Assembly (NCBI GenBank): GCA_018396415.1
Contig: JAGTRE010000004.1
Span: 85,380 to 135,338 of the forward strand
Source of the DNA: Candidatus Bathyarchaeota archaeon
Lineage (GTDB): Archaea > Thermoproteota > Bathyarchaeia > RBG-16-48-13 > JAGTRE01
Direction of reading: 5' to 3'
Length of the DNA stretch: 49,959 nucleotides
Position numbers and translations under genes: made by a program. The first letter of the stretch is position 1; the number at the start of each line of letters is the position of its first letter. The notes under the pieces were generated by a model. That model saw only the letters and a list, made by a program, of their open reading frames with translations. It was not told the DNA's origin and made no database searches. Of the stretch, positions 1 through 49,959 are shown piece by piece.

Positions 1-159
1 ACCATTCCAGAGCTCGGAATAGCTGCATCTCCGATGGCACAACTAATCGTCGCTACTACAATCATAGTAGCTACTGTAGTTTACTTGATCGCCAAAGTAG
101 TCCAACGCTTCAGGGGAATCGATCTATCTATTGTATACGCCCAAATTCCACCTGAATAG
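1..159 (+). CDS. C-terminal fragment of an integral membrane transporter (amino-acid permease-like)
   Basis: An open frame enters from the left edge and stops with TAG at 157-159, giving the last 52 residues. It has a hydrophobic helix (QLIVATTIIVATVVYLIA) followed by a short basic/charged tail ending IDLSIVYAQIPPE. A final transmembrane helix and a tail of the form GIDL..V...IPPE are familiar from archaeal APC-superfamily amino-acid permeases, so I infer that family. The N-terminal part lies outside the window and the assignment rests on this tail only. Confidence 0.5.
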   Translation, partial: TIPELGIAASPMAQLIVATTIIVATVVYLIAKVVQRFRGIDLSIVYAQIPPE

Positions 160-279
160 TCAGCGACGAATACTTCCCTTCCCTCTTTTATTGTTGCATG
201 TCTAACAATAATAATTTATTTTGCCCTCCTTTAATTAATTGGTGCGACCTTGCCCATCTATTTGAAAACAAATGTAAGA

Positions 280-2034
280 ATGTCTGAACTCGCTAAAGTT
301 GCGATGGGCTTGATTCCTGCTGATTGTGTTTTTCAAGGAGGAAAACTTGTTAATGTATTGACGGGTGAAATATATAAAACCAATATAGCTGTAAAAGGTG
401 AGCGAATTGCCGCTGTCGGTGACGTGAATCACACCATCGGCGAAACTACAAAAGTTTACGATGCCAATGGCATGTTTATCACCCCTGGCTTGATTGACGG
501 CCATATTCATATAGAGAGTTCAATGTTAACGATAGAAGAGTTCTCTAGATTGGTTGTACCTCATGGCACAACTTCCGTATCCGCGGATTTTCATGAAGTC
601 GCAAACGTTCTTGGCCTGAAGGGCCTTAGGCTTTTCCACAAGATTTCTGGCAAGGTTCTACTAAGAGTCTTCCTCGTCGCACCATCATCTGTTCCACTTG
701 CTTACAATATAGAAATTCCCTCTGTTCATTTAAACTTAGAAGATATCGAGGAAATAATGAAATGGGATAGAGTCCTGGGGTTAGGTGAGATATTAAACGT
801 TCATGATCTTATATCGGAATCGAAGGAACTTAATAAAAAGATTCAGCTCGCGATTAAATATGGAAAATTCATAGACGGTAATGCGCCCGGTATCGGAAAA
901 AAGGAACTCAACGCATATATAGCGAGTGGGCCGCAACACGACCATGAAGCTGTTTCGACTGATGAAGCTAAGGAAAGGCTAAGACTTGGTATGTGGGTGA
1001 TGATAAGAGAAGGTTCTTCTGAACGTAATCTTGCTGATCTTATTGAAATAGTTAATGAGAAAATCGACACAAGGAGATGTTGCTTCGCAACCGATGACAA
1101 AAGTCCATGTGACCTTGCAATAGAAGGTCATCTAGATCATTGTGTGAGAAAATCAATCGAGCTTGGTGTTGACCCGGTAAAAGCGATACAAATGGCAACT
1201 ATTAACTGTGCGGAGTATATGGGGTTGGAAAGAGAGCTGGGTTCCGTGGCTCCTGGTAAACTTGCTGATTTTATAATAGTTGATGATTTAAAAAAATTCA
1301 ACGTAAGAAGAACAATTATTGGAGGAAGAGTTGTTGCAGAGAACGGGAAACCACTTTTCTCGCCGGAAAAGGTAATCTATCCAAAATGGGCTACGAACAC
1401 TTTTCGACTAAAGCGAATTATAAAACCATCGGACCTAGAGATCAAAGCAGACTGTAGGAAAAATGTAAAGGTTCGATTGATTGATGTTACTGAAGGGACT
1501 ATAACTAGCAAAGCTTCTGAGGCAACTATGTTTGTTCAAAACAATAAGCTAGTAAGCGATATTGAGAGAGACATTCTGAAGATTGTTGTAGTGGAACGTT
1601 ATGGAAAAACAAATATTGCGATAGGAAAAGGTTTCATTAGAGGTTTCGGTTTACAACATGGTGCTTTAGCTTCAAGTATAGCTCATGATACTCACAATAT
1701 CATTTGTGTTGGAACTAATGACGCAGACATGGCATTAGCTATAAATCGTGTCTCGGAACTCCAGGGAGGGCTTGTCATATTTAAAGATAGAAAATCTGTA
1801 GGGGAGTTGATGTTAAACCTGGCAGGAATTATATCACTTGCTTCTTGGGAAAAAGTTTCTAAAGAGCTTTTAGAACTGCATGAAGTGGCTCAGAAACAAT
1901 TAGGTTGTAAACTGAAATCCCCTTTCATGGTTTTATCTTTTCAATCGAGTGCTTCGATTCCAGAATTGAAGATTTCGACTTTAGGTCTAATTGATGTGCG
2001 AGGGATGGAATTAGTTCCTTTATTCCTCGATTGA
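280..2034 (+). CDS. ade: Adenine deaminase
   Basis: The enzyme converts adenine to hypoxanthine plus ammonia in purine salvage (amidohydrolase superfamily, cytosolic). The N-terminal strand pattern PADCVFQGGKLVNVLTGEIY is followed by the metal-binding GLIDGHIHIESS near residue 75 and the second half contains DDKSPCDLAIEGHLDHCVR, both typical of Ade. The length of 584 aa is normal for the family. I chose ATG at 280 because family members start just before the PAD.V...G.. segment; a TTG at 250 would add ten residues without homology value. AT-rich sequence around 205-225 may hold the promoter. The phosphoribosyltransferase downstream could use the hypoxanthine produced. Confidence 0.93.
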   Translation: MSELAKVAMGLIPADCVFQGGKLVNVLTGEIYKTNIAVKGERIAAVGDVNHTIGETTKVYDANGMFITPGLIDGHIHIESSMLTIEEFSRLVVPHGTTSVSADFHEVANVLGLKGLRLFHKISGKVLLRVFLVAPSSVPLAYNIEIPSVHLNLEDIEEIMKWDRVLGLGEILNVHDLISESKELNKKIQLAIKYGKFIDGNAPGIGKKELNAYIASGPQHDHEAVSTDEAKERLRLGMWVMIREGSSERNLADLIEIVNEKIDTRRCCFATDDKSPCDLAIEGHLDHCVRKSIELGVDPVKAIQMATINCAEYMGLERELGSVAPGKLADFIIVDDLKKFNVRRTIIGGRVVAENGKPLFSPEKVIYPKWATNTFRLKRIIKPSDLEIKADCRKNVKVRLIDVTEGTITSKASEATMFVQNNKLVSDIERDILKIVVVERYGKTNIAIGKGFIRGFGLQHGALASSIAHDTHNIICVGTNDADMALAINRVSELQGGLVIFKDRKSVGELMLNLAGIISLASWEKVSKELLELHEVAQKQLGCKLKSPFMVLSFQSSASIPELKISTLGLIDVRGMELVPLFLD

Positions 2035-2182
2035 TTTTGTTAAGCATTTTAACTTACAAGTAATTTACACTAATATGTTAAAAATAATTTAAAATAAATT
2101 TAAAATTAATTTAAATGGGTAAAAGAAAGTGTTGATTGCGGCTTCTGAATAGCATTAAACTGTGCTGTGGGCTTCACGGTGT

Positions 2183-2791
2183 ATGGTAATGGGGGAAGAC
2201 GCTTTGGATCTCTTAAGAGAATTAAAAGAAAATTTGTTAAATGCAACAATATTACGGTTTCCAGCCCCAGAGGGTGGATATTATAACTACATCGTTAACT
2301 TCCTAACAGAAGGCTTGCCAGAAATTCCTCCAACTGTGTTGTGGGGTTGCGCCATTGAACTGGCTAGAATCGCGGATTTAGATGGGGTTAATAAGCTTGT
2401 AACACCTGAAGCTATGGGGATTCACGTCACAACCGTTTTGTCAATTTTAACTGGAATACCAATGAACGTTATAAGAAGACGTAAGTACGGCTTGCCTGGA
2501 GAAATTGAAATCGTTAAGCGCACTGGCTACGCAGAATCTAAAATGTATGCTAATGGTCTGAAGGCTGGAGACCGTGTGGTTTTAGTAGATTCAATAATTT
2601 CAACCGGAGGCACCTATACAGCTATTATCCAGGCCTTGGAAAAGCGTGGAGTAATCGTCCAAGACGCTGTCGCTGTTATTGAGAAACCTGACTATAACGG
2701 TGTAAGTTACGTTGAAAAGGAAACCCAACACCGAGTAAAAACGTTGGTTAAAGTCGTCATTAAAAACGGTAGGCCTGTTTTGATCGATTAG
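2183..2791 (+). CDS. hpt: Purine phosphoribosyltransferase (archaeal hypoxanthine/adenine PRTase type)
   Basis: It is a type I phosphoribosyltransferase that couples a purine base to PRPP. The PRPP loop is seen as VVLVDSIISTGGTYTAI around residues 130-145 of this start. The upstream TPEAMGIHVTTVLSILTGIP and RRRKYGLPGE segments are characteristic of archaeal HGPRTase-like proteins, which is why I prefer hpt over apt; substrate preference cannot be read from sequence. Frame-compatible starts are GTG 2162, ATG 2183 and ATG 2189; the ATG pair fits the family length better. It lies 150 bp downstream of adenine deaminase on the same strand, across an AT-rich gap that could carry its own promoter. 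Deaminase plus PRTase form a short adenine-to-IMP salvage route. Confidence 0.82.
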   Translation: MVMGEDALDLLRELKENLLNATILRFPAPEGGYYNYIVNFLTEGLPEIPPTVLWGCAIELARIADLDGVNKLVTPEAMGIHVTTVLSILTGIPMNVIRRRKYGLPGEIEIVKRTGYAESKMYANGLKAGDRVVLVDSIISTGGTYTAIIQALEKRGVIVQDAVAVIEKPDYNGVSYVEKETQHRVKTLVKVVIKNGRPVLID

Positions 2792-2792
2792 T

Positions 2793-3062
2793 TTACGCCC
2801 TAAACTTCTTAGTCGTTTCTATGGTGCGCGTCTTGCTTCTTCTTTTCAATTCTGTTCGAAGGAACATTACAGCAAGAACATGGCTACACATACGCTTAGT
2901 CTGAAATCCAGGGCAATTACACGAGAAACGACCCTTAAGATCTATAGAAACATTGTACGTCCCATGATCTCCAACTACGTTATAAACCCCCTCACCAATC
3001 TCTGTAATTCTGCGTTGTCGAAGAAGCCGCTGCGCTTTTGTTGTTAGTGTATCAACAGGCAT
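2793..3062 (-). CDS. Small SWIM zinc-finger protein
   Basis: The protein is 89 aa long and holds a SWIM-type zinc motif, CNCPGFQTKRMCSHV, in its middle third (CxC...CxH), followed by a basic, Lys/Arg-rich tail. SWIM domains bind zinc and are thought to mediate protein or DNA contacts; the function of this stand-alone form is unknown. ATG at 3062 is preferred over GTG at 3068. Its stop is 2 bp from the stop of the convergent phosphoribosyltransferase gene, so the two transcripts must overlap at their 3' ends. Confidence 0.75.
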   Translation of the reverse strand: MPVDTLTTKAQRLLRQRRITEIGEGVYNVVGDHGTYNVSIDLKGRFSCNCPGFQTKRMCSHVLAVMFLRTELKRRSKTRTIETTKKFRA

Positions 3063-3184
3063 AATCACTCACAACAAAAGAAACATGATTTTCTTTTAGG
3101 CGTTTCTCCCCTCATACTATCTAAACTGAAGCAACTATTTTCCAGTGAATAGTAAAACCCGGAACAGAGCCTGGTTATGTGAAT

Positions 3185-3354
3185 TGGCGCCGGGTGGGGG
3201 ATTTGAACCCCCGCGTCCCAAAAAAGGGACACAGGCTACCTACCCTATACGTTAGCAGGCTTAGGTCATCATCCTCTGCCCCTTCGGCAGATTGAATCTT
3301 CTACCAGGTTCCCCACCTGATTTAGCCACGAACCAAGCTCTAGGGCAACCCGGC
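3185..3354 (-). tRNA. tRNA-Ser(GCU) with three inferred introns
   Basis: The acceptor GCCGGGT pairs with ACCCGGC, followed by G73 and an encoded CCA (3185-3187). The T-arm is GGGGG-TTCAAAT-CCCCC, and the long variable arm GTCCC/GGGAC marks a class II tRNA; G73 with the GCCGG acceptor points to Ser. The anticodon loop CTGCTAA is interrupted after position 37 by a 15-nt intron (3238-3252) with an exact BHB core, CTGC pairing with GTAG and cuts TA^A and GT^A. Restoring the CAGGC/GCCTG anticodon stem also requires removal of a 15-nt piece at 29/30 (3261-3275) and about 47 nt in the D-loop (3283-3329). The assembled exons give a normal 90-nt class II tRNA plus CCA. The 37/38 intron is solid; the other two boundaries are tentative. 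Confidence 0.85.
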
Positions 3355-3383
3355 TCCGGCTATCATTTTCAAGGCTTCTAGGT

Positions 3384-3391
3384 CTATATAA
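3384..3391 (-). promoter_or_regulatory. Possible TATA box for tRNA-Ser
   Basis: The minus strand reads TTATATAG about 30-37 nt upstream of the tRNA-Ser 5' end, in an otherwise AT-rich stretch. The spacing is slightly long for a start at the mature 5' end, so a short leader removed by RNase P is likely. Confidence 0.4.
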
Positions 3392-3473
3392 TGTTTTATT
3401 GGAAGGGCCATTAAGAACGGTAACAGAGGTCATACAAGATTTTCAGTTATTATGGCTGAGCATGTGGTAATGC

Positions 3474-3481
3474 TTATACTT
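3474..3481 (+). promoter_or_regulatory. Possible TATA box for SRP RNA
   Basis: CTTATACT is centred about 28 nt upstream of the inferred 5' end of the SRP RNA at 3504, the usual spacing for an archaeal TBP site. Confidence 0.45.
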
Positions 3482-3503
3482 CCGTTCCTTATTTTTACGA
3501 ACT

Positions 3504-3823
3504 TGGATGGCGGGTCTAGGTGGGAGGCTCGGCCTCTCCTGCGCCGCAAATGGTCGATATGGCGGACCGAAGACCGGGGAGAGGCACTTACGATCTGATT
3601 GGCACTTAGCCCGCCTGGCGATGACTGTTCGTCCTCTGGGGCCGGCGGAGATGTGGTTCCTTCCGTAGGGAAGGAATTAACATCCTAATCTGCCGAACGT
3701 GACTAGGCTCGGGAGAGAGCAATCCTAAGGCAGAACGTTCGGCGCTCAGGGGGGTACGGACAGGAGTACGGGGCTAGGTGGCAATTGGGTGTCGGAGTGT
3801 CGATCTCCGGTGACCCGCCGTCC
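3504..3823 (+). ncRNA. ffs: Signal recognition particle 7S RNA
   Basis: This 320-nt GC-rich element is closed by a terminal helix: GGATGGCGGGTC at 3504-3515 pairs with GACCCGCCGTCC at 3812-3823. Near 3700-3745 it has the SRP54-binding helix 8 signature, with ACTAGGCTCGG on the 5' side, the GGGAGAGAGCAAT tip and CCTAAGGCAGA on the 3' side. Length and layout match archaeal 7S RNA. It scaffolds SRP19/SRP54 for co-translational targeting to the membrane. It ends two bases before the stop codon of the convergent thiolation gene. Confidence 0.93.
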
Positions 3824-3825
3824 AC

Positions 3826-4770
3826 TTAGGACTTTAGAATACCCAATTTTCTTATTACTTCACACGGTTTACAAATACTCCCTGTTGTTGGTTCCCCGCA
3901 AACTCGGCACCCTTGTAGTTTAACTGGTGCTAAAGCCTTTTTAAGCACTGGTCTAATTTTTTCAGCCGCACGTATTATGGTAAACTTTACTCCAGGGTGG
4001 CGGTTCTCCAGTTTATTAAGCATATGACGTATTTCATGTCTAAGAGCTGTTCCAATATATGGACATGGGACACTTTGGAACCCGATTCCTCGTAGGTACG
4101 CGTATAACGCTATTTCATTTTCAGGGATTTCACATATCGGTTTGACGCGGGGTACAAATTTAAGAGAGTTTTCTCCATAGAGAACCGGCTCAATTCTAGC
4201 AATTCGCGCTACGTCGCCATGAATAATATTGAGGAGTATAGTTTGTGCTTCATCGTCAAGGTTGTGAGCTGTAGCGAGTTTATCCGCTTCGACTTCCCTA
4301 CTTGCAATGTTGAGCGCTCTTCGTCTGAGTATACCGCAATAAGAACAAGGACCTATTTCCTCTTCTCTGGTTATTTTTACAATCTCATCTAGTGTGTGCC
4401 CATACAAGTCTTTAAAGGAATAGATAAAATGTTCTACTCCTAAAACTCTACAATTTTCCCTAGCTATTCTAATAGCCTCCTTACGATATCCTCTAATTCC
4501 TTCATCAATTGTAATTGCAACTACCTCAGCCGCCGGAAACTGTTTTTCAATTTTAGTAAGAATATGAAGGAGTGCAACACTGTCCTTGCCACCAGAAACG
4601 GCTACTGCAATCCGATCATTGGGTTTAAACATCGCATATTTCGAAATAATCCTTCTAACCTGTCCTTCAATAGAAGTAATAAGACAATGTTGGCAAAGAC
4701 TTTCGCCTGAGTAGGGGCGGAAGAATATTGCTGGTTGCTTTTTGCATCTTGTGCATTTCAGGGGGATCAT
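3826..4770 (-). CDS. TtuA/NcsA-family tRNA 2-thiolation protein
   Basis: It is a PP-loop ATPase of the TtcA/TtuA/Ncs6 group that adenylates and thiolates a tRNA base. The N-terminal zinc knuckle is CTRC...CQHC (residues 6-29), the PP-loop SGGKDS is at 59-64, the central catalytic cysteines are in CSYC, and a C-terminal zinc knuckle is CRVC...CKPC. The two zinc knuckles plus the CxxC are the TtuA/Ncs6 layout; from sequence alone I cannot separate U54 from U34 specificity. The full length is 314 aa. The stop codon is 2 nt from the SRP RNA 3' end. Confidence 0.85.
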   Translation of the reverse strand: MIPLKCTRCKKQPAIFFRPYSGESLCQHCLITSIEGQVRRIISKYAMFKPNDRIAVAVSGGKDSVALLHILTKIEKQFPAAEVVAITIDEGIRGYRKEAIRIARENCRVLGVEHFIYSFKDLYGHTLDEIVKITREEEIGPCSYCGILRRRALNIASREVEADKLATAHNLDDEAQTILLNIIHGDVARIARIEPVLYGENSLKFVPRVKPICEIPENEIALYAYLRGIGFQSVPCPYIGTALRHEIRHMLNKLENRHPGVKFTIIRAAEKIRPVLKKALAPVKLQGCRVCGEPTTGSICKPCEVIRKLGILKS

Positions 4771-4777
4771 CTCCCTG

Positions 4778-5974
4778 TCAAATAACGACTAAACCATACT
4801 TCAGGATGGTCAAACTAATATTTGCTAAAACGATAGTTAGGAAAAATGTATTAATGCCTATTCTAACATGCCGACAATGCTTTTGGCTAATTCGACTTTT
4901 TATTAATGCGTAGACAAAACCATCTCCATCTAAAGGGTAAATCGGCAACATATTAAATAGTGCGACGTTTACAGCTAAGAAGTTAATCCATAGAATGGAT
5001 CGAAAGAAATGGTAAGGCATCAATCTCAGGAACCGATTATCAAGTGCATGCCATCGTAGTGGATAATAATCAAATGGATAAATCCCAATAATTGCCCTTC
5101 CTTTATCAGAGCCAGCTTTAATTGAAATACTTCCTCTAATTGTATCAATAACTAATAGGTCGCCTGGTTTAACTTCTGACATAAATTTGCCAAGTTCCAC
5201 TGAACTATTAATTCGGGTATAAATTCCGTTATTTTTCATCATGCCATAGATCACATCTCCAGGCTTTAGCCCTACGGCCTCAGCTGGACTCCCACTTACT
5301 ATTTCCCCAATTAAAACTCCTGATGGAGTTGGTATATACAAAGGACTAATTATTAACAAGAAATTCATCAATAACAGTAAAAAGAGAAGGCCTACCGCAA
5401 AATTTACAACAGATCCAGCAGAAAGTACACGTAACTTCGCAATTGCGGGTGCCTCCTTAAAACTCTGTTCTTCTGGTTCAACAAATCCTCCAGGTATAAT
5501 TAACGCAAGGAATACTCCAGCTGATTTCACGTGAATTTTTTCTATACAGGCAGCGACTCCATGCGCAGTTTCATGTGTTATGAGCATAATTGCGGCAGCT
5601 AAAAGAAAATATGGAATGTCATGAGGGCTGATTGTAATTCCAGGTATTAATGGAGTGACTGAAGGGGGGGCTTGGGTAGGAGTGATGATGAAAGTGATAA
5701 GGCCGCGTAGGAGTATATAGGTTATGTAAACCATTAACCCAAATGAGACGGCTACTCCAGCACTCCATACGATGCGCCAGAATTGGGGGTGCTTTATAGC
5801 TATCTCTTCCAGCCAATGGTTAAAGCGTTTAGTTCGATAAATCAAGTAGAATGGTTGAACTTCCACTCCATATTTTTTGACATCAATTTTTTTGCTAAAG
5901 AAGTAGAGTATCAACCAAGCTATAGTGATTATAAGAAGCATTTGCGTGAAATCAAAGTTCACCGTTAACTTCAA
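4778..5974 (-). CDS. Site-2 protease-type membrane metalloprotease (M50) with PDZ domain
   Basis: This is an intramembrane zinc protease. It has an N-terminal transmembrane helix (residues 11-28), helices around 72-98 and 120-137, the zinc site HETAH at 134-138 inside a helix, a long hydrophobic helix near 190-215, a PDZ-like segment (about 220-290; GEIVSGSPAEAVGLKPGDVI) and the second metal motif NMLPIYPLDGDG near 335-350. Homologues cleave membrane-anchored regulators or act in membrane protein quality control; the substrate here is unknown. It lies 7 bp upstream of the thiolation gene on the same strand and is probably co-transcribed with it. Confidence 0.88.
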   Translation of the reverse strand: MKLTVNFDFTQMLLIITIAWLILYFFSKKIDVKKYGVEVQPFYLIYRTKRFNHWLEEIAIKHPQFWRIVWSAGVAVSFGLMVYITYILLRGLITFIITPTQAPPSVTPLIPGITISPHDIPYFLLAAAIMLITHETAHGVAACIEKIHVKSAGVFLALIIPGGFVEPEEQSFKEAPAIAKLRVLSAGSVVNFAVGLLFLLLLMNFLLIISPLYIPTPSGVLIGEIVSGSPAEAVGLKPGDVIYGMMKNNGIYTRINSSVELGKFMSEVKPGDLLVIDTIRGSISIKAGSDKGRAIIGIYPFDYYPLRWHALDNRFLRLMPYHFFRSILWINFLAVNVALFNMLPIYPLDGDGFVYALIKSRISQKHCRHVRIGINTFFLTIVLANISLTILKYGLVVI

Positions 5975-6048
5975 CCTCTTTGGTCTAAGGGAAAGAATTG
6001 CGCTGATGTTAATATCTTTCTGTTGGATATATTGTTTCGGTGATTTAT

Positions 6049-6366
6049 ATGGCGTTCATCGTAATTCTCATGACCACATCCAGTAGAGATGAAGCCGTCA
6101 AAATTGTACGCCATTTATTAAATCAACACCTCATTGCATGCGCTAATATTGTGGCGTCGGTACGTTCTCTATTTTGGTGGCAAGAAACCGTTGAGGACGC
6201 AGAAGAAACACTTGTTTTAATGAAAACCAAATCTGAACTCTTCAAAGAAATTTCTGAGCATATCATTAGATTACACGGTTACAAAACTCCAGAAATAATT
6301 GCTATTCCAATAACCTCCGGTTCAGAGCCATACTTAAACTGGGTATCCTCAGTGGTTAGATCCTAA
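6049..6366 (+). CDS. cutA: CutA1 divalent-cation tolerance protein
   Basis: This 105-aa protein belongs to the small trimeric CutA1 family (ferredoxin-like fold). Family hallmarks are LLNQHLIACANIV, SLFWWQ and the C-terminal HGYKTPEIIAIPI, with the final GSEPYLNWV. The family is near-universal and its exact role is unclear beyond metal tolerance in E. coli. ATG 6049 is preferred to GTG 6040. It starts a four-gene rightward run with the next two genes. Confidence 0.92.
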   Translation: MAFIVILMTTSSRDEAVKIVRHLLNQHLIACANIVASVRSLFWWQETVEDAEETLVLMKTKSELFKEISEHIIRLHGYKTPEIIAIPITSGSEPYLNWVSSVVRS

Positions 6367-6373
6367 GAAGGAA

Positions 6374-7090
6374 TTGTTGTTGGCGAAGAAACCCCAACTT
6401 CGCGCTGAACAAGTTGAAGTCATTTACAGTGATAAACAATGGTCGTTATTTCATAGGTTTAGGTTATTTGCAACAAAGATTATGGAGGCATTTGAAGCGA
6501 GGGGAATCAAGACGATAATCTATGGGAGTATTGCCAGAGGAGATGTCTCACCGAAAAGTGATATTGATGTTTTCATTCCAGACCCTCCCGCTTCATTTTT
6601 AATTGAAAACATCCTTGAAGCTCATGGACTAACCATCCAAAGACGGGTTATTATACAAGCCACCCCATCCTATGTCATTAAAGGCTACATCGAACTCGAT
6701 GAATTACGCTCTGTATCGTTCCCGCTAGCCAAGATGCGGCCTATAGAACGCGAATTTTATCGTTTCGGTGGCGAACTATCTTATTCGCAAGTTAAACATG
6801 GAGATCGAGTACCTGGTGTCGATAAACGTCTCATGCTAATCATCCCTACTCCCCATGGACATGTTGAGGACAGCGTAATCGGTCAGGAGGAAGCAGTAGC
6901 TAAACTCCTTAATGTAAGTGTAAATGTTGTACTCGATCGGGTTCGTGCATTAACCAAGCGAGATAAAGTAGGTCGTACGGGGGTCTTTCTAAAATATGAA
7001 CTTGCACCCGATGAAAGTTTCGAGTCATCTTTAAATGAATTAGCTACTAAAAATCCTGCGATTCGAAGGCGTTTACTAACTGGCACCTAA
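6374..7090 (+). CDS. Archaeal nucleotidyltransferase (minimal polymerase-beta fold)
   Basis: The protein is 238 aa. The nucleotidyltransferase motif IYGSIARGDVSPKSDIDVFI near residues 50-70 has GS and DxD, and the N-terminal basic segment is helical. The second half resembles a conserved archaeal C-terminal region with LMLIIPTPHGHVEDSV and a helical tail. Such archaeal NTases (predicted nucleotidyltransferases, COG2413 type) have no established substrate. Start is a TTG, with alternative TTG codons adjacent; 7 bp from cutA, so it is probably in an operon with it. Confidence 0.78.
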   Translation: MLLAKKPQLRAEQVEVIYSDKQWSLFHRFRLFATKIMEAFEARGIKTIIYGSIARGDVSPKSDIDVFIPDPPASFLIENILEAHGLTIQRRVIIQATPSYVIKGYIELDELRSVSFPLAKMRPIEREFYRFGGELSYSQVKHGDRVPGVDKRLMLIIPTPHGHVEDSVIGQEEAVAKLLNVSVNVVLDRVRALTKRDKVGRTGVFLKYELAPDESFESSLNELATKNPAIRRRLLTGT

Positions 7091-7140
7091 GCCTAAAATT
7101 CGCAACTTCACATTAATCTTTAACAGTGGCGAACTAATGG

Positions 7141-8226
7141 ATGAGAAAACTCTATAGAACAAAAGGCGGTTCTTTTTATGTAGGCCAGTTGCCAAGAGGC
7201 TGTCAACTCTGTCAGAGGGGCGCAAAATTAGTTTTATTCATTACAGGAATGTGCATCAAACAATGTTTTTATTGTCCTCTCAGTGAAGAACGGCGCGGCA
7301 AAGATGTGGTTTACGCTGATGAAGTCAAGGTTTTAGCTGATAATGACGTAGTCCAAGAGGCACGAGTTATTCAAGCTGAAGGCACTGGGTTAACAGGTGG
7401 AGACCCGCTAATTTTTCCTAAGCGGGTATTACACTACATACGATTACTGAAAAGTGAATTTGGAGAAAAACATCACATACATTTATACACCACTGGGCGT
7501 TACTTGACGAAATCTTTGTTAAGGCAATTAAGAGATGCTGGCTTAGATGAAATTCGTTTTCATCCCGACAAAGTAGACCTACCAAAAATTTCTTGGGCTG
7601 CACAAGCCGCAATTACCGTTGGAGTAGAAGTTCCAGCGATTCCGAGCCAGTCGAAGGAAATCATTGCGCTCATTAAATATCTAGGTAAAGTTAGAGCAAA
7701 TTTCATTAATATCAACGAACTTGAATTCACGGAAACAAATACAGATGCTCTATTAATCCGAGGGATAAGACCTAAGCCCCCTTTGGCACTTGTGGCCGAG
7801 GGAAGCGAGGAAACCGCCTTTAAAGTTTTAGATTGGGCGTTAAGAAACACTCATATAAACGTTCACTACTGTCCGGCTCGCATAAAAGATGCAGTCCAAT
7901 TTCGAAATCGAATGAAGCGAAAGGCCAAATGTGTTGCAAAGCCCAATGAAACCATAACGAAGGACGGGCTTCTCTCATTTGGAATTATAAAATTAACAAA
8001 AGCAACCCAAGCTACGCTGGAAAGGTTTCGTGATCTTTTAATTAACAAATATCGTATTCCTCAAGATCTTGTTACAGTTAACTTAAGGAAGAAACGTATT
8101 GAAACATCTATAGAGATCATCAAAAAACTATGGCCTAAGATAAGGTTCAAAACTTACGAATGTGGTATAATAAATGAGTATCCAACGCAAGACAGAACTG
8201 AAGTTTTGTATACTCGTTTGCATTAA
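7141..8226 (+). CDS. Radical SAM protein related to pyruvate-formate-lyase activating enzymes (COG2108 type)
   Basis: The 361-aa protein has the 4Fe-4S radical SAM motif CIKQCFYC near residues 38-45 and a glycine-rich SAM strand TGLTGGDPL near 83-91, inside a TIM-barrel-like sequence. Upstream is an additional CQLCQRG pair and a late CxxxxxxxxxxxxxxC (HYCPARIKDAVQFR...KCVAKP) that may bind another cluster or zinc. This uncharacterised family is widespread in archaea. It follows the NTase by 50 bp on the same strand. Confidence 0.8.
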   Translation: MRKLYRTKGGSFYVGQLPRGCQLCQRGAKLVLFITGMCIKQCFYCPLSEERRGKDVVYADEVKVLADNDVVQEARVIQAEGTGLTGGDPLIFPKRVLHYIRLLKSEFGEKHHIHLYTTGRYLTKSLLRQLRDAGLDEIRFHPDKVDLPKISWAAQAAITVGVEVPAIPSQSKEIIALIKYLGKVRANFININELEFTETNTDALLIRGIRPKPPLALVAEGSEETAFKVLDWALRNTHINVHYCPARIKDAVQFRNRMKRKAKCVAKPNETITKDGLLSFGIIKLTKATQATLERFRDLLINKYRIPQDLVTVNLRKKRIETSIEIIKKLWPKIRFKTYECGIINEYPTQDRTEVLYTRLH

Positions 8227-8287
8227 CTTTAAACGTCCATTAGTAATCGTTGCCTCATAAAGGGTAACGTCTTATGGTCCGAATACC

Positions 8288-9394
8288 TTAGAATGCGTTT
8301 AGTGGAAAACGAAGTAGCGCTGCAATTCCTCCTATGTTCCATAACTTTTCGCCAGCTTCATGTTCCATGCTTACAATAACCACTCTGCCTCGCCGTTTCT
8401 CTGTTGTCCGCATTAAATCTTCTAGTCTTCGTCGTTCTTCATCTTGGGCTTCTCTGAGAAGCCTGTCGACGACAAGTAATAATTCCACGGCTCCGTATTC
8501 GACTGCTTTTTCAACATCATTAAAACCAAAGGCAACAGCACCTCCCGAGCCAAGTCGGGCGAAAACTTCTTCGACTAATCGAGTTTCCTCGTTAGCTCTA
8601 ACATGTTCCGCCGCATGTGTCAGGATGCCGCACCTCAAGGCTTCATAGATTCCTGCCACACCAGCACTGCTTACGCTTCCAACGCTGACAACATGTTTTG
8701 CCAGTTCGGGAAAATTTTCTGTTAAGTATTTAACGAACTCATTTTTGACATGACCGGGTCCGACGATGGCAATTGATCCATTGGTCTCATTTCGAGCAGC
8801 AAGTAAACTTGTGGCAGCTAAATGGAAGAAATTAACAAGTACCCCTGCCCGCTTTTCCGCCTCGAGTTTCCCTGGAAGTCCAACTTCAATTTCCGTTTTA
8901 ATATTAAAGCCATAATGACGGAGTATGGCTACGCAACATTCTCCGTAATTAATAGCTGCCACAACAATCGGAGTGACGGGGGTTTCACATGCCCTTTTAA
9001 GTCTCTTAAGTTGATATTCAAACCACTCTTTCTTTATAATGGTAAGCGGTTTTCCTGTGATGATATTGATTGTATGATAGGCGCCCTTCGCACTCACCTC
9101 TTCCGGTGTCTCAGTAATTATGCCTTTAACACGGAGTCTGTCAGTTTGGCGGTCAAATGTTACATCTTTAACTCTAATCCTAAGAAAAACAGGAATCCTT
9201 CTGCCCTTCGTTGGGCGGAGACCAATTCCTTCAGGTTTAACTTCCCGCGTTGTTTTTGCATAAATTTCATCGTTCTCCGTGATAACGTTATACAAATGCC
9301 ATAAGTCATCTAAGTTTTCTGGAAGTAATTTGATCTCACCCTTTTTTAAGTCGGTTTTTAATATCTTCAGCACTTGGCACACTCCAATTTCCAA
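8288..9394 (-). CDS. pelA: Pelota (Dom34) mRNA surveillance factor
   Basis: The 368-aa protein has the eRF1-like three-domain layout: an N-terminal Sm-like domain (about 1-130, with KPEGIGLRPTKGRR), a central domain (about 135-265) lacking the peptide-release GGQ, and a C-terminal L7Ae-like domain (about 270-368). Pelota splits stalled ribosomes with ABCE1 in no-go decay and, in archaea, can stand in for Hbs1-type rescue with aEF1A. The gene converges on the radical SAM gene. Confidence 0.93.
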   Translation of the reverse strand: MEIGVCQVLKILKTDLKKGEIKLLPENLDDLWHLYNVITENDEIYAKTTREVKPEGIGLRPTKGRRIPVFLRIRVKDVTFDRQTDRLRVKGIITETPEEVSAKGAYHTINIITGKPLTIIKKEWFEYQLKRLKRACETPVTPIVVAAINYGECCVAILRHYGFNIKTEIEVGLPGKLEAEKRAGVLVNFFHLAATSLLAARNETNGSIAIVGPGHVKNEFVKYLTENFPELAKHVVSVGSVSSAGVAGIYEALRCGILTHAAEHVRANEETRLVEEVFARLGSGGAVAFGFNDVEKAVEYGAVELLLVVDRLLREAQDEERRRLEDLMRTTEKRRGRVVIVSMEHEAGEKLWNIGGIAALLRFPLNAF

Positions 9395-9499
9395 TGGGTT
9401 ACCTGGGACTACAAGCGTCCGACATTATTCTCATCTAAAAACTTTATGGAATATTTGGCGGCACGTTAAAATTTACTTTGAGGATTAACAAGATTATTC

Positions 9500-9973
9500 A
9501 TGAATATTGTTATGAGAACAGTCTCTTTAAAGGGAAACTTAGTCATCCGCACAATTAAAACTAGGGATATGCCAAGGATATACGAAATTGAGCGGTTATC
9601 ATTTAAGGAGCCTTATCCTCCAGCCTATCTTGATGACCTCGCATCTTATGCCTCTGACACATTTCTCGTGGTTGAAGAAAACAGCCAAGTGTTAGGTTAC
9701 GTAATAGCAACAATTGAGGCTAATTATTTAGGGCACATTATCTCCATAGCAGTTCATCCTGAACATAGAAGAAAAGGTCTTGGAAAACTATTGATGAAGA
9801 ACATTATTGATCTTCTTGCTCGAAAAGGCGTTTCAACTATTCGTCTTGAAGTTAGGAGGGGTAATGTTGTTGCACAGAGATTATACAAAAAATTCGGGTT
9901 TAACTTGGCATATGTTATAGGAGGCTATTACAGTGATGGAGAGGATGCATTAGTATTTTTAAAAAATCTATAG
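9500..9973 (+). CDS. GNAT N-terminal protein acetyltransferase (Ard1/RimI type)
   Basis: The acetyl-CoA binding motif is seen as IAVHPEHRRKGLGKLLM (Q/RxxGxG/A) near residues 90-106, followed by motif B RLEVRRGNVVAQRLYKKFGF. Length (157 aa) and the YYSDGEDALVF ending match archaeal N-alpha-acetyltransferases, which modify many cytosolic N-termini. It is divergently arranged from pelA with about 105 bp between the starts. The first residues (before LVIRTIKTRDM) are poorly conserved, so the true start may be internal. Confidence 0.83.
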   Translation: MNIVMRTVSLKGNLVIRTIKTRDMPRIYEIERLSFKEPYPPAYLDDLASYASDTFLVVEENSQVLGYVIATIEANYLGHIISIAVHPEHRRKGLGKLLMKNIIDLLARKGVSTIRLEVRRGNVVAQRLYKKFGFNLAYVIGGYYSDGEDALVFLKNL

Positions 9974-10146
9974 ATTCAATAAAGATGTAAAGGGCGGATG
10001 CCTTGTACATTCTGCTATTATTAGAATTTGAACAGTTTATATTGCATATAATTTAGAGAACTGAAGTAGGCAGGATATAAGGGTAAGGGTTTATACCTTT
10101 TATTAGTTGGTTAAGATATTTTGGTTAACGATTTGGGCGTCAAGAT

Positions 10147-12546
10147 ATGTCTGTAATTAAATTTTGGCTTCTAGACATCAACTACGAAATAGTAAACGGT
10201 ACTCCTGAAATTCGTTTATGGGGCATCGATGATAGCGGAGAAAGAGTTCTCGTAATTGATCGTAACTTTGTTCCTTATTTTTACCTTCAATTAAAGGCTG
10301 AGGCCGATCCTGAGGAAGTTATTAGAGAAGCGCTAGCTCAAAAAACCTCGTTCCCTTTAATTTTGGATGTAAATAGAGTCGAAATGAAGTTTTTCGGAAA
10401 ACCAGTTAAATCACTAAAAGTAAACATTAAAAATCCAGATGTAGCGACAAAATATGCCGCTGCACTGGCAAAACTTCCTGGAGTTTCCGATCACCTCGAA
10501 GACGACATACGGTATTCCTCTCAATATATGATCTGTAACGATGTAACCCCATGTGAATGGCATGAGGTTCAAGTGGAAGAGATTAAAGAAAAGCCGAATG
10601 CACGAGTCGACAAGGTTTACCTTGCAAAACAAACACCAAAAACTGTCAAAGGGGCGGTGGCACCGCCCAAGTTACGGATTCTTGCTTTTTCAATACTCTG
10701 CTGTAGTAAGGTTGGATCAGCCAAACCAGATCGGGACCCGGTAATTATAATTTCTGCTGCTACTAATACTGGTGAATTTAAACAATTCGTTGCGAAGGAT
10801 TTCGAAGATAAGCCAGTACTTCAAGCTTTCACTAACTTGATTCAAGATTTTGATCCTGATATAATCGTTGGGTATGGAGCAAACCGTCAAGACTGGCCCT
10901 ATCTGATTGAACGATGTAAATACCTCGGGGTTCCTATTTTAGTTGGTCGATCTGAAACAGAACCGCATACCAGTGTTTATGGACATATTTCAATTACAGG
11001 GAGAGCGAACGTTGATCTCTATGACTTTGCTGAGGACATTACTGATGTTAAAGTGAAAACCCTTGAGAATATTGCAGATTTTCTCGGCGTTATGGATTTA
11101 AAAAAGCGCACTTTAGTTAAAGATGTTGAAATTCCGGTTTATTGGGATGAACCGAATAAACGTTCTATATTGATGAAGTTCTCGAAAGAAAACACCCAAA
11201 GCATCTTAGGCATTTCTGATGTTATGTTGGACTTTGCTATACAATTAGCAAGTCTAATTAGTTTTCCATTGGACTATGCTGGGGCTGCCGCTGTCGGTTT
11301 TAGAGTTGAAGGCTATCTTATGCGTCAAGCGCATATACTCGGTGAACTAATCCCGCGTAGAATCGAACAACCATACTTTCCATATAAGGGGGCGGTGGTT
11401 CTTGAGCCAAAGCCTGGGATTCATGAGAATGTTTCTGTTCTCGACTTTAAGGCTATGTATCCAAACATTATGATTGCAAATAACATTTCTCCGGACACTT
11501 ATATCCCACCGGGAGAGCCGGAGCCAAAATGCGGAATTTATACTGCACCTGAGGTTAAACACCGCTTCCGCAGGGAACCCCCAGGCTTTTATAAACGAGC
11601 TTTAGCAAACTTAATCTCCATTAGAGATGAAATACGAGTAAAACTGAAGGAACTAAGTCCCAAGAGTCCTGAGTATCGCATCCTTGATGCAAGACAACGT
11701 GCGATTAAGGTTATCACTAACGCTTGTTATGGTTATGCTGGCTGGATTGGAGCTAGATGGTATCTTAAACCGGTTGCTGAAGCCACGAGTGCTTGGGGTA
11801 GACGCGTCATCCTGAGTACTGTTGAGTTAGCTAAAAAACTTGGTCTTGAAGTAATTTACGGTGATACTGACAGCGTTTTTGTTAAGTACGAGCCGAAGAA
11901 AATTGAAGAGCTCTCGCGAGCGATTAATAAACAGTTCGGCTTGGAAGTAAAACCTGACGAAATCTATGTTCGAATTCTATTTACAGAGGCTAAGAAACGA
12001 TATTGCGGTTTGTTACCTGATGGAAGGTTGGACATTGTTGGCTTAGAAGTCGTTCGTGGGGACTGGGCTAATGTAGCAAAGGACATTCAAGAACATGTCC
12101 TTGAAATTATTTTGAAAGGAGGGTCGCCAAGCGACGCTATTAAAGTCGTTCGCAATTATATTACCAATTTTAGGGAGAAGAAGTTCCCCTACCATGACTT
12201 AATCATTTGGAAGACTCTAACAATGCCTTTAGAGGATTACAAGGTGCGGGCTCCACATGTTGAGGCGGCTAAGATCTTAATGAAAGCCGGCTGGAAACTA
12301 ACCCTCGGAGATAAAATTGGGTATGTCATCACAAAGGGAGCTGGAAAGCTATACGACAAAGTGAAGCCTTACACCTTGGCAACTTACGATGAAGTTGACC
12401 TTGACTACTATGTTACAAACCAAATTGTTCCAGCTGTCCTTAGAATCCTTGAAATATTCAATGTGAAAAAAGAAGCTATTCTCGTAGAGGCTAAGCCTAA
12501 GTCGCTTGACGAGTTTACGGGAGCAAAAAATAATGCTGGTCGTTAA
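10147..12546 (+). CDS. polB: Family B DNA polymerase with degenerate 3'-5' exonuclease motifs
   Basis: The 799-aa replicative-type polymerase has intact polymerase motifs: A with DFKAMYP (about 433), B with RAIKVITNACYGYAG (about 520) and C with YGDTDSVF (about 571). The exonuclease domain is recognisable but its catalytic positions are altered. At the exo I position the usual DxE is FSI-L (LAFSILCC, about 178-185), exo II retains only D (NRQDWPYL), and exo III YxxxD is FSKEN. DNA synthesis should be intact and proofreading is probably lost (inference). A TATA-like TTATACCTTTTA lies near 10091. It is convergent with dnaG. Confidence 0.9.
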   Translation: MSVIKFWLLDINYEIVNGTPEIRLWGIDDSGERVLVIDRNFVPYFYLQLKAEADPEEVIREALAQKTSFPLILDVNRVEMKFFGKPVKSLKVNIKNPDVATKYAAALAKLPGVSDHLEDDIRYSSQYMICNDVTPCEWHEVQVEEIKEKPNARVDKVYLAKQTPKTVKGAVAPPKLRILAFSILCCSKVGSAKPDRDPVIIISAATNTGEFKQFVAKDFEDKPVLQAFTNLIQDFDPDIIVGYGANRQDWPYLIERCKYLGVPILVGRSETEPHTSVYGHISITGRANVDLYDFAEDITDVKVKTLENIADFLGVMDLKKRTLVKDVEIPVYWDEPNKRSILMKFSKENTQSILGISDVMLDFAIQLASLISFPLDYAGAAAVGFRVEGYLMRQAHILGELIPRRIEQPYFPYKGAVVLEPKPGIHENVSVLDFKAMYPNIMIANNISPDTYIPPGEPEPKCGIYTAPEVKHRFRREPPGFYKRALANLISIRDEIRVKLKELSPKSPEYRILDARQRAIKVITNACYGYAGWIGARWYLKPVAEATSAWGRRVILSTVELAKKLGLEVIYGDTDSVFVKYEPKKIEELSRAINKQFGLEVKPDEIYVRILFTEAKKRYCGLLPDGRLDIVGLEVVRGDWANVAKDIQEHVLEIILKGGSPSDAIKVVRNYITNFREKKFPYHDLIIWKTLTMPLEDYKVRAPHVEAAKILMKAGWKLTLGDKIGYVITKGAGKLYDKVKPYTLATYDEVDLDYYVTNQIVPAVLRILEIFNVKKEAILVEAKPKSLDEFTGAKNNAGR

Positions 12547-12576
12547 AAGTTTTAGTTTGTAAGGCGTTTGCAATAT

Positions 12577-13779
12577 CTAATCTATCTTTGCATTTTTCTC
12601 TTCTTGGATTTCCTCGGAGCAAATATCTGTGAATGTTAATAATCGAAGATGAACCGGGCGCTTTGCAACATCTGAGATTCGATCTGCTATAATGTATTTA
12701 ACTCCTCGCTCGCTTGCTATGTCAACTAACCTTTGAGTAATAACTCCATCAAAAATTACGAAATATGCATTATCTATGTGGCGTAGCTTCTCAGCAAGTT
12801 CGCTGACTGGTAGCCTGGCGAGCAACTCCGTCTTTTCATTTAGGATAATGGCTTCTAGGGTTCCCTTAAGTTCGGTTACTGCGTCGATAACTGCCTTAGG
12901 CATGTAGAGTTTTCTTTTTACCTCACGTACATGTCTCGGGTATCTAATTCTTTCTTCGCGGATTTGCTCAAGTGGAACTTTATCTCGGAGAGCTTTGAAG
13001 ATTTCCTTAGGAGTTAGCTCCTCTACTTCTTTTCCCTGAGGTGCTCGTGCGATGAAGTCTATATCTGCAACTTGTAACAATTCCTTCAGGATTAAATCAC
13101 CACCTCGGTCACCGTCAAGGAATACTGTAACCTCTTTATCTTTACATAATTTGATGATTGTTTCGGGAATTTTTGCACCTTCAATGGCGATTACATTCCT
13201 AAATCCACACTTTAATAGGTTGATGACGTCGGCTCTACCTTCAACAACGATAATTGAGTTTGCTGAACCTATTTCTGGTCCAGCAGGAAGTCCCTCTGGA
13301 CCGAAACTAATCACTTCCGCGGGTTTCAGTGACTCAAAGACTTCCCGAATTACTTCATCAGTGCTGGGAACCGACTCCATGATCCATTTTTGGAGAATTT
13401 CTTTGGCTCTTGCAATTACTGCTTTACGTTTTACATCACGTACATCATCAATTTTCTCCAAGGTTGCTTTCGCCTCATAAGGTCCGATGCGATCTACGCT
13501 TTCAATCGCGGCAGCAATTATCGATGTAGAAGTTCGATCTAGGCTTGATGGAATGATTATTTGACCTTGGGTCTTACCCTGCTTGGTCGTCATTTCGATT
13601 TCAATTCGACCAATTCGACCAGTTTTCTGAAGTTCTCGAAGGTCAAGGTCTGGGCCAAAAATTCCCTCGGTCTGACCGAAAATCGCACCTATAACGTCTG
13701 GTTTCTCGACAACTCCGTTAACTTCAAATTTTGTATAAATAACATACTTTGTAGTTGTAGTTAATTGTGAATCTGACAT
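12577..13779 (-). CDS. dnaG: DnaG-type primase (archaeal)
   Basis: This 400-aa Toprim-domain protein matches archaeal DnaG. The conserved N-terminus is TKYVIYTKFEVNGVVEKPDVIGAIFGQTEG (read in pieces), Toprim has VVEGRADVINLL (catalytic E, near 177) and FLDGDRGG (DxD, near 220), and there is a C-terminal domain without the bacterial zinc finger. In archaea DnaG makes short primers in vitro and associates with the exosome. The gene lies convergent to polB and upstream of no obvious exosome gene here. Confidence 0.93.
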   Translation of the reverse strand: MSDSQLTTTTKYVIYTKFEVNGVVEKPDVIGAIFGQTEGIFGPDLDLRELQKTGRIGRIEIEMTTKQGKTQGQIIIPSSLDRTSTSIIAAAIESVDRIGPYEAKATLEKIDDVRDVKRKAVIARAKEILQKWIMESVPSTDEVIREVFESLKPAEVISFGPEGLPAGPEIGSANSIIVVEGRADVINLLKCGFRNVIAIEGAKIPETIIKLCKDKEVTVFLDGDRGGDLILKELLQVADIDFIARAPQGKEVEELTPKEIFKALRDKVPLEQIREERIRYPRHVREVKRKLYMPKAVIDAVTELKGTLEAIILNEKTELLARLPVSELAEKLRHIDNAYFVIFDGVITQRLVDIASERGVKYIIADRISDVAKRPVHLRLLTFTDICSEEIQEEKNAKID

Positions 13780-13872
13780 TTATTTCCCTCCATTTTAGGA
13801 TAAGTGTGATCCTCAAACATTGCGGATCTGTCAATAAAAAGATTTGTCTTTCATGCGAAAATTATATGGGCA

Positions 13873-14289
13873 TTAAATTTTTCTATCTCTTGCCATTAAC
13901 TTCAACTTTTCGATATAAGAAGCCAACCCCTCAACATCCTTAACATCACGTTTAATTAAACTGCCAATTTCTTTCCAGAAGTGCAAGTTAGGTTCCGCGT
14001 TTAAGCCCTGTAAATATTGAGTGATGGTACGGGAGAGCTGGGCCCCTCGGTGATCAAAATCGGTTAGAATGATTATTTCTATTCCTTGACATTCCTCAGC
14101 TAGGAAGTCGTATAGTGGTTTGCAAGAAGCCTTCACGCAAATTACTCGCCCTGTTATTCCTAACTTTTGCAAAGTTAAAGCATCTTTTTTCCCCTCTACA
14201 ATGATCGGTACTCCTTTAGAACTTTCTTCAGCTAAACGATCGATTAGAGAGGTCAGTTCTTCAAGTCTTCGCTGACAACTATTACTCAA
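13873..14289 (-). CDS. Small Toprim-domain protein
   Basis: The protein is 138 aa, almost entirely a Toprim fold, with IIVEGKKDALTLQKLG (catalytic Glu) near residue 30 and ILTDFDHRGAQL (DxD) near 76. Related archaeal proteins resemble the RNase M5/primase Toprim family. The natural substrate is not known. It is followed on the same strand by dnaG, 93 bp downstream, and preceded by tyrS with 29 bp between, so it may share a transcript with either. Confidence 0.8.
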   Translation of the reverse strand: MSNSCQRRLEELTSLIDRLAEESSKGVPIIVEGKKDALTLQKLGITGRVICVKASCKPLYDFLAEECQGIEIIILTDFDHRGAQLSRTITQYLQGLNAEPNLHFWKEIGSLIKRDVKDVEGLASYIEKLKLMARDRKI

Positions 14290-14318
14290 TTTGCAACGCC
14301 CTAACCTTATAAAATTCT

Positions 14319-15407
14319 TTAGCGAGTAACTTCAATTCTCATCATATTTTCCAAAGGGTCTGGGTGCCGCTGGAAATATTCTCGAACCGGAGTTAAAAGT
14401 TTCACCAACGCTTCCGTTACCCCATTTTTCAAGTCAAGAGGATGTATCTTTCCATTTCTATAGGCTGTTTCTAATTCTTGATAGTTATTAAAGGTAATTG
14501 GTCCTCCATATTTGGGTAATCTTGCCACATCTAATGGTAGATTTGCTGGGAAGACAACGTGGCGTGCAATCTCTAAAACCGGATTGCCTTGAATCTCCTT
14601 AGGCGGGCAATAGGCATTTTGAATTTTCAGTCTAATTGTATCTGGAGAATCGTGGATGTAAATGCAATCAACAGGAACGCTTTTGGACATTTTTGAACTT
14701 ATCTGGGCGTTTATATCCGAATTTTCATCGAATTGCAATTTCTCCTTCTTCTTGGGACCGCTGAGACCCATTAGAAGTGGCGTATGGACACAAATAGGTT
14801 TCATACGGTTATGTTTTTCCGCGATGTCTCTGGCTAACATATGAGCTTTTCGCTGGTCTATTCCAGCACATGCGACATCAAGTTCCATTTGAAAAATGTC
14901 TGCTACTTGCATGCATGGGTAGTAAACCCAAGCGGTTTCAACGTCAACCAAACTCATTTCACGCCCCATTATAGGCAAAGCTCTCCATGTTCGTTGGAGT
15001 GATGCGCTCTTTGCGATCCTAATGACTTTCTCCCAATAGGAAACGTCTTTGACTAAATCTGATGCCCAAAGATACTTTACACGGTTTGGATTTATTCCAA
15101 GAGCGGTAAAACAATGCTTAAAGTATTCTCCGGCGATTCTAATTTTTTCCATCTCGCCTCCAAGTTTATTATTTATCCATGAGTGCCAATCTGCTAGAAA
15201 AATAATGAATTCAAAATTCGCATCAATCATGTTTTTTATTTTTGTACCACAAACAAGTCCCATTCCTAAATGCATTAGACCAGAGCATTCGAACCCCCAG
15301 TAAGCTCGTGGCTTCTGTTTTGTTTCCAATAGGGTTTTTAGTTCAGTTATTGTTACAATCTCCGCTGTATTTTTAGTGACTAGCTCTAGTCTTGTTTCGA
15401 CATCCAA
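14319..15407 (-). CDS. tyrS: Tyrosyl-tRNA synthetase
   Basis: The enzyme charges tRNA-Tyr. This class I synthetase has a HIGH-like HLGMG near residue 46, the tyrosine pocket segment YYPCMQVADIFQMELDVACAGIDQRKAHMLARD, and KMSKS as SSKMSKS near 238. The length of 362 aa is typical of archaeal TyrRS without an extra C-terminal domain. It stands downstream of the structured-RNA locus and the phenylalanyl synthetase genes on the same strand. Confidence 0.95.
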   Translation of the reverse strand: MDVETRLELVTKNTAEIVTITELKTLLETKQKPRAYWGFECSGLMHLGMGLVCGTKIKNMIDANFEFIIFLADWHSWINNKLGGEMEKIRIAGEYFKHCFTALGINPNRVKYLWASDLVKDVSYWEKVIRIAKSASLQRTWRALPIMGREMSLVDVETAWVYYPCMQVADIFQMELDVACAGIDQRKAHMLARDIAEKHNRMKPICVHTPLLMGLSGPKKKEKLQFDENSDINAQISSKMSKSVPVDCIYIHDSPDTIRLKIQNAYCPPKEIQGNPVLEIARHVVFPANLPLDVARLPKYGGPITFNNYQELETAYRNGKIHPLDLKNGVTEALVKLLTPVREYFQRHPDPLENMMRIEVTR

Positions 15408-15478
15408 CCTGTTTTCACCTTATTTTCCCTTTTGATCCAATAAAATATCGGTTATAGTTTAAAGCATTCTATTCGTGT

Positions 15479-15579
15479 CGGCGGGCGTTGTCCCCCATGT
15501 AACTAACGCTTCAACCTCACAGGAGGGCGACGCCCCTCTTAGTTGAGCCCTCTCGTCATGGGGTATTGGACGCCCGCCG
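15479..15579. ncRNA. GC-rich structured RNA element A (unidentified)
   Basis: This lies in the only long gene-free stretch of the window (15408-15748). An outer perfect 10-bp helix pairs 15479-15488 with 15570-15579 (CGGCGGGCGT/ACGCCCGCCG). A second helix pairs CCCCATG 15493-15499 with CATGGGG 15557-15563, and an inner one pairs AACTAA 15501-15506 with TTAGTT 15539-15544. The sequence between the first two helices on the left is TTGT. GC content is well above neighbouring intergenic DNA, which suggests a stable RNA. I cannot assign the strand or a family. I looked for RNase P conserved blocks and did not see them. Confidence 0.5.
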
Positions 15580-15685
15580 CCCGCCGTTGTCCCATGCTTG
15601 GGTAAACCTCTTCTTCATTGGTACGCTACGCGTAAACCTTTGTCGAGGCCGTCATCATGGGCTCCTGTGCGGAGTTCACGGCGGG
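15580..15685. ncRNA. GC-rich structured RNA element B, apparent paralogue of A
   Basis: It directly abuts element A and has the same plan: an outer helix CCCGCCGT 15580-15587 with ACGGCGGG 15678-15685, then the same left-hand internal sequence TTGTCCC, and an inner helix CCCATG 15591-15596 with CATGGG 15656-15661. Between the helices on the right is a further small hairpin (CTCC...GGAG, 15662-15674). Two copies of GTAAACC occur inside. The shared GTTGTCCC...ATG block suggests duplication. Function unknown; an RNase P-, H/ACA- or novel RNA identity is open. Confidence 0.45.
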
Positions 15686-15748
15686 ATTTCAGCTCAACCA
15701 TTTTTCATAGCCAGTAAGATAACAATGAGTTGTTCAGAATTAAACTTT

Positions 15749-17419
15749 TCACACTTTGGTTTTTGCTCCAAAAATTCCATCTAAGTTAATTTCAAAGGCA
15801 ACAACTGGATTTTCAAGCTCAAAATTATTAAGAACCTCGGGATGTATCTCCCCAAGTTTTCCAACTTCCCGTTCTTCATAATAGATAGCTGCAACTCTCC
15901 CAGGAATAAAACTTGGGTGGCTTTTTTCACAAATTCGCCACTTACTAACCCCGAGATTGGTGAGTAGAGCCTCGGTTACCGATTTTATTTCTGTGTAACA
16001 CGCTGTTGGATGAGATGAAACACCGCCAACGTGCAGTTCACGTCTAGTCTTTGTTTCAGTCGTCTCGTCAACTTTTACGACATCAAAAATTTCAAATATT
16101 CTTTGAGGAAAGCTTTCGTGTCGGTTATCCATAAGATTCTTCATTAATCCAGGAAGTAAACTCTCTCGGATCATCGTGTATTCTAATGAAATCGGATTGG
16201 CGAGTTTCACGTGTTCCCCCTCTTCAACTAACATCTTTTGGTAATGCGTTTCTTCATTTGTTAAAATAAAGTTAACAACCTCAGTGAAGCCAAAACCGAT
16301 CATTAGCTGGCGCACTGTTTCAGCAATTTCCTCTATTCTGTGCGGCTGTCCGATAGTCATTGTAGATGGAACTGTAGGCTCTAGCCGATAGTAACCGTAA
16401 CCAATCACTAAATCCTCAATTAAATCAACTTCATGCATAATATCAACACGATACGCTGGAACAATTATTTCAAAGCGATTTCGCCCCTTTTTCTTCACTC
16501 CTAATCTCGCTTTTTGAAGACAATACGCGGCTTCCTTTTCAGAAAACTTGAGACCGATCAGTTTGCTCGCATGGTTAAGCTTCAATTCCATTCTACGTGG
16601 TTCCAAGTTTGGAGTGATCTCAATGTGGTCTGGGTATTTTAGGGAAACGCTTTCTATGGTGCCGCCCATGTCAGCGAATGTTGTTACCAAAATATTCAAA
16701 CTATGAGTAATAGCAGCAACCTCCGGACCAGTAACATCAATGAAGATACTACGCGTATCTTCTGTTATTCGTGTTAAGTTTCCATTTATAATAGGAGGAA
16801 AAGAAAGCACTCGATCAAAACGATCTACAATAATGGGATATCTAGTGGTGTTTTCTACAAGATGGCGGAACTCTATGCCCTTTTCATGTTTTTCCAAGAT
16901 TTCCTTTATACTCATGTTCACATTTTTATCCAATGGAATAAATTGAAAGTTTTCATCTCGAGTAGTATAACTAAATGGTGATTCGACTTTGTCAAGATCA
17001 TGGATTCCAATAGAGGCCTTCCTTCGATTTCGCCCAATAGCCCAATGTAAATCTTCTTGCATATCCATAAGTTCTTTAACTGCTTCTTGATCTAGCTTTA
17101 ACCCCCGGATTACAGCACCGACAATAAATGGTCTAACTCTTGCAACACTTGGATCGACGTTTATTGTGACATTTCCTCGTTTGACTTTGTACTTCGGTAA
17201 CCCAAGTTTTAACTCAATTATGCCTTGGATAGCGCGGGCGATACCAGCGTAACTTGAAAAATCTGGGCGATTTGGATTATACTCGACCTTAACATAGTCT
17301 GGGCCTATCTCCTCAATGTCAAGCCCGAGACGTGGAAGCCATTGCGTCATTTCCTGAATGTTTAACGGCTTCCCTACAAATCGGCTAAATCTCTCTGGGT
17401 AAAGAGTTATTACCGGCGT
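15749..17419 (-). CDS. pheT: Phenylalanyl-tRNA synthetase beta subunit
   Basis: PheT forms a heterotetramer with PheS to charge tRNA-Phe. It has the B1/B3-B4 region, a central B5 domain and a C-terminal synthetase-like domain; FEINLDGIF near the C-terminus is family typical. From ATG 17350 the protein is 533 aa, but the frame continues upstream through PVITLYPERFSRFVGKPL, the conserved archaeal PheT N-terminus. The codon just before PVITL, where ATG is expected, is ACG (17419-17417), with GGAGG at 17432-17428, 8 nt upstream. I therefore annotate 17419 as the start (556 aa): a non-standard ACG start or a single base error. It overlaps the pheS 3' end by 10 bp. Confidence 0.88.
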   Translation of the reverse strand, partial: TPVITLYPERFSRFVGKPLNIQEMTQWLPRLGLDIEEIGPDYVKVEYNPNRPDFSSYAGIARAIQGIIELKLGLPKYKVKRGNVTINVDPSVARVRPFIVGAVIRGLKLDQEAVKELMDMQEDLHWAIGRNRRKASIGIHDLDKVESPFSYTTRDENFQFIPLDKNVNMSIKEILEKHEKGIEFRHLVENTTRYPIIVDRFDRVLSFPPIINGNLTRITEDTRSIFIDVTGPEVAAITHSLNILVTTFADMGGTIESVSLKYPDHIEITPNLEPRRMELKLNHASKLIGLKFSEKEAAYCLQKARLGVKKKGRNRFEIIVPAYRVDIMHEVDLIEDLVIGYGYYRLEPTVPSTMTIGQPHRIEEIAETVRQLMIGFGFTEVVNFILTNEETHYQKMLVEEGEHVKLANPISLEYTMIRESLLPGLMKNLMDNRHESFPQRIFEIFDVVKVDETTETKTRRELHVGGVSSHPTACYTEIKSVTEALLTNLGVSKWRICEKSHPSFIPGRVAAIYYEEREVGKLGEIHPEVLNNFELENPVVAFEINLDGIFGAKTKV

Positions 17420-18918
17420 ATTGGCATCCTCCGTATCCAGCCTAAGTCATTTTTATAGAGATAACGTACGTCGTCCACACCAAGTTTAATCATGATGATC
17501 CGTTCAAGTCCTCCACCCCAAGCCAGAACTGGATATTTAATTCCGAGTGGCCTGACAACTTCGGGTCTAAATATACCCATTCCACAGAGTTCGATCCATC
17601 GACCTAGTTCGGGAACGAAGACTGTCGTCTGAACTGACGGTTCAGTATAGGGGAAATAGCTTGGCCAAAACTGAACTTTTTCCATTCCCAACTTTTGGTA
17701 AAATTCACTTAATGTTCCCATAAGATCTCGGAGGGTTACATTCTTGTCCATAATAATGCCCTCAATTTGATGGAATTCAGCTAGGTGTTTGTAGTCGACC
17801 TTTTCGTTGCGATATACTCGGTCAACGGAAAACACTTTTACTGGGGGTTCTCTATGTTCAGCAAGATAGCGGATAGTTGTAGCAGTAGTATGTGTCCTAA
17901 GGATTAGCTTCCGCGCCTCATCTGGATTCCACTTGTATCCCCAACCAGTTGAGCCGGTTATCCAACCGTTTTCATGGACCTTTCCAACTGCTTGTGTAAC
18001 TTCTTCGGCTGGCAAATCACCAAGCTTAGGATAGGAGATGTAAAACGTATCTTGCATCTCTCTCGCAGGATGGTCTTGCGGTTGATAAAGAGCATCGAAA
18101 TTCCAAAATGCTGTCTCGACAAGAGGACCACGGATTTCTGTAAATCCCATTTCAAGAAAGCTCTCTCGAACTTCTTGAATAATTTGACGAATAGGGTGAA
18201 TTTTACCGGGATATATCGTAGGTCCAGGGGCAGTAACATCAAATCGGCGTAGTTTAACATCCCGCCATCGCCCAGTTCTTATTAGGTCTGGGGTGAGTAA
18301 ACTAACCTCCTTGACAATCTCTATGATTTGATTGGCTTCTTTGGCACCTTCATCGGTTAAAACGATGTAACGTTTAGTTTCATCAGAGATCGTGAGTACG
18401 CCAGGCCTCCTCTTCAAGGTATCGAAACCAGCCAATTGCTCTGGGCTAAGTTTTTCCACTGGAAGGCGGCCTTCCGTCAATGTATCTATTAATTTTTCAT
18501 CAGGTCCAAATTTCGGCTCTCGGGATGCCTCAAGAATCAATGTACCTTTTTCTTTTCGTACAGTAATCCAATTTTTTCGTTTAGCCCAACCTATTGCTAT
18601 TGTTGCTTCCTGCTTCTCCAATCCGGATGCACGTACAGCTTGATCAAAAGTAGCTCTCCCATTTAGATCTAAAACGCTAGAAACAAGTCTTCTTTCAGGA
18701 ACTCCTTCGCGTAGAAATTTTTTCCCCTCGGGCCCAAGCTGTAAAAAAGTCCGTTTTTCCTCTTCAATTTTAGCAAGCTTCTTTGACGATAGCCAAAGGG
18801 CGGCGCGCATAATCGCAGCTTCATTAAGCCCTGTTCGGCCACAAATTTCACTGATGCTTAACCTCCTCGCATCTTTTAAAGCAAGAAGCACTATCTGCTC
18901 GAGTTTATGAAGTTCCAC
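17410..18918 (-). CDS. pheS: Phenylalanyl-tRNA synthetase alpha subunit
   Basis: The catalytic subunit of PheRS, 502 aa. The N-terminal ~200 residues contain winged-helix DNA-binding-like repeats (LEQIVLLALKDARRLSISEIC...; VSSVLDLNGRATFDQAVRASGL), as in archaeal and eukaryotic cytosolic PheS. The class II catalytic core follows: motif 2 region FSVDRVYRNEKVDYKHLAEFHQIEG (read in pieces) and motif 3 with WGGGLERIIMIKLG near the end. It is transcribed before pheT and overlaps it, a coupled operon. Confidence 0.95.
   Translation of the reverse strand: MELHKLEQIVLLALKDARRLSISEICGRTGLNEAAIMRAALWLSSKKLAKIEEEKRTFLQLGPEGKKFLREGVPERRLVSSVLDLNGRATFDQAVRASGLEKQEATIAIGWAKRKNWITVRKEKGTLILEASREPKFGPDEKLIDTLTEGRLPVEKLSPEQLAGFDTLKRRPGVLTISDETKRYIVLTDEGAKEANQIIEIVKEVSLLTPDLIRTGRWRDVKLRRFDVTAPGPTIYPGKIHPIRQIIQEVRESFLEMGFTEIRGPLVETAFWNFDALYQPQDHPAREMQDTFYISYPKLGDLPAEEVTQAVGKVHENGWITGSTGWGYKWNPDEARKLILRTHTTATTIRYLAEHREPPVKVFSVDRVYRNEKVDYKHLAEFHQIEGIIMDKNVTLRDLMGTLSEFYQKLGMEKVQFWPSYFPYTEPSVQTTVFVPELGRWIELCGMGIFRPEVVRPLGIKYPVLAWGGGLERIIMIKLGVDDVRYLYKNDLGWIRRMPIRR
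17428..17432 (-). promoter_or_regulatory. Shine-Dalgarno GGAGG before pheT
   Basis: GGAGG lies inside the pheS 3' end, 8 nt upstream of the in-frame ACG codon that precedes the conserved PheT N-terminus. Its position supports initiation at that codon rather than at the ATG 69 bp further in, which has no comparable site. Confidence 0.5.
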
Positions 18919-19041
18919 TATGCAGCCTCCGGATTACATTTGGCATCTTTATGGTCATCGGATATCTATGTCTTCTTTCGACTAAGTTTTGCTCAAAATT
19001 TATATCTTTCCCAGATTGGTTATCCATGATTACTAATTTAG

Positions 19042-20181
19042 GTGACTTACGTGAGTGAAGGGCAACCGATCATCGATCCATGGGCTTCGATAAAAATCGA
19101 TGACTACGAACAACTTTTTAGGGAATTCGGCATCGAATCCTTCGAACCCTATGTTAAAGCATTTCCAGATGCGCATTTATTGATGCGCCGAGGGGTCGTC
19201 GTCGGACATAGGGACTTCCAATTAATTTACAACTGTATAAAATCGAAAGCGCCATTCGTCGCTATCACTGGGAGAGCCACGTCAGGCCCGATGCACTTCG
19301 GCCACAAAATGGTTTTCGATCTCCTCGTATGGTATCAAAGCCACGGGGCAGATGTTTTCATCCCGCTATCTGAGGCTGAATCCTATGCTGTTAGAGGGAT
19401 TCCTTGGGAAGAGTGTCGAAGAATCGGCTTAGAGGAAATCGTACCTAGTTTAATCGCGTTGGGACTTAAACCAACCGCACGAATCTACTTTCAAACGGAT
19501 ACCCTACCTCTTCTAAAACTCGCCTATACTTTTTCGCGAAAAATTACGTTGAACGAGGCTCAATCAATCTATGGATTTTCTGGGAGTGATAACATGGCTA
19601 AAATTTTCTTCCCCTTTATACAGGTGGCCGACATTCTTCTTCCGCAACTCCATAGTTTTGGAGGTCCCAGACCAACTATCGTTCCTGTTTCGATCGATCA
19701 GGACCCACATATTAGAATTACACGCGACGTTGCCGAAAGATTTGTAAACGAGTACGGTTTCGTCAAACCATCCTCAACATATCATAAATTCCTAAGCGGA
19801 CTAAAAGTCGATCCGGAAACTGGAAAACCAGGTAAGATGTCAGCAAGCGACCCTGAATCCTCTGTGTTCTTGACGGATCCACCTGATGTAGCTGCAGGAA
19901 AATTATTGAACGCGTTTACAGGCGGTCAGCCAACTGTGAAGGAACAGAGGGAAATGGGTGGAAACCCAGATATTTGTTCCGTGTTTGAATGGCTTAAATA
20001 CCATCTTATTGAAGATGACAAAAAACTTTCTGAAATTTATAACGCATGCAAAGGTGGGAATCTGGTCTGCGGAGACTGCAAAGCATATGCCTCTGAGTTA
20101 ATTTACGCGTTTATGAAGGATCATCACTATAAAAGGGATCAAGCGAAGAAAATTGTTCACAAGTATCTCATGCGATCTTGA
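19042..20181 (+). CDS. trpS: Tryptophanyl-tRNA synthetase
   Basis: This class I synthetase charges tRNA-Trp. The HIGH variant is MHFGH near residue 84-88, KMSKS is KMSAS near 265, and the eukaryote/archaea-type N-terminal extension is VSEGQPIIDPWASIKIDDY. The length is 379 aa. The start is GTG 19042 or GTG 19051; both are short-leader candidates after a TATA-like TTTATATC near 18999. It is divergent from pheS. Its substrate tRNA is at 24046-24259. Confidence 0.95.
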   Translation: MTYVSEGQPIIDPWASIKIDDYEQLFREFGIESFEPYVKAFPDAHLLMRRGVVVGHRDFQLIYNCIKSKAPFVAITGRATSGPMHFGHKMVFDLLVWYQSHGADVFIPLSEAESYAVRGIPWEECRRIGLEEIVPSLIALGLKPTARIYFQTDTLPLLKLAYTFSRKITLNEAQSIYGFSGSDNMAKIFFPFIQVADILLPQLHSFGGPRPTIVPVSIDQDPHIRITRDVAERFVNEYGFVKPSSTYHKFLSGLKVDPETGKPGKMSASDPESSVFLTDPPDVAAGKLLNAFTGGQPTVKEQREMGGNPDICSVFEWLKYHLIEDDKKLSEIYNACKGGNLVCGDCKAYASELIYAFMKDHHYKRDQAKKIVHKYLMRS

Positions 20182-20274
20182 CATAAATTCCCTATGTTGA
20201 TAAAGCCCTTCTAATCTCTATACGATTTGACTCTCACCCTTAAGTGCAATGTAAATATCATAATATGCCGTTTA

Positions 20275-21207
20275 ATGATTTCAGAAAGTATTGGTGGACT
20301 TTACTTGCTTTCTGAAGATGCTTTAGAGAAGTATCGTAAGGCAGGTCGCATTGCCGCAGAAACTCGTGAAATTGTAAGAGGGTTAGTGCGGGAGGGTATG
20401 CCAATTATCAACCTTTGTGAAAAGGTTGAAGCTTATATTCGGCAAAATGGTGGAAAGCCGGCTTTCCCCTGCAATGTCTGCATTAACGAGGTTACGGCGC
20501 ACTATACTTCCCCACCTGGTGATACAAAGACCGTCCCGGAGGGAGCGGTAGTTAAAGTGGACATCGGAGTCCAAGTGGACGGTTATATAGCTGATACCGC
20601 TTTAACCACCTGCTTTAACCCTGAGTATGATATCCTTGTCTTTAGTGCCGAGGAGGCTTTAAGACGTGCAATTCAAGCAATTAGGCCTGGAATTAGAGCC
20701 TCTGAAATAGGCACAATAATTCAAAGAAGCATTGAGGTGCACGGACTTAAACCAATTTGGAACCTCACTGGTCATCAAATAGCTCGCTACATCATTCACA
20801 CAGGTAAGTCTCTTCCGAATGTTGCTCATTTGAATGGAATGAAGCTTGAAGTTGACGAAGTCTACGCGATTGAGCCATTTGTGACAATCGCGAAGGCCGC
20901 TGGTGAAGTTCAAGAGGCAGATGAAGCTTACATCTATCGAGTGTTTCGAGAAAAGCCGCCGAAAGAGATTTACGCAAAGCGGTTATTTGAAGCTATAAAA
21001 CATGAGTTTAAGACATTGCCTTTTGCAAAGAGATGGTTAGGAAGCGTGTGTCAACTCGAGAATTTAGAAGCAAACTTTTCAACTCTCCTCAAGACAAAAA
21101 ATATAGTTGCTTATCCTGTGTTAATTGAGAAAACTGGAAGAGTCGTTGCTCAAGCCGAGCATACGTTAATCGTGACAAAAAATGGTTGCGAAGTAATTAC
21201 CCTTTAA
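20275..21207 (+). CDS. map: Methionine aminopeptidase type II
   Basis: It removes the initiator methionine. Metal ligands can be seen in VKVDIGVQVDGYIADTA (two Asp), LTGHQIARYIIH (His), VYAIEPFVT (Glu) and AQAEHTLIV (Glu near the end). The insert and 310-aa length from ATG 20275 are typical of the archaeal type II enzyme; the frame is open upstream to 20227, but the extra residues look non-homologous. The gene overlaps the convergent small membrane protein by 4 bp. Confidence 0.93.
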   Translation: MISESIGGLYLLSEDALEKYRKAGRIAAETREIVRGLVREGMPIINLCEKVEAYIRQNGGKPAFPCNVCINEVTAHYTSPPGDTKTVPEGAVVKVDIGVQVDGYIADTALTTCFNPEYDILVFSAEEALRRAIQAIRPGIRASEIGTIIQRSIEVHGLKPIWNLTGHQIARYIIHTGKSLPNVAHLNGMKLEVDEVYAIEPFVTIAKAAGEVQEADEAYIYRVFREKPPKEIYAKRLFEAIKHEFKTLPFAKRWLGSVCQLENLEANFSTLLKTKNIVAYPVLIEKTGRVVAQAEHTLIVTKNGCEVITL

Positions 21208-21593
21208 ATAAGACCTTTTCTAGGTCTCTCTTCTGAGTGGATTGAGGTTATTATCATAACTTTATTGCATTTTGGGCATTTATCGGTTGGCTTGAAAACG
21301 TAATCTCCTCTCTCGAATTTGCGTAAACTTTTAAATCCACACTCCTCACATTCGGCTGTCGTTATAATGTTGTAATCTAATAAATGGATGTATGCTGTCT
21401 TTTTCCGCAATTGCATTATTCCATAAAATGCGAGTAGAGCGCCGAACACTCCGGTCATTAGGTAGGCAGTCGAGTCAGCTGATCCGGTTGAGTACCGTAT
21501 AAATCCAAGATAAAGGAATGTTAGGGAGAGCATTAGCATTACGGTGAATATGAGGAGGAGGAATCCAACGCCTACAAGCGGTCTTTTTGACAT
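21204..21593 (-). CDS. Small membrane protein with C-terminal zinc ribbon
   Basis: The 129-aa protein begins with two predicted transmembrane helices (about residues 8-30 and 40-60). A cytosolic-looking domain with two CxxC pairs, CEECG and CPKCN, follows, consistent with one zinc ribbon. I do not recognise a named family. It is 15 bp downstream of the DUF1512-type gene on the same strand, suggesting a two-gene unit at the membrane. Confidence 0.65.
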   Translation of the reverse strand: MSKRPLVGVGFLLLIFTVMLMLSLTFLYLGFIRYSTGSADSTAYLMTGVFGALLAFYGIMQLRKKTAYIHLLDYNIITTAECEECGFKSLRKFERGDYVFKPTDKCPKCNKVMIITSIHSEERPRKGLI

Positions 21594-21608
21594 GGTAACC
21601 TCCTACTA

Positions 21609-22739
21609 CTACTGGGCAATTCCTATCGTATTTCCAATTCCAGCTAGGATAACCGTATCTCCCTCTTTGGTCCGCTCCGCAAGTATTCTTCGGATTCGGC
21701 TAATCGCTTCATCAGCCGCCTGAAATATCTCTTTTTTCATTGGTGAAATTGCCTCTTGAATTGACTCTTTAATTATCAACGCATTAACCGGCACTTTATA
21801 CTTTGTAGCGACTTCTTCGATTTTATATCGTTCAACGCCTTCGCCGCCGATTGCTGCGCCGATTCCTTCAGAAATCTCGCCGGTTTTCTCGCCTTCATAC
21901 TTAAGAGCTGCGTCAATCATTATGACCATCGATATTTTTCCTTCATTTTTTTCGAGGAGGGCCTTAACTCCCTCGCCAGGTCTTCCAACGTTTCCACCTG
22001 GACCCTTGGCTTTTAGAGTAAGCAACTTCCTTCCATCTAATGGGACCTCTGCCATAACTATATCCTTGGCGATCTCAATTTTTTCATACTTGTGCATTAA
22101 TTTCGCTGCGACTAATGCGCCTACACCATCTCCAATAGGCTGACCATTGGCAAATGCATTGAGAGCTCCACTGAAGGCTTCAGCTTCTTGCAAGATGATT
22201 GGAAGCAACATTTGTAATTGCATAATAATATAGAAACTCATCGTCTTTTTTCCAAAGAGGTAGAAATGTCTGACGATTCTGTAAATGGTGTTCAATGCCC
22301 ATGTGGCTTCAAGGAGGTTCTCTAAGTTACGAATTTGTGCTTCGTCAGAGGCTGGGGCCATTAACTTAACTTCATCTTTGAATCGTTCATCTCTGACGTT
22401 GATCAGATGTTCTAACTTTAAAATAATTCCCGCTGGGTCCAGGTTAACAGGGCTTATCTCGAAATATTCTAAGAATCGATCAACACGCTGGGTGATGTCT
22501 TCTTTGGGTTTTCCGACTTCGTTTATTGTTGCAAGCGCCAGTCGGCGTGCCTCGTCTCGCATAACCTTTAGTCGGTTCAATGCTCCTGCGATATCTCGAA
22601 GCCAGAGGGCAACCTGGATTCGGTTATAAAATAGAAAAAATGTCATGAAAAATAGCATTGATATTAAATACCAAGTCAGATTCTGGATCCAAGTTCCCTC
22701 TCCGAATGGTGAAATTTGACTAATAAATGGTAAAGGCAA
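21609..22739 (-). CDS. DUF1512-type archaeal membrane-associated protein
   Basis: The 376-aa protein has one N-terminal transmembrane helix (about 20-42). A helical segment with LRDIAGALNRL follows, then a C-terminal globular half with glycine-rich segments (GPGGNVGRPGEG; GEISEGIGAAIGGEGVERYKIEE) and a final VILAGIGNTIGI. This matches my memory of the archaeal DUF1512 family, whose function is unknown. The glycine-rich strands suggest nucleotide or ligand binding (inference). Confidence 0.7.
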   Translation of the reverse strand: MPLPFISQISPFGEGTWIQNLTWYLISMLFFMTFFLFYNRIQVALWLRDIAGALNRLKVMRDEARRLALATINEVGKPKEDITQRVDRFLEYFEISPVNLDPAGIILKLEHLINVRDERFKDEVKLMAPASDEAQIRNLENLLEATWALNTIYRIVRHFYLFGKKTMSFYIIMQLQMLLPIILQEAEAFSGALNAFANGQPIGDGVGALVAAKLMHKYEKIEIAKDIVMAEVPLDGRKLLTLKAKGPGGNVGRPGEGVKALLEKNEGKISMVIMIDAALKYEGEKTGEISEGIGAAIGGEGVERYKIEEVATKYKVPVNALIIKESIQEAISPMKKEIFQAADEAISRIRRILAERTKEGDTVILAGIGNTIGIAQ

Positions 22740-22826
22740 ATGTTCTTCTTCCCATAATGTTATATGTTCTCATAACAACTTAGCGAAGTCCGTTATAAAT
22801 TTTACATCATAATTTGATATATGGAA

Positions 22827-23111
22827 TCATTTGATGTCTATTTTTCTTAAGGGCTCTACTTTTATTTTGATATCCGGAGCAATACGTTTAATAATTTGAA
22901 TTACGTTTTCGACAGCTTTCTCAACAACCTCGTTTACATCAACTTTGTAAATTTGTGCCTCATCACTCATTGGGAATAGAACTAGCACACATATGAATTG
23001 ATCTGCAAGGCGGATGAAATAGTCACAACTATGCTGTCTTACACCATATCCGTTTTCTCGAAGTAGAGTAGCGAGCCGATATCTTTCGCTTGCTCGCGTT
23101 AAACTTGGCAA
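22827..23111 (-). CDS. Small conserved-looking hypothetical protein
   Basis: This 94-aa frame has an even composition and ordinary amino-acid patterns (RLATLLRENGYGVRQHSCDYFIRLADQFICVLVLF then helical VNEVVEKAVENVIQIIKRIAP). It reads like a small alpha/beta domain. I do not recognise it. It lies between DUF1512 and 5S rRNA on the same strand as both. Confidence 0.5.
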   Translation of the reverse strand: MPSLTRASERYRLATLLRENGYGVRQHSCDYFIRLADQFICVLVLFPMSDEAQIYKVDVNEVVEKAVENVIQIIKRIAPDIKIKVEPLRKIDIK

Positions 23112-23173
23112 TTTCTTTTGTCCCTACCACCTAACGTAGAGATTTGAAAGCATAAAACTTCCTGAAAAGGAGT

Positions 23174-23304
23174 GGTCCGCCAGCAGCTTTCCCGACTTCC
23201 CCAAGGGTTTCCCACTTGAGTACAATCGGAAACGGAATCCGGTTTAACTTCCGTGTTCGGAATGGGTACGGGTGGAACCCGGATCCTCTGGCCGCTGACG
23301 GACC
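23174..23304 (-). rRNA. rrf: 5S ribosomal RNA
   Basis: The terminal helix is GGTCCGTCAGC at the 5' end with GCTGGCGGACC at the 3' end (131 nt in all). The minus strand contains the nearly invariant loop block CCCATTCCGAACACGGAAGTTAA. It stands alone with no 16S or 23S gene nearby, as is common in TACK archaea. Confidence 0.95.
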
Positions 23305-23327
23305 TTGAATTTCTGAATACTTGGTTT

Positions 23328-23335
23328 CTTTAAAA
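23328..23335 (-). promoter_or_regulatory. Possible TATA box for 5S rRNA
   Basis: The minus strand reads TTTTAAAG centred about 27 nt upstream of the 5S 5' end, the expected TBP site spacing. Confidence 0.5.
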
Positions 23336-23560
23336 CTTTTAGTTAAAGAGTTTTTAATTTTTGGGATTGGAAAATTGTAAGCAGATTTCATCGCCCCTCT
23401 TGTTGGATGTTTGGATGGTTGTTTACTTGGCGTGGGAGGAAAGCGAGTCGATAAGCAAATTTAGCCAGGGTGAGAGAAATAGCATCAGAAGGAACGAGAT
23501 AAATTGAATTGTAACTCAGCATCCCTTCTCAGTTCTAGGTTTGGATTTTTAACATCTGGT

Positions 23561-23899
23561 TTAACATGTTAGGTGGAGAGCGGCTATAACTCTCCGGGAT
23601 TTAAAGAGGTTATTGTAAGTTTTACATGCTTTATCTGTTCTTTCAGCTATGAGTTCAATTCCTAAGGATTCGAGGTAACTTTCAGTCTCAGGTAGTATCT
23701 TCAGAAACCCGGAATAGCCAGTCCCAACCACTAGCACTTGAGGTTTTTCTTCAATCACATCCCTAATATCTTCAACATATAATTGATGTCCACTCTTCCT
23801 CCACCAATTATCCCGAATCCGGTCTGGAAAAATAATTACATCACTAACATACTTCTTACCAGCGATGACTATCTGCCCAAAATCATAGAACTCAATCAT
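23561..23899 (-). CDS. Mth938-like domain protein
   Basis: The 112-aa protein matches the Mth938/NDUFAF3-like (DUF498) fold. It begins IEFYDFGQIVIAGKKY, then has DVIIFPDRI with WWRKSGH, and a Gly-rich strand VLVVGTGYSG with the family's ETESYLESLGIELIAERTDKACKTYN ending (read in pieces). In mitochondria the relative helps assemble complex I; the archaeal role is unknown. Confidence 0.82.
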   Translation of the reverse strand: MIEFYDFGQIVIAGKKYVSDVIIFPDRIRDNWWRKSGHQLYVEDIRDVIEEKPQVLVVGTGYSGFLKILPETESYLESLGIELIAERTDKACKTYNNLFKSRRVIAALHLTC

Positions 23900-24045
23900 T
23901 TTCTATATACCCTTGAATTATCTAGGGTGACTTATAAATTGGCATCCATCCATTTGAAGTTACACGATTTCTTTAACTAGAAAGCATGGACTCAAAATGA
24001 AATTGAATGGAGATATCAGCCTGAAGTAAACTTAAAAAGAGAATT

Positions 24046-24259
24046 TGGTGGGGCCGGGGCGATTTGAACGCCCGTCCTTTCCCCGAAGACGGTGCATAAC
24101 CGTCTTCTACGGGTTTACTCAGCGTGCTCCGGAAGATCATCATTCTCCTGTTGGAGTCTGTATACCCGTAGCATCTTTATGCTTCTGGAGCCCGTCTTCA
24201 TGCTGAGAGGACTGCGGCTTATGGCCTCCCAGTGTCATACCTTACTAGACTACGGCCCC
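24046..24259 (-). tRNA. tRNA-Trp(CCA) with three introns
   Basis: The acceptor GGGGCCG pairs with CGGCCCC, followed by A73 and encoded CCA. The T-arm is GGGCG-TTCAAAT-CGCCC. The anticodon stem ACGGG/CCCGT encloses CTCCAG-A (anticodon CCA). Introns: (1) 24115-24184, 70 nt at 37/38; (2) 24197-24233, 37 nt at 25/26, with BHB core TATG/CATG, bulges AC^A and AA^G and an 8-bp hairpin; (3) about 28-30 nt in the variable loop within 24074-24108, built on the hairpin AAGACGG/CCGTCTT, with core CCCG/CGGG. Removing 137 nt leaves a standard 74-nt tRNA. The variable-loop boundary is uncertain by about 2 nt. The 70-nt intron looks like a C/D guide RNA. Confidence 0.88.
24115..24184 (-). ncRNA. tRNA-Trp intron resembling a box C/D guide RNA
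   Basis: On the minus strand the intron contains a degenerate C box (AAAGATGC), a D'-like CAGA, a perfect C' ATGATGA and a perfect D CTGA six nt before its end. The segment before D' (CTACGGGT) is complementary over 8 nt to tRNA-Trp positions 38-45 (ACCCGTAG); the N+5 rule then targets C39. The segment before D contains GGAGC, complementary to 31-35, with N+5 at C32. In Haloferax volcanii the tRNA-Trp intron guides modification at C34 and U39 of its own tRNA, so the position-39 guide is a close parallel. Confidence 0.55.
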
Positions 24260-24339
24260 TGCTCTTTAGCCGACAGCGCCCACCAACCCTTGGGAAACAA
24301 GTTTTTCGATATAAAAGTTTTGAGAGGTTACCGCATTTT

Positions 24340-25227
24340 TCATCGGTAGAATTCCTGTAAGAGGCTTTCAATCTGCCTCCTTGCGGTAATGAAGGCTCTC
24401 CCACTTTCTAAATGGCCGTTAGCGATTTCCGGCACTACAAGGATTCGATCTCGGCCATGAGCATATTCTATAAGCAATTCGAGAGCTGAGCGGAAGTCAA
24501 TTTCTCCAGCACCAATCGGTAGCCCCTCTATGTTAGGTCCCTTGGCGTCTGCGAGGTGAATTTGTACAATTTTATCACCGAGTTGTTCGATGAAGTCTCT
24601 TATATGAAATGATTTCAGATAGTTTCTTGCCAGTTGCGCATGGCATAGATCAAAGCAAAGGTTAAGGCGAGGATCTCTAACTTCATCAAAAATTTGGATA
24701 AGACTGTTTGGCGTGGTTCCTACGTTGGCAACTAGGATATTTGACCTAAATCTATAGAGGACAGGCATATTCTCAAGAGCTATTATTACCCTTTTCTTCG
24801 CTTCAAGAAGATTAAGAAGCATATCAACGAGAGAGGCACGCAATTTTGAAGAGTCTGTTCGTATACTCTCTGAAAGTCCTCCTGGATGCGCTACCAAAAT
24901 GACTTTGCCATCGGCTGAATATGTTTGAAGCTTGTATGCGAGCTCTAGGCACTGTGTGATTTGCCTCCTTGCTTCTTCTCTTACAGCGTGTTTTGGCGAA
25001 AGAGGATCGAATACGTCTTCATTTACAGCCCCTGGATGATGGATTGCAAGAAGAAGTTGCTTGCCAGCTAATGTGGAAGTCAAATGTCTTTGCTGAGCTT
25101 CCCATGCCGCATCAAGATCCTCCCTATATTCTTGAATTTCTATTCCTGCAGGGTTGTATTCAAGAAACTTGTCCAGGTCCTCTGGTTTCCAGCGAACTTT
25201 GAAACCGGTGACTAAACGAGATAACAA
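24340..25227 (-). CDS. Sugar phosphate isomerase/epimerase-like TIM barrel protein
   Basis: The 295-aa protein belongs to the xylose isomerase-like/AP endonuclease 2 superfamily. Metal-site segments are visible: IHHPG, ILVAHPGG, IALENMP (Glu), CFDLCHAQL (Asp, His), QIHLADAKG (His) and a final VVPEIANG (Glu). These fit a divalent-metal TIM barrel; substrate unknown. It starts beside tRNA-Trp on the same strand and ends 80 bp before it. Confidence 0.78.
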   Translation of the reverse strand: MLSRLVTGFKVRWKPEDLDKFLEYNPAGIEIQEYREDLDAAWEAQQRHLTSTLAGKQLLLAIHHPGAVNEDVFDPLSPKHAVREEARRQITQCLELAYKLQTYSADGKVILVAHPGGLSESIRTDSSKLRASLVDMLLNLLEAKKRVIIALENMPVLYRFRSNILVANVGTTPNSLIQIFDEVRDPRLNLCFDLCHAQLARNYLKSFHIRDFIEQLGDKIVQIHLADAKGPNIEGLPIGAGEIDFRSALELLIEYAHGRDRILVVPEIANGHLESGRAFITARRQIESLLQEFYR

Positions 25228-25291
25228 TAGTCAACCTCTTTGGTTTCCGTGGCTTAAAATCAATCCTCATTGCGTATGTATGAAGTACATT

Positions 25292-26173
25292 TTACTCTAT
25301 TCCAATTGAATATCCCTGAGCTTGACGCATTTCAGCGGCAAGGCGCATAAGCCGCTCAACACGTTTTTCAGTGGCGGGGTGGGTGGAAAAGAGCTCCAAA
25401 AGAGTGGTTCCTCTGAAGGGGTTAACAATGTATAAATGTGAAGTCGCTGGATTTCCCTGCATTGGATGCCTTCGAACTATTTGTTCGATTTTTTGAAGTG
25501 CGTTTGCTAGAGCTTCTGGTTTACCGGAAAGTCGCCCTCCTCCCTCATCTGCAACATACTCTCTTCCTCTGCTAATTGCAAGTTGGACGAGGGTTGCAGC
25601 AATAGGAGCAAAGATCATTATAGCTAATATTCCCAGAATATTTGATTGTCCTCTTTCTTGGTCTCGTCCGCTAAACCCGGCAAAAAGCCATCCCCACCTT
25701 GCAATATATACGATTGCTCCGGCAAATGTTGCTGCAACAACTTGGGTTAGCGTATCCCAATTTCGGATATGTGTTAGTTCATGGCTAAGGACTCCCTCTA
25801 TCTCTGACTCGTTCATTGAACGAAGGAGGCCTGTATGGACGCAAACTACCGCATGACTTGGGCTCCGTCCGGTGGCAAATGCATTAGGAATTGGACTATC
25901 TACAACTGCAACTCGAGGTTTAGGAATTCCAGCACGAACAGCTAATTTATCAACAATTGCGTGAAGTTGCGGGGCTTCAACCGGCGAAACCACTCGCGCA
26001 TGAGTCATCATAAGAACAAATCGATCACTGAACCAGTAAATAAGAAGATTTAGTAGCGCCGCCATAAAGAGTGCTGCAATTGGGTTTATTCCAAAAAACC
26101 CAGCTACGACGAGGAGAATCGCTGTAAGAATAGCAAAGAGTAAAGTTGTCTTAAAAATGTTTGATCCAAACAT
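25292..26173 (-). CDS. htpX: HtpX-type membrane zinc metalloprotease (M48)
   Basis: The 293-aa protein has two N-terminal transmembrane helices (about 8-50), the zinc motif HELTHIRNWD near residue 130 and a third ligand in EYVADEGGGRLSGKPEAL near 210. The region after the zinc site has a further hydrophobic segment. HtpX degrades damaged membrane proteins. It sits 65 bp upstream of the TIM-barrel gene on the same strand. Confidence 0.93.
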   Translation of the reverse strand: MFGSNIFKTTLLFAILTAILLVVAGFFGINPIAALFMAALLNLLIYWFSDRFVLMMTHARVVSPVEAPQLHAIVDKLAVRAGIPKPRVAVVDSPIPNAFATGRSPSHAVVCVHTGLLRSMNESEIEGVLSHELTHIRNWDTLTQVVAATFAGAIVYIARWGWLFAGFSGRDQERGQSNILGILAIMIFAPIAATLVQLAISRGREYVADEGGGRLSGKPEALANALQKIEQIVRRHPMQGNPATSHLYIVNPFRGTTLLELFSTHPATEKRVERLMRLAAEMRQAQGYSIGIE

Positions 26174-26267
26174 ACTGCTACACCAGATTCAGGTGTGGTT
26201 TGTAACGGTTTTCGATAATTTAGGAATTTTGCTAGTTAACGGTAAAATTAAACTTTTTCCCGGACAT

Positions 26268-26924
26268 TTACTTTATTCCTTCGGCGATAAAAATCCAGAT
26301 CGCTACTTTTCTCCCAGCTAGCGAAACTCCGCAACACTTTGTCTTAGCCAACTCGACTTTTACATTTTTTAGCTTCGCCTCTATGAACATTTTATGAATT
26401 TTTCTAAGGTTAAACCCTAACCAAAGATCTGACATCTCATTCTTTAGCCACCCTTCTTTATGCTCTTCAAGGTCTGAAATCACAAGTTTTCCTCCGTTTT
26501 TCAGAACTCGTGCCATTTCCATGACTGCTCTCTGCGGGTCCGGACAATGATGAAGAACCATATTACCAATAACAATATCAACAGAATTATCTTCTAGTGG
26601 AACGTTTTCTGCATCGCCTATTCTGAATTCAACTCGATCTGCCAATCCATTTTTGTTCAAATTTTCCTTAGCTTTATTAAGCATAGCCTCTGATAGGTCT
26701 ACTCCGATTACCTTTCCCGATTTACCAACCGCCCTCGCCGCCCCCAAAGTAAGAAACCCTGTTCCGATTCCTATATCCAAGACAACAGCACCTTCATTAA
26801 TTCCAGCACGGTTAATAATGATATCCCGAAGTTGTTCATCATAGTATTCTCTTCGCATCTCATCCCATTTCTCGGCTGTATTTTCAAAGTAGCCTTTAAC
26901 TTCCTTCTTTTCGTTAGCCTTCAA
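26268..26924 (-). CDS. Class I SAM-dependent methyltransferase
   Basis: This 218-aa protein has motif I VVLDIGIGTGFLTL near residue 48, motif II VIGVDLSEAMLNKA, motif III RVEFRIGDAENVPLEDNSVD and the VIGNMVLHHCPDPQRA motif IV region, as in UbiE/MenG-like methyltransferases. The substrate cannot be inferred. A C-terminal CCGVSLAGRKVAIWIF segment is typical of archaeal small-molecule methyltransferases. Confidence 0.85.
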   Translation of the reverse strand: MKANEKKEVKGYFENTAEKWDEMRREYYDEQLRDIIINRAGINEGAVVLDIGIGTGFLTLGAARAVGKSGKVIGVDLSEAMLNKAKENLNKNGLADRVEFRIGDAENVPLEDNSVDIVIGNMVLHHCPDPQRAVMEMARVLKNGGKLVISDLEEHKEGWLKNEMSDLWLGFNLRKIHKMFIEAKLKNVKVELAKTKCCGVSLAGRKVAIWIFIAEGIK

Positions 26925-27134
26925 AGAATCGCATCCATTACAAAGATACTGTCAATATGTAACCTATTAAATCGTTTTCACCAAGTTAGTGTGTGTTAGT
27001 AAAGTTTCTGTCACTGTTAAGCTTCATTTTCTAGGTTTTTAGACGAAAATTTATCTGGTGAAGAGTTAACCCAGATAGTAAATACAAAAGTTCAAGTTTT
27101 ATAGTGCCAAAATTGATGTCTAGTGGGATTAATA

Positions 27135-27932
27135 ATGGTGGACAAAAACTTAACATTGCTGAAGTCGCTTGGCTTCTCTAAACCTGAGGCTTTAATTTAT
27201 CTTAGTTTAGTGAAAAACCCGAAAGGAGAAACTGTCGAAGAAGTTTCCGCAGATTGCGGATTACCTCTGTCAAGTGTTCAAACCACCCTAGTCAAAATGT
27301 TTGAGAAGGGTCTGATCAAAGTTGAGGGTAATCGATTTGAGGCGCTAACTCCGAAACAGGCTTTAGAGGTAATTATTAAACGTAAAGAAGAAGTTTTAGA
27401 GCGAAAGCTTGCAGCGGCTCGTAATCTTGCCCTAACTCTTGAGAAATCTTTGGAACCACTGTACTGGGAGAAGCGACTCGGTCTTCGCCCTGAGGAAATT
27501 CTGCAACCCCTCGAAGACCTCAATGCAATGGAATCTCAAACAGCGAAGATTATTAGTAGTGCAAAAGGAGAGCTATTCATTTTTGCCGAGTCATTCGGTT
27601 GGTATGAAAAAGTTCGTAGGGAGCTTTTGAAGGCTATAGATAAAGGAGTCAAGTCAAAGATCCTAATGATGGTAGTTGATAAGTTCTCTGCCAAAAGAGC
27701 CAGTGAACTCAAGCGCCATGGCGCAGAGGTTAGACGTTGTGCGGAAGAGTGGTATCCAGTTCGGGGAACACTAGTTGATAATGAGAAGCTTGTGTTTTTA
27801 ATTTGGGCGACGAGAAAAAAGGATATGCCAACTCCAATTTATTATAAGCCTCACTATACTACAAATGCAGGTTTAATTAGGGTTTTTGCCGACGCTTTCC
27901 AGAGAAGATGGGAAATGGCTAAAATCATTTAA
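27135..27932 (+). CDS. TrmB-family transcriptional regulator
   Basis: The N-terminal winged helix (residues ~4-70, LLKSLGFSKPEALIYLSLV and LPLSSVQTTLVKMFEKGLI) is followed by a coiled dimerisation helix and a C-terminal phospholipase D-like ligand domain (AKGELFIFAESFGWYEKVRREL, read in pieces) without a catalytic HKD. TrmB proteins sense sugars or redox signals. The gene is isolated, so its target is not evident; the methyltransferase diverges on the other side of a 200-bp intergenic region. ATG 27135 is preferred to the upstream TTG. Confidence 0.82.
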   Translation: MVDKNLTLLKSLGFSKPEALIYLSLVKNPKGETVEEVSADCGLPLSSVQTTLVKMFEKGLIKVEGNRFEALTPKQALEVIIKRKEEVLERKLAAARNLALTLEKSLEPLYWEKRLGLRPEEILQPLEDLNAMESQTAKIISSAKGELFIFAESFGWYEKVRRELLKAIDKGVKSKILMMVVDKFSAKRASELKRHGAEVRRCAEEWYPVRGTLVDNEKLVFLIWATRKKDMPTPIYYKPHYTTNAGLIRVFADAFQRRWEMAKII

Positions 27933-28049
27933 AGTAAGCAAACTGCGGTCATTTTCTTTAACATAAAATTATTGTATTTAAAACTCATTACTACGAGAAC
28001 TTAAGGCAAATTCTCCAAATTATTAATTGAAAAATCAAGGGTTGTTGGG

Positions 28050-28670
28050 TTGGCTTTAGAAAACTTCTTCGTGGCTTTGGGCTACTCGGGGGTCTTTGCG
28101 CTTGTTTTAATCCTGAACGTTATTCCGGCATTTATGCCTCCGACGTGGATGGTTCTCTCTTTAATTTATATTTCATTTTCAAGACATTTCGCCCCTCTGC
28201 CGCTGGCTCTAGTGGGATGCACCGCTTCAACGCTGGGTAGATTTATTTTGTCTTACGTCGGAACTGCAAGTCGGGGGCTTATGGATGAGAGGCGTAAAGA
28301 GAGTCTCAACAGGCTGCGGACAACAATTGATTCCAAAAAGGGAGGAGGCTTCTTAGTTTCCTTTGCGGTTGCCCTTAGCCCACTACCCAGTAATGCTTAC
28401 TTTATCGCTGTGGGAATGATGAAATATCAAGTCCTTGAGGTCTTTGCTGGCTTTATGCTAGGGAGGCTTCTCTTGTATTGGCTTGCAATTAACCTTACCA
28501 GGGTTGCTTCACTTTCACTTGAAGAACTTTTTAGAAATGAACTCTACATGGTTTCAATAATCGACCTTATTGGCATCGGGTCTGCAATCCTTCTCGCTTT
28601 CATAGACTGGGATAAGTTGATCGGAGAAAAGCGATTAAGCATTATTAGTCCAAAATTAAGAAGGCGCTGA
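28050..28670 (+). CDS. Multipass membrane protein of the small multidrug export/VTT type (COG2426-like)
   Basis: The 206-aa protein has about five hydrophobic helices (e.g. 8-28, 32-66, 95-125, 128-150, 170-190) with a prominent polar stretch DERRKESLNRLRTTIDSKKG between helices 2 and 3 and an SPLPSNAYFIAVGMMKY loop. These features recall COG2426/DedA-like proteins. Substrate unknown. It follows the TrmB regulator by about 118 bp on the same strand. Confidence 0.65.
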   Translation: MALENFFVALGYSGVFALVLILNVIPAFMPPTWMVLSLIYISFSRHFAPLPLALVGCTASTLGRFILSYVGTASRGLMDERRKESLNRLRTTIDSKKGGGFLVSFAVALSPLPSNAYFIAVGMMKYQVLEVFAGFMLGRLLLYWLAINLTRVASLSLEELFRNELYMVSIIDLIGIGSAILLAFIDWDKLIGEKRLSIISPKLRRR

Positions 28671-28674
28671 ATAC

Positions 28675-28747
28675 TGGAGCCGGGGAGGATTTAAAGCCCT
28701 GTGGGGGCGGCCGCAGACCGCTCACCTAACCATCCAGCCGCTATGGC
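28675..28747 (-). pseudogene. tRNA-Cys-like relic
   Basis: The minus strand ends CCCCGGC-T-CCA, the 3' end expected of an archaeal tRNA-Cys (U73), and the length of 73 nt is right. The 5' acceptor GCCATAG can pair at only four of seven positions, the T-arm is reduced (AGG...CCT around TTTAAAT), and the anticodon stem GCGGT/GCCGC closes a loop of only five nt (CTGCG). It looks like a decayed tRNA-Cys. A partner half encoded elsewhere cannot be excluded. Confidence 0.5.
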
Positions 28748-28819
28748 GAGTCGCTTTCTCCTGAGTTATGTGGATTTTATTTTTTGTTCAACCTGTAAGT
28801 TTGCGTAGGTAAAAAATGA

Positions 28820-28895
28820 TGGGGCTGGTGGGATTTGAACCCACGATCTCGAGGGCCCAAGCCTCGAAGCCTAGACCATACTAGCCGACAGCCCC
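28820..28895 (-). tRNA. tRNA-Pro(UGG), no intron
   Basis: The acceptor GGGGCTG pairs with CAGCCCC, the anticodon stem CGAGG/CCTCG encloses CTTGGGC (anticodon TGG), and the T-arm is GTGGG-TTCAAAT-CCCAC, A73. CCA is not encoded (the next bases are TCA). It is the only uninterrupted tRNA in the window. Confidence 0.93.
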
Positions 28896-28898
28896 AGC

Positions 28899-28995
28899 TG
28901 GAGCCCCAGGCGGGATTCGAACCCGCGACTTACGGCTTTCTCGACCAGGGGACACTATACAAGGCCGTCGCTCTGACCAGCTGAGCCACTGGGGC
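28899..28995 (-). tRNA. tRNA-Thr(UGU) with 20-nt intron
   Basis: The acceptor GCCCCAG pairs with CTGGGGC, followed by U73 and encoded CCA; U73 agrees with archaeal tRNA-Thr. The D-arm is GCTC...GAGC and the T-arm GCGGG-TTCGAAT-CCCGC. Anticodon stem ACGGC/GCCGT encloses CTTGTA-A (anticodon TGT), split after position 37 by a 20-nt intron at 28938-28957. The BHB core is exact: CTTG with CGAG and cuts TA^T and AA^A. The mature tRNA is 74 nt. It lies only 3 nt from tRNA-Pro. Confidence 0.93.
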
Positions 28996-29091
28996 TCTTT
29001 GGCATCAACACGGCTTTATGAAATTTAAAAAGCTTATTCTATTTGTTTCTCGTAAATCTTTATCACTCAAATAACTGGAGCCCTGCAGATT

Positions 29092-29184
<93 letters not shown>

Positions 29185-29295
29185 CTAACAGTTGTTAATC
29201 CTACGCTACTTAATTTGCCTTCTTTTTCCAACATTCTCAGGAAATGAATTTTGGCATGAAGACATTACGTATGTAGACTTAAAATGGAGGTATAT

Positions 29296-29991
29296 TTACG
29301 ATTTTTTTAATACCTTAACGTCTCCGGTTTTACACCCTAGGTAAACCAAATTAGTCATGCCTACGAATAGGCCTGTCTCGACTATTCCGGGAATCATTTT
29401 TAACGACAATTCAAGTTCTAATGGGTCATCGATAATTCCAAAGTTTAGGTCGAAAATGAAGTTTCCATTATCGGTGATGATTGGGCCGACTTTTCCTAGG
29501 CCTTGTCTAACGGTCAATTTCCCACCTATTTCTTGAATTTTCCTCATAACCGAAGAAGCTGCAAAGGGAATGACTTCAATTGGAACTGGGCATTTCCCAC
29601 CAAGCTTTTTGACAAACTTCGTTTCATCGGCTACGACAATGAATTGCTTTGCTGAACTGTCGACGATTTTCTCACGGGTCATCGCACCCCCATGTCCCTT
29701 AATAAGGTCCAGATCATAGTTGATTTGGTCTGCCCCATCGATGGATATGTCAAGTTGGGGATGCTCGTCAAGTGATGTCAGGGGGATATGACATTCGATA
29801 GCGAGTTTCATAGCTTGATAGGATGTTGGTACACCTAGAACCTCTAACCCCTCTTCTGATACCTTCCTTCCTAACTCCTGAATCGCATATGCGGTGGTGC
29901 TTCCACTCCCAAGACCGATGACAAAGCCATCTTTAACATGTTCAACCGCTCGTAGCGCTGCTTTTCTTTTTGCTTCTTCCCTCCAACTCAA
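29296..29991 (-). CDS. rpiA: Ribose-5-phosphate isomerase A
   Basis: It interconverts ribose 5-phosphate and ribulose 5-phosphate. The 231-aa sequence has the family start EAKRKAALRAVEHVKDGFVIGLGSGSTT (in pieces), the DGADQI motif near 86 (SIDGADQINYD), KGHGGAMTREKI and VVADETKFVKKLG. All catalytic segments are present. It follows a membrane-anchored coiled-coil gene on the same strand with 10 bp between. Confidence 0.96.
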   Translation of the reverse strand: MSWREEAKRKAALRAVEHVKDGFVIGLGSGSTTAYAIQELGRKVSEEGLEVLGVPTSYQAMKLAIECHIPLTSLDEHPQLDISIDGADQINYDLDLIKGHGGAMTREKIVDSSAKQFIVVADETKFVKKLGGKCPVPIEVIPFAASSVMRKIQEIGGKLTVRQGLGKVGPIITDNGNFIFDLNFGIIDDPLELELSLKMIPGIVETGLFVGMTNLVYLGCKTGDVKVLKKS

Positions 29992-30001
29992 AATCTGCAG
30001 C

Positions 30002-30697
30002 CTACCCCTCTGTCTCCATTTGTTCCAGTCTTTCGAGTTCTTTTAATACCTCAGCGCGAATTTCTTCAATCTTTTCTTCCGCTTTAGTTCTAGGCGGCGT
30101 AGGTTTCGGTGCTGGTGGCTCTTTTTCCTCCGCAGGCTTCTTAGGCTTAGGCTTTTCTTCAACTGCTGCTGGAATCTCCGCAGGTTTAAGCTCCTCGACA
30201 ACTCCTAATCTTGTTCGGACTTCTTCGATCTTCCGATTGATTTCATCAAATTTGTCACGAAACATCTTGATCAGCTCTGACTGGCTTTTCTCAAGGTCAT
30301 GGAGAGTGATGATTGATTCATTATGCCCAATTCTTGCCTCAATCCGACTCATTTCATCTTTATATCGACCAACTAGGCGGTCACGTTCTGCTTCTGTAAT
30401 TTTTCCCTCTGCTTGCGCCTCATATAGGCGGGTTAACGCGTAACTAACTATTTCCTTTTCTAGGCCAAGGATTTTTAATTCCTCACGTGCCTTGCTAACT
30501 TCTTCTTCGCTAATGCTGCGTTCCGCTCGAGGCGGTATCGGTTCAATTGTAACGGGCTCCGGTTTTGAAGGCTTTATAGCTATTGTCTCAGGTTTTTGTT
30601 CCTTGCGTTTAGGGATGCGCCAGAATATAAACAACGCAAATCCCGTGATACCGCACACGGCCGCAATCCAAATCCATGAAGCGCTAATTGTTTCCAT
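30002..30697 (-). CDS. Membrane-anchored coiled-coil protein
   Basis: From ATG 30697 the protein is 231 aa. It has a single N-terminal transmembrane helix (about 6-24, WIWIAAVCGITGFALFIFW), then a charged, Pro-rich linker, two helical coiled-coil stretches (about 60-150) and a Pro/Lys/Glu-rich C-terminal tail. I do not recognise a family. A longer start at 30751 adds 18 residues of doubtful value. It precedes rpiA by 10 bp and may be co-transcribed with it. Confidence 0.65.
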   Translation of the reverse strand: METISASWIWIAAVCGITGFALFIFWRIPKRKEQKPETIAIKPSKPEPVTIEPIPPRAERSISEEEVSKAREELKILGLEKEIVSYALTRLYEAQAEGKITEAERDRLVGRYKDEMSRIEARIGHNESIITLHDLEKSQSELIKMFRDKFDEINRKIEEVRTRLGVVEELKPAEIPAAVEEKPKPKKPAEEKEPPAPKPTPPRTKAEEKIEEIRAEVLKELERLEQMETEG

Positions 30698-30806
30698 GGC
30701 CAGTAGCGGCGTCAATAAATGTTCCCTCAACAATTGACATGAACCGTCCAACCCTTATATAAGTATGCGGAAACGAGCGGTGTTGGAAGTTTTCAACTGG
30801 TCCAAA

Positions 30807-32057
30807 CTACTTAAGGAGGTCCATTGCAGTTAATGCTAAAACCTTTGTTGCATTCACCAAATCGTCTACAAGAACATATTCATCTGCCGTATGCGCTGTC
30901 TTCAAGAGTCCTGGTCCATACGAAATGGTTGGGATTCCGGCTTGATTCACTAAGAAGCGCATATCCAAAAAGGCGGTGCATAAATTGAATCGCGGAGTTA
31001 TGTCGGTCACCTGTTTAATGTTTTTTGCTAGAGTTTCACATATTTTCTCTCCTTGAGGGGTAACAGCAGCATCCGCTTCTAGAAGACTTTTTACTTCAAT
31101 TTTTAGCTCTGGGTCTTCCAGGTTTAGGCTTTTTAACACATCCTCTATCTCTTTTTTAGCGTCACTCATTTTTTCTTCGGGAATCAATCGTCTATCAATG
31201 GTCATCGAGCATCTACTTGGGACCACATTTACTTTAACGCCACCTAAAACTACGCCGCCAATCATTATAGTCGGATGCATAGCTTCCTTTGGCTCTACAT
31301 GATGGCTACTTGTCCTCATCGTCAACTTTGGCTTTAAACCTTCAAGGGCTTGAGCTACTTTGATGAGTTTCTCAAAAGCATTGATTCCCATAAATGGCAA
31401 ACTTCCATGTGCCGCCTTCCCTAGCGTAGTAATCTCCAACCACAATGCGCCCTTATGGGCATTCCAAATTGTACTTATTGAGGAAGGTTCGGTGACAATC
31501 GCATAATCAGCCTTGATCAACTGATTTTTTACTAGGTATCCTGTGCCAGCAAACCCTCCCGTTTCCTCATCAGGCACTGCAGAAATCGATAACTCTCCTC
31601 TCAGTTTAACTCCGGCTTCAACGAGTGCTTGAGCTGCCATAACCATGGCAGCAATTCCACCCTTCATGTCACTCGTTCCCCTTCCATACAATTTTCCCTC
31701 ATCAAAAGTTGGTAAAAAGGGATCCCTCGTCCAACCGGTTCCAGGTGGCACAACATCAAAATGCCCATTAAAATGTAATGATGGCTTCCATGCGGCTCCC
31801 TTCAGTGAGCCTAGAACGCTCACCCGTGGTAATCCTTCGCTATGGGGAGCTAACTCCTTTAACTTATCACTAGGAACCTCGATTAACTGCACGTTGAAGC
31901 CAATAGTTTGCAGCTTTTTTGCGATGAGTGCGGCACATTCGTCGTATTTATTGCCAGGTGGATTAACTGTGGGAATCTTAACTAGTTCCTTGGTAAAATT
32001 AACAATTTCTTCTCTCAGATCCTCAACTTGTTTTAAAACATCTTCTCGACTAACCAA
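30807..32057 (-). CDS. M20 family metallopeptidase (ArgE/DapE type)
   Basis: The 416-aa di-zinc deacylase has the metal motif LHFNGHFDVVPPG near residue 95, GRGTSDMKGGIAAMV with its Asp, the catalytic DEETGG near 165 and a late HTADEYV for the last ligand. The family includes acetylornithine deacetylase and succinyl-diaminopimelate desuccinylase; the sequence alone does not decide which. No lysine or arginine pathway gene adjoins it, although aspartate kinase lies 4 kb away. Confidence 0.88.
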   Translation of the reverse strand: MVSREDVLKQVEDLREEIVNFTKELVKIPTVNPPGNKYDECAALIAKKLQTIGFNVQLIEVPSDKLKELAPHSEGLPRVSVLGSLKGAAWKPSLHFNGHFDVVPPGTGWTRDPFLPTFDEGKLYGRGTSDMKGGIAAMVMAAQALVEAGVKLRGELSISAVPDEETGGFAGTGYLVKNQLIKADYAIVTEPSSISTIWNAHKGALWLEITTLGKAAHGSLPFMGINAFEKLIKVAQALEGLKPKLTMRTSSHHVEPKEAMHPTIMIGGVVLGGVKVNVVPSRCSMTIDRRLIPEEKMSDAKKEIEDVLKSLNLEDPELKIEVKSLLEADAAVTPQGEKICETLAKNIKQVTDITPRFNLCTAFLDMRFLVNQAGIPTISYGPGLLKTAHTADEYVLVDDLVNATKVLALTAMDLLK

Positions 32058-32160
32058 ACGAATCCCTCATTATCTTGACTAATTAAAAGCAACTTGTCTA
32101 AATTACTTGTCTTGGCATAATGGAAATGTAAGGAATATGGTTTAGATCGGCGGTTTTTAA

Positions 32161-32287
32161 TGGAGCCCCGGGCGGGATTCGAACCCGCGACTTCCGGCTT
32201 ATTGTAATGCAAACCTCGAGTGATAATATCTTATACCAAGCCGGCGCCTGTGGTCCTAATTGTTAGACCAGGCTGGGCCACCGGGGC
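32161..32287 (-). tRNA. tRNA-Thr(GGU) with two introns
   Basis: The acceptor GCCCCGG pairs with CCGGGGC, followed by U73 and encoded CCA. Anticodon stem CCGGC/GCCGG encloses TTGGTA-A (anticodon GGT), split by a 34-nt intron at 37/38 (32200-32233; BHB core TTGG/ACAA, 3 of 4). A second intron of 16 nt sits in the D-loop (32249-32264), with core TGGT/ACCA, all four pairs. Mature length is 74 nt. Confidence 0.88.
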
Positions 32288-32415
32288 CATCAGTTGCAGT
32301 ACTAAGGTAAATGAGTTTTTAAATCATTTCTACGCGTTGGTTACTACTGATTTTACAACAATTTTTTTAAGCATCTGTAAAATGTGCTATTCACACGAGC
32401 TCGAGGCAATTTAAC

Positions 32416-33759
32416 TTGGATCGTTTCGATATAGTAATTGTTGGAGCAGGGGTCGCGGGTTGCATTGCTGCCCGTAAAGCTGCAGAGCTGGATAGTGAAG
32501 TTTGTCTCATAGATCGGAAGCCTCGTAATAAGGTTGGCGATAAGGTATGTGGGGATGCGATTAGTAAGTCAAACTTTGATCAGTTGAAAATTAATTACCC
32601 CTCAGGTGAAGAGTTAGCCTGCAAGGTTAGGGGGATTCAAGTTTATTCTCCTGACCTCCGCGCGGTTTATAATGTTCAGGGTGAAGGCTTCATTGTTAAT
32701 AGGTTGGCATTTGGGCAAAGGTTAATGAATAGGGCGTTAGATGCAGGCGCTCTACTATATGATAACGCGGTTGCCGTTGAACCCATCATCATGGATAACT
32801 TTGTAAAAGGAGTTAAAGTCAGAGATCTCATCAAAGATAAGATTATCGAAGTTTATGGGAATGTGACAATTGATGCGAGTGGATTTCACTCTCCGTTGAG
32901 GGGTAAAATGCCGGCAGCATGGCATGTTGAAAGTAATATAGCTGGAGAAGATGTTGTGGTCTGCTATCGGGAGATTCGGGAACTTAAGAATGAATTAGAA
33001 GATCCAAACTACTGCAAAATTTATCTAAATCAAGCAATTGCTCCGGGCGGCTATATTTGGGTCTTCCCTAAAAATGGAACTAAAGTAAATATCGGACTTG
33101 GTGTTCAAAAGAAGAGAGGCTTTTTAAACCCCAAAACTCAACTTTATAGGCATATTTTATCCCAACCAGCTTACGCAAACTCTAGACTTGACCATGGAGG
33201 GGGAGGGGAAGTTCCCACACGTAAACCGATTGACCCACTAGTTGTAAATGGGCTTATGTTCGTGGGGGATGCGGCATGTCAAGCAAACCCCCTTCATGGA
33301 GGCGGAATAGGTTCAGCGATGGCGGCTGGAATGTTAGCTGCAGAGGTAGCGGTTAAAGCTCTTCAAATTGGAGACTTCAGTCAAAGGTCATTGTGGCAGT
33401 ATTGTTTCGAATTTATGAAGAGTATGGGTGCTAAGCATGCAAGTCTTGATGTTTTTAGAATTTTTCTCCAGAGAACTTGTGATGCGGATCTTAACTATGG
33501 TATGCAACGTTTGATGATTACTGAAACTGACTTGCTGAAGATTGGCGCTGGTGAAGATTTACGTCTAAATATTACTGAAAAGGTTGGAAGAGCAATTCGA
33601 GGCAGCCGAAAGATTCGGCTACTTTTAAGGCTAAGGAATGCCGCTGCGATAATGCAAAAACTGCGAACTATTTATCAGCAATACCCTGCGTCACCGGAAA
33701 ACCATGCGGAATGGAAGAAGCAAGAATCTTCAATTTATGAGATGATCGTTAAGGTTTGA
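32416..33759 (+). CDS. Geranylgeranyl reductase family flavoprotein
   Basis: The 447-aa FAD-dependent reductase starts with a dinucleotide motif IVIVGAGVAGCIAARKAAE (residues 5-23). It has the family PTRKPIDPLVVNGLMFVGDAACQANPLHGGGIGSAM stretch near 270-305 (read in pieces), with the GD FAD-contact. In archaea such enzymes saturate the isoprenoid chains of membrane lipids or menaquinone. The start is TTG 32416. The stop is 5 bp from the stop of the convergent RACo-like gene. Confidence 0.88.
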   Translation: MDRFDIVIVGAGVAGCIAARKAAELDSEVCLIDRKPRNKVGDKVCGDAISKSNFDQLKINYPSGEELACKVRGIQVYSPDLRAVYNVQGEGFIVNRLAFGQRLMNRALDAGALLYDNAVAVEPIIMDNFVKGVKVRDLIKDKIIEVYGNVTIDASGFHSPLRGKMPAAWHVESNIAGEDVVVCYREIRELKNELEDPNYCKIYLNQAIAPGGYIWVFPKNGTKVNIGLGVQKKRGFLNPKTQLYRHILSQPAYANSRLDHGGGGEVPTRKPIDPLVVNGLMFVGDAACQANPLHGGGIGSAMAAGMLAAEVAVKALQIGDFSQRSLWQYCFEFMKSMGAKHASLDVFRIFLQRTCDADLNYGMQRLMITETDLLKIGAGEDLRLNITEKVGRAIRGSRKIRLLLRLRNAAAIMQKLRTIYQQYPASPENHAEWKKQESSIYEMIVKV

Positions 33760-33764
33760 AAATC

Positions 33765-35753
33765 TTAATGTGTAAGCCAATTTCCGTTATCAGTTTCACG
33801 ACCAGCTAGTGAATAATGCCCTAATCTCTGCAGTAGTTCCCTTGTAATCGGAAACCTGTCTAGATCTTTATATGGGAGATACATCGACTTAGCATATTCT
33901 ATAGCGAAATCGGGGTCAATAGCAATTTCGTGGTAGCGACACTTTTCAACGATTTCTTGAGCGTATTCCCTAGCGCTCTTTGATACTAGCATCATTCTGG
34001 CGCCAGTGCCAGCTGAATTCCCAATAAACTTAACCTTTTGAAGGGAAAATTCGGGATACATTCCAATAGTTCTTGCACTTTCAGGGTCAACATAATTACC
34101 AAATGCACCCGCTATCACAACCTGCGCAACATCATCTTCAGCTACACTCATTTTTTTCATTAGAATTGAGGCACCTGCATGCATCGCAGCCTTTGCCTTA
34201 AGTAGCTCTTCAACATCATTTTCTGTGATTGATATATCATAGCTACTGTTTGTTTCCTCTTTGGTGGCAATTATAAATTCTAATCCATGCGCCCCTAGGC
34301 GGAGCCTATCCGTTTTCGTCATCATTTCTTTAACGAATCTTCCACGAGTGTTAATAATACCTGCTTTTAATAGAGCGGCTAGAGCGTCGATAAGTCCTGA
34401 TCCGCAGATACCTATCGGCTTCACGTCGTCGATGGTTATATAACTAACTTCTAAAGTTTCTGGGTCGACGCTAATTCTTTCTATTGCGCCAGTAGAAGCC
34501 CTCATTCCATGAGTTATATGCATCCCCTCGAATGCAGGTCCCGATGCACATGAGCAAATTAAAACTCCATTTTCATTTCCTATGGCGATTTCAGTATTTG
34601 TACCAATATCAATGTTAAAAATGACCTCCTTAGAGTCCAACATTTTTGCAACCATAATATCTGCAACGCTGTCAGCGCCAACAAAGCCGCCTATAGTTGG
34701 TGCAACGTATATGTTTCCATTTGGATTCAAATTCAAACCCTGAATTTTAGAAGCTTGAACATCCATGCCTCTCGTTATAACTGGGGGGTATGGAGATAAT
34801 GCAACATGTTTAGGCCATATTTTCAAGAAAAGATGATGCATACAAGTGTTTCCAACAAATACAGACTCATAAATCTCATCAGGTTTTACTCCAACCTTCT
34901 CACAGCACTCTCGAATCATCTCGTTAATTCCACTAACAACAGCTTTTTGAAGCTCTTCGAGTTGGTTTGAACCCTTCATGGCATAGGTTATTCTAGACAT
35001 TACATCTTCGCCATACGGAATCTGTGGATTCAACCTTGCCGAGACTGCTAGGACTTTTCCAGTGTTTAGATCGATTAGGAAGCCTGCAAGCTTGGTGGTT
35101 CCTATATCCACTGCAAAGCCATAACATCGAGAGGTAGTATCGGCAGGTTCAATTGCTATAATCTTCTCTTCGTTCCAAACTACTACTGTACACCTCCAGT
35201 TGCTTTCGCGAAGCACGAAGGGAATTTGCAAAGCCGCCTCGTAGGACAACTTTAGTTTATCGAGTTTGTATTGGGTTTTTAGAGCTTCAAGTAATCTACT
35301 TTCATCAGATCGGGGATCCTCGATTGATGCTTTCCGTAGTTTCACGAAATACTTTTTTACCATCGGGTAGGGGGCAACAGGAACTTCGAGCCCTTCAGTT
35401 TGTAGCCTTTGTTTTCCCATCCTACTTCTTTCAGGTACCGAAACTATTACATTTCCCAGTATTCGAGTCTGGCATGCTAGCCTATACGACTCGCTAATTT
35501 CGTCTTTAGAAAGGTGTTTCAATTCGCATGGTGTGAGCTCACCAACCGTGTCCATATTAGACTCAATCTTCACCTTACACTTGCCGCAGATACCCCTAGA
35601 GCCACAAATCGACGTAAGATCGACTCCAAGTACTTTGGCTGCATCCATCAAAGTTTTTCCAAATGCTATTCTTATTCGCTTTTCATAGGGTCGAAATATA
35701 ACCTCAGCCTTCTTCCCGCTGTTAGCCACCGTTTTCACCACAGAATTTGTCAT
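33765..35753 (-). CDS. RACo-like corrinoid-activation protein (2Fe-2S ferredoxin plus ASKHA ATPase domains)
   Basis: The 662-aa protein has an N-terminal 2Fe-2S ferredoxin-like domain with CGSRGICGKC near residues 50-59 and a later Cys. A middle region is followed by an ASKHA domain with GFAVDIGTTKLAGFLIDL near 220 and a second part with FNIDIGTNTEIAIGN and VIAGAFGNY. This is the COG3894/DUF4445 architecture of reductive activators of corrinoid proteins, which use ATP to keep cobalt at Co(I). No corrinoid methyltransferase is in the window. Confidence 0.82.
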   Translation of the reverse strand: MTNSVVKTVANSGKKAEVIFRPYEKRIRIAFGKTLMDAAKVLGVDLTSICGSRGICGKCKVKIESNMDTVGELTPCELKHLSKDEISESYRLACQTRILGNVIVSVPERSRMGKQRLQTEGLEVPVAPYPMVKKYFVKLRKASIEDPRSDESRLLEALKTQYKLDKLKLSYEAALQIPFVLRESNWRCTVVVWNEEKIIAIEPADTTSRCYGFAVDIGTTKLAGFLIDLNTGKVLAVSARLNPQIPYGEDVMSRITYAMKGSNQLEELQKAVVSGINEMIRECCEKVGVKPDEIYESVFVGNTCMHHLFLKIWPKHVALSPYPPVITRGMDVQASKIQGLNLNPNGNIYVAPTIGGFVGADSVADIMVAKMLDSKEVIFNIDIGTNTEIAIGNENGVLICSCASGPAFEGMHITHGMRASTGAIERISVDPETLEVSYITIDDVKPIGICGSGLIDALAALLKAGIINTRGRFVKEMMTKTDRLRLGAHGLEFIIATKEETNSSYDISITENDVEELLKAKAAMHAGASILMKKMSVAEDDVAQVVIAGAFGNYVDPESARTIGMYPEFSLQKVKFIGNSAGTGARMMLVSKSAREYAQEIVEKCRYHEIAIDPDFAIEYAKSMYLPYKDLDRFPITRELLQRLGHYSLAGRETDNGNWLTH

Positions 35754-35916
35754 AACTCTAAAGTTAATCGTACTGAAACTTATAACAATGAATTAAGTGG
35801 AGCTTAGCCGAAAAAGCTTCATCCTAGGCTTATTCAATTGAAAAAAAGTAAAATGCAGCCTTTGAAATGCTAAATAAATAAGTAGGTTACACTATTTTTC
35901 TTTACCTAGACACTTT

Positions 35917-36050
35917 GCGGGGTTAGCCAAGTGGTCAAAATTAGCATCGCAAAACTTGTGATGCTAATGGTATGGCGACAGGCTTAGGTGATCGTACTCG
36001 GAGAAACCTGTTGGCGAAGGCCTTCGTGGGTTCGAATCCCACACCCCGCA
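35917..36050 (+). tRNA. tRNA-Leu(UAG) with two introns
   Basis: The acceptor GCGGGGT pairs with ACCCCGC, A73, no encoded CCA. A class II variable arm (CGAA/TTCG) follows anticodon stem ACAGG/CCTGT, with loop CTTAGG-A (anticodon TAG). Intron 1 is 34 nt at 22/23 in the D-arm (35940-35973), a perfect 8-bp hairpin TTAGCATC/GATGCTAA with core GTCA/TGGT. Removal restores GCC-AAGTGGTCAAA-GGC. Intron 2 is 17 nt at 37/38 (35989-36005), core CTTA/GGAG (3 of 4). Mature length is 83 nt. Confidence 0.9.
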
Positions 36051-36185
36051 CTCTTGGACACGCAAATTTTGATCTCGGGTTAACTCACTCAAGTTTCAGC
36101 TTTTAAAATCAATATGAAAAGGAATTATAAATCAGTTCCATAACGTATGCTAATAAAACATTTTGCAGAAGCTGATGTGAAGCGG

Positions 36186-37589
36186 ATGAAGAAATTAACT
36201 ATCGTGAAGTTTGGGGGCAGTCTCCTTGACCTAAATAATGTGAATATTCCTCTAATAGTCCAGAGGATAGAAGAGTTAAGATGTCAGGACAATGTTGGAC
36301 CAATTGCAGTATTTTCTGCTCCTAGAAGATATACCGATATGTTAATAGAGATCGGCGAGTCTCGGGCACAGTCAAAGGATATTAATGTAAAACCGTTATT
36401 CGAACCATACAAGGCTCTTGCCAAAAGATATGTCAATGCAGAATACCAACAAGAACTACTGGATGAACTGGACATCTACTTTCAAGAAGTCGAAGGAACC
36501 CTAGTAAAGCTAAACAAGCGATTTGAGGGGAACAATAAAGCCCGCGTGTTAACTAGTGGCGGAGAGCTTCCGACCGCGGCTCTGATGGATTACGTGTTGA
36601 GATCCCGGGGTATCGATTCTTGCCATATTTCCAAAGAAAAATGGCCGATTATAACCGATGATAATTATGAGAATGCCACTCCAATATATGAAGCTAGTAA
36701 AAAAAGAGTCAGCTATTTGATAGATTTACTCGAGGAAGGTAAGGTTATTTCTCAGGCTGGTTTCCTCGGGATGACAAGTGACGGGCTAGAGACACTTCTA
36801 GGCCGAGGGGGATCAGATCAGGTTGCCGTCTTCACCTCCTGCCTTTTGAAGGACAAATATGAAGTTGATACATTGCTGCTCAAAGAGACTCCGATCCAAA
36901 GTGCCGACCCAGCAATAGTGACGAACCAAAAACTGCATAGTATTCGATATATGACCTATAATGAAGCCATAAAAGCAACAGTGACAGGCATGAAAATAGT
37001 TCAAAGCGCTGCGGTAAGGCTTGCACGTGAATTTAAGCTACCTCTTAAGGTTGCTCCCATAGAAAATATGGAAATGTCTACCATCATTCAAGCTAAGGAT
37101 CCAACAAGTGAGATTGTCAAATGTATAACCGGCACGAAGGGTTGTGCAATTCTTACGATAAGCAATGATCGAAGCAAGTCTCTAGAGGACTGCCTAAGGC
37201 TGTGGGAAAGTTATGAAGATTTTCTTGATTTGGGGACAGAGGTATTGGAAACTGGAAAAGTGGTGAGAGACTTCCTACTTCTTGATGCGAATTTCGTTAA
37301 AAAGCATGAAGAGCGGTTGAGGAGTTTTGATGAACAACTCGAGATTGAGTACGGTGTTGGCGTTGTAACGTTGATTGGAGATCGGATGAGAGACTCACCT
37401 GGAATAGCATCTATTGCTATCAGTGCCATACCAAACATCAACATTAAAAGGGCTGTCTTCGCTCCGCATACATCTCAAATAATTTTGGTATTAGATGAAC
37501 GAGACGTAGAAACAGCGGTTAGATCTATACATGCCAAAAGAAGTAAAATGAATAGGCGCACACCAGACCGTTTAAGGTCCGTGAAATAG
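36186..37589 (+). CDS. Aspartate kinase
   Basis: It phosphorylates aspartate at the start of lysine/threonine/methionine synthesis. The start MKKLTIVKFGGSLLD contains the kinase KFGGSLL motif; GGELPTAALMDY and TSDGLETLLGRGGSDQVA follow, and the C-terminal ~150 residues form ACT regulatory domains, suggesting feedback control. ATG 36186 is chosen over 36147 because it abuts the kinase motif. Length from there is 467 aa. It lies between tRNA-Leu and tRNA-Glu. Confidence 0.92.
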   Translation: MKKLTIVKFGGSLLDLNNVNIPLIVQRIEELRCQDNVGPIAVFSAPRRYTDMLIEIGESRAQSKDINVKPLFEPYKALAKRYVNAEYQQELLDELDIYFQEVEGTLVKLNKRFEGNNKARVLTSGGELPTAALMDYVLRSRGIDSCHISKEKWPIITDDNYENATPIYEASKKRVSYLIDLLEEGKVISQAGFLGMTSDGLETLLGRGGSDQVAVFTSCLLKDKYEVDTLLLKETPIQSADPAIVTNQKLHSIRYMTYNEAIKATVTGMKIVQSAAVRLAREFKLPLKVAPIENMEMSTIIQAKDPTSEIVKCITGTKGCAILTISNDRSKSLEDCLRLWESYEDFLDLGTEVLETGKVVRDFLLLDANFVKKHEERLRSFDEQLEIEYGVGVVTLIGDRMRDSPGIASIAISAIPNINIKRAVFAPHTSQIILVLDERDVETAVRSIHAKRSKMNRRTPDRLRSVK

Positions 37590-37590
37590 G

Positions 37591-37684
37591 TGCTCCGGGC
37601 GGGATTTGAACCCGCGATCAACGGCTTTCCTTGTTAAATTCACTCGAAAGGCCGCTATGCTTGACCGGGCTACACCACCGGAGC
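37591..37684 (-). tRNA. tRNA-Glu(UUC) with 18-nt intron
   Basis: The acceptor GCTCCGG pairs with CCGGAGC, A73, no encoded CCA (next is CCT). The anticodon stem GCGGC/GCCGT encloses CTTTCG-A (anticodon TTC). Intron at 37/38, 37627-37644, with BHB core CTTT/AAGG, all pairing, and cuts CG^A and AA^A. D-loop CCCGGTCAAG has the usual GG. Mature length is 76 nt. It starts 2 bp after the aspartate kinase stop, on the opposite strand. Confidence 0.93.
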
Positions 37685-37759
37685 CTGCTAAGCGTTTTTA
37701 AAAGACTTAACTCGTCGATAAAATCTTTTGCGTTTCTAAATGCAGGTTGTTAACATTGA

Positions 37760-37849
37760 TGGGCCCGGAGGGATTCGAACCCTCGACCAGCAGGTTTCTC
37801 AACTAATTTTTATGAGCCTGTCGCTCTCACCTGGCTGAGCTACGGGCCC
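37760..37849 (-). tRNA. tRNA with CAU anticodon, probably tRNA-Ile2, 15-nt intron
   Basis: The acceptor GGGCCCG pairs with CGGGCCC, A73, no encoded CCA. D-arm GCTC/GAGC, T-arm GAGGG-TTCGAAT-CCCTC. Stem ACAGG/CCTGC (27-43 is A-C) encloses CTCATA-A. Intron at 37/38, 37796-37810, has core CTCA/TGAG, all four pairs. The GGGCCCG acceptor is typical of archaeal Ile2, whose C34 is modified to agmatidine by TiaS, whereas the tRNA at 29092-29184 looks like elongator Met. An elongator Met identity remains possible. Confidence 0.88.
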
Positions 37850-37958
37850 ACTGTCCATTCGGATTAAAATAAACCGCTTTAATAAGTGTTTATACAAGAT
37901 TTGTCCCTCACGAAAGCTATGCAACGCAATTGAGAAATCAGGTTGTCATACAGAGGCG

Positions 37959-37989
37959 TCAGATCGCCCGTCGAGGCTGGTTTCATCAT
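37959..37989 (-). ncRNA. Possible box C/D guide RNA
   Basis: On the minus strand ATGATGA (box C, 37989-37983) is followed after 20 nt by CTGA (37962-37959), then a C'-like TGTATGA and a second CTGA at 37941-37938. The segment before the first CTGA contains GACGGGCG, complementary to the invariant CGCCCGTC of 16S rRNA; N+5 would place the modification at C1402 (E. coli numbering). The second guide region is too short and there is no clear terminal stem, so the call is weak. Confidence 0.35.
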
Positions 37990-38087
37990 CCTATAAATCA
38001 ATTCATACTTTGTTGGATATATCCTCTACTGTGCTGTGATAGATTCACTACGTAAACTTGACCGATTATTTACTTAGTTATTAGAAT

Positions 38088-38310
38088 TGGCGCCGGCGGA
38101 CTCGTCGGGTTGAAGCTTTTAGCTTCTCACCCTCGGACTCGAACCGCCGACCATTCCCCGGATATGGTTTACCCATATCCAACGGGTCTCCGCATGCTCA
38201 GCATGAGGATTTAACAGCCTCAGCCCCAATGGAGTTTTGTCCATTGGATCCGCTGCTCTACTTCCCCTGTTGGGGTTTTCCCCAAGCAGTCCTAGCTGAG
38301 CTACGCCGGC
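38088..38310 (-). tRNA. tRNA-Asn(GUU) with five introns
   Basis: The acceptor GCCGGCG pairs with CGCCGGC, then G73 and encoded CCA. Proposed introns: (1) 38261-38290, 30 nt, D-loop, restoring AGCTAGGTA; (2) 38219-38249, 31 nt, 30/31, core CAGC/GCTG, 9-bp hairpin; (3) 38188-38211, 24 nt, 37/38, core CTGT/GCGG; (4) 38154-38181, 28 nt, 43/44, core ACCC/GGGG (3 of 4), 8-bp hairpin GGATATGG; (5) 38101-38133, 33 nt, T-stem 63/64, core AGTC/GACG (3 of 4). The mature tRNA is 74 nt: stem GCGGG/CCCGT, loop CTGTTAA, variable TGGTC, T-arm GGCGG-TTCGAGT-CCGTC. Introns total 146 nt. Intron 1's edges are the least certain. Confidence 0.85.
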
Positions 38311-38399
38311 ACCGCTAAGTTTTGAATTTTAAACTACTATATATTCCTTCCTTGTTGAAGGGCTTTCGTAATGTTTTTGAATATCTCTGCTATTCGTTA

Positions 38400-38603
38400 T
38401 TATTCGATCTTAGCAAAAGCAGTAACAATTCCCATAGCGGCGATTAATGCTCCAATAATAATAAAAAGCAATGTTGCTCCGCCAATGGTGGTGACGCTGG
38501 TCAATGCGCTATAAAGTATTAGCACCCCTATAATCATTGTAATTATGCCCAGTAATCGAATAAAAAGGTCTATTTCCCGAGGTGCAGACGCTGAGTTTAA
38601 CAT
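38400..38603 (-). CDS. Small two-helix membrane protein
   Basis: The 67-aa protein has two hydrophobic helices (about 13-30 and 42-62) joined by a short glycine-containing loop, and a charged end AFAKIE. I do not recognise a family. The region before its start (38604-38778) contains a 7-bp inverted repeat (38659-38677). Confidence 0.5.
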   Translation of the reverse strand: MLNSASAPREIDLFIRLLGIITMIIGVLILYSALTSVTTIGGATLLFIIIGALIAAMGIVTAFAKIE

Positions 38604-38658
38604 GATGTCCTCAACTTCGCTCGGATTTGTTCAATATAGTTTTTGAAATTCTTGGGAT

Positions 38659-38677
38659 TAGGGTTCTTTTAACCCTA
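38659..38677. repeat. Short inverted repeat downstream of top6A
   Basis: TAGGGTT and AACCCTA are separated by CTTTT (7-bp perfect stem). It lies 100 bp beyond the top6A stop and 56 bp upstream of the small membrane protein start on the same strand. It could be a terminator or operator; no clear U-run follows on the minus strand. Confidence 0.3.
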
Positions 38678-38778
38678 GTTTAATAAAGCTTTAAAAAATT
38701 TCTGGAAAGCTCCGCCTAATGCAAAGCGGTTAAAATAGGCTATATGCCTAACAAGGAAGAGCTCATATAATCCGCAAT

Positions 38779-39879
38779 TCAGTAGCTTGCCATTTCCTCA
38801 AGTTTTGCAGGTAGGTAGTGGTCGACAATGTAGGATAATCCATATCGGCTGAATGCTTCTTGCTCCGCTTTTTTCCCGATTTTAAGGAATGTCTCTATTT
38901 CCCGTTGCCATAGTTCCCCCTCGTATCGCGGATCCTTCCGTAGTTCATGTAGTCGTTTAATATCCAATTCAGTTAGTCGATCGCTTGGGAGCTTATACTC
39001 AACTATATCAGTTGCCCAAACCCCAGCCCACTTAGCATCAGGAGTTGTCAACTCACGAAGATGTGCGGCATTGGCTGATCCTGAGATGATTACCATTGCG
39101 ATATGCATTCCCCAGGGGTCTCCGTCGGTCAGAATGTAGACTGGTAATCCAAGTTCCTTATTTAGCCTGCGGATGAGGTGTCTTGTCGCCCGTGGTGCCT
39201 GTCCGGCTGTATGAATTAACAATGCGTTGAATCTTTGCCAAGCTCTCTCCTCGATGAACCTAGTGAACATAGCACCTTTCTCAATGCATATAATTTTGTC
39301 AACATTTGACTCAACAAATTCAGCGCTGGTTAATGCTGGCCCGATCATTACTCCATCGGGATGTATAGTTAGATTAAGTCGTTTTCCCTCGTAGCCCGGA
39401 ACTGTGTATTCAATTGTGAGGTTACCGTAGATGGCGCTTCGTTCTTCTGGGAAGACATTAAAGTCTTCTCGGGAATAGCCGATAATTGTTTCAAGATCTG
39501 TGATTATGTCATCTGATTCTTGCTGATCTTTAAAATTCATATCGTAAGCTTGAGCCATATAGTAAACGTCTCTGAGGGTACTTGTTTTGTTTGTGCGGCT
39601 TAAGGAATTAACAACATTAGCAACCCAGACCAACTGAGTAAATGGGCGAATGTGGCGGATGTTGCGGGCGCTTCGTCGAACTACTCGGTTTCCAAGAACG
39701 TATTGTCGGGTTACTGGATCATATTTTATGTTATAAATTGAGCGGCTGGGCATTTCAACTCGGGGAAACTCTTTCCTCTCTATTTGATCATATATCTTGC
39801 AACCAAGTTCCTCAAATGTGCTGATTACTTGGCTCTTGCGTTCTTTTATTGAGGTACGACCTTTCTTTTTCGGAGTCAT
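38779..39879 (-). CDS. top6A: DNA topoisomerase VI subunit A
   Basis: The cleaving subunit, related to Spo11. It is 366 aa. The catalytic Tyr lies in STLRDVYYMAQAYD near residue 103. The Toprim domain has CIEKGAMF (Glu) and ILTDGDPWGMHI (DxD). It needs top6B for activity; the genes are in the usual order B then A in transcription, 43 bp apart. Confidence 0.95.
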   Translation of the reverse strand: MTPKKKGRTSIKERKSQVISTFEELGCKIYDQIERKEFPRVEMPSRSIYNIKYDPVTRQYVLGNRVVRRSARNIRHIRPFTQLVWVANVVNSLSRTNKTSTLRDVYYMAQAYDMNFKDQQESDDIITDLETIIGYSREDFNVFPEERSAIYGNLTIEYTVPGYEGKRLNLTIHPDGVMIGPALTSAEFVESNVDKIICIEKGAMFTRFIEERAWQRFNALLIHTAGQAPRATRHLIRRLNKELGLPVYILTDGDPWGMHIAMVIISGSANAAHLRELTTPDAKWAGVWATDIVEYKLPSDRLTELDIKRLHELRKDPRYEGELWQREIETFLKIGKKAEQEAFSRYGLSYIVDHYLPAKLEEMASY

Positions 39880-39922
39880 AATTTATCACATCCAAGTAAT
39901 GATATGAAACGAAGTTTGAATA

Positions 39923-41464
39923 TCAATCCCCTCCCTCTTCCGGTCCATATTTTACAATGCTTCTTAACAATGGCTGTATATCCGGCTCCCGCTCTTTTCC
40001 AGCAAGTTCAGTTGAATATTTAGCGATTTTGGGGAGATACTTTGAAAAAACATCAAGGCGTCTTTTTTCGCGTTCAATGCTTTCCCTATGGGAGAGGAAG
40101 ATCGAAAGTTGTCGGGCAACTTCTCGAATTCCGTTAAGGATTTCCCTTTCAACCTCAGGGCGATCGGCGATAAACTCCTTGCCAACAGTCTTATATGGAA
40201 TTTTTGTTGAGCAGACATGGACGAAAACTGCGATCGGCATGTCGGGAGTTATTTTGTAATGCCTCCAATTAATCATGGTGTGAATTACTTTCCAAGAGAC
40301 GTCGCTAGCTTCATCATAGAGAAGGGGGATTCGGTTAGCGAATCTATAAAGGATAATATCACCTGTCTTCGGGACTCCTCCTCCATAGGCAATGGCGCAT
40401 TCAACAACAAACGGGAACCCTGAATAGGCTGATGGCTTCCGTTGGTCAACTGCAATGAACTCTGGCTTCAATTCTTTCTCGATTCCCGCCCGGAGTAGGT
40501 CTTCACCTAAAAGTGATAAGCAACTGGCGTCCGGGGGAAGAAAGCCATCAAATGTTTTAAGTGCTTGGACTAATTTGACAACTTCATCAGGGGTTAAAGT
40601 TTTCGGTTTCTTTTTTATGCCGATTCCAGCATACTCTAGAAAACGTCTGGCAATCGTTCTTCCCACTCGATGGAAGTGGGTTGTCATAAAACTTAACATG
40701 TCACGGCATTCCGTTATGTGCATCAATCGTCTTATGGTTTCTACATCTGTTCCATAAGGATGCGGTAACGTTTCCTGTGGTGGGGGTGGCATCTTTTCAG
40801 TAACTCTTTCGAATCGATATAATCTACCCCTAGGATCTACGGCCATGATATTCGCATATGGATTAACGATAGCGGTCTCTTTCAAATATTCAAGAATTTT
40901 CGCCATCGCTCTAAAGTAATCACCTTCTAAAGCGAAGTCGACTACAGTCCCATGCCATTTGTTAGCATTTTCGTAAACTTTTTTAGAAAGTACAACTGGC
41001 CTATTTCGTTGTATATCGATTATCAATTCATACTCGTAGATTTTAGATCCAGTGCTAGAAATTACGCGGACTGGACGATGAGTGGTAATTTGTCCGTATA
41101 AAATTGCCATTTTGCCGCCTAACCCAAATGTCCCGCGAGTTTGTCGGATGCGATATTTTGATCCAAATAAGACTTGACCAAATGCCGAGGGAATATACTC
41201 TGGAGGGACTCCGCTTCCGTTATCTTCTACTCGCAAGCGGTACACTGCTGGGCCTTCTTTAGTTACACTACTTTCAGACGAAATTCGAATGTAGATTTCA
41301 GGTGGTACTTGGTATAGCTCGCAGGCATCAAGTGAGTTTTCAACTAGTTCACGAATTGCCGCGTAGATAGCTCGAGCTGGGTTGGTGAATCCAGCTATGT
41401 CCCGATTTCTATAGAAAAAGTCGGCTGGTGATATTTCAGCGAAGCTTTCTTTGCTTTCAGCCAT
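39923..41464 (-). CDS. top6B: DNA topoisomerase VI subunit B
   Basis: The ATPase subunit of type IIB topoisomerase, 513 aa. The GHKL nucleotide site shows ELVENSLDACE (near 37), VEDNGSGVPPEY and TRGTFGLGGKMAI, followed by the helix-two-turn-helix and transducer domains. Start at 41464 gives an N-terminus slightly longer than necessary before AEISPADFFYRNR, which is typical of the family. Confidence 0.95.
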   Translation of the reverse strand: MAESKESFAEISPADFFYRNRDIAGFTNPARAIYAAIRELVENSLDACELYQVPPEIYIRISSESSVTKEGPAVYRLRVEDNGSGVPPEYIPSAFGQVLFGSKYRIRQTRGTFGLGGKMAILYGQITTHRPVRVISSTGSKIYEYELIIDIQRNRPVVLSKKVYENANKWHGTVVDFALEGDYFRAMAKILEYLKETAIVNPYANIMAVDPRGRLYRFERVTEKMPPPPQETLPHPYGTDVETIRRLMHITECRDMLSFMTTHFHRVGRTIARRFLEYAGIGIKKKPKTLTPDEVVKLVQALKTFDGFLPPDASCLSLLGEDLLRAGIEKELKPEFIAVDQRKPSAYSGFPFVVECAIAYGGGVPKTGDIILYRFANRIPLLYDEASDVSWKVIHTMINWRHYKITPDMPIAVFVHVCSTKIPYKTVGKEFIADRPEVEREILNGIREVARQLSIFLSHRESIEREKRRLDVFSKYLPKIAKYSTELAGKEREPDIQPLLRSIVKYGPEEGGD

Positions 41465-41486
41465 CTCTTGTTTTCCACTTCCTTTT

Positions 41487-42050
41487 CTACGGGTTTTCCC
41501 AAAGTTTGAGTTTTGCCTTTTTTAATTCTCTGCGTTTTCTATGGAGGAATCGATAAACGGTGCTGTGTTGGCTGCCGCTTATCAGCATTTGCACCGCAGT
41601 TCTTGCAACTTCAAACGCATCAGGCTCTCCGATTATAGAAACAGTATGACCATAAACTGAAATATTTGCCCCAGTAGTTTCCTCTATGATTTTCCTCGTT
41701 TTCCCTTGTTCTCCGATAATTCTCCCCTTAATTCGCTCTAGGCTGGACTTTGATTTTCCCACCCAGTCTCTTAGGTCGATCACTTCAAACATCATGCTTT
41801 CATCTAGCAGCTGAAACGCTTTTTCCGGGGTGAAACCACGCCCTACAGCTGTTACGAGATTTTGGACGCGGAAAAGGGTTAAGGGATCGCTATCATCTTT
41901 TGCGGTGATCGTAACATCCCCAGTTGTGCTACTAACTTCCAGGATGACACCACATGTTTCTTCTATTTTTCGTTTAATACTTCCCTTCGGACCTATAAGT
42001 ACACCAATGCGATCCAGTGGGATTTTTATGTGGATTGAACGTTCAATCAA
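41487..42050 (-). CDS. KH-domain RNA-binding protein (Pno1/Dim2-like)
   Basis: This 187-aa protein has two KH domains: GxxG loops IGPKGSIKRKIEE near 21 and IIGEQGKTRKIIEE near 110. It is an archaeal counterpart of Dim2/Pno1, which binds the 3' end of pre-16S rRNA with Nob1 and Rio1. It overlaps rio1 by 8 bp, indicating translational coupling and supporting a role in small-subunit maturation. Confidence 0.9.
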   Translation of the reverse strand: MIERSIHIKIPLDRIGVLIGPKGSIKRKIEETCGVILEVSSTTGDVTITAKDDSDPLTLFRVQNLVTAVGRGFTPEKAFQLLDESMMFEVIDLRDWVGKSKSSLERIKGRIIGEQGKTRKIIEETTGANISVYGHTVSIIGEPDAFEVARTAVQMLISGSQHSTVYRFLHRKRRELKKAKLKLWENP

Positions 42051-42834
42051 CTTTTGTAACCCACTTGTAAACTTCTTCTAAACTTCTTATGCGGCAACCC
42101 AATTTTTTGAAATAATTGTTAATATTGGCTATATCTCGTTGCAAGAAAGTACGCGCCATCGGATGCTGGGAAGGGACAGCCTGTGAAATATCGAAGATTA
42201 CGGGTTGATTTTTCCACATCATTATATTGTATTCACTTAAATCACCATGTACTAAATCAGCCTTTTGATATAACTGCTTCACATACTTTAAAATGTGGTT
42301 GTAAGTTTGATTTGGCTTCTTAGGTGGCTCATCTTTAAGTAATGGAGCTGGCACACCATCTTTTCCTATAAACTCCATGACTAAGACATTCTTGCTAACA
42401 GCTATTGGTTTAGGCACTGGTACCCCGGCCCTGTATGCTTTCTGTAGGTTTCTAAACTCCCTTAAGGCCCACGCGTAGATTAGCGACTTTGTCTCCTGTC
42501 TCGCTTGTAGAAATCTAGGGTCATCTTGGATGTATGGCATCATCCCCCTTCGAAACTCAGCTGACGTAGTGAGGTAAATTTTAACGGCTAAGTCTCTGCC
42601 TTTTGGGTCGACACCTCGATAAACTCTGGATTCTTTTCCTGCCTTAACTACTCCATGCAGCCTATCAATCACTCCTCTGTTTAAAAGATCGTAAATTGTT
42701 AAGAGGGTGGTTTGGTCGAAAACTTCCTCAAAAACCTCGCGATCCTCAGACCGCTTCTCCTTCATCCGTTGTTCGACTTCATATTTCCTTTCTTTTCGGA
42801 GAAGTTTTTCCTCAACCTTCCCGCCAGATTTCAA
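42043..42834 (-). CDS. rio1: RIO1-type serine/threonine kinase
   Basis: An atypical kinase needed for late 40S/30S subunit maturation. It is 263 aa; GKESRVYRG is the ATP loop, DLAVKIY carries the catalytic Lys, VHGDLSEYNIM is the catalytic loop and IFDISQAV contains the metal-binding Asp. It overlaps aIF1A (upstream) by 4 bp and the KH gene (downstream) by 8 bp. Confidence 0.95.
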   Translation of the reverse strand: MKSGGKVEEKLLRKERKYEVEQRMKEKRSEDREVFEEVFDQTTLLTIYDLLNRGVIDRLHGVVKAGKESRVYRGVDPKGRDLAVKIYLTTSAEFRRGMMPYIQDDPRFLQARQETKSLIYAWALREFRNLQKAYRAGVPVPKPIAVSKNVLVMEFIGKDGVPAPLLKDEPPKKPNQTYNHILKYVKQLYQKADLVHGDLSEYNIMMWKNQPVIFDISQAVPSQHPMARTFLQRDIANINNYFKKLGCRIRSLEEVYKWVTKVD

Positions 42835-43151
42835 TTAGGCTGCACCTGGGGATTTAAAAACCCCTTCTTTTGAAGCCAGTCTGCCTGACCTTGGGTGTAA
42901 CGCCAGAGAACATCCCCCCTGGAATCGCTCTGAAAATCCCATGGGGCAACTAGCACAACATCCCCACTCTTAATCCACACGCGGCGTTTCATCTTTCCTC
43001 GAATTCGGCACATACGTTCATGTCCATCCGTGCATTTTACGAGAACCCTATCGTAGCCCAGCATCTGTATTACAATGCCTAAGCATTGTCCCTTGCCAGG
43101 CAGGACTAAGTCCTTCAACTCCTCTTCGCTGATGACCTTTTTCTTACCCAC
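42831..43151 (-). CDS. Translation initiation factor aIF1A
   Basis: An S1/OB-fold factor of the initiation complex. The core runs VLPGKGQCLGIVIQML through VWIKSGDVVLVAPWDFQ and the tail contains DVLWRY. Members usually begin around GKKK; GTG 43151, with GGTGG a few bases upstream, gives VGKKKVISEEEL and 106 aa. The frame is open to 43205 (124 aa). It heads the rio1-KH-top6 run. Confidence 0.9.
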   Translation of the reverse strand: MGKKKVISEEELKDLVLPGKGQCLGIVIQMLGYDRVLVKCTDGHERMCRIRGKMKRRVWIKSGDVVLVAPWDFQSDSRGDVLWRYTQGQADWLQKKGFLNPQVQPN

Positions 43152-43244
43152 TTTTCCACCATCTCTGCTGTGATCAAGTCGCTTCCTTAAGAGAAACAGC
43201 TTCATGCGTTTTTAAATGTTATAGCATTATAGGGTTTCTAACGT

Positions 43245-43541
43245 TTACAATTTTACGATTATCGCGTGCGGGATTCCAGATATATTAATGACAGCCTGGG
43301 GGTGGACTAAGCCTTCTTGGATGGCGGCCTTAACGATGTTTGGTCCAATGAGATTGGCGTTAGTTGCAGTTCGGATCAATTCAATTGCCTCTTTAACCTG
43401 CATTTTTATACCCTTATAGAAACTTTCTCGTACTTCAAAGGTTAGCTTTCCATGTTTGAAGGTTTTTCCTAAGATCTCTGCATCGCAGGCGGCGACGAGC
43501 ACATGTTTTTCTTTCCGGATTACATTAACATACGTATACAA
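43245..43541 (-). CDS. DUF424-type archaeal protein
   Basis: The 98-aa protein has the recognised family flow: VNVIRKEKHVLVAACDAEILGKTF, then a strand-helix region ending EGLVHPQAVINISGIPHAIIV. Archaeal DUF424 proteins often sit next to aIF2-beta, as here, and their function is not established. It is 70 bp downstream of aIF2-beta on the same strand. Confidence 0.85.
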   Translation of the reverse strand: MYTYVNVIRKEKHVLVAACDAEILGKTFKHGKLTFEVRESFYKGIKMQVKEAIELIRTATNANLIGPNIVKAAIQEGLVHPQAVINISGIPHAIIVKL

Positions 43542-43610
43542 TCCAATGCTTCCAGGAGCGGTTTTGTTTGTTATTACTTTGTACTCAAAGCTAAAAATGA
43601 TTATTGCTGG

Positions 43611-44024
43611 TTAAATGGTGTGAATCGGCGACCTTGCGCCACATGCCTCGCAAATCATGAAATGTATTCGATCTTCTCGAACTATCTTTGTGTCAGGTTG
43701 ACCGCATACAGTGCAACGAACAAATTCTTGTACATATCGCTCAATGAGACGTTCAATAATTATTGAACCGAATTTTCCTTGGAAGACTGCTCTCGTCCCC
43801 TCAATCGTACCTGCGGTTGCCAACTCTCTAGCTAGGAATCTCAGAAGGTGTGTCTGATCTCGGCGGAGTCGGTCGCAAATTTCTTTAAAATTTGTTACAA
43901 GGGTTCGGTTGCCAACTACTGAGCAGATTGGTCGGGGAATCTCAAATCTGTCAAATTTAAAGGCTCCAGGCGGCAACTGACTATGTGCCCGCTCGAGGAG
44001 TTTTTCATAATTTGTCTCAGCCAT
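43611..44024 (-). CDS. Translation initiation factor aIF2 subunit beta
   Basis: The 137-aa subunit of the initiator-tRNA carrier. The N-terminal helix (YEKLLERAHSQL), central alpha/beta domain and C-terminal zinc domain CTVCGQPDTKIVREDRIHFMICEACGA (in pieces) with four Cys are all present. It heads the leftward translation/top6 cluster. Confidence 0.95.
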   Translation of the reverse strand: MAETNYEKLLERAHSQLPPGAFKFDRFEIPRPICSVVGNRTLVTNFKEICDRLRRDQTHLLRFLARELATAGTIEGTRAVFQGKFGSIIIERLIERYVQEFVRCTVCGQPDTKIVREDRIHFMICEACGARSPIHTI

Positions 44025-44168
44025 CCAATAACCTCCAGTGACTGCAAACAGTAGTTATTTAGGCAATCCAGTTGGCAAGCCATGTTATAGACTTTGTCCT
44101 CGCATACAGCAAGCATAATAGACATAATTCCCTAATTTAATACCTACAATTGTTAATGCGTGGTATCC

Positions 44169-45374
44169 ATGAAGACCATTGTCATATCCGGATCTCCAGG
44201 CAAAGATCTGCACATTAAAATCGATTCAGTCAAAAATCTTCCTCCACCATTTAAGAAGTATTTGAAAAAAACGCTGGCCTACTCAAAGATTTCTGAAGCA
44301 TATGGGCCGGAATGGGATCTTAACCGAGTTTTCAATGTATTGAAAGAACGGGCGGTTCAACCGTTTCACTATAGTTACGGTGGTCGTGGTCCTAATGTTG
44401 CTTATGGCTCGGCTAAACTCGGAGGTGATGTTCGGCTCGTAACCGTCTTTGGAGACGATTATGACAAGCCATACTCTGGTTTCTTTGATGGAGGTTACTG
44501 GAGTCACCTTAGACGCGCCGGAGTTAAAATGGGAATTTTCAGAGTTGAAGTTCCATGCGAACTTTGGCGTAAAGAGGATGAACTTCGACAGTATATTGAA
44601 AGAACCTATGGACCTAACATTTACGCTGCCGATGCTGTGCAAGTAGCTAACAAAGAAACATCTACTATCGTATGTTGTAAGGACATCCAAGGTATTGACT
44701 GGTATTATATAGACGACATTAATGGCGCCGGTTACTTCGAAGTTGCTAGGCCTGCGCCCAAAGAAGTTATCCGCCACGCCGATATCGTCTTCGTTGACAC
44801 CTCAGAAGCCCCCTTCATGGCAGAGATGGTTAAATCTGCTAGCCAACTCGGCAAAGAAATCATTATGGATGTAGGATCCTACAACGTCACTCCCGAGCTT
44901 CTTCGCAACATAATTCCTAAGATTCGAATCGTTCTCGGGAATGCTACCGAAATCGGTTTAGTAAGTGAAGCGTTCGGGGTTCAAACCCCTCAGGAAATTT
45001 TCCGTGCATCCCCGACCAACTGCCCTCAAGTAATCGTACTCGAGGATAAAATTCAATGTACGGCCAAAGTTTTACTTCGCAGTGGGGAGGAAATCGATGT
45101 GGGTCCTGTAAAGGCAAATAAGATCGGTAACAGTGTTGGGTGTTGCGATGGAATTGCAGCTGGCTTCCTTACTTTTTATCAAAAGGATTTTGATATTGAA
45201 ACCTGCGTTCGTGCAGGGTTGATTATTTGTGCCATTAAGTGGGAATCCGAAGGGGTACATGAGGGAATGCCGGATAAGATAACTTTTCGACAGCGTTTTG
45301 AGGCTCAGTTCCGCTCAGAGTATAGCCAAGAAAAATTAGTTGAAATTCGAAGGGCATTAGGATTTCAATCCTAA
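44169..45374 (+). CDS. PfkB-family (ribokinase-like) kinase
   Basis: The protein is 401 aa from ATG 44169. The N-terminal GGRGPNVAYGSAKLGG and FGDD segments are the first PfkB signature region. The second signature, normally DTxGAGD, reads NSVGCCDGIAAG: the catalytic Asp is kept but two residues of the anion-hole loop are Cys. The protein is longer than common ribokinases. It lies 33 bp upstream of S-adenosylhomocysteinase on the same strand, which suggests an adenosine or related nucleoside kinase that pulls the reaction (inference). Confidence 0.8.
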   Translation: MKTIVISGSPGKDLHIKIDSVKNLPPPFKKYLKKTLAYSKISEAYGPEWDLNRVFNVLKERAVQPFHYSYGGRGPNVAYGSAKLGGDVRLVTVFGDDYDKPYSGFFDGGYWSHLRRAGVKMGIFRVEVPCELWRKEDELRQYIERTYGPNIYAADAVQVANKETSTIVCCKDIQGIDWYYIDDINGAGYFEVARPAPKEVIRHADIVFVDTSEAPFMAEMVKSASQLGKEIIMDVGSYNVTPELLRNIIPKIRIVLGNATEIGLVSEAFGVQTPQEIFRASPTNCPQVIVLEDKIQCTAKVLLRSGEEIDVGPVKANKIGNSVGCCDGIAAGFLTFYQKDFDIETCVRAGLIICAIKWESEGVHEGMPDKITFRQRFEAQFRSEYSQEKLVEIRRALGFQS

Positions 45375-45407
45375 GAGTACACTAGGAGTGTGATAGGTGG
45401 TAGTAAT

Positions 45408-46670
45408 ATGAAAACAGTTCACGAAGTTAAAGATCTCACTCTGGCACCGCAGGGTAAACTTCTAATTGAATGGGCTGAAGCTCACATGCCAGTTCTAGCT
45501 CAGATTAAAAAACAGTTTGCTGTTGAAAAACCACTTAAAAATTTGAGAATCGGGGCTTGCCTTCATGTCACAAAGGAAACAGCGGTTCTAATGAGAGTGT
45601 TGAAGGCAGGAGGAGCGGATATTGCCCTTTGCGGCTCTAATCCGCTTTCAACTCAAGATGAAGTTGCGGCGGCGCTTGTAGAGGAAGGTATCCATGTCTA
45701 CGCATGGAGAGGCGAAACTGCAGAGGAATATTATCGATGCATTGAAAATGTTCTCAGTTATAGTCCGCAAATAACTCTCGATGACGGCGCTGACCTAGTT
45801 ATGACCCTCCATACAAAAAGAGCCGACTTGTTAGAGAACTTAATCGGAGGAACGGAAGAAACAACAACCGGCGTAATAAGACTAAGAGCTATGGCAGATG
45901 CCGGAGCATTAAAATATCCAATTATAGCAGTGAACGATGCTTACACGAAATACCTCTTCGATAATCGCTATGGCACAGGGCAAAGTACTATTGACGGAAT
46001 CTTAAGGGCGACCAGCATCCTCTTAGCAGGAAAAAGATTTGTTGTATCTGGGTACGGATGGTGTGGTCGAGGAATTGCCGCTAGAGCTCGCGGGATGGGA
46101 GCAGACGTAATAGTCACTGAAACCGATCCCATAAGGGCTCTCGAGGCGGTAATGGATGGTTTCACTGTTATGCCAATGGCTGAAGCAGCTGAGATAGGGG
46201 ATATTTTCGTCACCGCTACAGGCGATGTGGGCGTCATCCGGAGGGAGCATATGCTAAAAATGAAGAATGGAGCTATTCTTGCTAATAGTGGACACTTTAA
46301 CGTTGAGATATCTGTTCCTGACTTAGAAGCCATCTCAATAACAAAACGAAGAATTAGACCGAATGTGGAAGAGTTCCTTCTTAAAGACGGGCGTCTCCTC
46401 TATTTAATCGCCGAGGGGAGGCTCGTTAATTTAACTGCTGCGGAAGGTCATCCCCCTGAGGTTATGATGATGTCCTTTGCAAATCAAGCTCTAAGCGTTA
46501 AGTACCTAATCGAACATGGGAAAAAACTTGAGCCAAAGGTTCACAAGGTTCCAGAAGAAATCGACCGTGCCATAGCTAAGCTTGCACTTGACGTCATGAA
46601 TATTAAAATCGACACGCTTACCGACGAGCAGATTAAATACCTTAAAAGCTGGGAGCAAGGAACTTTATAA
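45408..46670 (+). CDS. ahcY: S-adenosylhomocysteine hydrolase
   Basis: It hydrolyses S-adenosylhomocysteine to adenosine and homocysteine. The 420-aa protein has HTKRADLL, the [24 protein letters not shown] stretch (in pieces) near 195, the NAD fold [28 protein letters not shown] near 215-242, and the C-terminal LKSWEQGTL. The C-terminus lacks the extra YRY tail of many eukaryal enzymes. ATG 45408 is preferred to the GTG 45390. The PfkB kinase upstream may process the adenosine. Confidence 0.95.
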
Positions 46671-46800
46671 TCCGTCGCTTTACATCGCTTAAGTGGTAGA
46701 ATATAGAGACACGTCCATCTTTTGGGGCAACAATATAAAGTTAGCTTAGGTTGTAACGGTAATGTTTTAGCAGAGAAGGTTAAACGGGTATACGACGCCT

Positions 46801-48084
46801 ATGTCCTCCTCTAATAGATCGCAGAAAATTGGAAGGCTGCTAACTTCCGCTAAAACTATTATTTGTACTCATGACATCTTTATCCTTGTTTTTATCGCCC
46901 TTACCATTAGACTAATCTTGCTTCCATTTACCGGCGACGACCATGACACCTGGATTTGGCACAGGATCGGGCGAAGTATAGTAGATTTGCATATGAACCC
47001 GTATGATTACAATCTTATTAATCCAAAACTTGCAGCTGACCCATATTCCTATCCGATTCCATGGGCACTGTTCTGCGCTTTAGCATACTATCTCTACACG
47101 TTCTATCCAACCACAGAAGCCATGTTATTTTTCCAGAAGTTGCCTTTGGCTATAGCCGACATCGCTATTGGATTTTTCGTTGGAAGGCTAACCTACCTAA
47201 TTACTGGCAAAGTGAAACTCGAGCGTATTGCTATGACGCTTTATCTGTTCAATCCATATGCGATTTTTATCTCCTCTATTTACAACCAATTTGATTCGCT
47301 CCCATCCCTATTTTGCATGCTTGCTTTCTTTCTCTTCTTAAAAGGTAAGAAAGATCTAAGCGCTCTTAGCCTTGGGGTGGCAATTGCTTTCAAAGAGTAT
47401 CCTGTGATTCTCCTTCCAACATTTCTTATATTTGAGCAAAATTGGAAAACGAGAATTAGGTATCTGCTTTTAGGGCTCACTCCAATAATCGCTCTTTCGA
47501 TTCCATTCCTACTGTTAAACTATGAAAGTTATCTTTACGCGTTTACTTTTCAACATACTTGGGCTGGCAACTTTACATACTGGGCGCTTATTTACTCTTT
47601 TTTCGGGGTCCCGCGATATCGTGGAAAAGAATTACTACCACAGCAACTTGCTTGGATCAACGATGGCTTTGTTCTTGTCGTTATGGTTGGCATCTACCTA
47701 TTTCTCAGTCGATCTCAAAGGGGAGTTTCGCAGGGACTACCTAAAAGTCTTCTAGCTACAATTCTAGCCTTCTTCTCTTCCTATCGGTTTATTCAAAACA
47801 ATCACCCTATATGGGGGATTCCATTCTCAATTATTGACGGGGTGACCAGAAACCGCCGGTTCGGTCCATTTTGGTGGAATCTTCCGTTATTCGTTTACCT
47901 ATCTCTTTATTGGTGGTATTTCCTCTATCCTCGTCCAGATTTCCTTGTTGAACTCTTCAAATATGGTATTTGGCAAGACCTGAGAGGGATTATTGCATGT
48001 GTGATTTTCCCGATCTTCACTCTAGGTTATTTCATTACCCTATTTAGTGGGGGTTGTTTTAAGTCTCCGTCTTCCAATCCTTGA
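46801..48084 (+). CDS. Polytopic membrane protein, glycosyltransferase-like
   Basis: The 427-aa protein has 9-11 predicted transmembrane helices. An early extracytoplasmic loop carries DDHDTWIWHRIGRSIVDLHMNPYDYN, and a later loop has FNPYAIFISSIYNQFDSLP. An acidic DDHD-type first loop followed by PYDY is reminiscent of dolichol-phosphate mannosyltransferase-type GT-C enzymes. Donor and acceptor are unknown. TATA-like AATATAAAG lies near 46730. Confidence 0.7.
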   Translation: MSSSNRSQKIGRLLTSAKTIICTHDIFILVFIALTIRLILLPFTGDDHDTWIWHRIGRSIVDLHMNPYDYNLINPKLAADPYSYPIPWALFCALAYYLYTFYPTTEAMLFFQKLPLAIADIAIGFFVGRLTYLITGKVKLERIAMTLYLFNPYAIFISSIYNQFDSLPSLFCMLAFFLFLKGKKDLSALSLGVAIAFKEYPVILLPTFLIFEQNWKTRIRYLLLGLTPIIALSIPFLLLNYESYLYAFTFQHTWAGNFTYWALIYSFFGVPRYRGKELLPQQLAWINDGFVLVVMVGIYLFLSRSQRGVSQGLPKSLLATILAFFSSYRFIQNNHPIWGIPFSIIDGVTRNRRFGPFWWNLPLFVYLSLYWWYFLYPRPDFLVELFKYGIWQDLRGIIACVIFPIFTLGYFITLFSGGCFKSPSSNP

Positions 48085-48126
48085 CAAATTAATTAATAAG
48101 CTGGATTCAGCTAAGCTTAAAGGCTT

Positions 48127-48136
48127 AAGTATAAAA
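48127..48136 (+). promoter_or_regulatory. Possible TATA box for metG
   Basis: AAGTATAAAA lies about 40 nt before the metG start codon, placing a transcript start near 48158. Confidence 0.5.
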
Positions 48137-48173
48137 CCAGTAATTTCATTATACAAGTCGAACCTTTCTGGAG

Positions 48174-49959
48174 GTGCCAAAGCTCAGCAAAATTTTGATA
48201 ACTGCTGCTCTTCCATATGCTAACGCTAAACTGCATCTCGGGCACCTTCGCTCAACATACATTCCCTCAGATATCTATGCCCGATACCTTCGGCTTAAGG
48301 GTGAGCAGGTTATCTATATCTGCGCATCTGACGAGCATGGCACCCCAATCGCCGTTAGAGCAGAGAAAGAAGGGATCACTCCACAAGAATATGTTGATAA
48401 ATATCATAAACTAATTAAGGAAGATCTAGAAAAAGTTGGATGTTCATTTAATATATTCTCCAGAACCACTCATCCAACCCATGCCAAGTTAACGCAAGAA
48501 TTTTTCATCCGGCTATTAGAAAATGGATACATTTACGATGCAGAATATGAACAACTATTCTGCTCTAACTGCAAGCGTTTCCTTCCCGACAGGTACGTTG
48601 AGGGAATCTGCCCCTACTGCGGAGCCGAAGGGGCACGAGGTGACGCATGCGAGGCCTGCGGCCGCTATTTGAAGCCTACCGAACTTAAAGAACCCTACTG
48701 TGTAATTTGCCACTCTAAGCCCAATGTTAAGAAGACAAGACACTGGTTTTTCAAATTGAGCGCACTTCAAAAATTCTTAGAGGATTGGATAACTAAAAAC
48801 GATAAGTTACCCGCTAATGTCAAACACTATGCTTCACAATGGTTACGTGAAGGATTGAAGGATTGGTGCATAACTCGAGACTTAAACTGGGGCGTACCAG
48901 TTCCAGTTAAGGGAGGAGAAGGTAAAGTAATCTATGTTTGGTTTGATGCCCCGATTGGATATGTCTCAGCTACCAAAGTTTTATTCGAATCTATTGGAAA
49001 ACCTGATGCATGGAAGGAATATTGGCAAAAAGACGGGAAATTCATCCACTTCATAGGTAAAGATATAATTTACCATCATGCAATTTTCTGGCCGGCTATG
49101 CTGAAATGCCATGGCGACTATAACCTCCCAACCACACTTGTCGCAAGCGAGTTTCTTACACTTGAAGGCAAAAAAATGTCTAAAAGCCGTGGGTGGGTTG
49201 TTGAAATCTCAGATTACCTTAAAACGTTTGAGCCAGATTCACTACGCTATTATCTAACCGTTGTATCACCCTTACACAAGGACGCAGACTTCTCCTGGGA
49301 CGATTTTGGGCGTCGACATAACGACGAACTCGCCGATATTCTTGGAAACTTTATCCATAGAGCATTAACTTTCACCTACCGCAATTTTAACAAGAAGATT
49401 CCTCAGCCAGGAAAACTTGATGAATATGATCTTAATGTCCTGAATGCAATTAAAGAAACTCATAGACGGGTTACTGAGCAAATTGAAAGTTTTAACTTTC
49501 ATGTTGCGGTAAAGTCTGCAATCGAACTCGCTGCGCTTGGAAATCGGTATCTCAACGAAAAGCAACCTTGGACTACGGTAAAAACTGTGCCAGAGAAAGC
49601 GGGAACTGCGCTTTACATCTCAAATCAAATTGTAAAAGCCTTGGCTATAATGCTTGAACCATTTATCCCATTCACTGCCGAAACAATTTGGCAACTTTTG
49701 AACCTCCCGGGCTCAGTTCATGAACAAAATTGGAACGAAGCTATAAAAGAGATCCCGCCGGGGCATAAACTTAACCCGCCAAAACCTATCTTTAAGAAAA
49801 TTGAGCCGACAACAATCGAAAGTCAAAAGAAGATGCTGCAAGAAAGTCTTGAAGCGGCGGGAAAACCGATGATTTCAATTGAAGAATTCTCACGTTTGGA
49901 GATTAAAGCCGGAACGATCATAGGTGTTGAACCAATCTCAGGCTCCAACAAACTGCTAA
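48174..49959 (+). CDS. metG: Methionyl-tRNA synthetase (partial, runs off the right edge)
   Basis: A class I synthetase that charges tRNA-Met, open at the right edge. Visible features: ITAALPYANAKLHLGH (HIGH, near residue 20), a double zinc knuckle with four CxxC pairs around 130-185 (CPYCG, CEACG, CVICH and an earlier CSNCK), KKMSKSRGW near 333 and a helical anticodon-binding domain. The last ~25 residues (EEFSRLEIKAGTIIGVEPI) begin a Trbp111/EMAP-type tRNA-binding domain fused at the C-terminus. The GTG start at 48174 overlaps GGAGGT, so the transcript may be short-leadered. Confidence 0.95.
   Translation, partial: MPKLSKILITAALPYANAKLHLGHLRSTYIPSDIYARYLRLKGEQVIYICASDEHGTPIAVRAEKEGITPQEYVDKYHKLIKEDLEKVGCSFNIFSRTTHPTHAKLTQEFFIRLLENGYIYDAEYEQLFCSNCKRFLPDRYVEGICPYCGAEGARGDACEACGRYLKPTELKEPYCVICHSKPNVKKTRHWFFKLSALQKFLEDWITKNDKLPANVKHYASQWLREGLKDWCITRDLNWGVPVPVKGGEGKVIYVWFDAPIGYVSATKVLFESIGKPDAWKEYWQKDGKFIHFIGKDIIYHHAIFWPAMLKCHGDYNLPTTLVASEFLTLEGKKMSKSRGWVVEISDYLKTFEPDSLRYYLTVVSPLHKDADFSWDDFGRRHNDELADILGNFIHRALTFTYRNFNKKIPQPGKLDEYDLNVLNAIKETHRRVTEQIESFNFHVAVKSAIELAALGNRYLNEKQPWTTVKTVPEKAGTALYISNQIVKALAIMLEPFIPFTAETIWQLLNLPGSVHEQNWNEAIKEIPPGHKLNPPKPIFKKIEPTTIESQKKMLQESLEAAGKPMISIEEFSRLEIKAGTIIGVEPISGSNKLL

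Follow-up and report, generated by a model that had tools for sequence, protein, structure and literature searches.

Archaeal tRNA genes are reported to carry up to three introns, the figure given with tRNAscan-SE 2.0 after 217 archaeal genomes (PMC8450103), and the same maximum per gene appears in other reports (PMC4390854, PMC4033280, PMC3293823). The ceiling of about three introns that a first-pass annotation of the DNA studied here had named agrees with these papers. Non-canonical introns are associated with the alpha2beta2 endonuclease (PMC4090602, PMC4033280) and, in general, some neighbouring introns must leave before the motif of another can form (PMC8450103). In the open-access literature we found no relevant report of an archaeal tRNA with four or five introns, and nothing on tRNA introns in the Bathyarchaeia. 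Multi-intron tRNA genes are already known; what is new in the tRNA-Asn gene described here is the number of introns, the lineage and the minimal exons.

A tRNA-Asn(GUU) gene interrupted by five inserts

The window, a stretch of 49,959 nucleotides from a Candidatus Bathyarchaeota archaeon, carries a tRNA-Asn(GUU) gene on the minus strand (38310-38091), followed by an encoded CCA (38090-38088). Removal of the five inserts (Table 1) leaves GCCGGCGTAGCTCAGCTAGGTAGAGCAGCGGGCTGTTAACCCGTTGGTCGGCGGTTCGAGTCCGTCCGCCGGCG-CCA, which is 74 nt long (77 nt with the CCA), forms 21/21 stem pairs and carries the archaeal invariant loop bases and the GUU anticodon. This spliced form is identical to the consensus of its relatives at 69/74 positions, and ARAGORN calls it tRNA-Asn(gtt) with every stem paired. 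Note that ARAGORN gives no tRNA when a single insert, or any pair of them, stays in, and that the unspliced gene is missed both by ARAGORN and by Rfam RF00005 on the raw sequence. Because of two introns, the pattern CTGTTAA..GGTTCRA has no match in the window either. The locus, the insert lengths (30, 31, 24, 28 and 33 nt) and the 74-nt product of the first-pass annotation were all reproduced, and the fully paired stems and GTT anticodon that it described are borne out by the ARAGORN call.

Table 1. Exons and introns of the tRNA-Asn(GUU) gene and its neighbour, in window coordinates
Feature	Position or identity	Coordinates	Strand	Remarks
Exon 1, 20 nt	acceptor 5' strand, D-stem 5' strand, D-loop to G19	38291..38310	-	pairs with exon 6; matches relatives' tRNA-Asn
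Intron 1, 30 nt	D-loop, 19/20	38261..38290	-	core GCTA/GGGA, 2/4; inner helix 3 bp
Exon 2, 11 nt	U20-G30	38250..38260	-	
Intron 2, 31 nt	30/31	38219..38249	-	core CAGC/GCTG, 4/4; inner helix 9 bp
Exon 3, 7 nt	G31-A37, including anticodon GUU	38212..38218	-	
Intron 3, 24 nt	canonical 37/38	38188..38211	-	core CTGT/GCGG, 4/4
Exon 4, 6 nt	A38-U43	38182..38187	-	ACCCGT; 5/5 pairs with exons 2+3
Intron 4, 28 nt	43/44	38154..38181	-	core ACCC/GGGG, 3/4; inner helix 8 bp
Exon 5, 20 nt	variable loop to T-stem position 63	38134..38153	-	
Intron 5, 33 nt	T-stem, 63/64	38101..38133	-	core AGTC/GACG, 3/4; inner helix 4 bp
Exon 6	64-73 (G73) and encoded CCA	38088..38100	-	
top6A	topoisomerase VI subunit A	38779..39879	-	Pfam TP6A_N and Toprim; neighbour, outside the tRNA

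The match to tRNA-Asn at this locus is far beyond chance. A profile alignment allowing introns, run on 400 nt around the locus against the mature tRNA-Asn of other genomes, scored 58.7 bits, and the maximum of the same alignment on 200 dinucleotide-preserving shuffles was -20.5 bits. Moreover, the fold energy of the precursor lies 6.7 sd below shuffles.

Five introns are the best reading of these letters. Another parse has four, with introns 3 and 4 fused into one 52-nt intron at 43/44 that leaves AAATCCT instead of AACCCGT, and it is indeed preferred by a profile alignment without base-pair terms in which each intron is charged 13 bits. However, once the alignment scores stem pairs the optimum is the five-intron parse. 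With four introns the anticodon stem falls to 3/5 pairs, ARAGORN reports an 8-nt anticodon loop and an ambiguous call (Asn or Stop), and ACCCGTTGG, a conserved exon in the relatives, would be discarded. In addition, a genome of the same order (G003, L051) has a homologous 37/38 intron (ATCCTC...ACGGAA, compared to AATCCTC...GCGGAG in the window), which, with its core CTGT/ACGG, is the closest look-alike to intron 3 and after which ACCCGTTGGTC continues uninterrupted. We therefore consider four introns extremely improbable, and the five-intron parse is the one followed below.

Splice motifs of the five introns

The motif scan used the standard archaeal geometry of the bulge-helix-bulge (BHB), namely a 4-nt core strand, two bulge bases and then the cut. 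It agrees with the earlier reading of two complete cores (CAGC/GCTG and CTGT/GCGG) and two at 3/4 (ACCC/GGGG and AGTC/GACG). Joint probabilities, obtained by shuffling each intron between fixed exons, were below 0.00005 for introns 2 and 4, 0.0002 for intron 5, 0.005 for intron 3 and about 0.01 for intron 1; for intron 4, 0/20000 shuffled introns matched core and helix together. Shifting the cuts of introns 1-5 by 1-3 nt leaves the product unchanged, and the motif selects those listed in Table 1. Across the parsed tRNA-Asn genes, a 3/4 core is the family norm at the site of intron 5 (9/11 genes), and the 30/31 core is 4/4 in 59/60 genes and covaries, TAGC standing with GTTA in L032-L034.

The 3/4 cores of introns 4 and 5 weigh against splicing of the gene at five BHB motifs, as does intron 1. 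Intron 1 lacks a good BHB: it has the poorest core, with a P(core) of 0.45 in shuffles, and no insert of this kind is found in the relatives' D-loops. Both points would suit a tRNA from which only four inserts are removed, the D-loop insert staying as a long D-arm extension or leaving by a non-BHB route. Such a tRNA would have a 39-nt D-loop if the insert were retained, whereas joining the halves on either side of the insert restores precisely the 9-nt D-loop seen in the same-order relatives. The geometry otherwise fits a BHB: the hairpin CTG(C)TTGGGG/CCCCAACAG provides an inner helix of 3+6 bp between 3-nt bulges (GG^A and AG^T), with a joint P of 0.0096. A D-loop insert is also present in another tRNA gene of the window (35917-36050). 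Taken together, these observations make retention or a non-BHB exit very unlikely, and intron 1 is kept here as a putative BHB intron, although its ends may be off by one nt or more. An alternative D-loop cut with a 3/4 core (TCAG/CAGG) was rejected, since it breaks up G18-G19 and offers no inner helix.

Orthologous genes in the Bathyarchaeia

The best matches to the topoisomerase VI subunit A of the window are Candidatus Bathyarchaeota records, at 76% or less. A tRNA-Asn gene also lies just downstream of top6A in G001, G009 and G010 (L032-L034) and in G008 (L037), all of the same order and with top6A proteins 61-63% identical to that of the window, and the same neighbourhood is found in G011 (L046) as well as in S4B2_HD70 (L061, 76%), a more distant genome. 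This common neighbour ties the tRNA-Asn genes of the relatives to the window gene as orthologues. Note that the closest of these comparisons are at the level of the order.

The L032-L034 and L037 genes contain the 30/31 and 63/64 introns only. Their D-loop is uninterrupted and reads AGTTCGGTA or AGCTCGGTA; CTGTTAAC and the variable loop are uninterrupted as well. These genes therefore display the spliced form expected for introns 1, 3 and 4 of the window. A search of related genomes had been proposed earlier as a check on the locus, and it returned orthologues that read straight through 19/20, 37/38 and 43/44. The 63/64 intron occurs alone in S4B2_HD70 (L039/L061), the 30/31 intron alone in G007 (L246) and G029 (L036), and each of the five insertion sites is uninterrupted in several relatives. 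The gene downstream of top6A in G011 (L046) has introns near 50/51 and at 63/64 and none at 30/31, a set that indicates gain or loss within the order.

Next, we searched 257 Bathyarchaeia genomes with two patterns and parsed the genes from one of these, together with the earlier loci, using the pair-aware intron alignment. The pattern demanding two inserts between anticodon and T-arm found tRNA-Asn in the window's genome only; its other matches were unrelated tRNAs after a chance TGTTA. The parses gave 78 distinct tRNA-Asn genes, with no intron in 14, one in 14, two in 26, three in 23 and five in one, the window gene. Two further parses (L230 and L260) scored negative, that is, showed no fit to tRNA-Asn. 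Introns were located at 30/31 in 60 genes, at 8/9 in 40, at 37/38 in 22 and at 63/64 in 11, the latter sharing site and core with the window. The 30/31, 37/38 and 63/64 introns occupy sites widely used in the class, and those at 19/20 and 43/44, absent from the 77 other distinct genes parsed, look like later gains. Since 90/257 genomes gave no match and the survey is blind to genes with unusual inserts inside the search pattern, a further tRNA-Asn gene with four or more introns may exist elsewhere in the class.

The 8/9 introns showed a feature of their own. All 40 distinct genes that carry one have in their leader, upstream of the true acceptor strand, a second copy of the acceptor 5' strand (GCCGCC, at least 6/7), among them L035, L038, L041, L045, L051, L057, L095 and L216-L228; this doubling was seen in 6/38 genes lacking the intron. 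The core of the 8/9 intron draws on acceptor bases 3-6 (CGCC/GRCG), and before this intron is excised the 3' acceptor strand may therefore be held by the leader copy.

The only tRNA-Asn detected in a genome with disrupted tRNA genes

The assembly is metagenome-derived, 1.39 Mb in 30 contigs and 96% complete. An intact tRNA-Asn(GUU) elsewhere in it, which the first-pass annotation had named as the finding that would speak against the locus, was searched for and not found. None of the Rfam tRNA hits read out in this genome has a GUU anticodon. No intact copy was found with a tRNA-Asn covariance model, which is built on the mature form and blind to an unspliced gene (best hits, at most 56 bits, other isotypes), and the anticodon-to-T-arm pattern with two mismatches matched other isotypes only. 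A second tRNA-Asn could lie in the missing 4% of the assembly.

Were the working tRNA-Asn in that missing part, the copy in the window could be a decaying pseudogene, a reading left room by the completeness and the number of contigs. Against it, no exon base is damaged: the 21/21 stem pairs, the invariant loop bases and the CCA are all kept, and the gene holds the orthologous position beside top6A. Comparable interruptions occur in other tRNAs of this genome, and random decay would not create hairpin inserts of 28-33 nt with BHB geometry. Decay is consequently hard to credit, and a working gene is the reading we retain.

Several of the other tRNA genes in this genome are interrupted too. A tRNA-Tyr(GUA) gene (L155, G000 C2 from ~134771) has four introns, at 30/31, 37/38, 53/54 and 59/60, with all four cores at 4/4 and a spliced form that ARAGORN calls tRNA-Tyr; this gene, too, exceeds the three introns of the published maximum. 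A tRNA-Lys(UUU) gene (L150, G000 C2 ~132990-133130, minus strand) has three, at 30/31, 37/38 and ~43/44. Its ~43/44 intron has the same ACCC exon core as intron 4 of the window and its D-arm matches that of tRNA-Asn, and this gene is a possible source of the 43/44 intron. Two more disrupted tRNA genes (L024 and L029, at G000 C13:21383 and C16:764) show, before an insert, the same doubling of the acceptor strand (AGCCCGG..AGCCCGG) as the genes with an 8/9 intron. Within the window, the tRNA gene at 35917-36050 (plus strand) carries one insert in the D-loop, a long hairpin, and another near the anticodon, and is missed by ARAGORN and found by Rfam, and a tRNA gene with inserts at 32164-32287 (minus strand, L142) gives a weak Rfam match and is detected by the tRNA-Asn model. 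The tRNA-Asn of the window is the extreme of a generally disrupted tRNA set.

Predicted processing

The same genome encodes two proteins with both tRNA endonuclease domains (PF01974; genes at L184 1471-2052 and L185 1249-1785), one of which keeps the Tyr/His/Lys pattern, the other apparently lacking the catalytic His. From these motifs we take EndA to be of the alpha2beta2 type, with a catalytic and a non-catalytic subunit; this type and epsilon2 are the forms able to cut non-canonical sites. A gene for the RtcB ligase is also present. This gene (L286 1498-4161, minus strand; G000 C2:90883-93678) is split by an intein of ~480 aa, inserted between GVGYDIN and C.

What can be read from the DNA is the exons, the cloverleaf that splicing would give, the intron sites conserved in relatives, and the genes for endonuclease and ligase; transcription, cleavage and ligation we infer. 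The locus is very probably a working tRNA-Asn(GUU) gene, from whose transcript an alpha2beta2-type EndA would excise five introns at BHB motifs and whose six exons RtcB would ligate. An order of events is also suggested. A 4-nt core strand and two bulge bases need 6 nt, and exons 3 and 4 have just 7 and 6 nt. Likewise, the outer helix of intron 3 is the anticodon stem, which has 2 bp as long as introns 2 and 4 are in place and reaches 7 bp only after both have left. On both counts, introns 2 and 4 would leave before intron 3. That the exons are at the physical minimum for a BHB (6-7 nt), that the cleavage order is obligatory and that the D-loop intron uses a degenerate motif belonging to none of the known BHB variants is a proposal we make only tentatively.

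Discussion

With its five introns, the window gene would exceed the limit of three per archaeal tRNA gene given in the papers found, and would place the record in the Bathyarchaeia, not in the Thermoproteales. Since standard tools miss such genes, the tRNA sets of these genomes look incomplete when they are complete. Moreover, the orthologues form a graded series, with 0-3 and then five introns and several common sites, in which intron gain and splicing order are directly testable.

The other tRNA-Asn genes of the class resemble the window gene in their exons and in the 30/31, 37/38 and 63/64 sites, and the nearest ones also in the top6A neighbour. They differ in having 0-3 introns, none of them at 19/20 or 43/44, and many carry the 8/9 intron that the window gene lacks. 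As in the window gene, the tRNA-Ile(UAU) of the red alga Cyanidioschyzon merolae has introns in the D-, anticodon and T-arms, but this is a eukaryotic gene with three introns (PMC9602550). Finally, the tRNA-Glu(UUC) of Pyrobaculum calidifontis and the tRNA-Pro(UGG) of P. islandicum, both Thermoproteales, have three introns to the five of the window gene (PMC4390854, PMC4090602). Like the window gene with its predicted BHB introns and endonuclease type, the Thermoproteales tRNAs have several short BHB introns, at canonical and non-canonical sites, and an (alpha beta)2 endonuclease; unlike them, the window gene belongs to the Bathyarchaeia and has two exons of only 6 and 7 nt.
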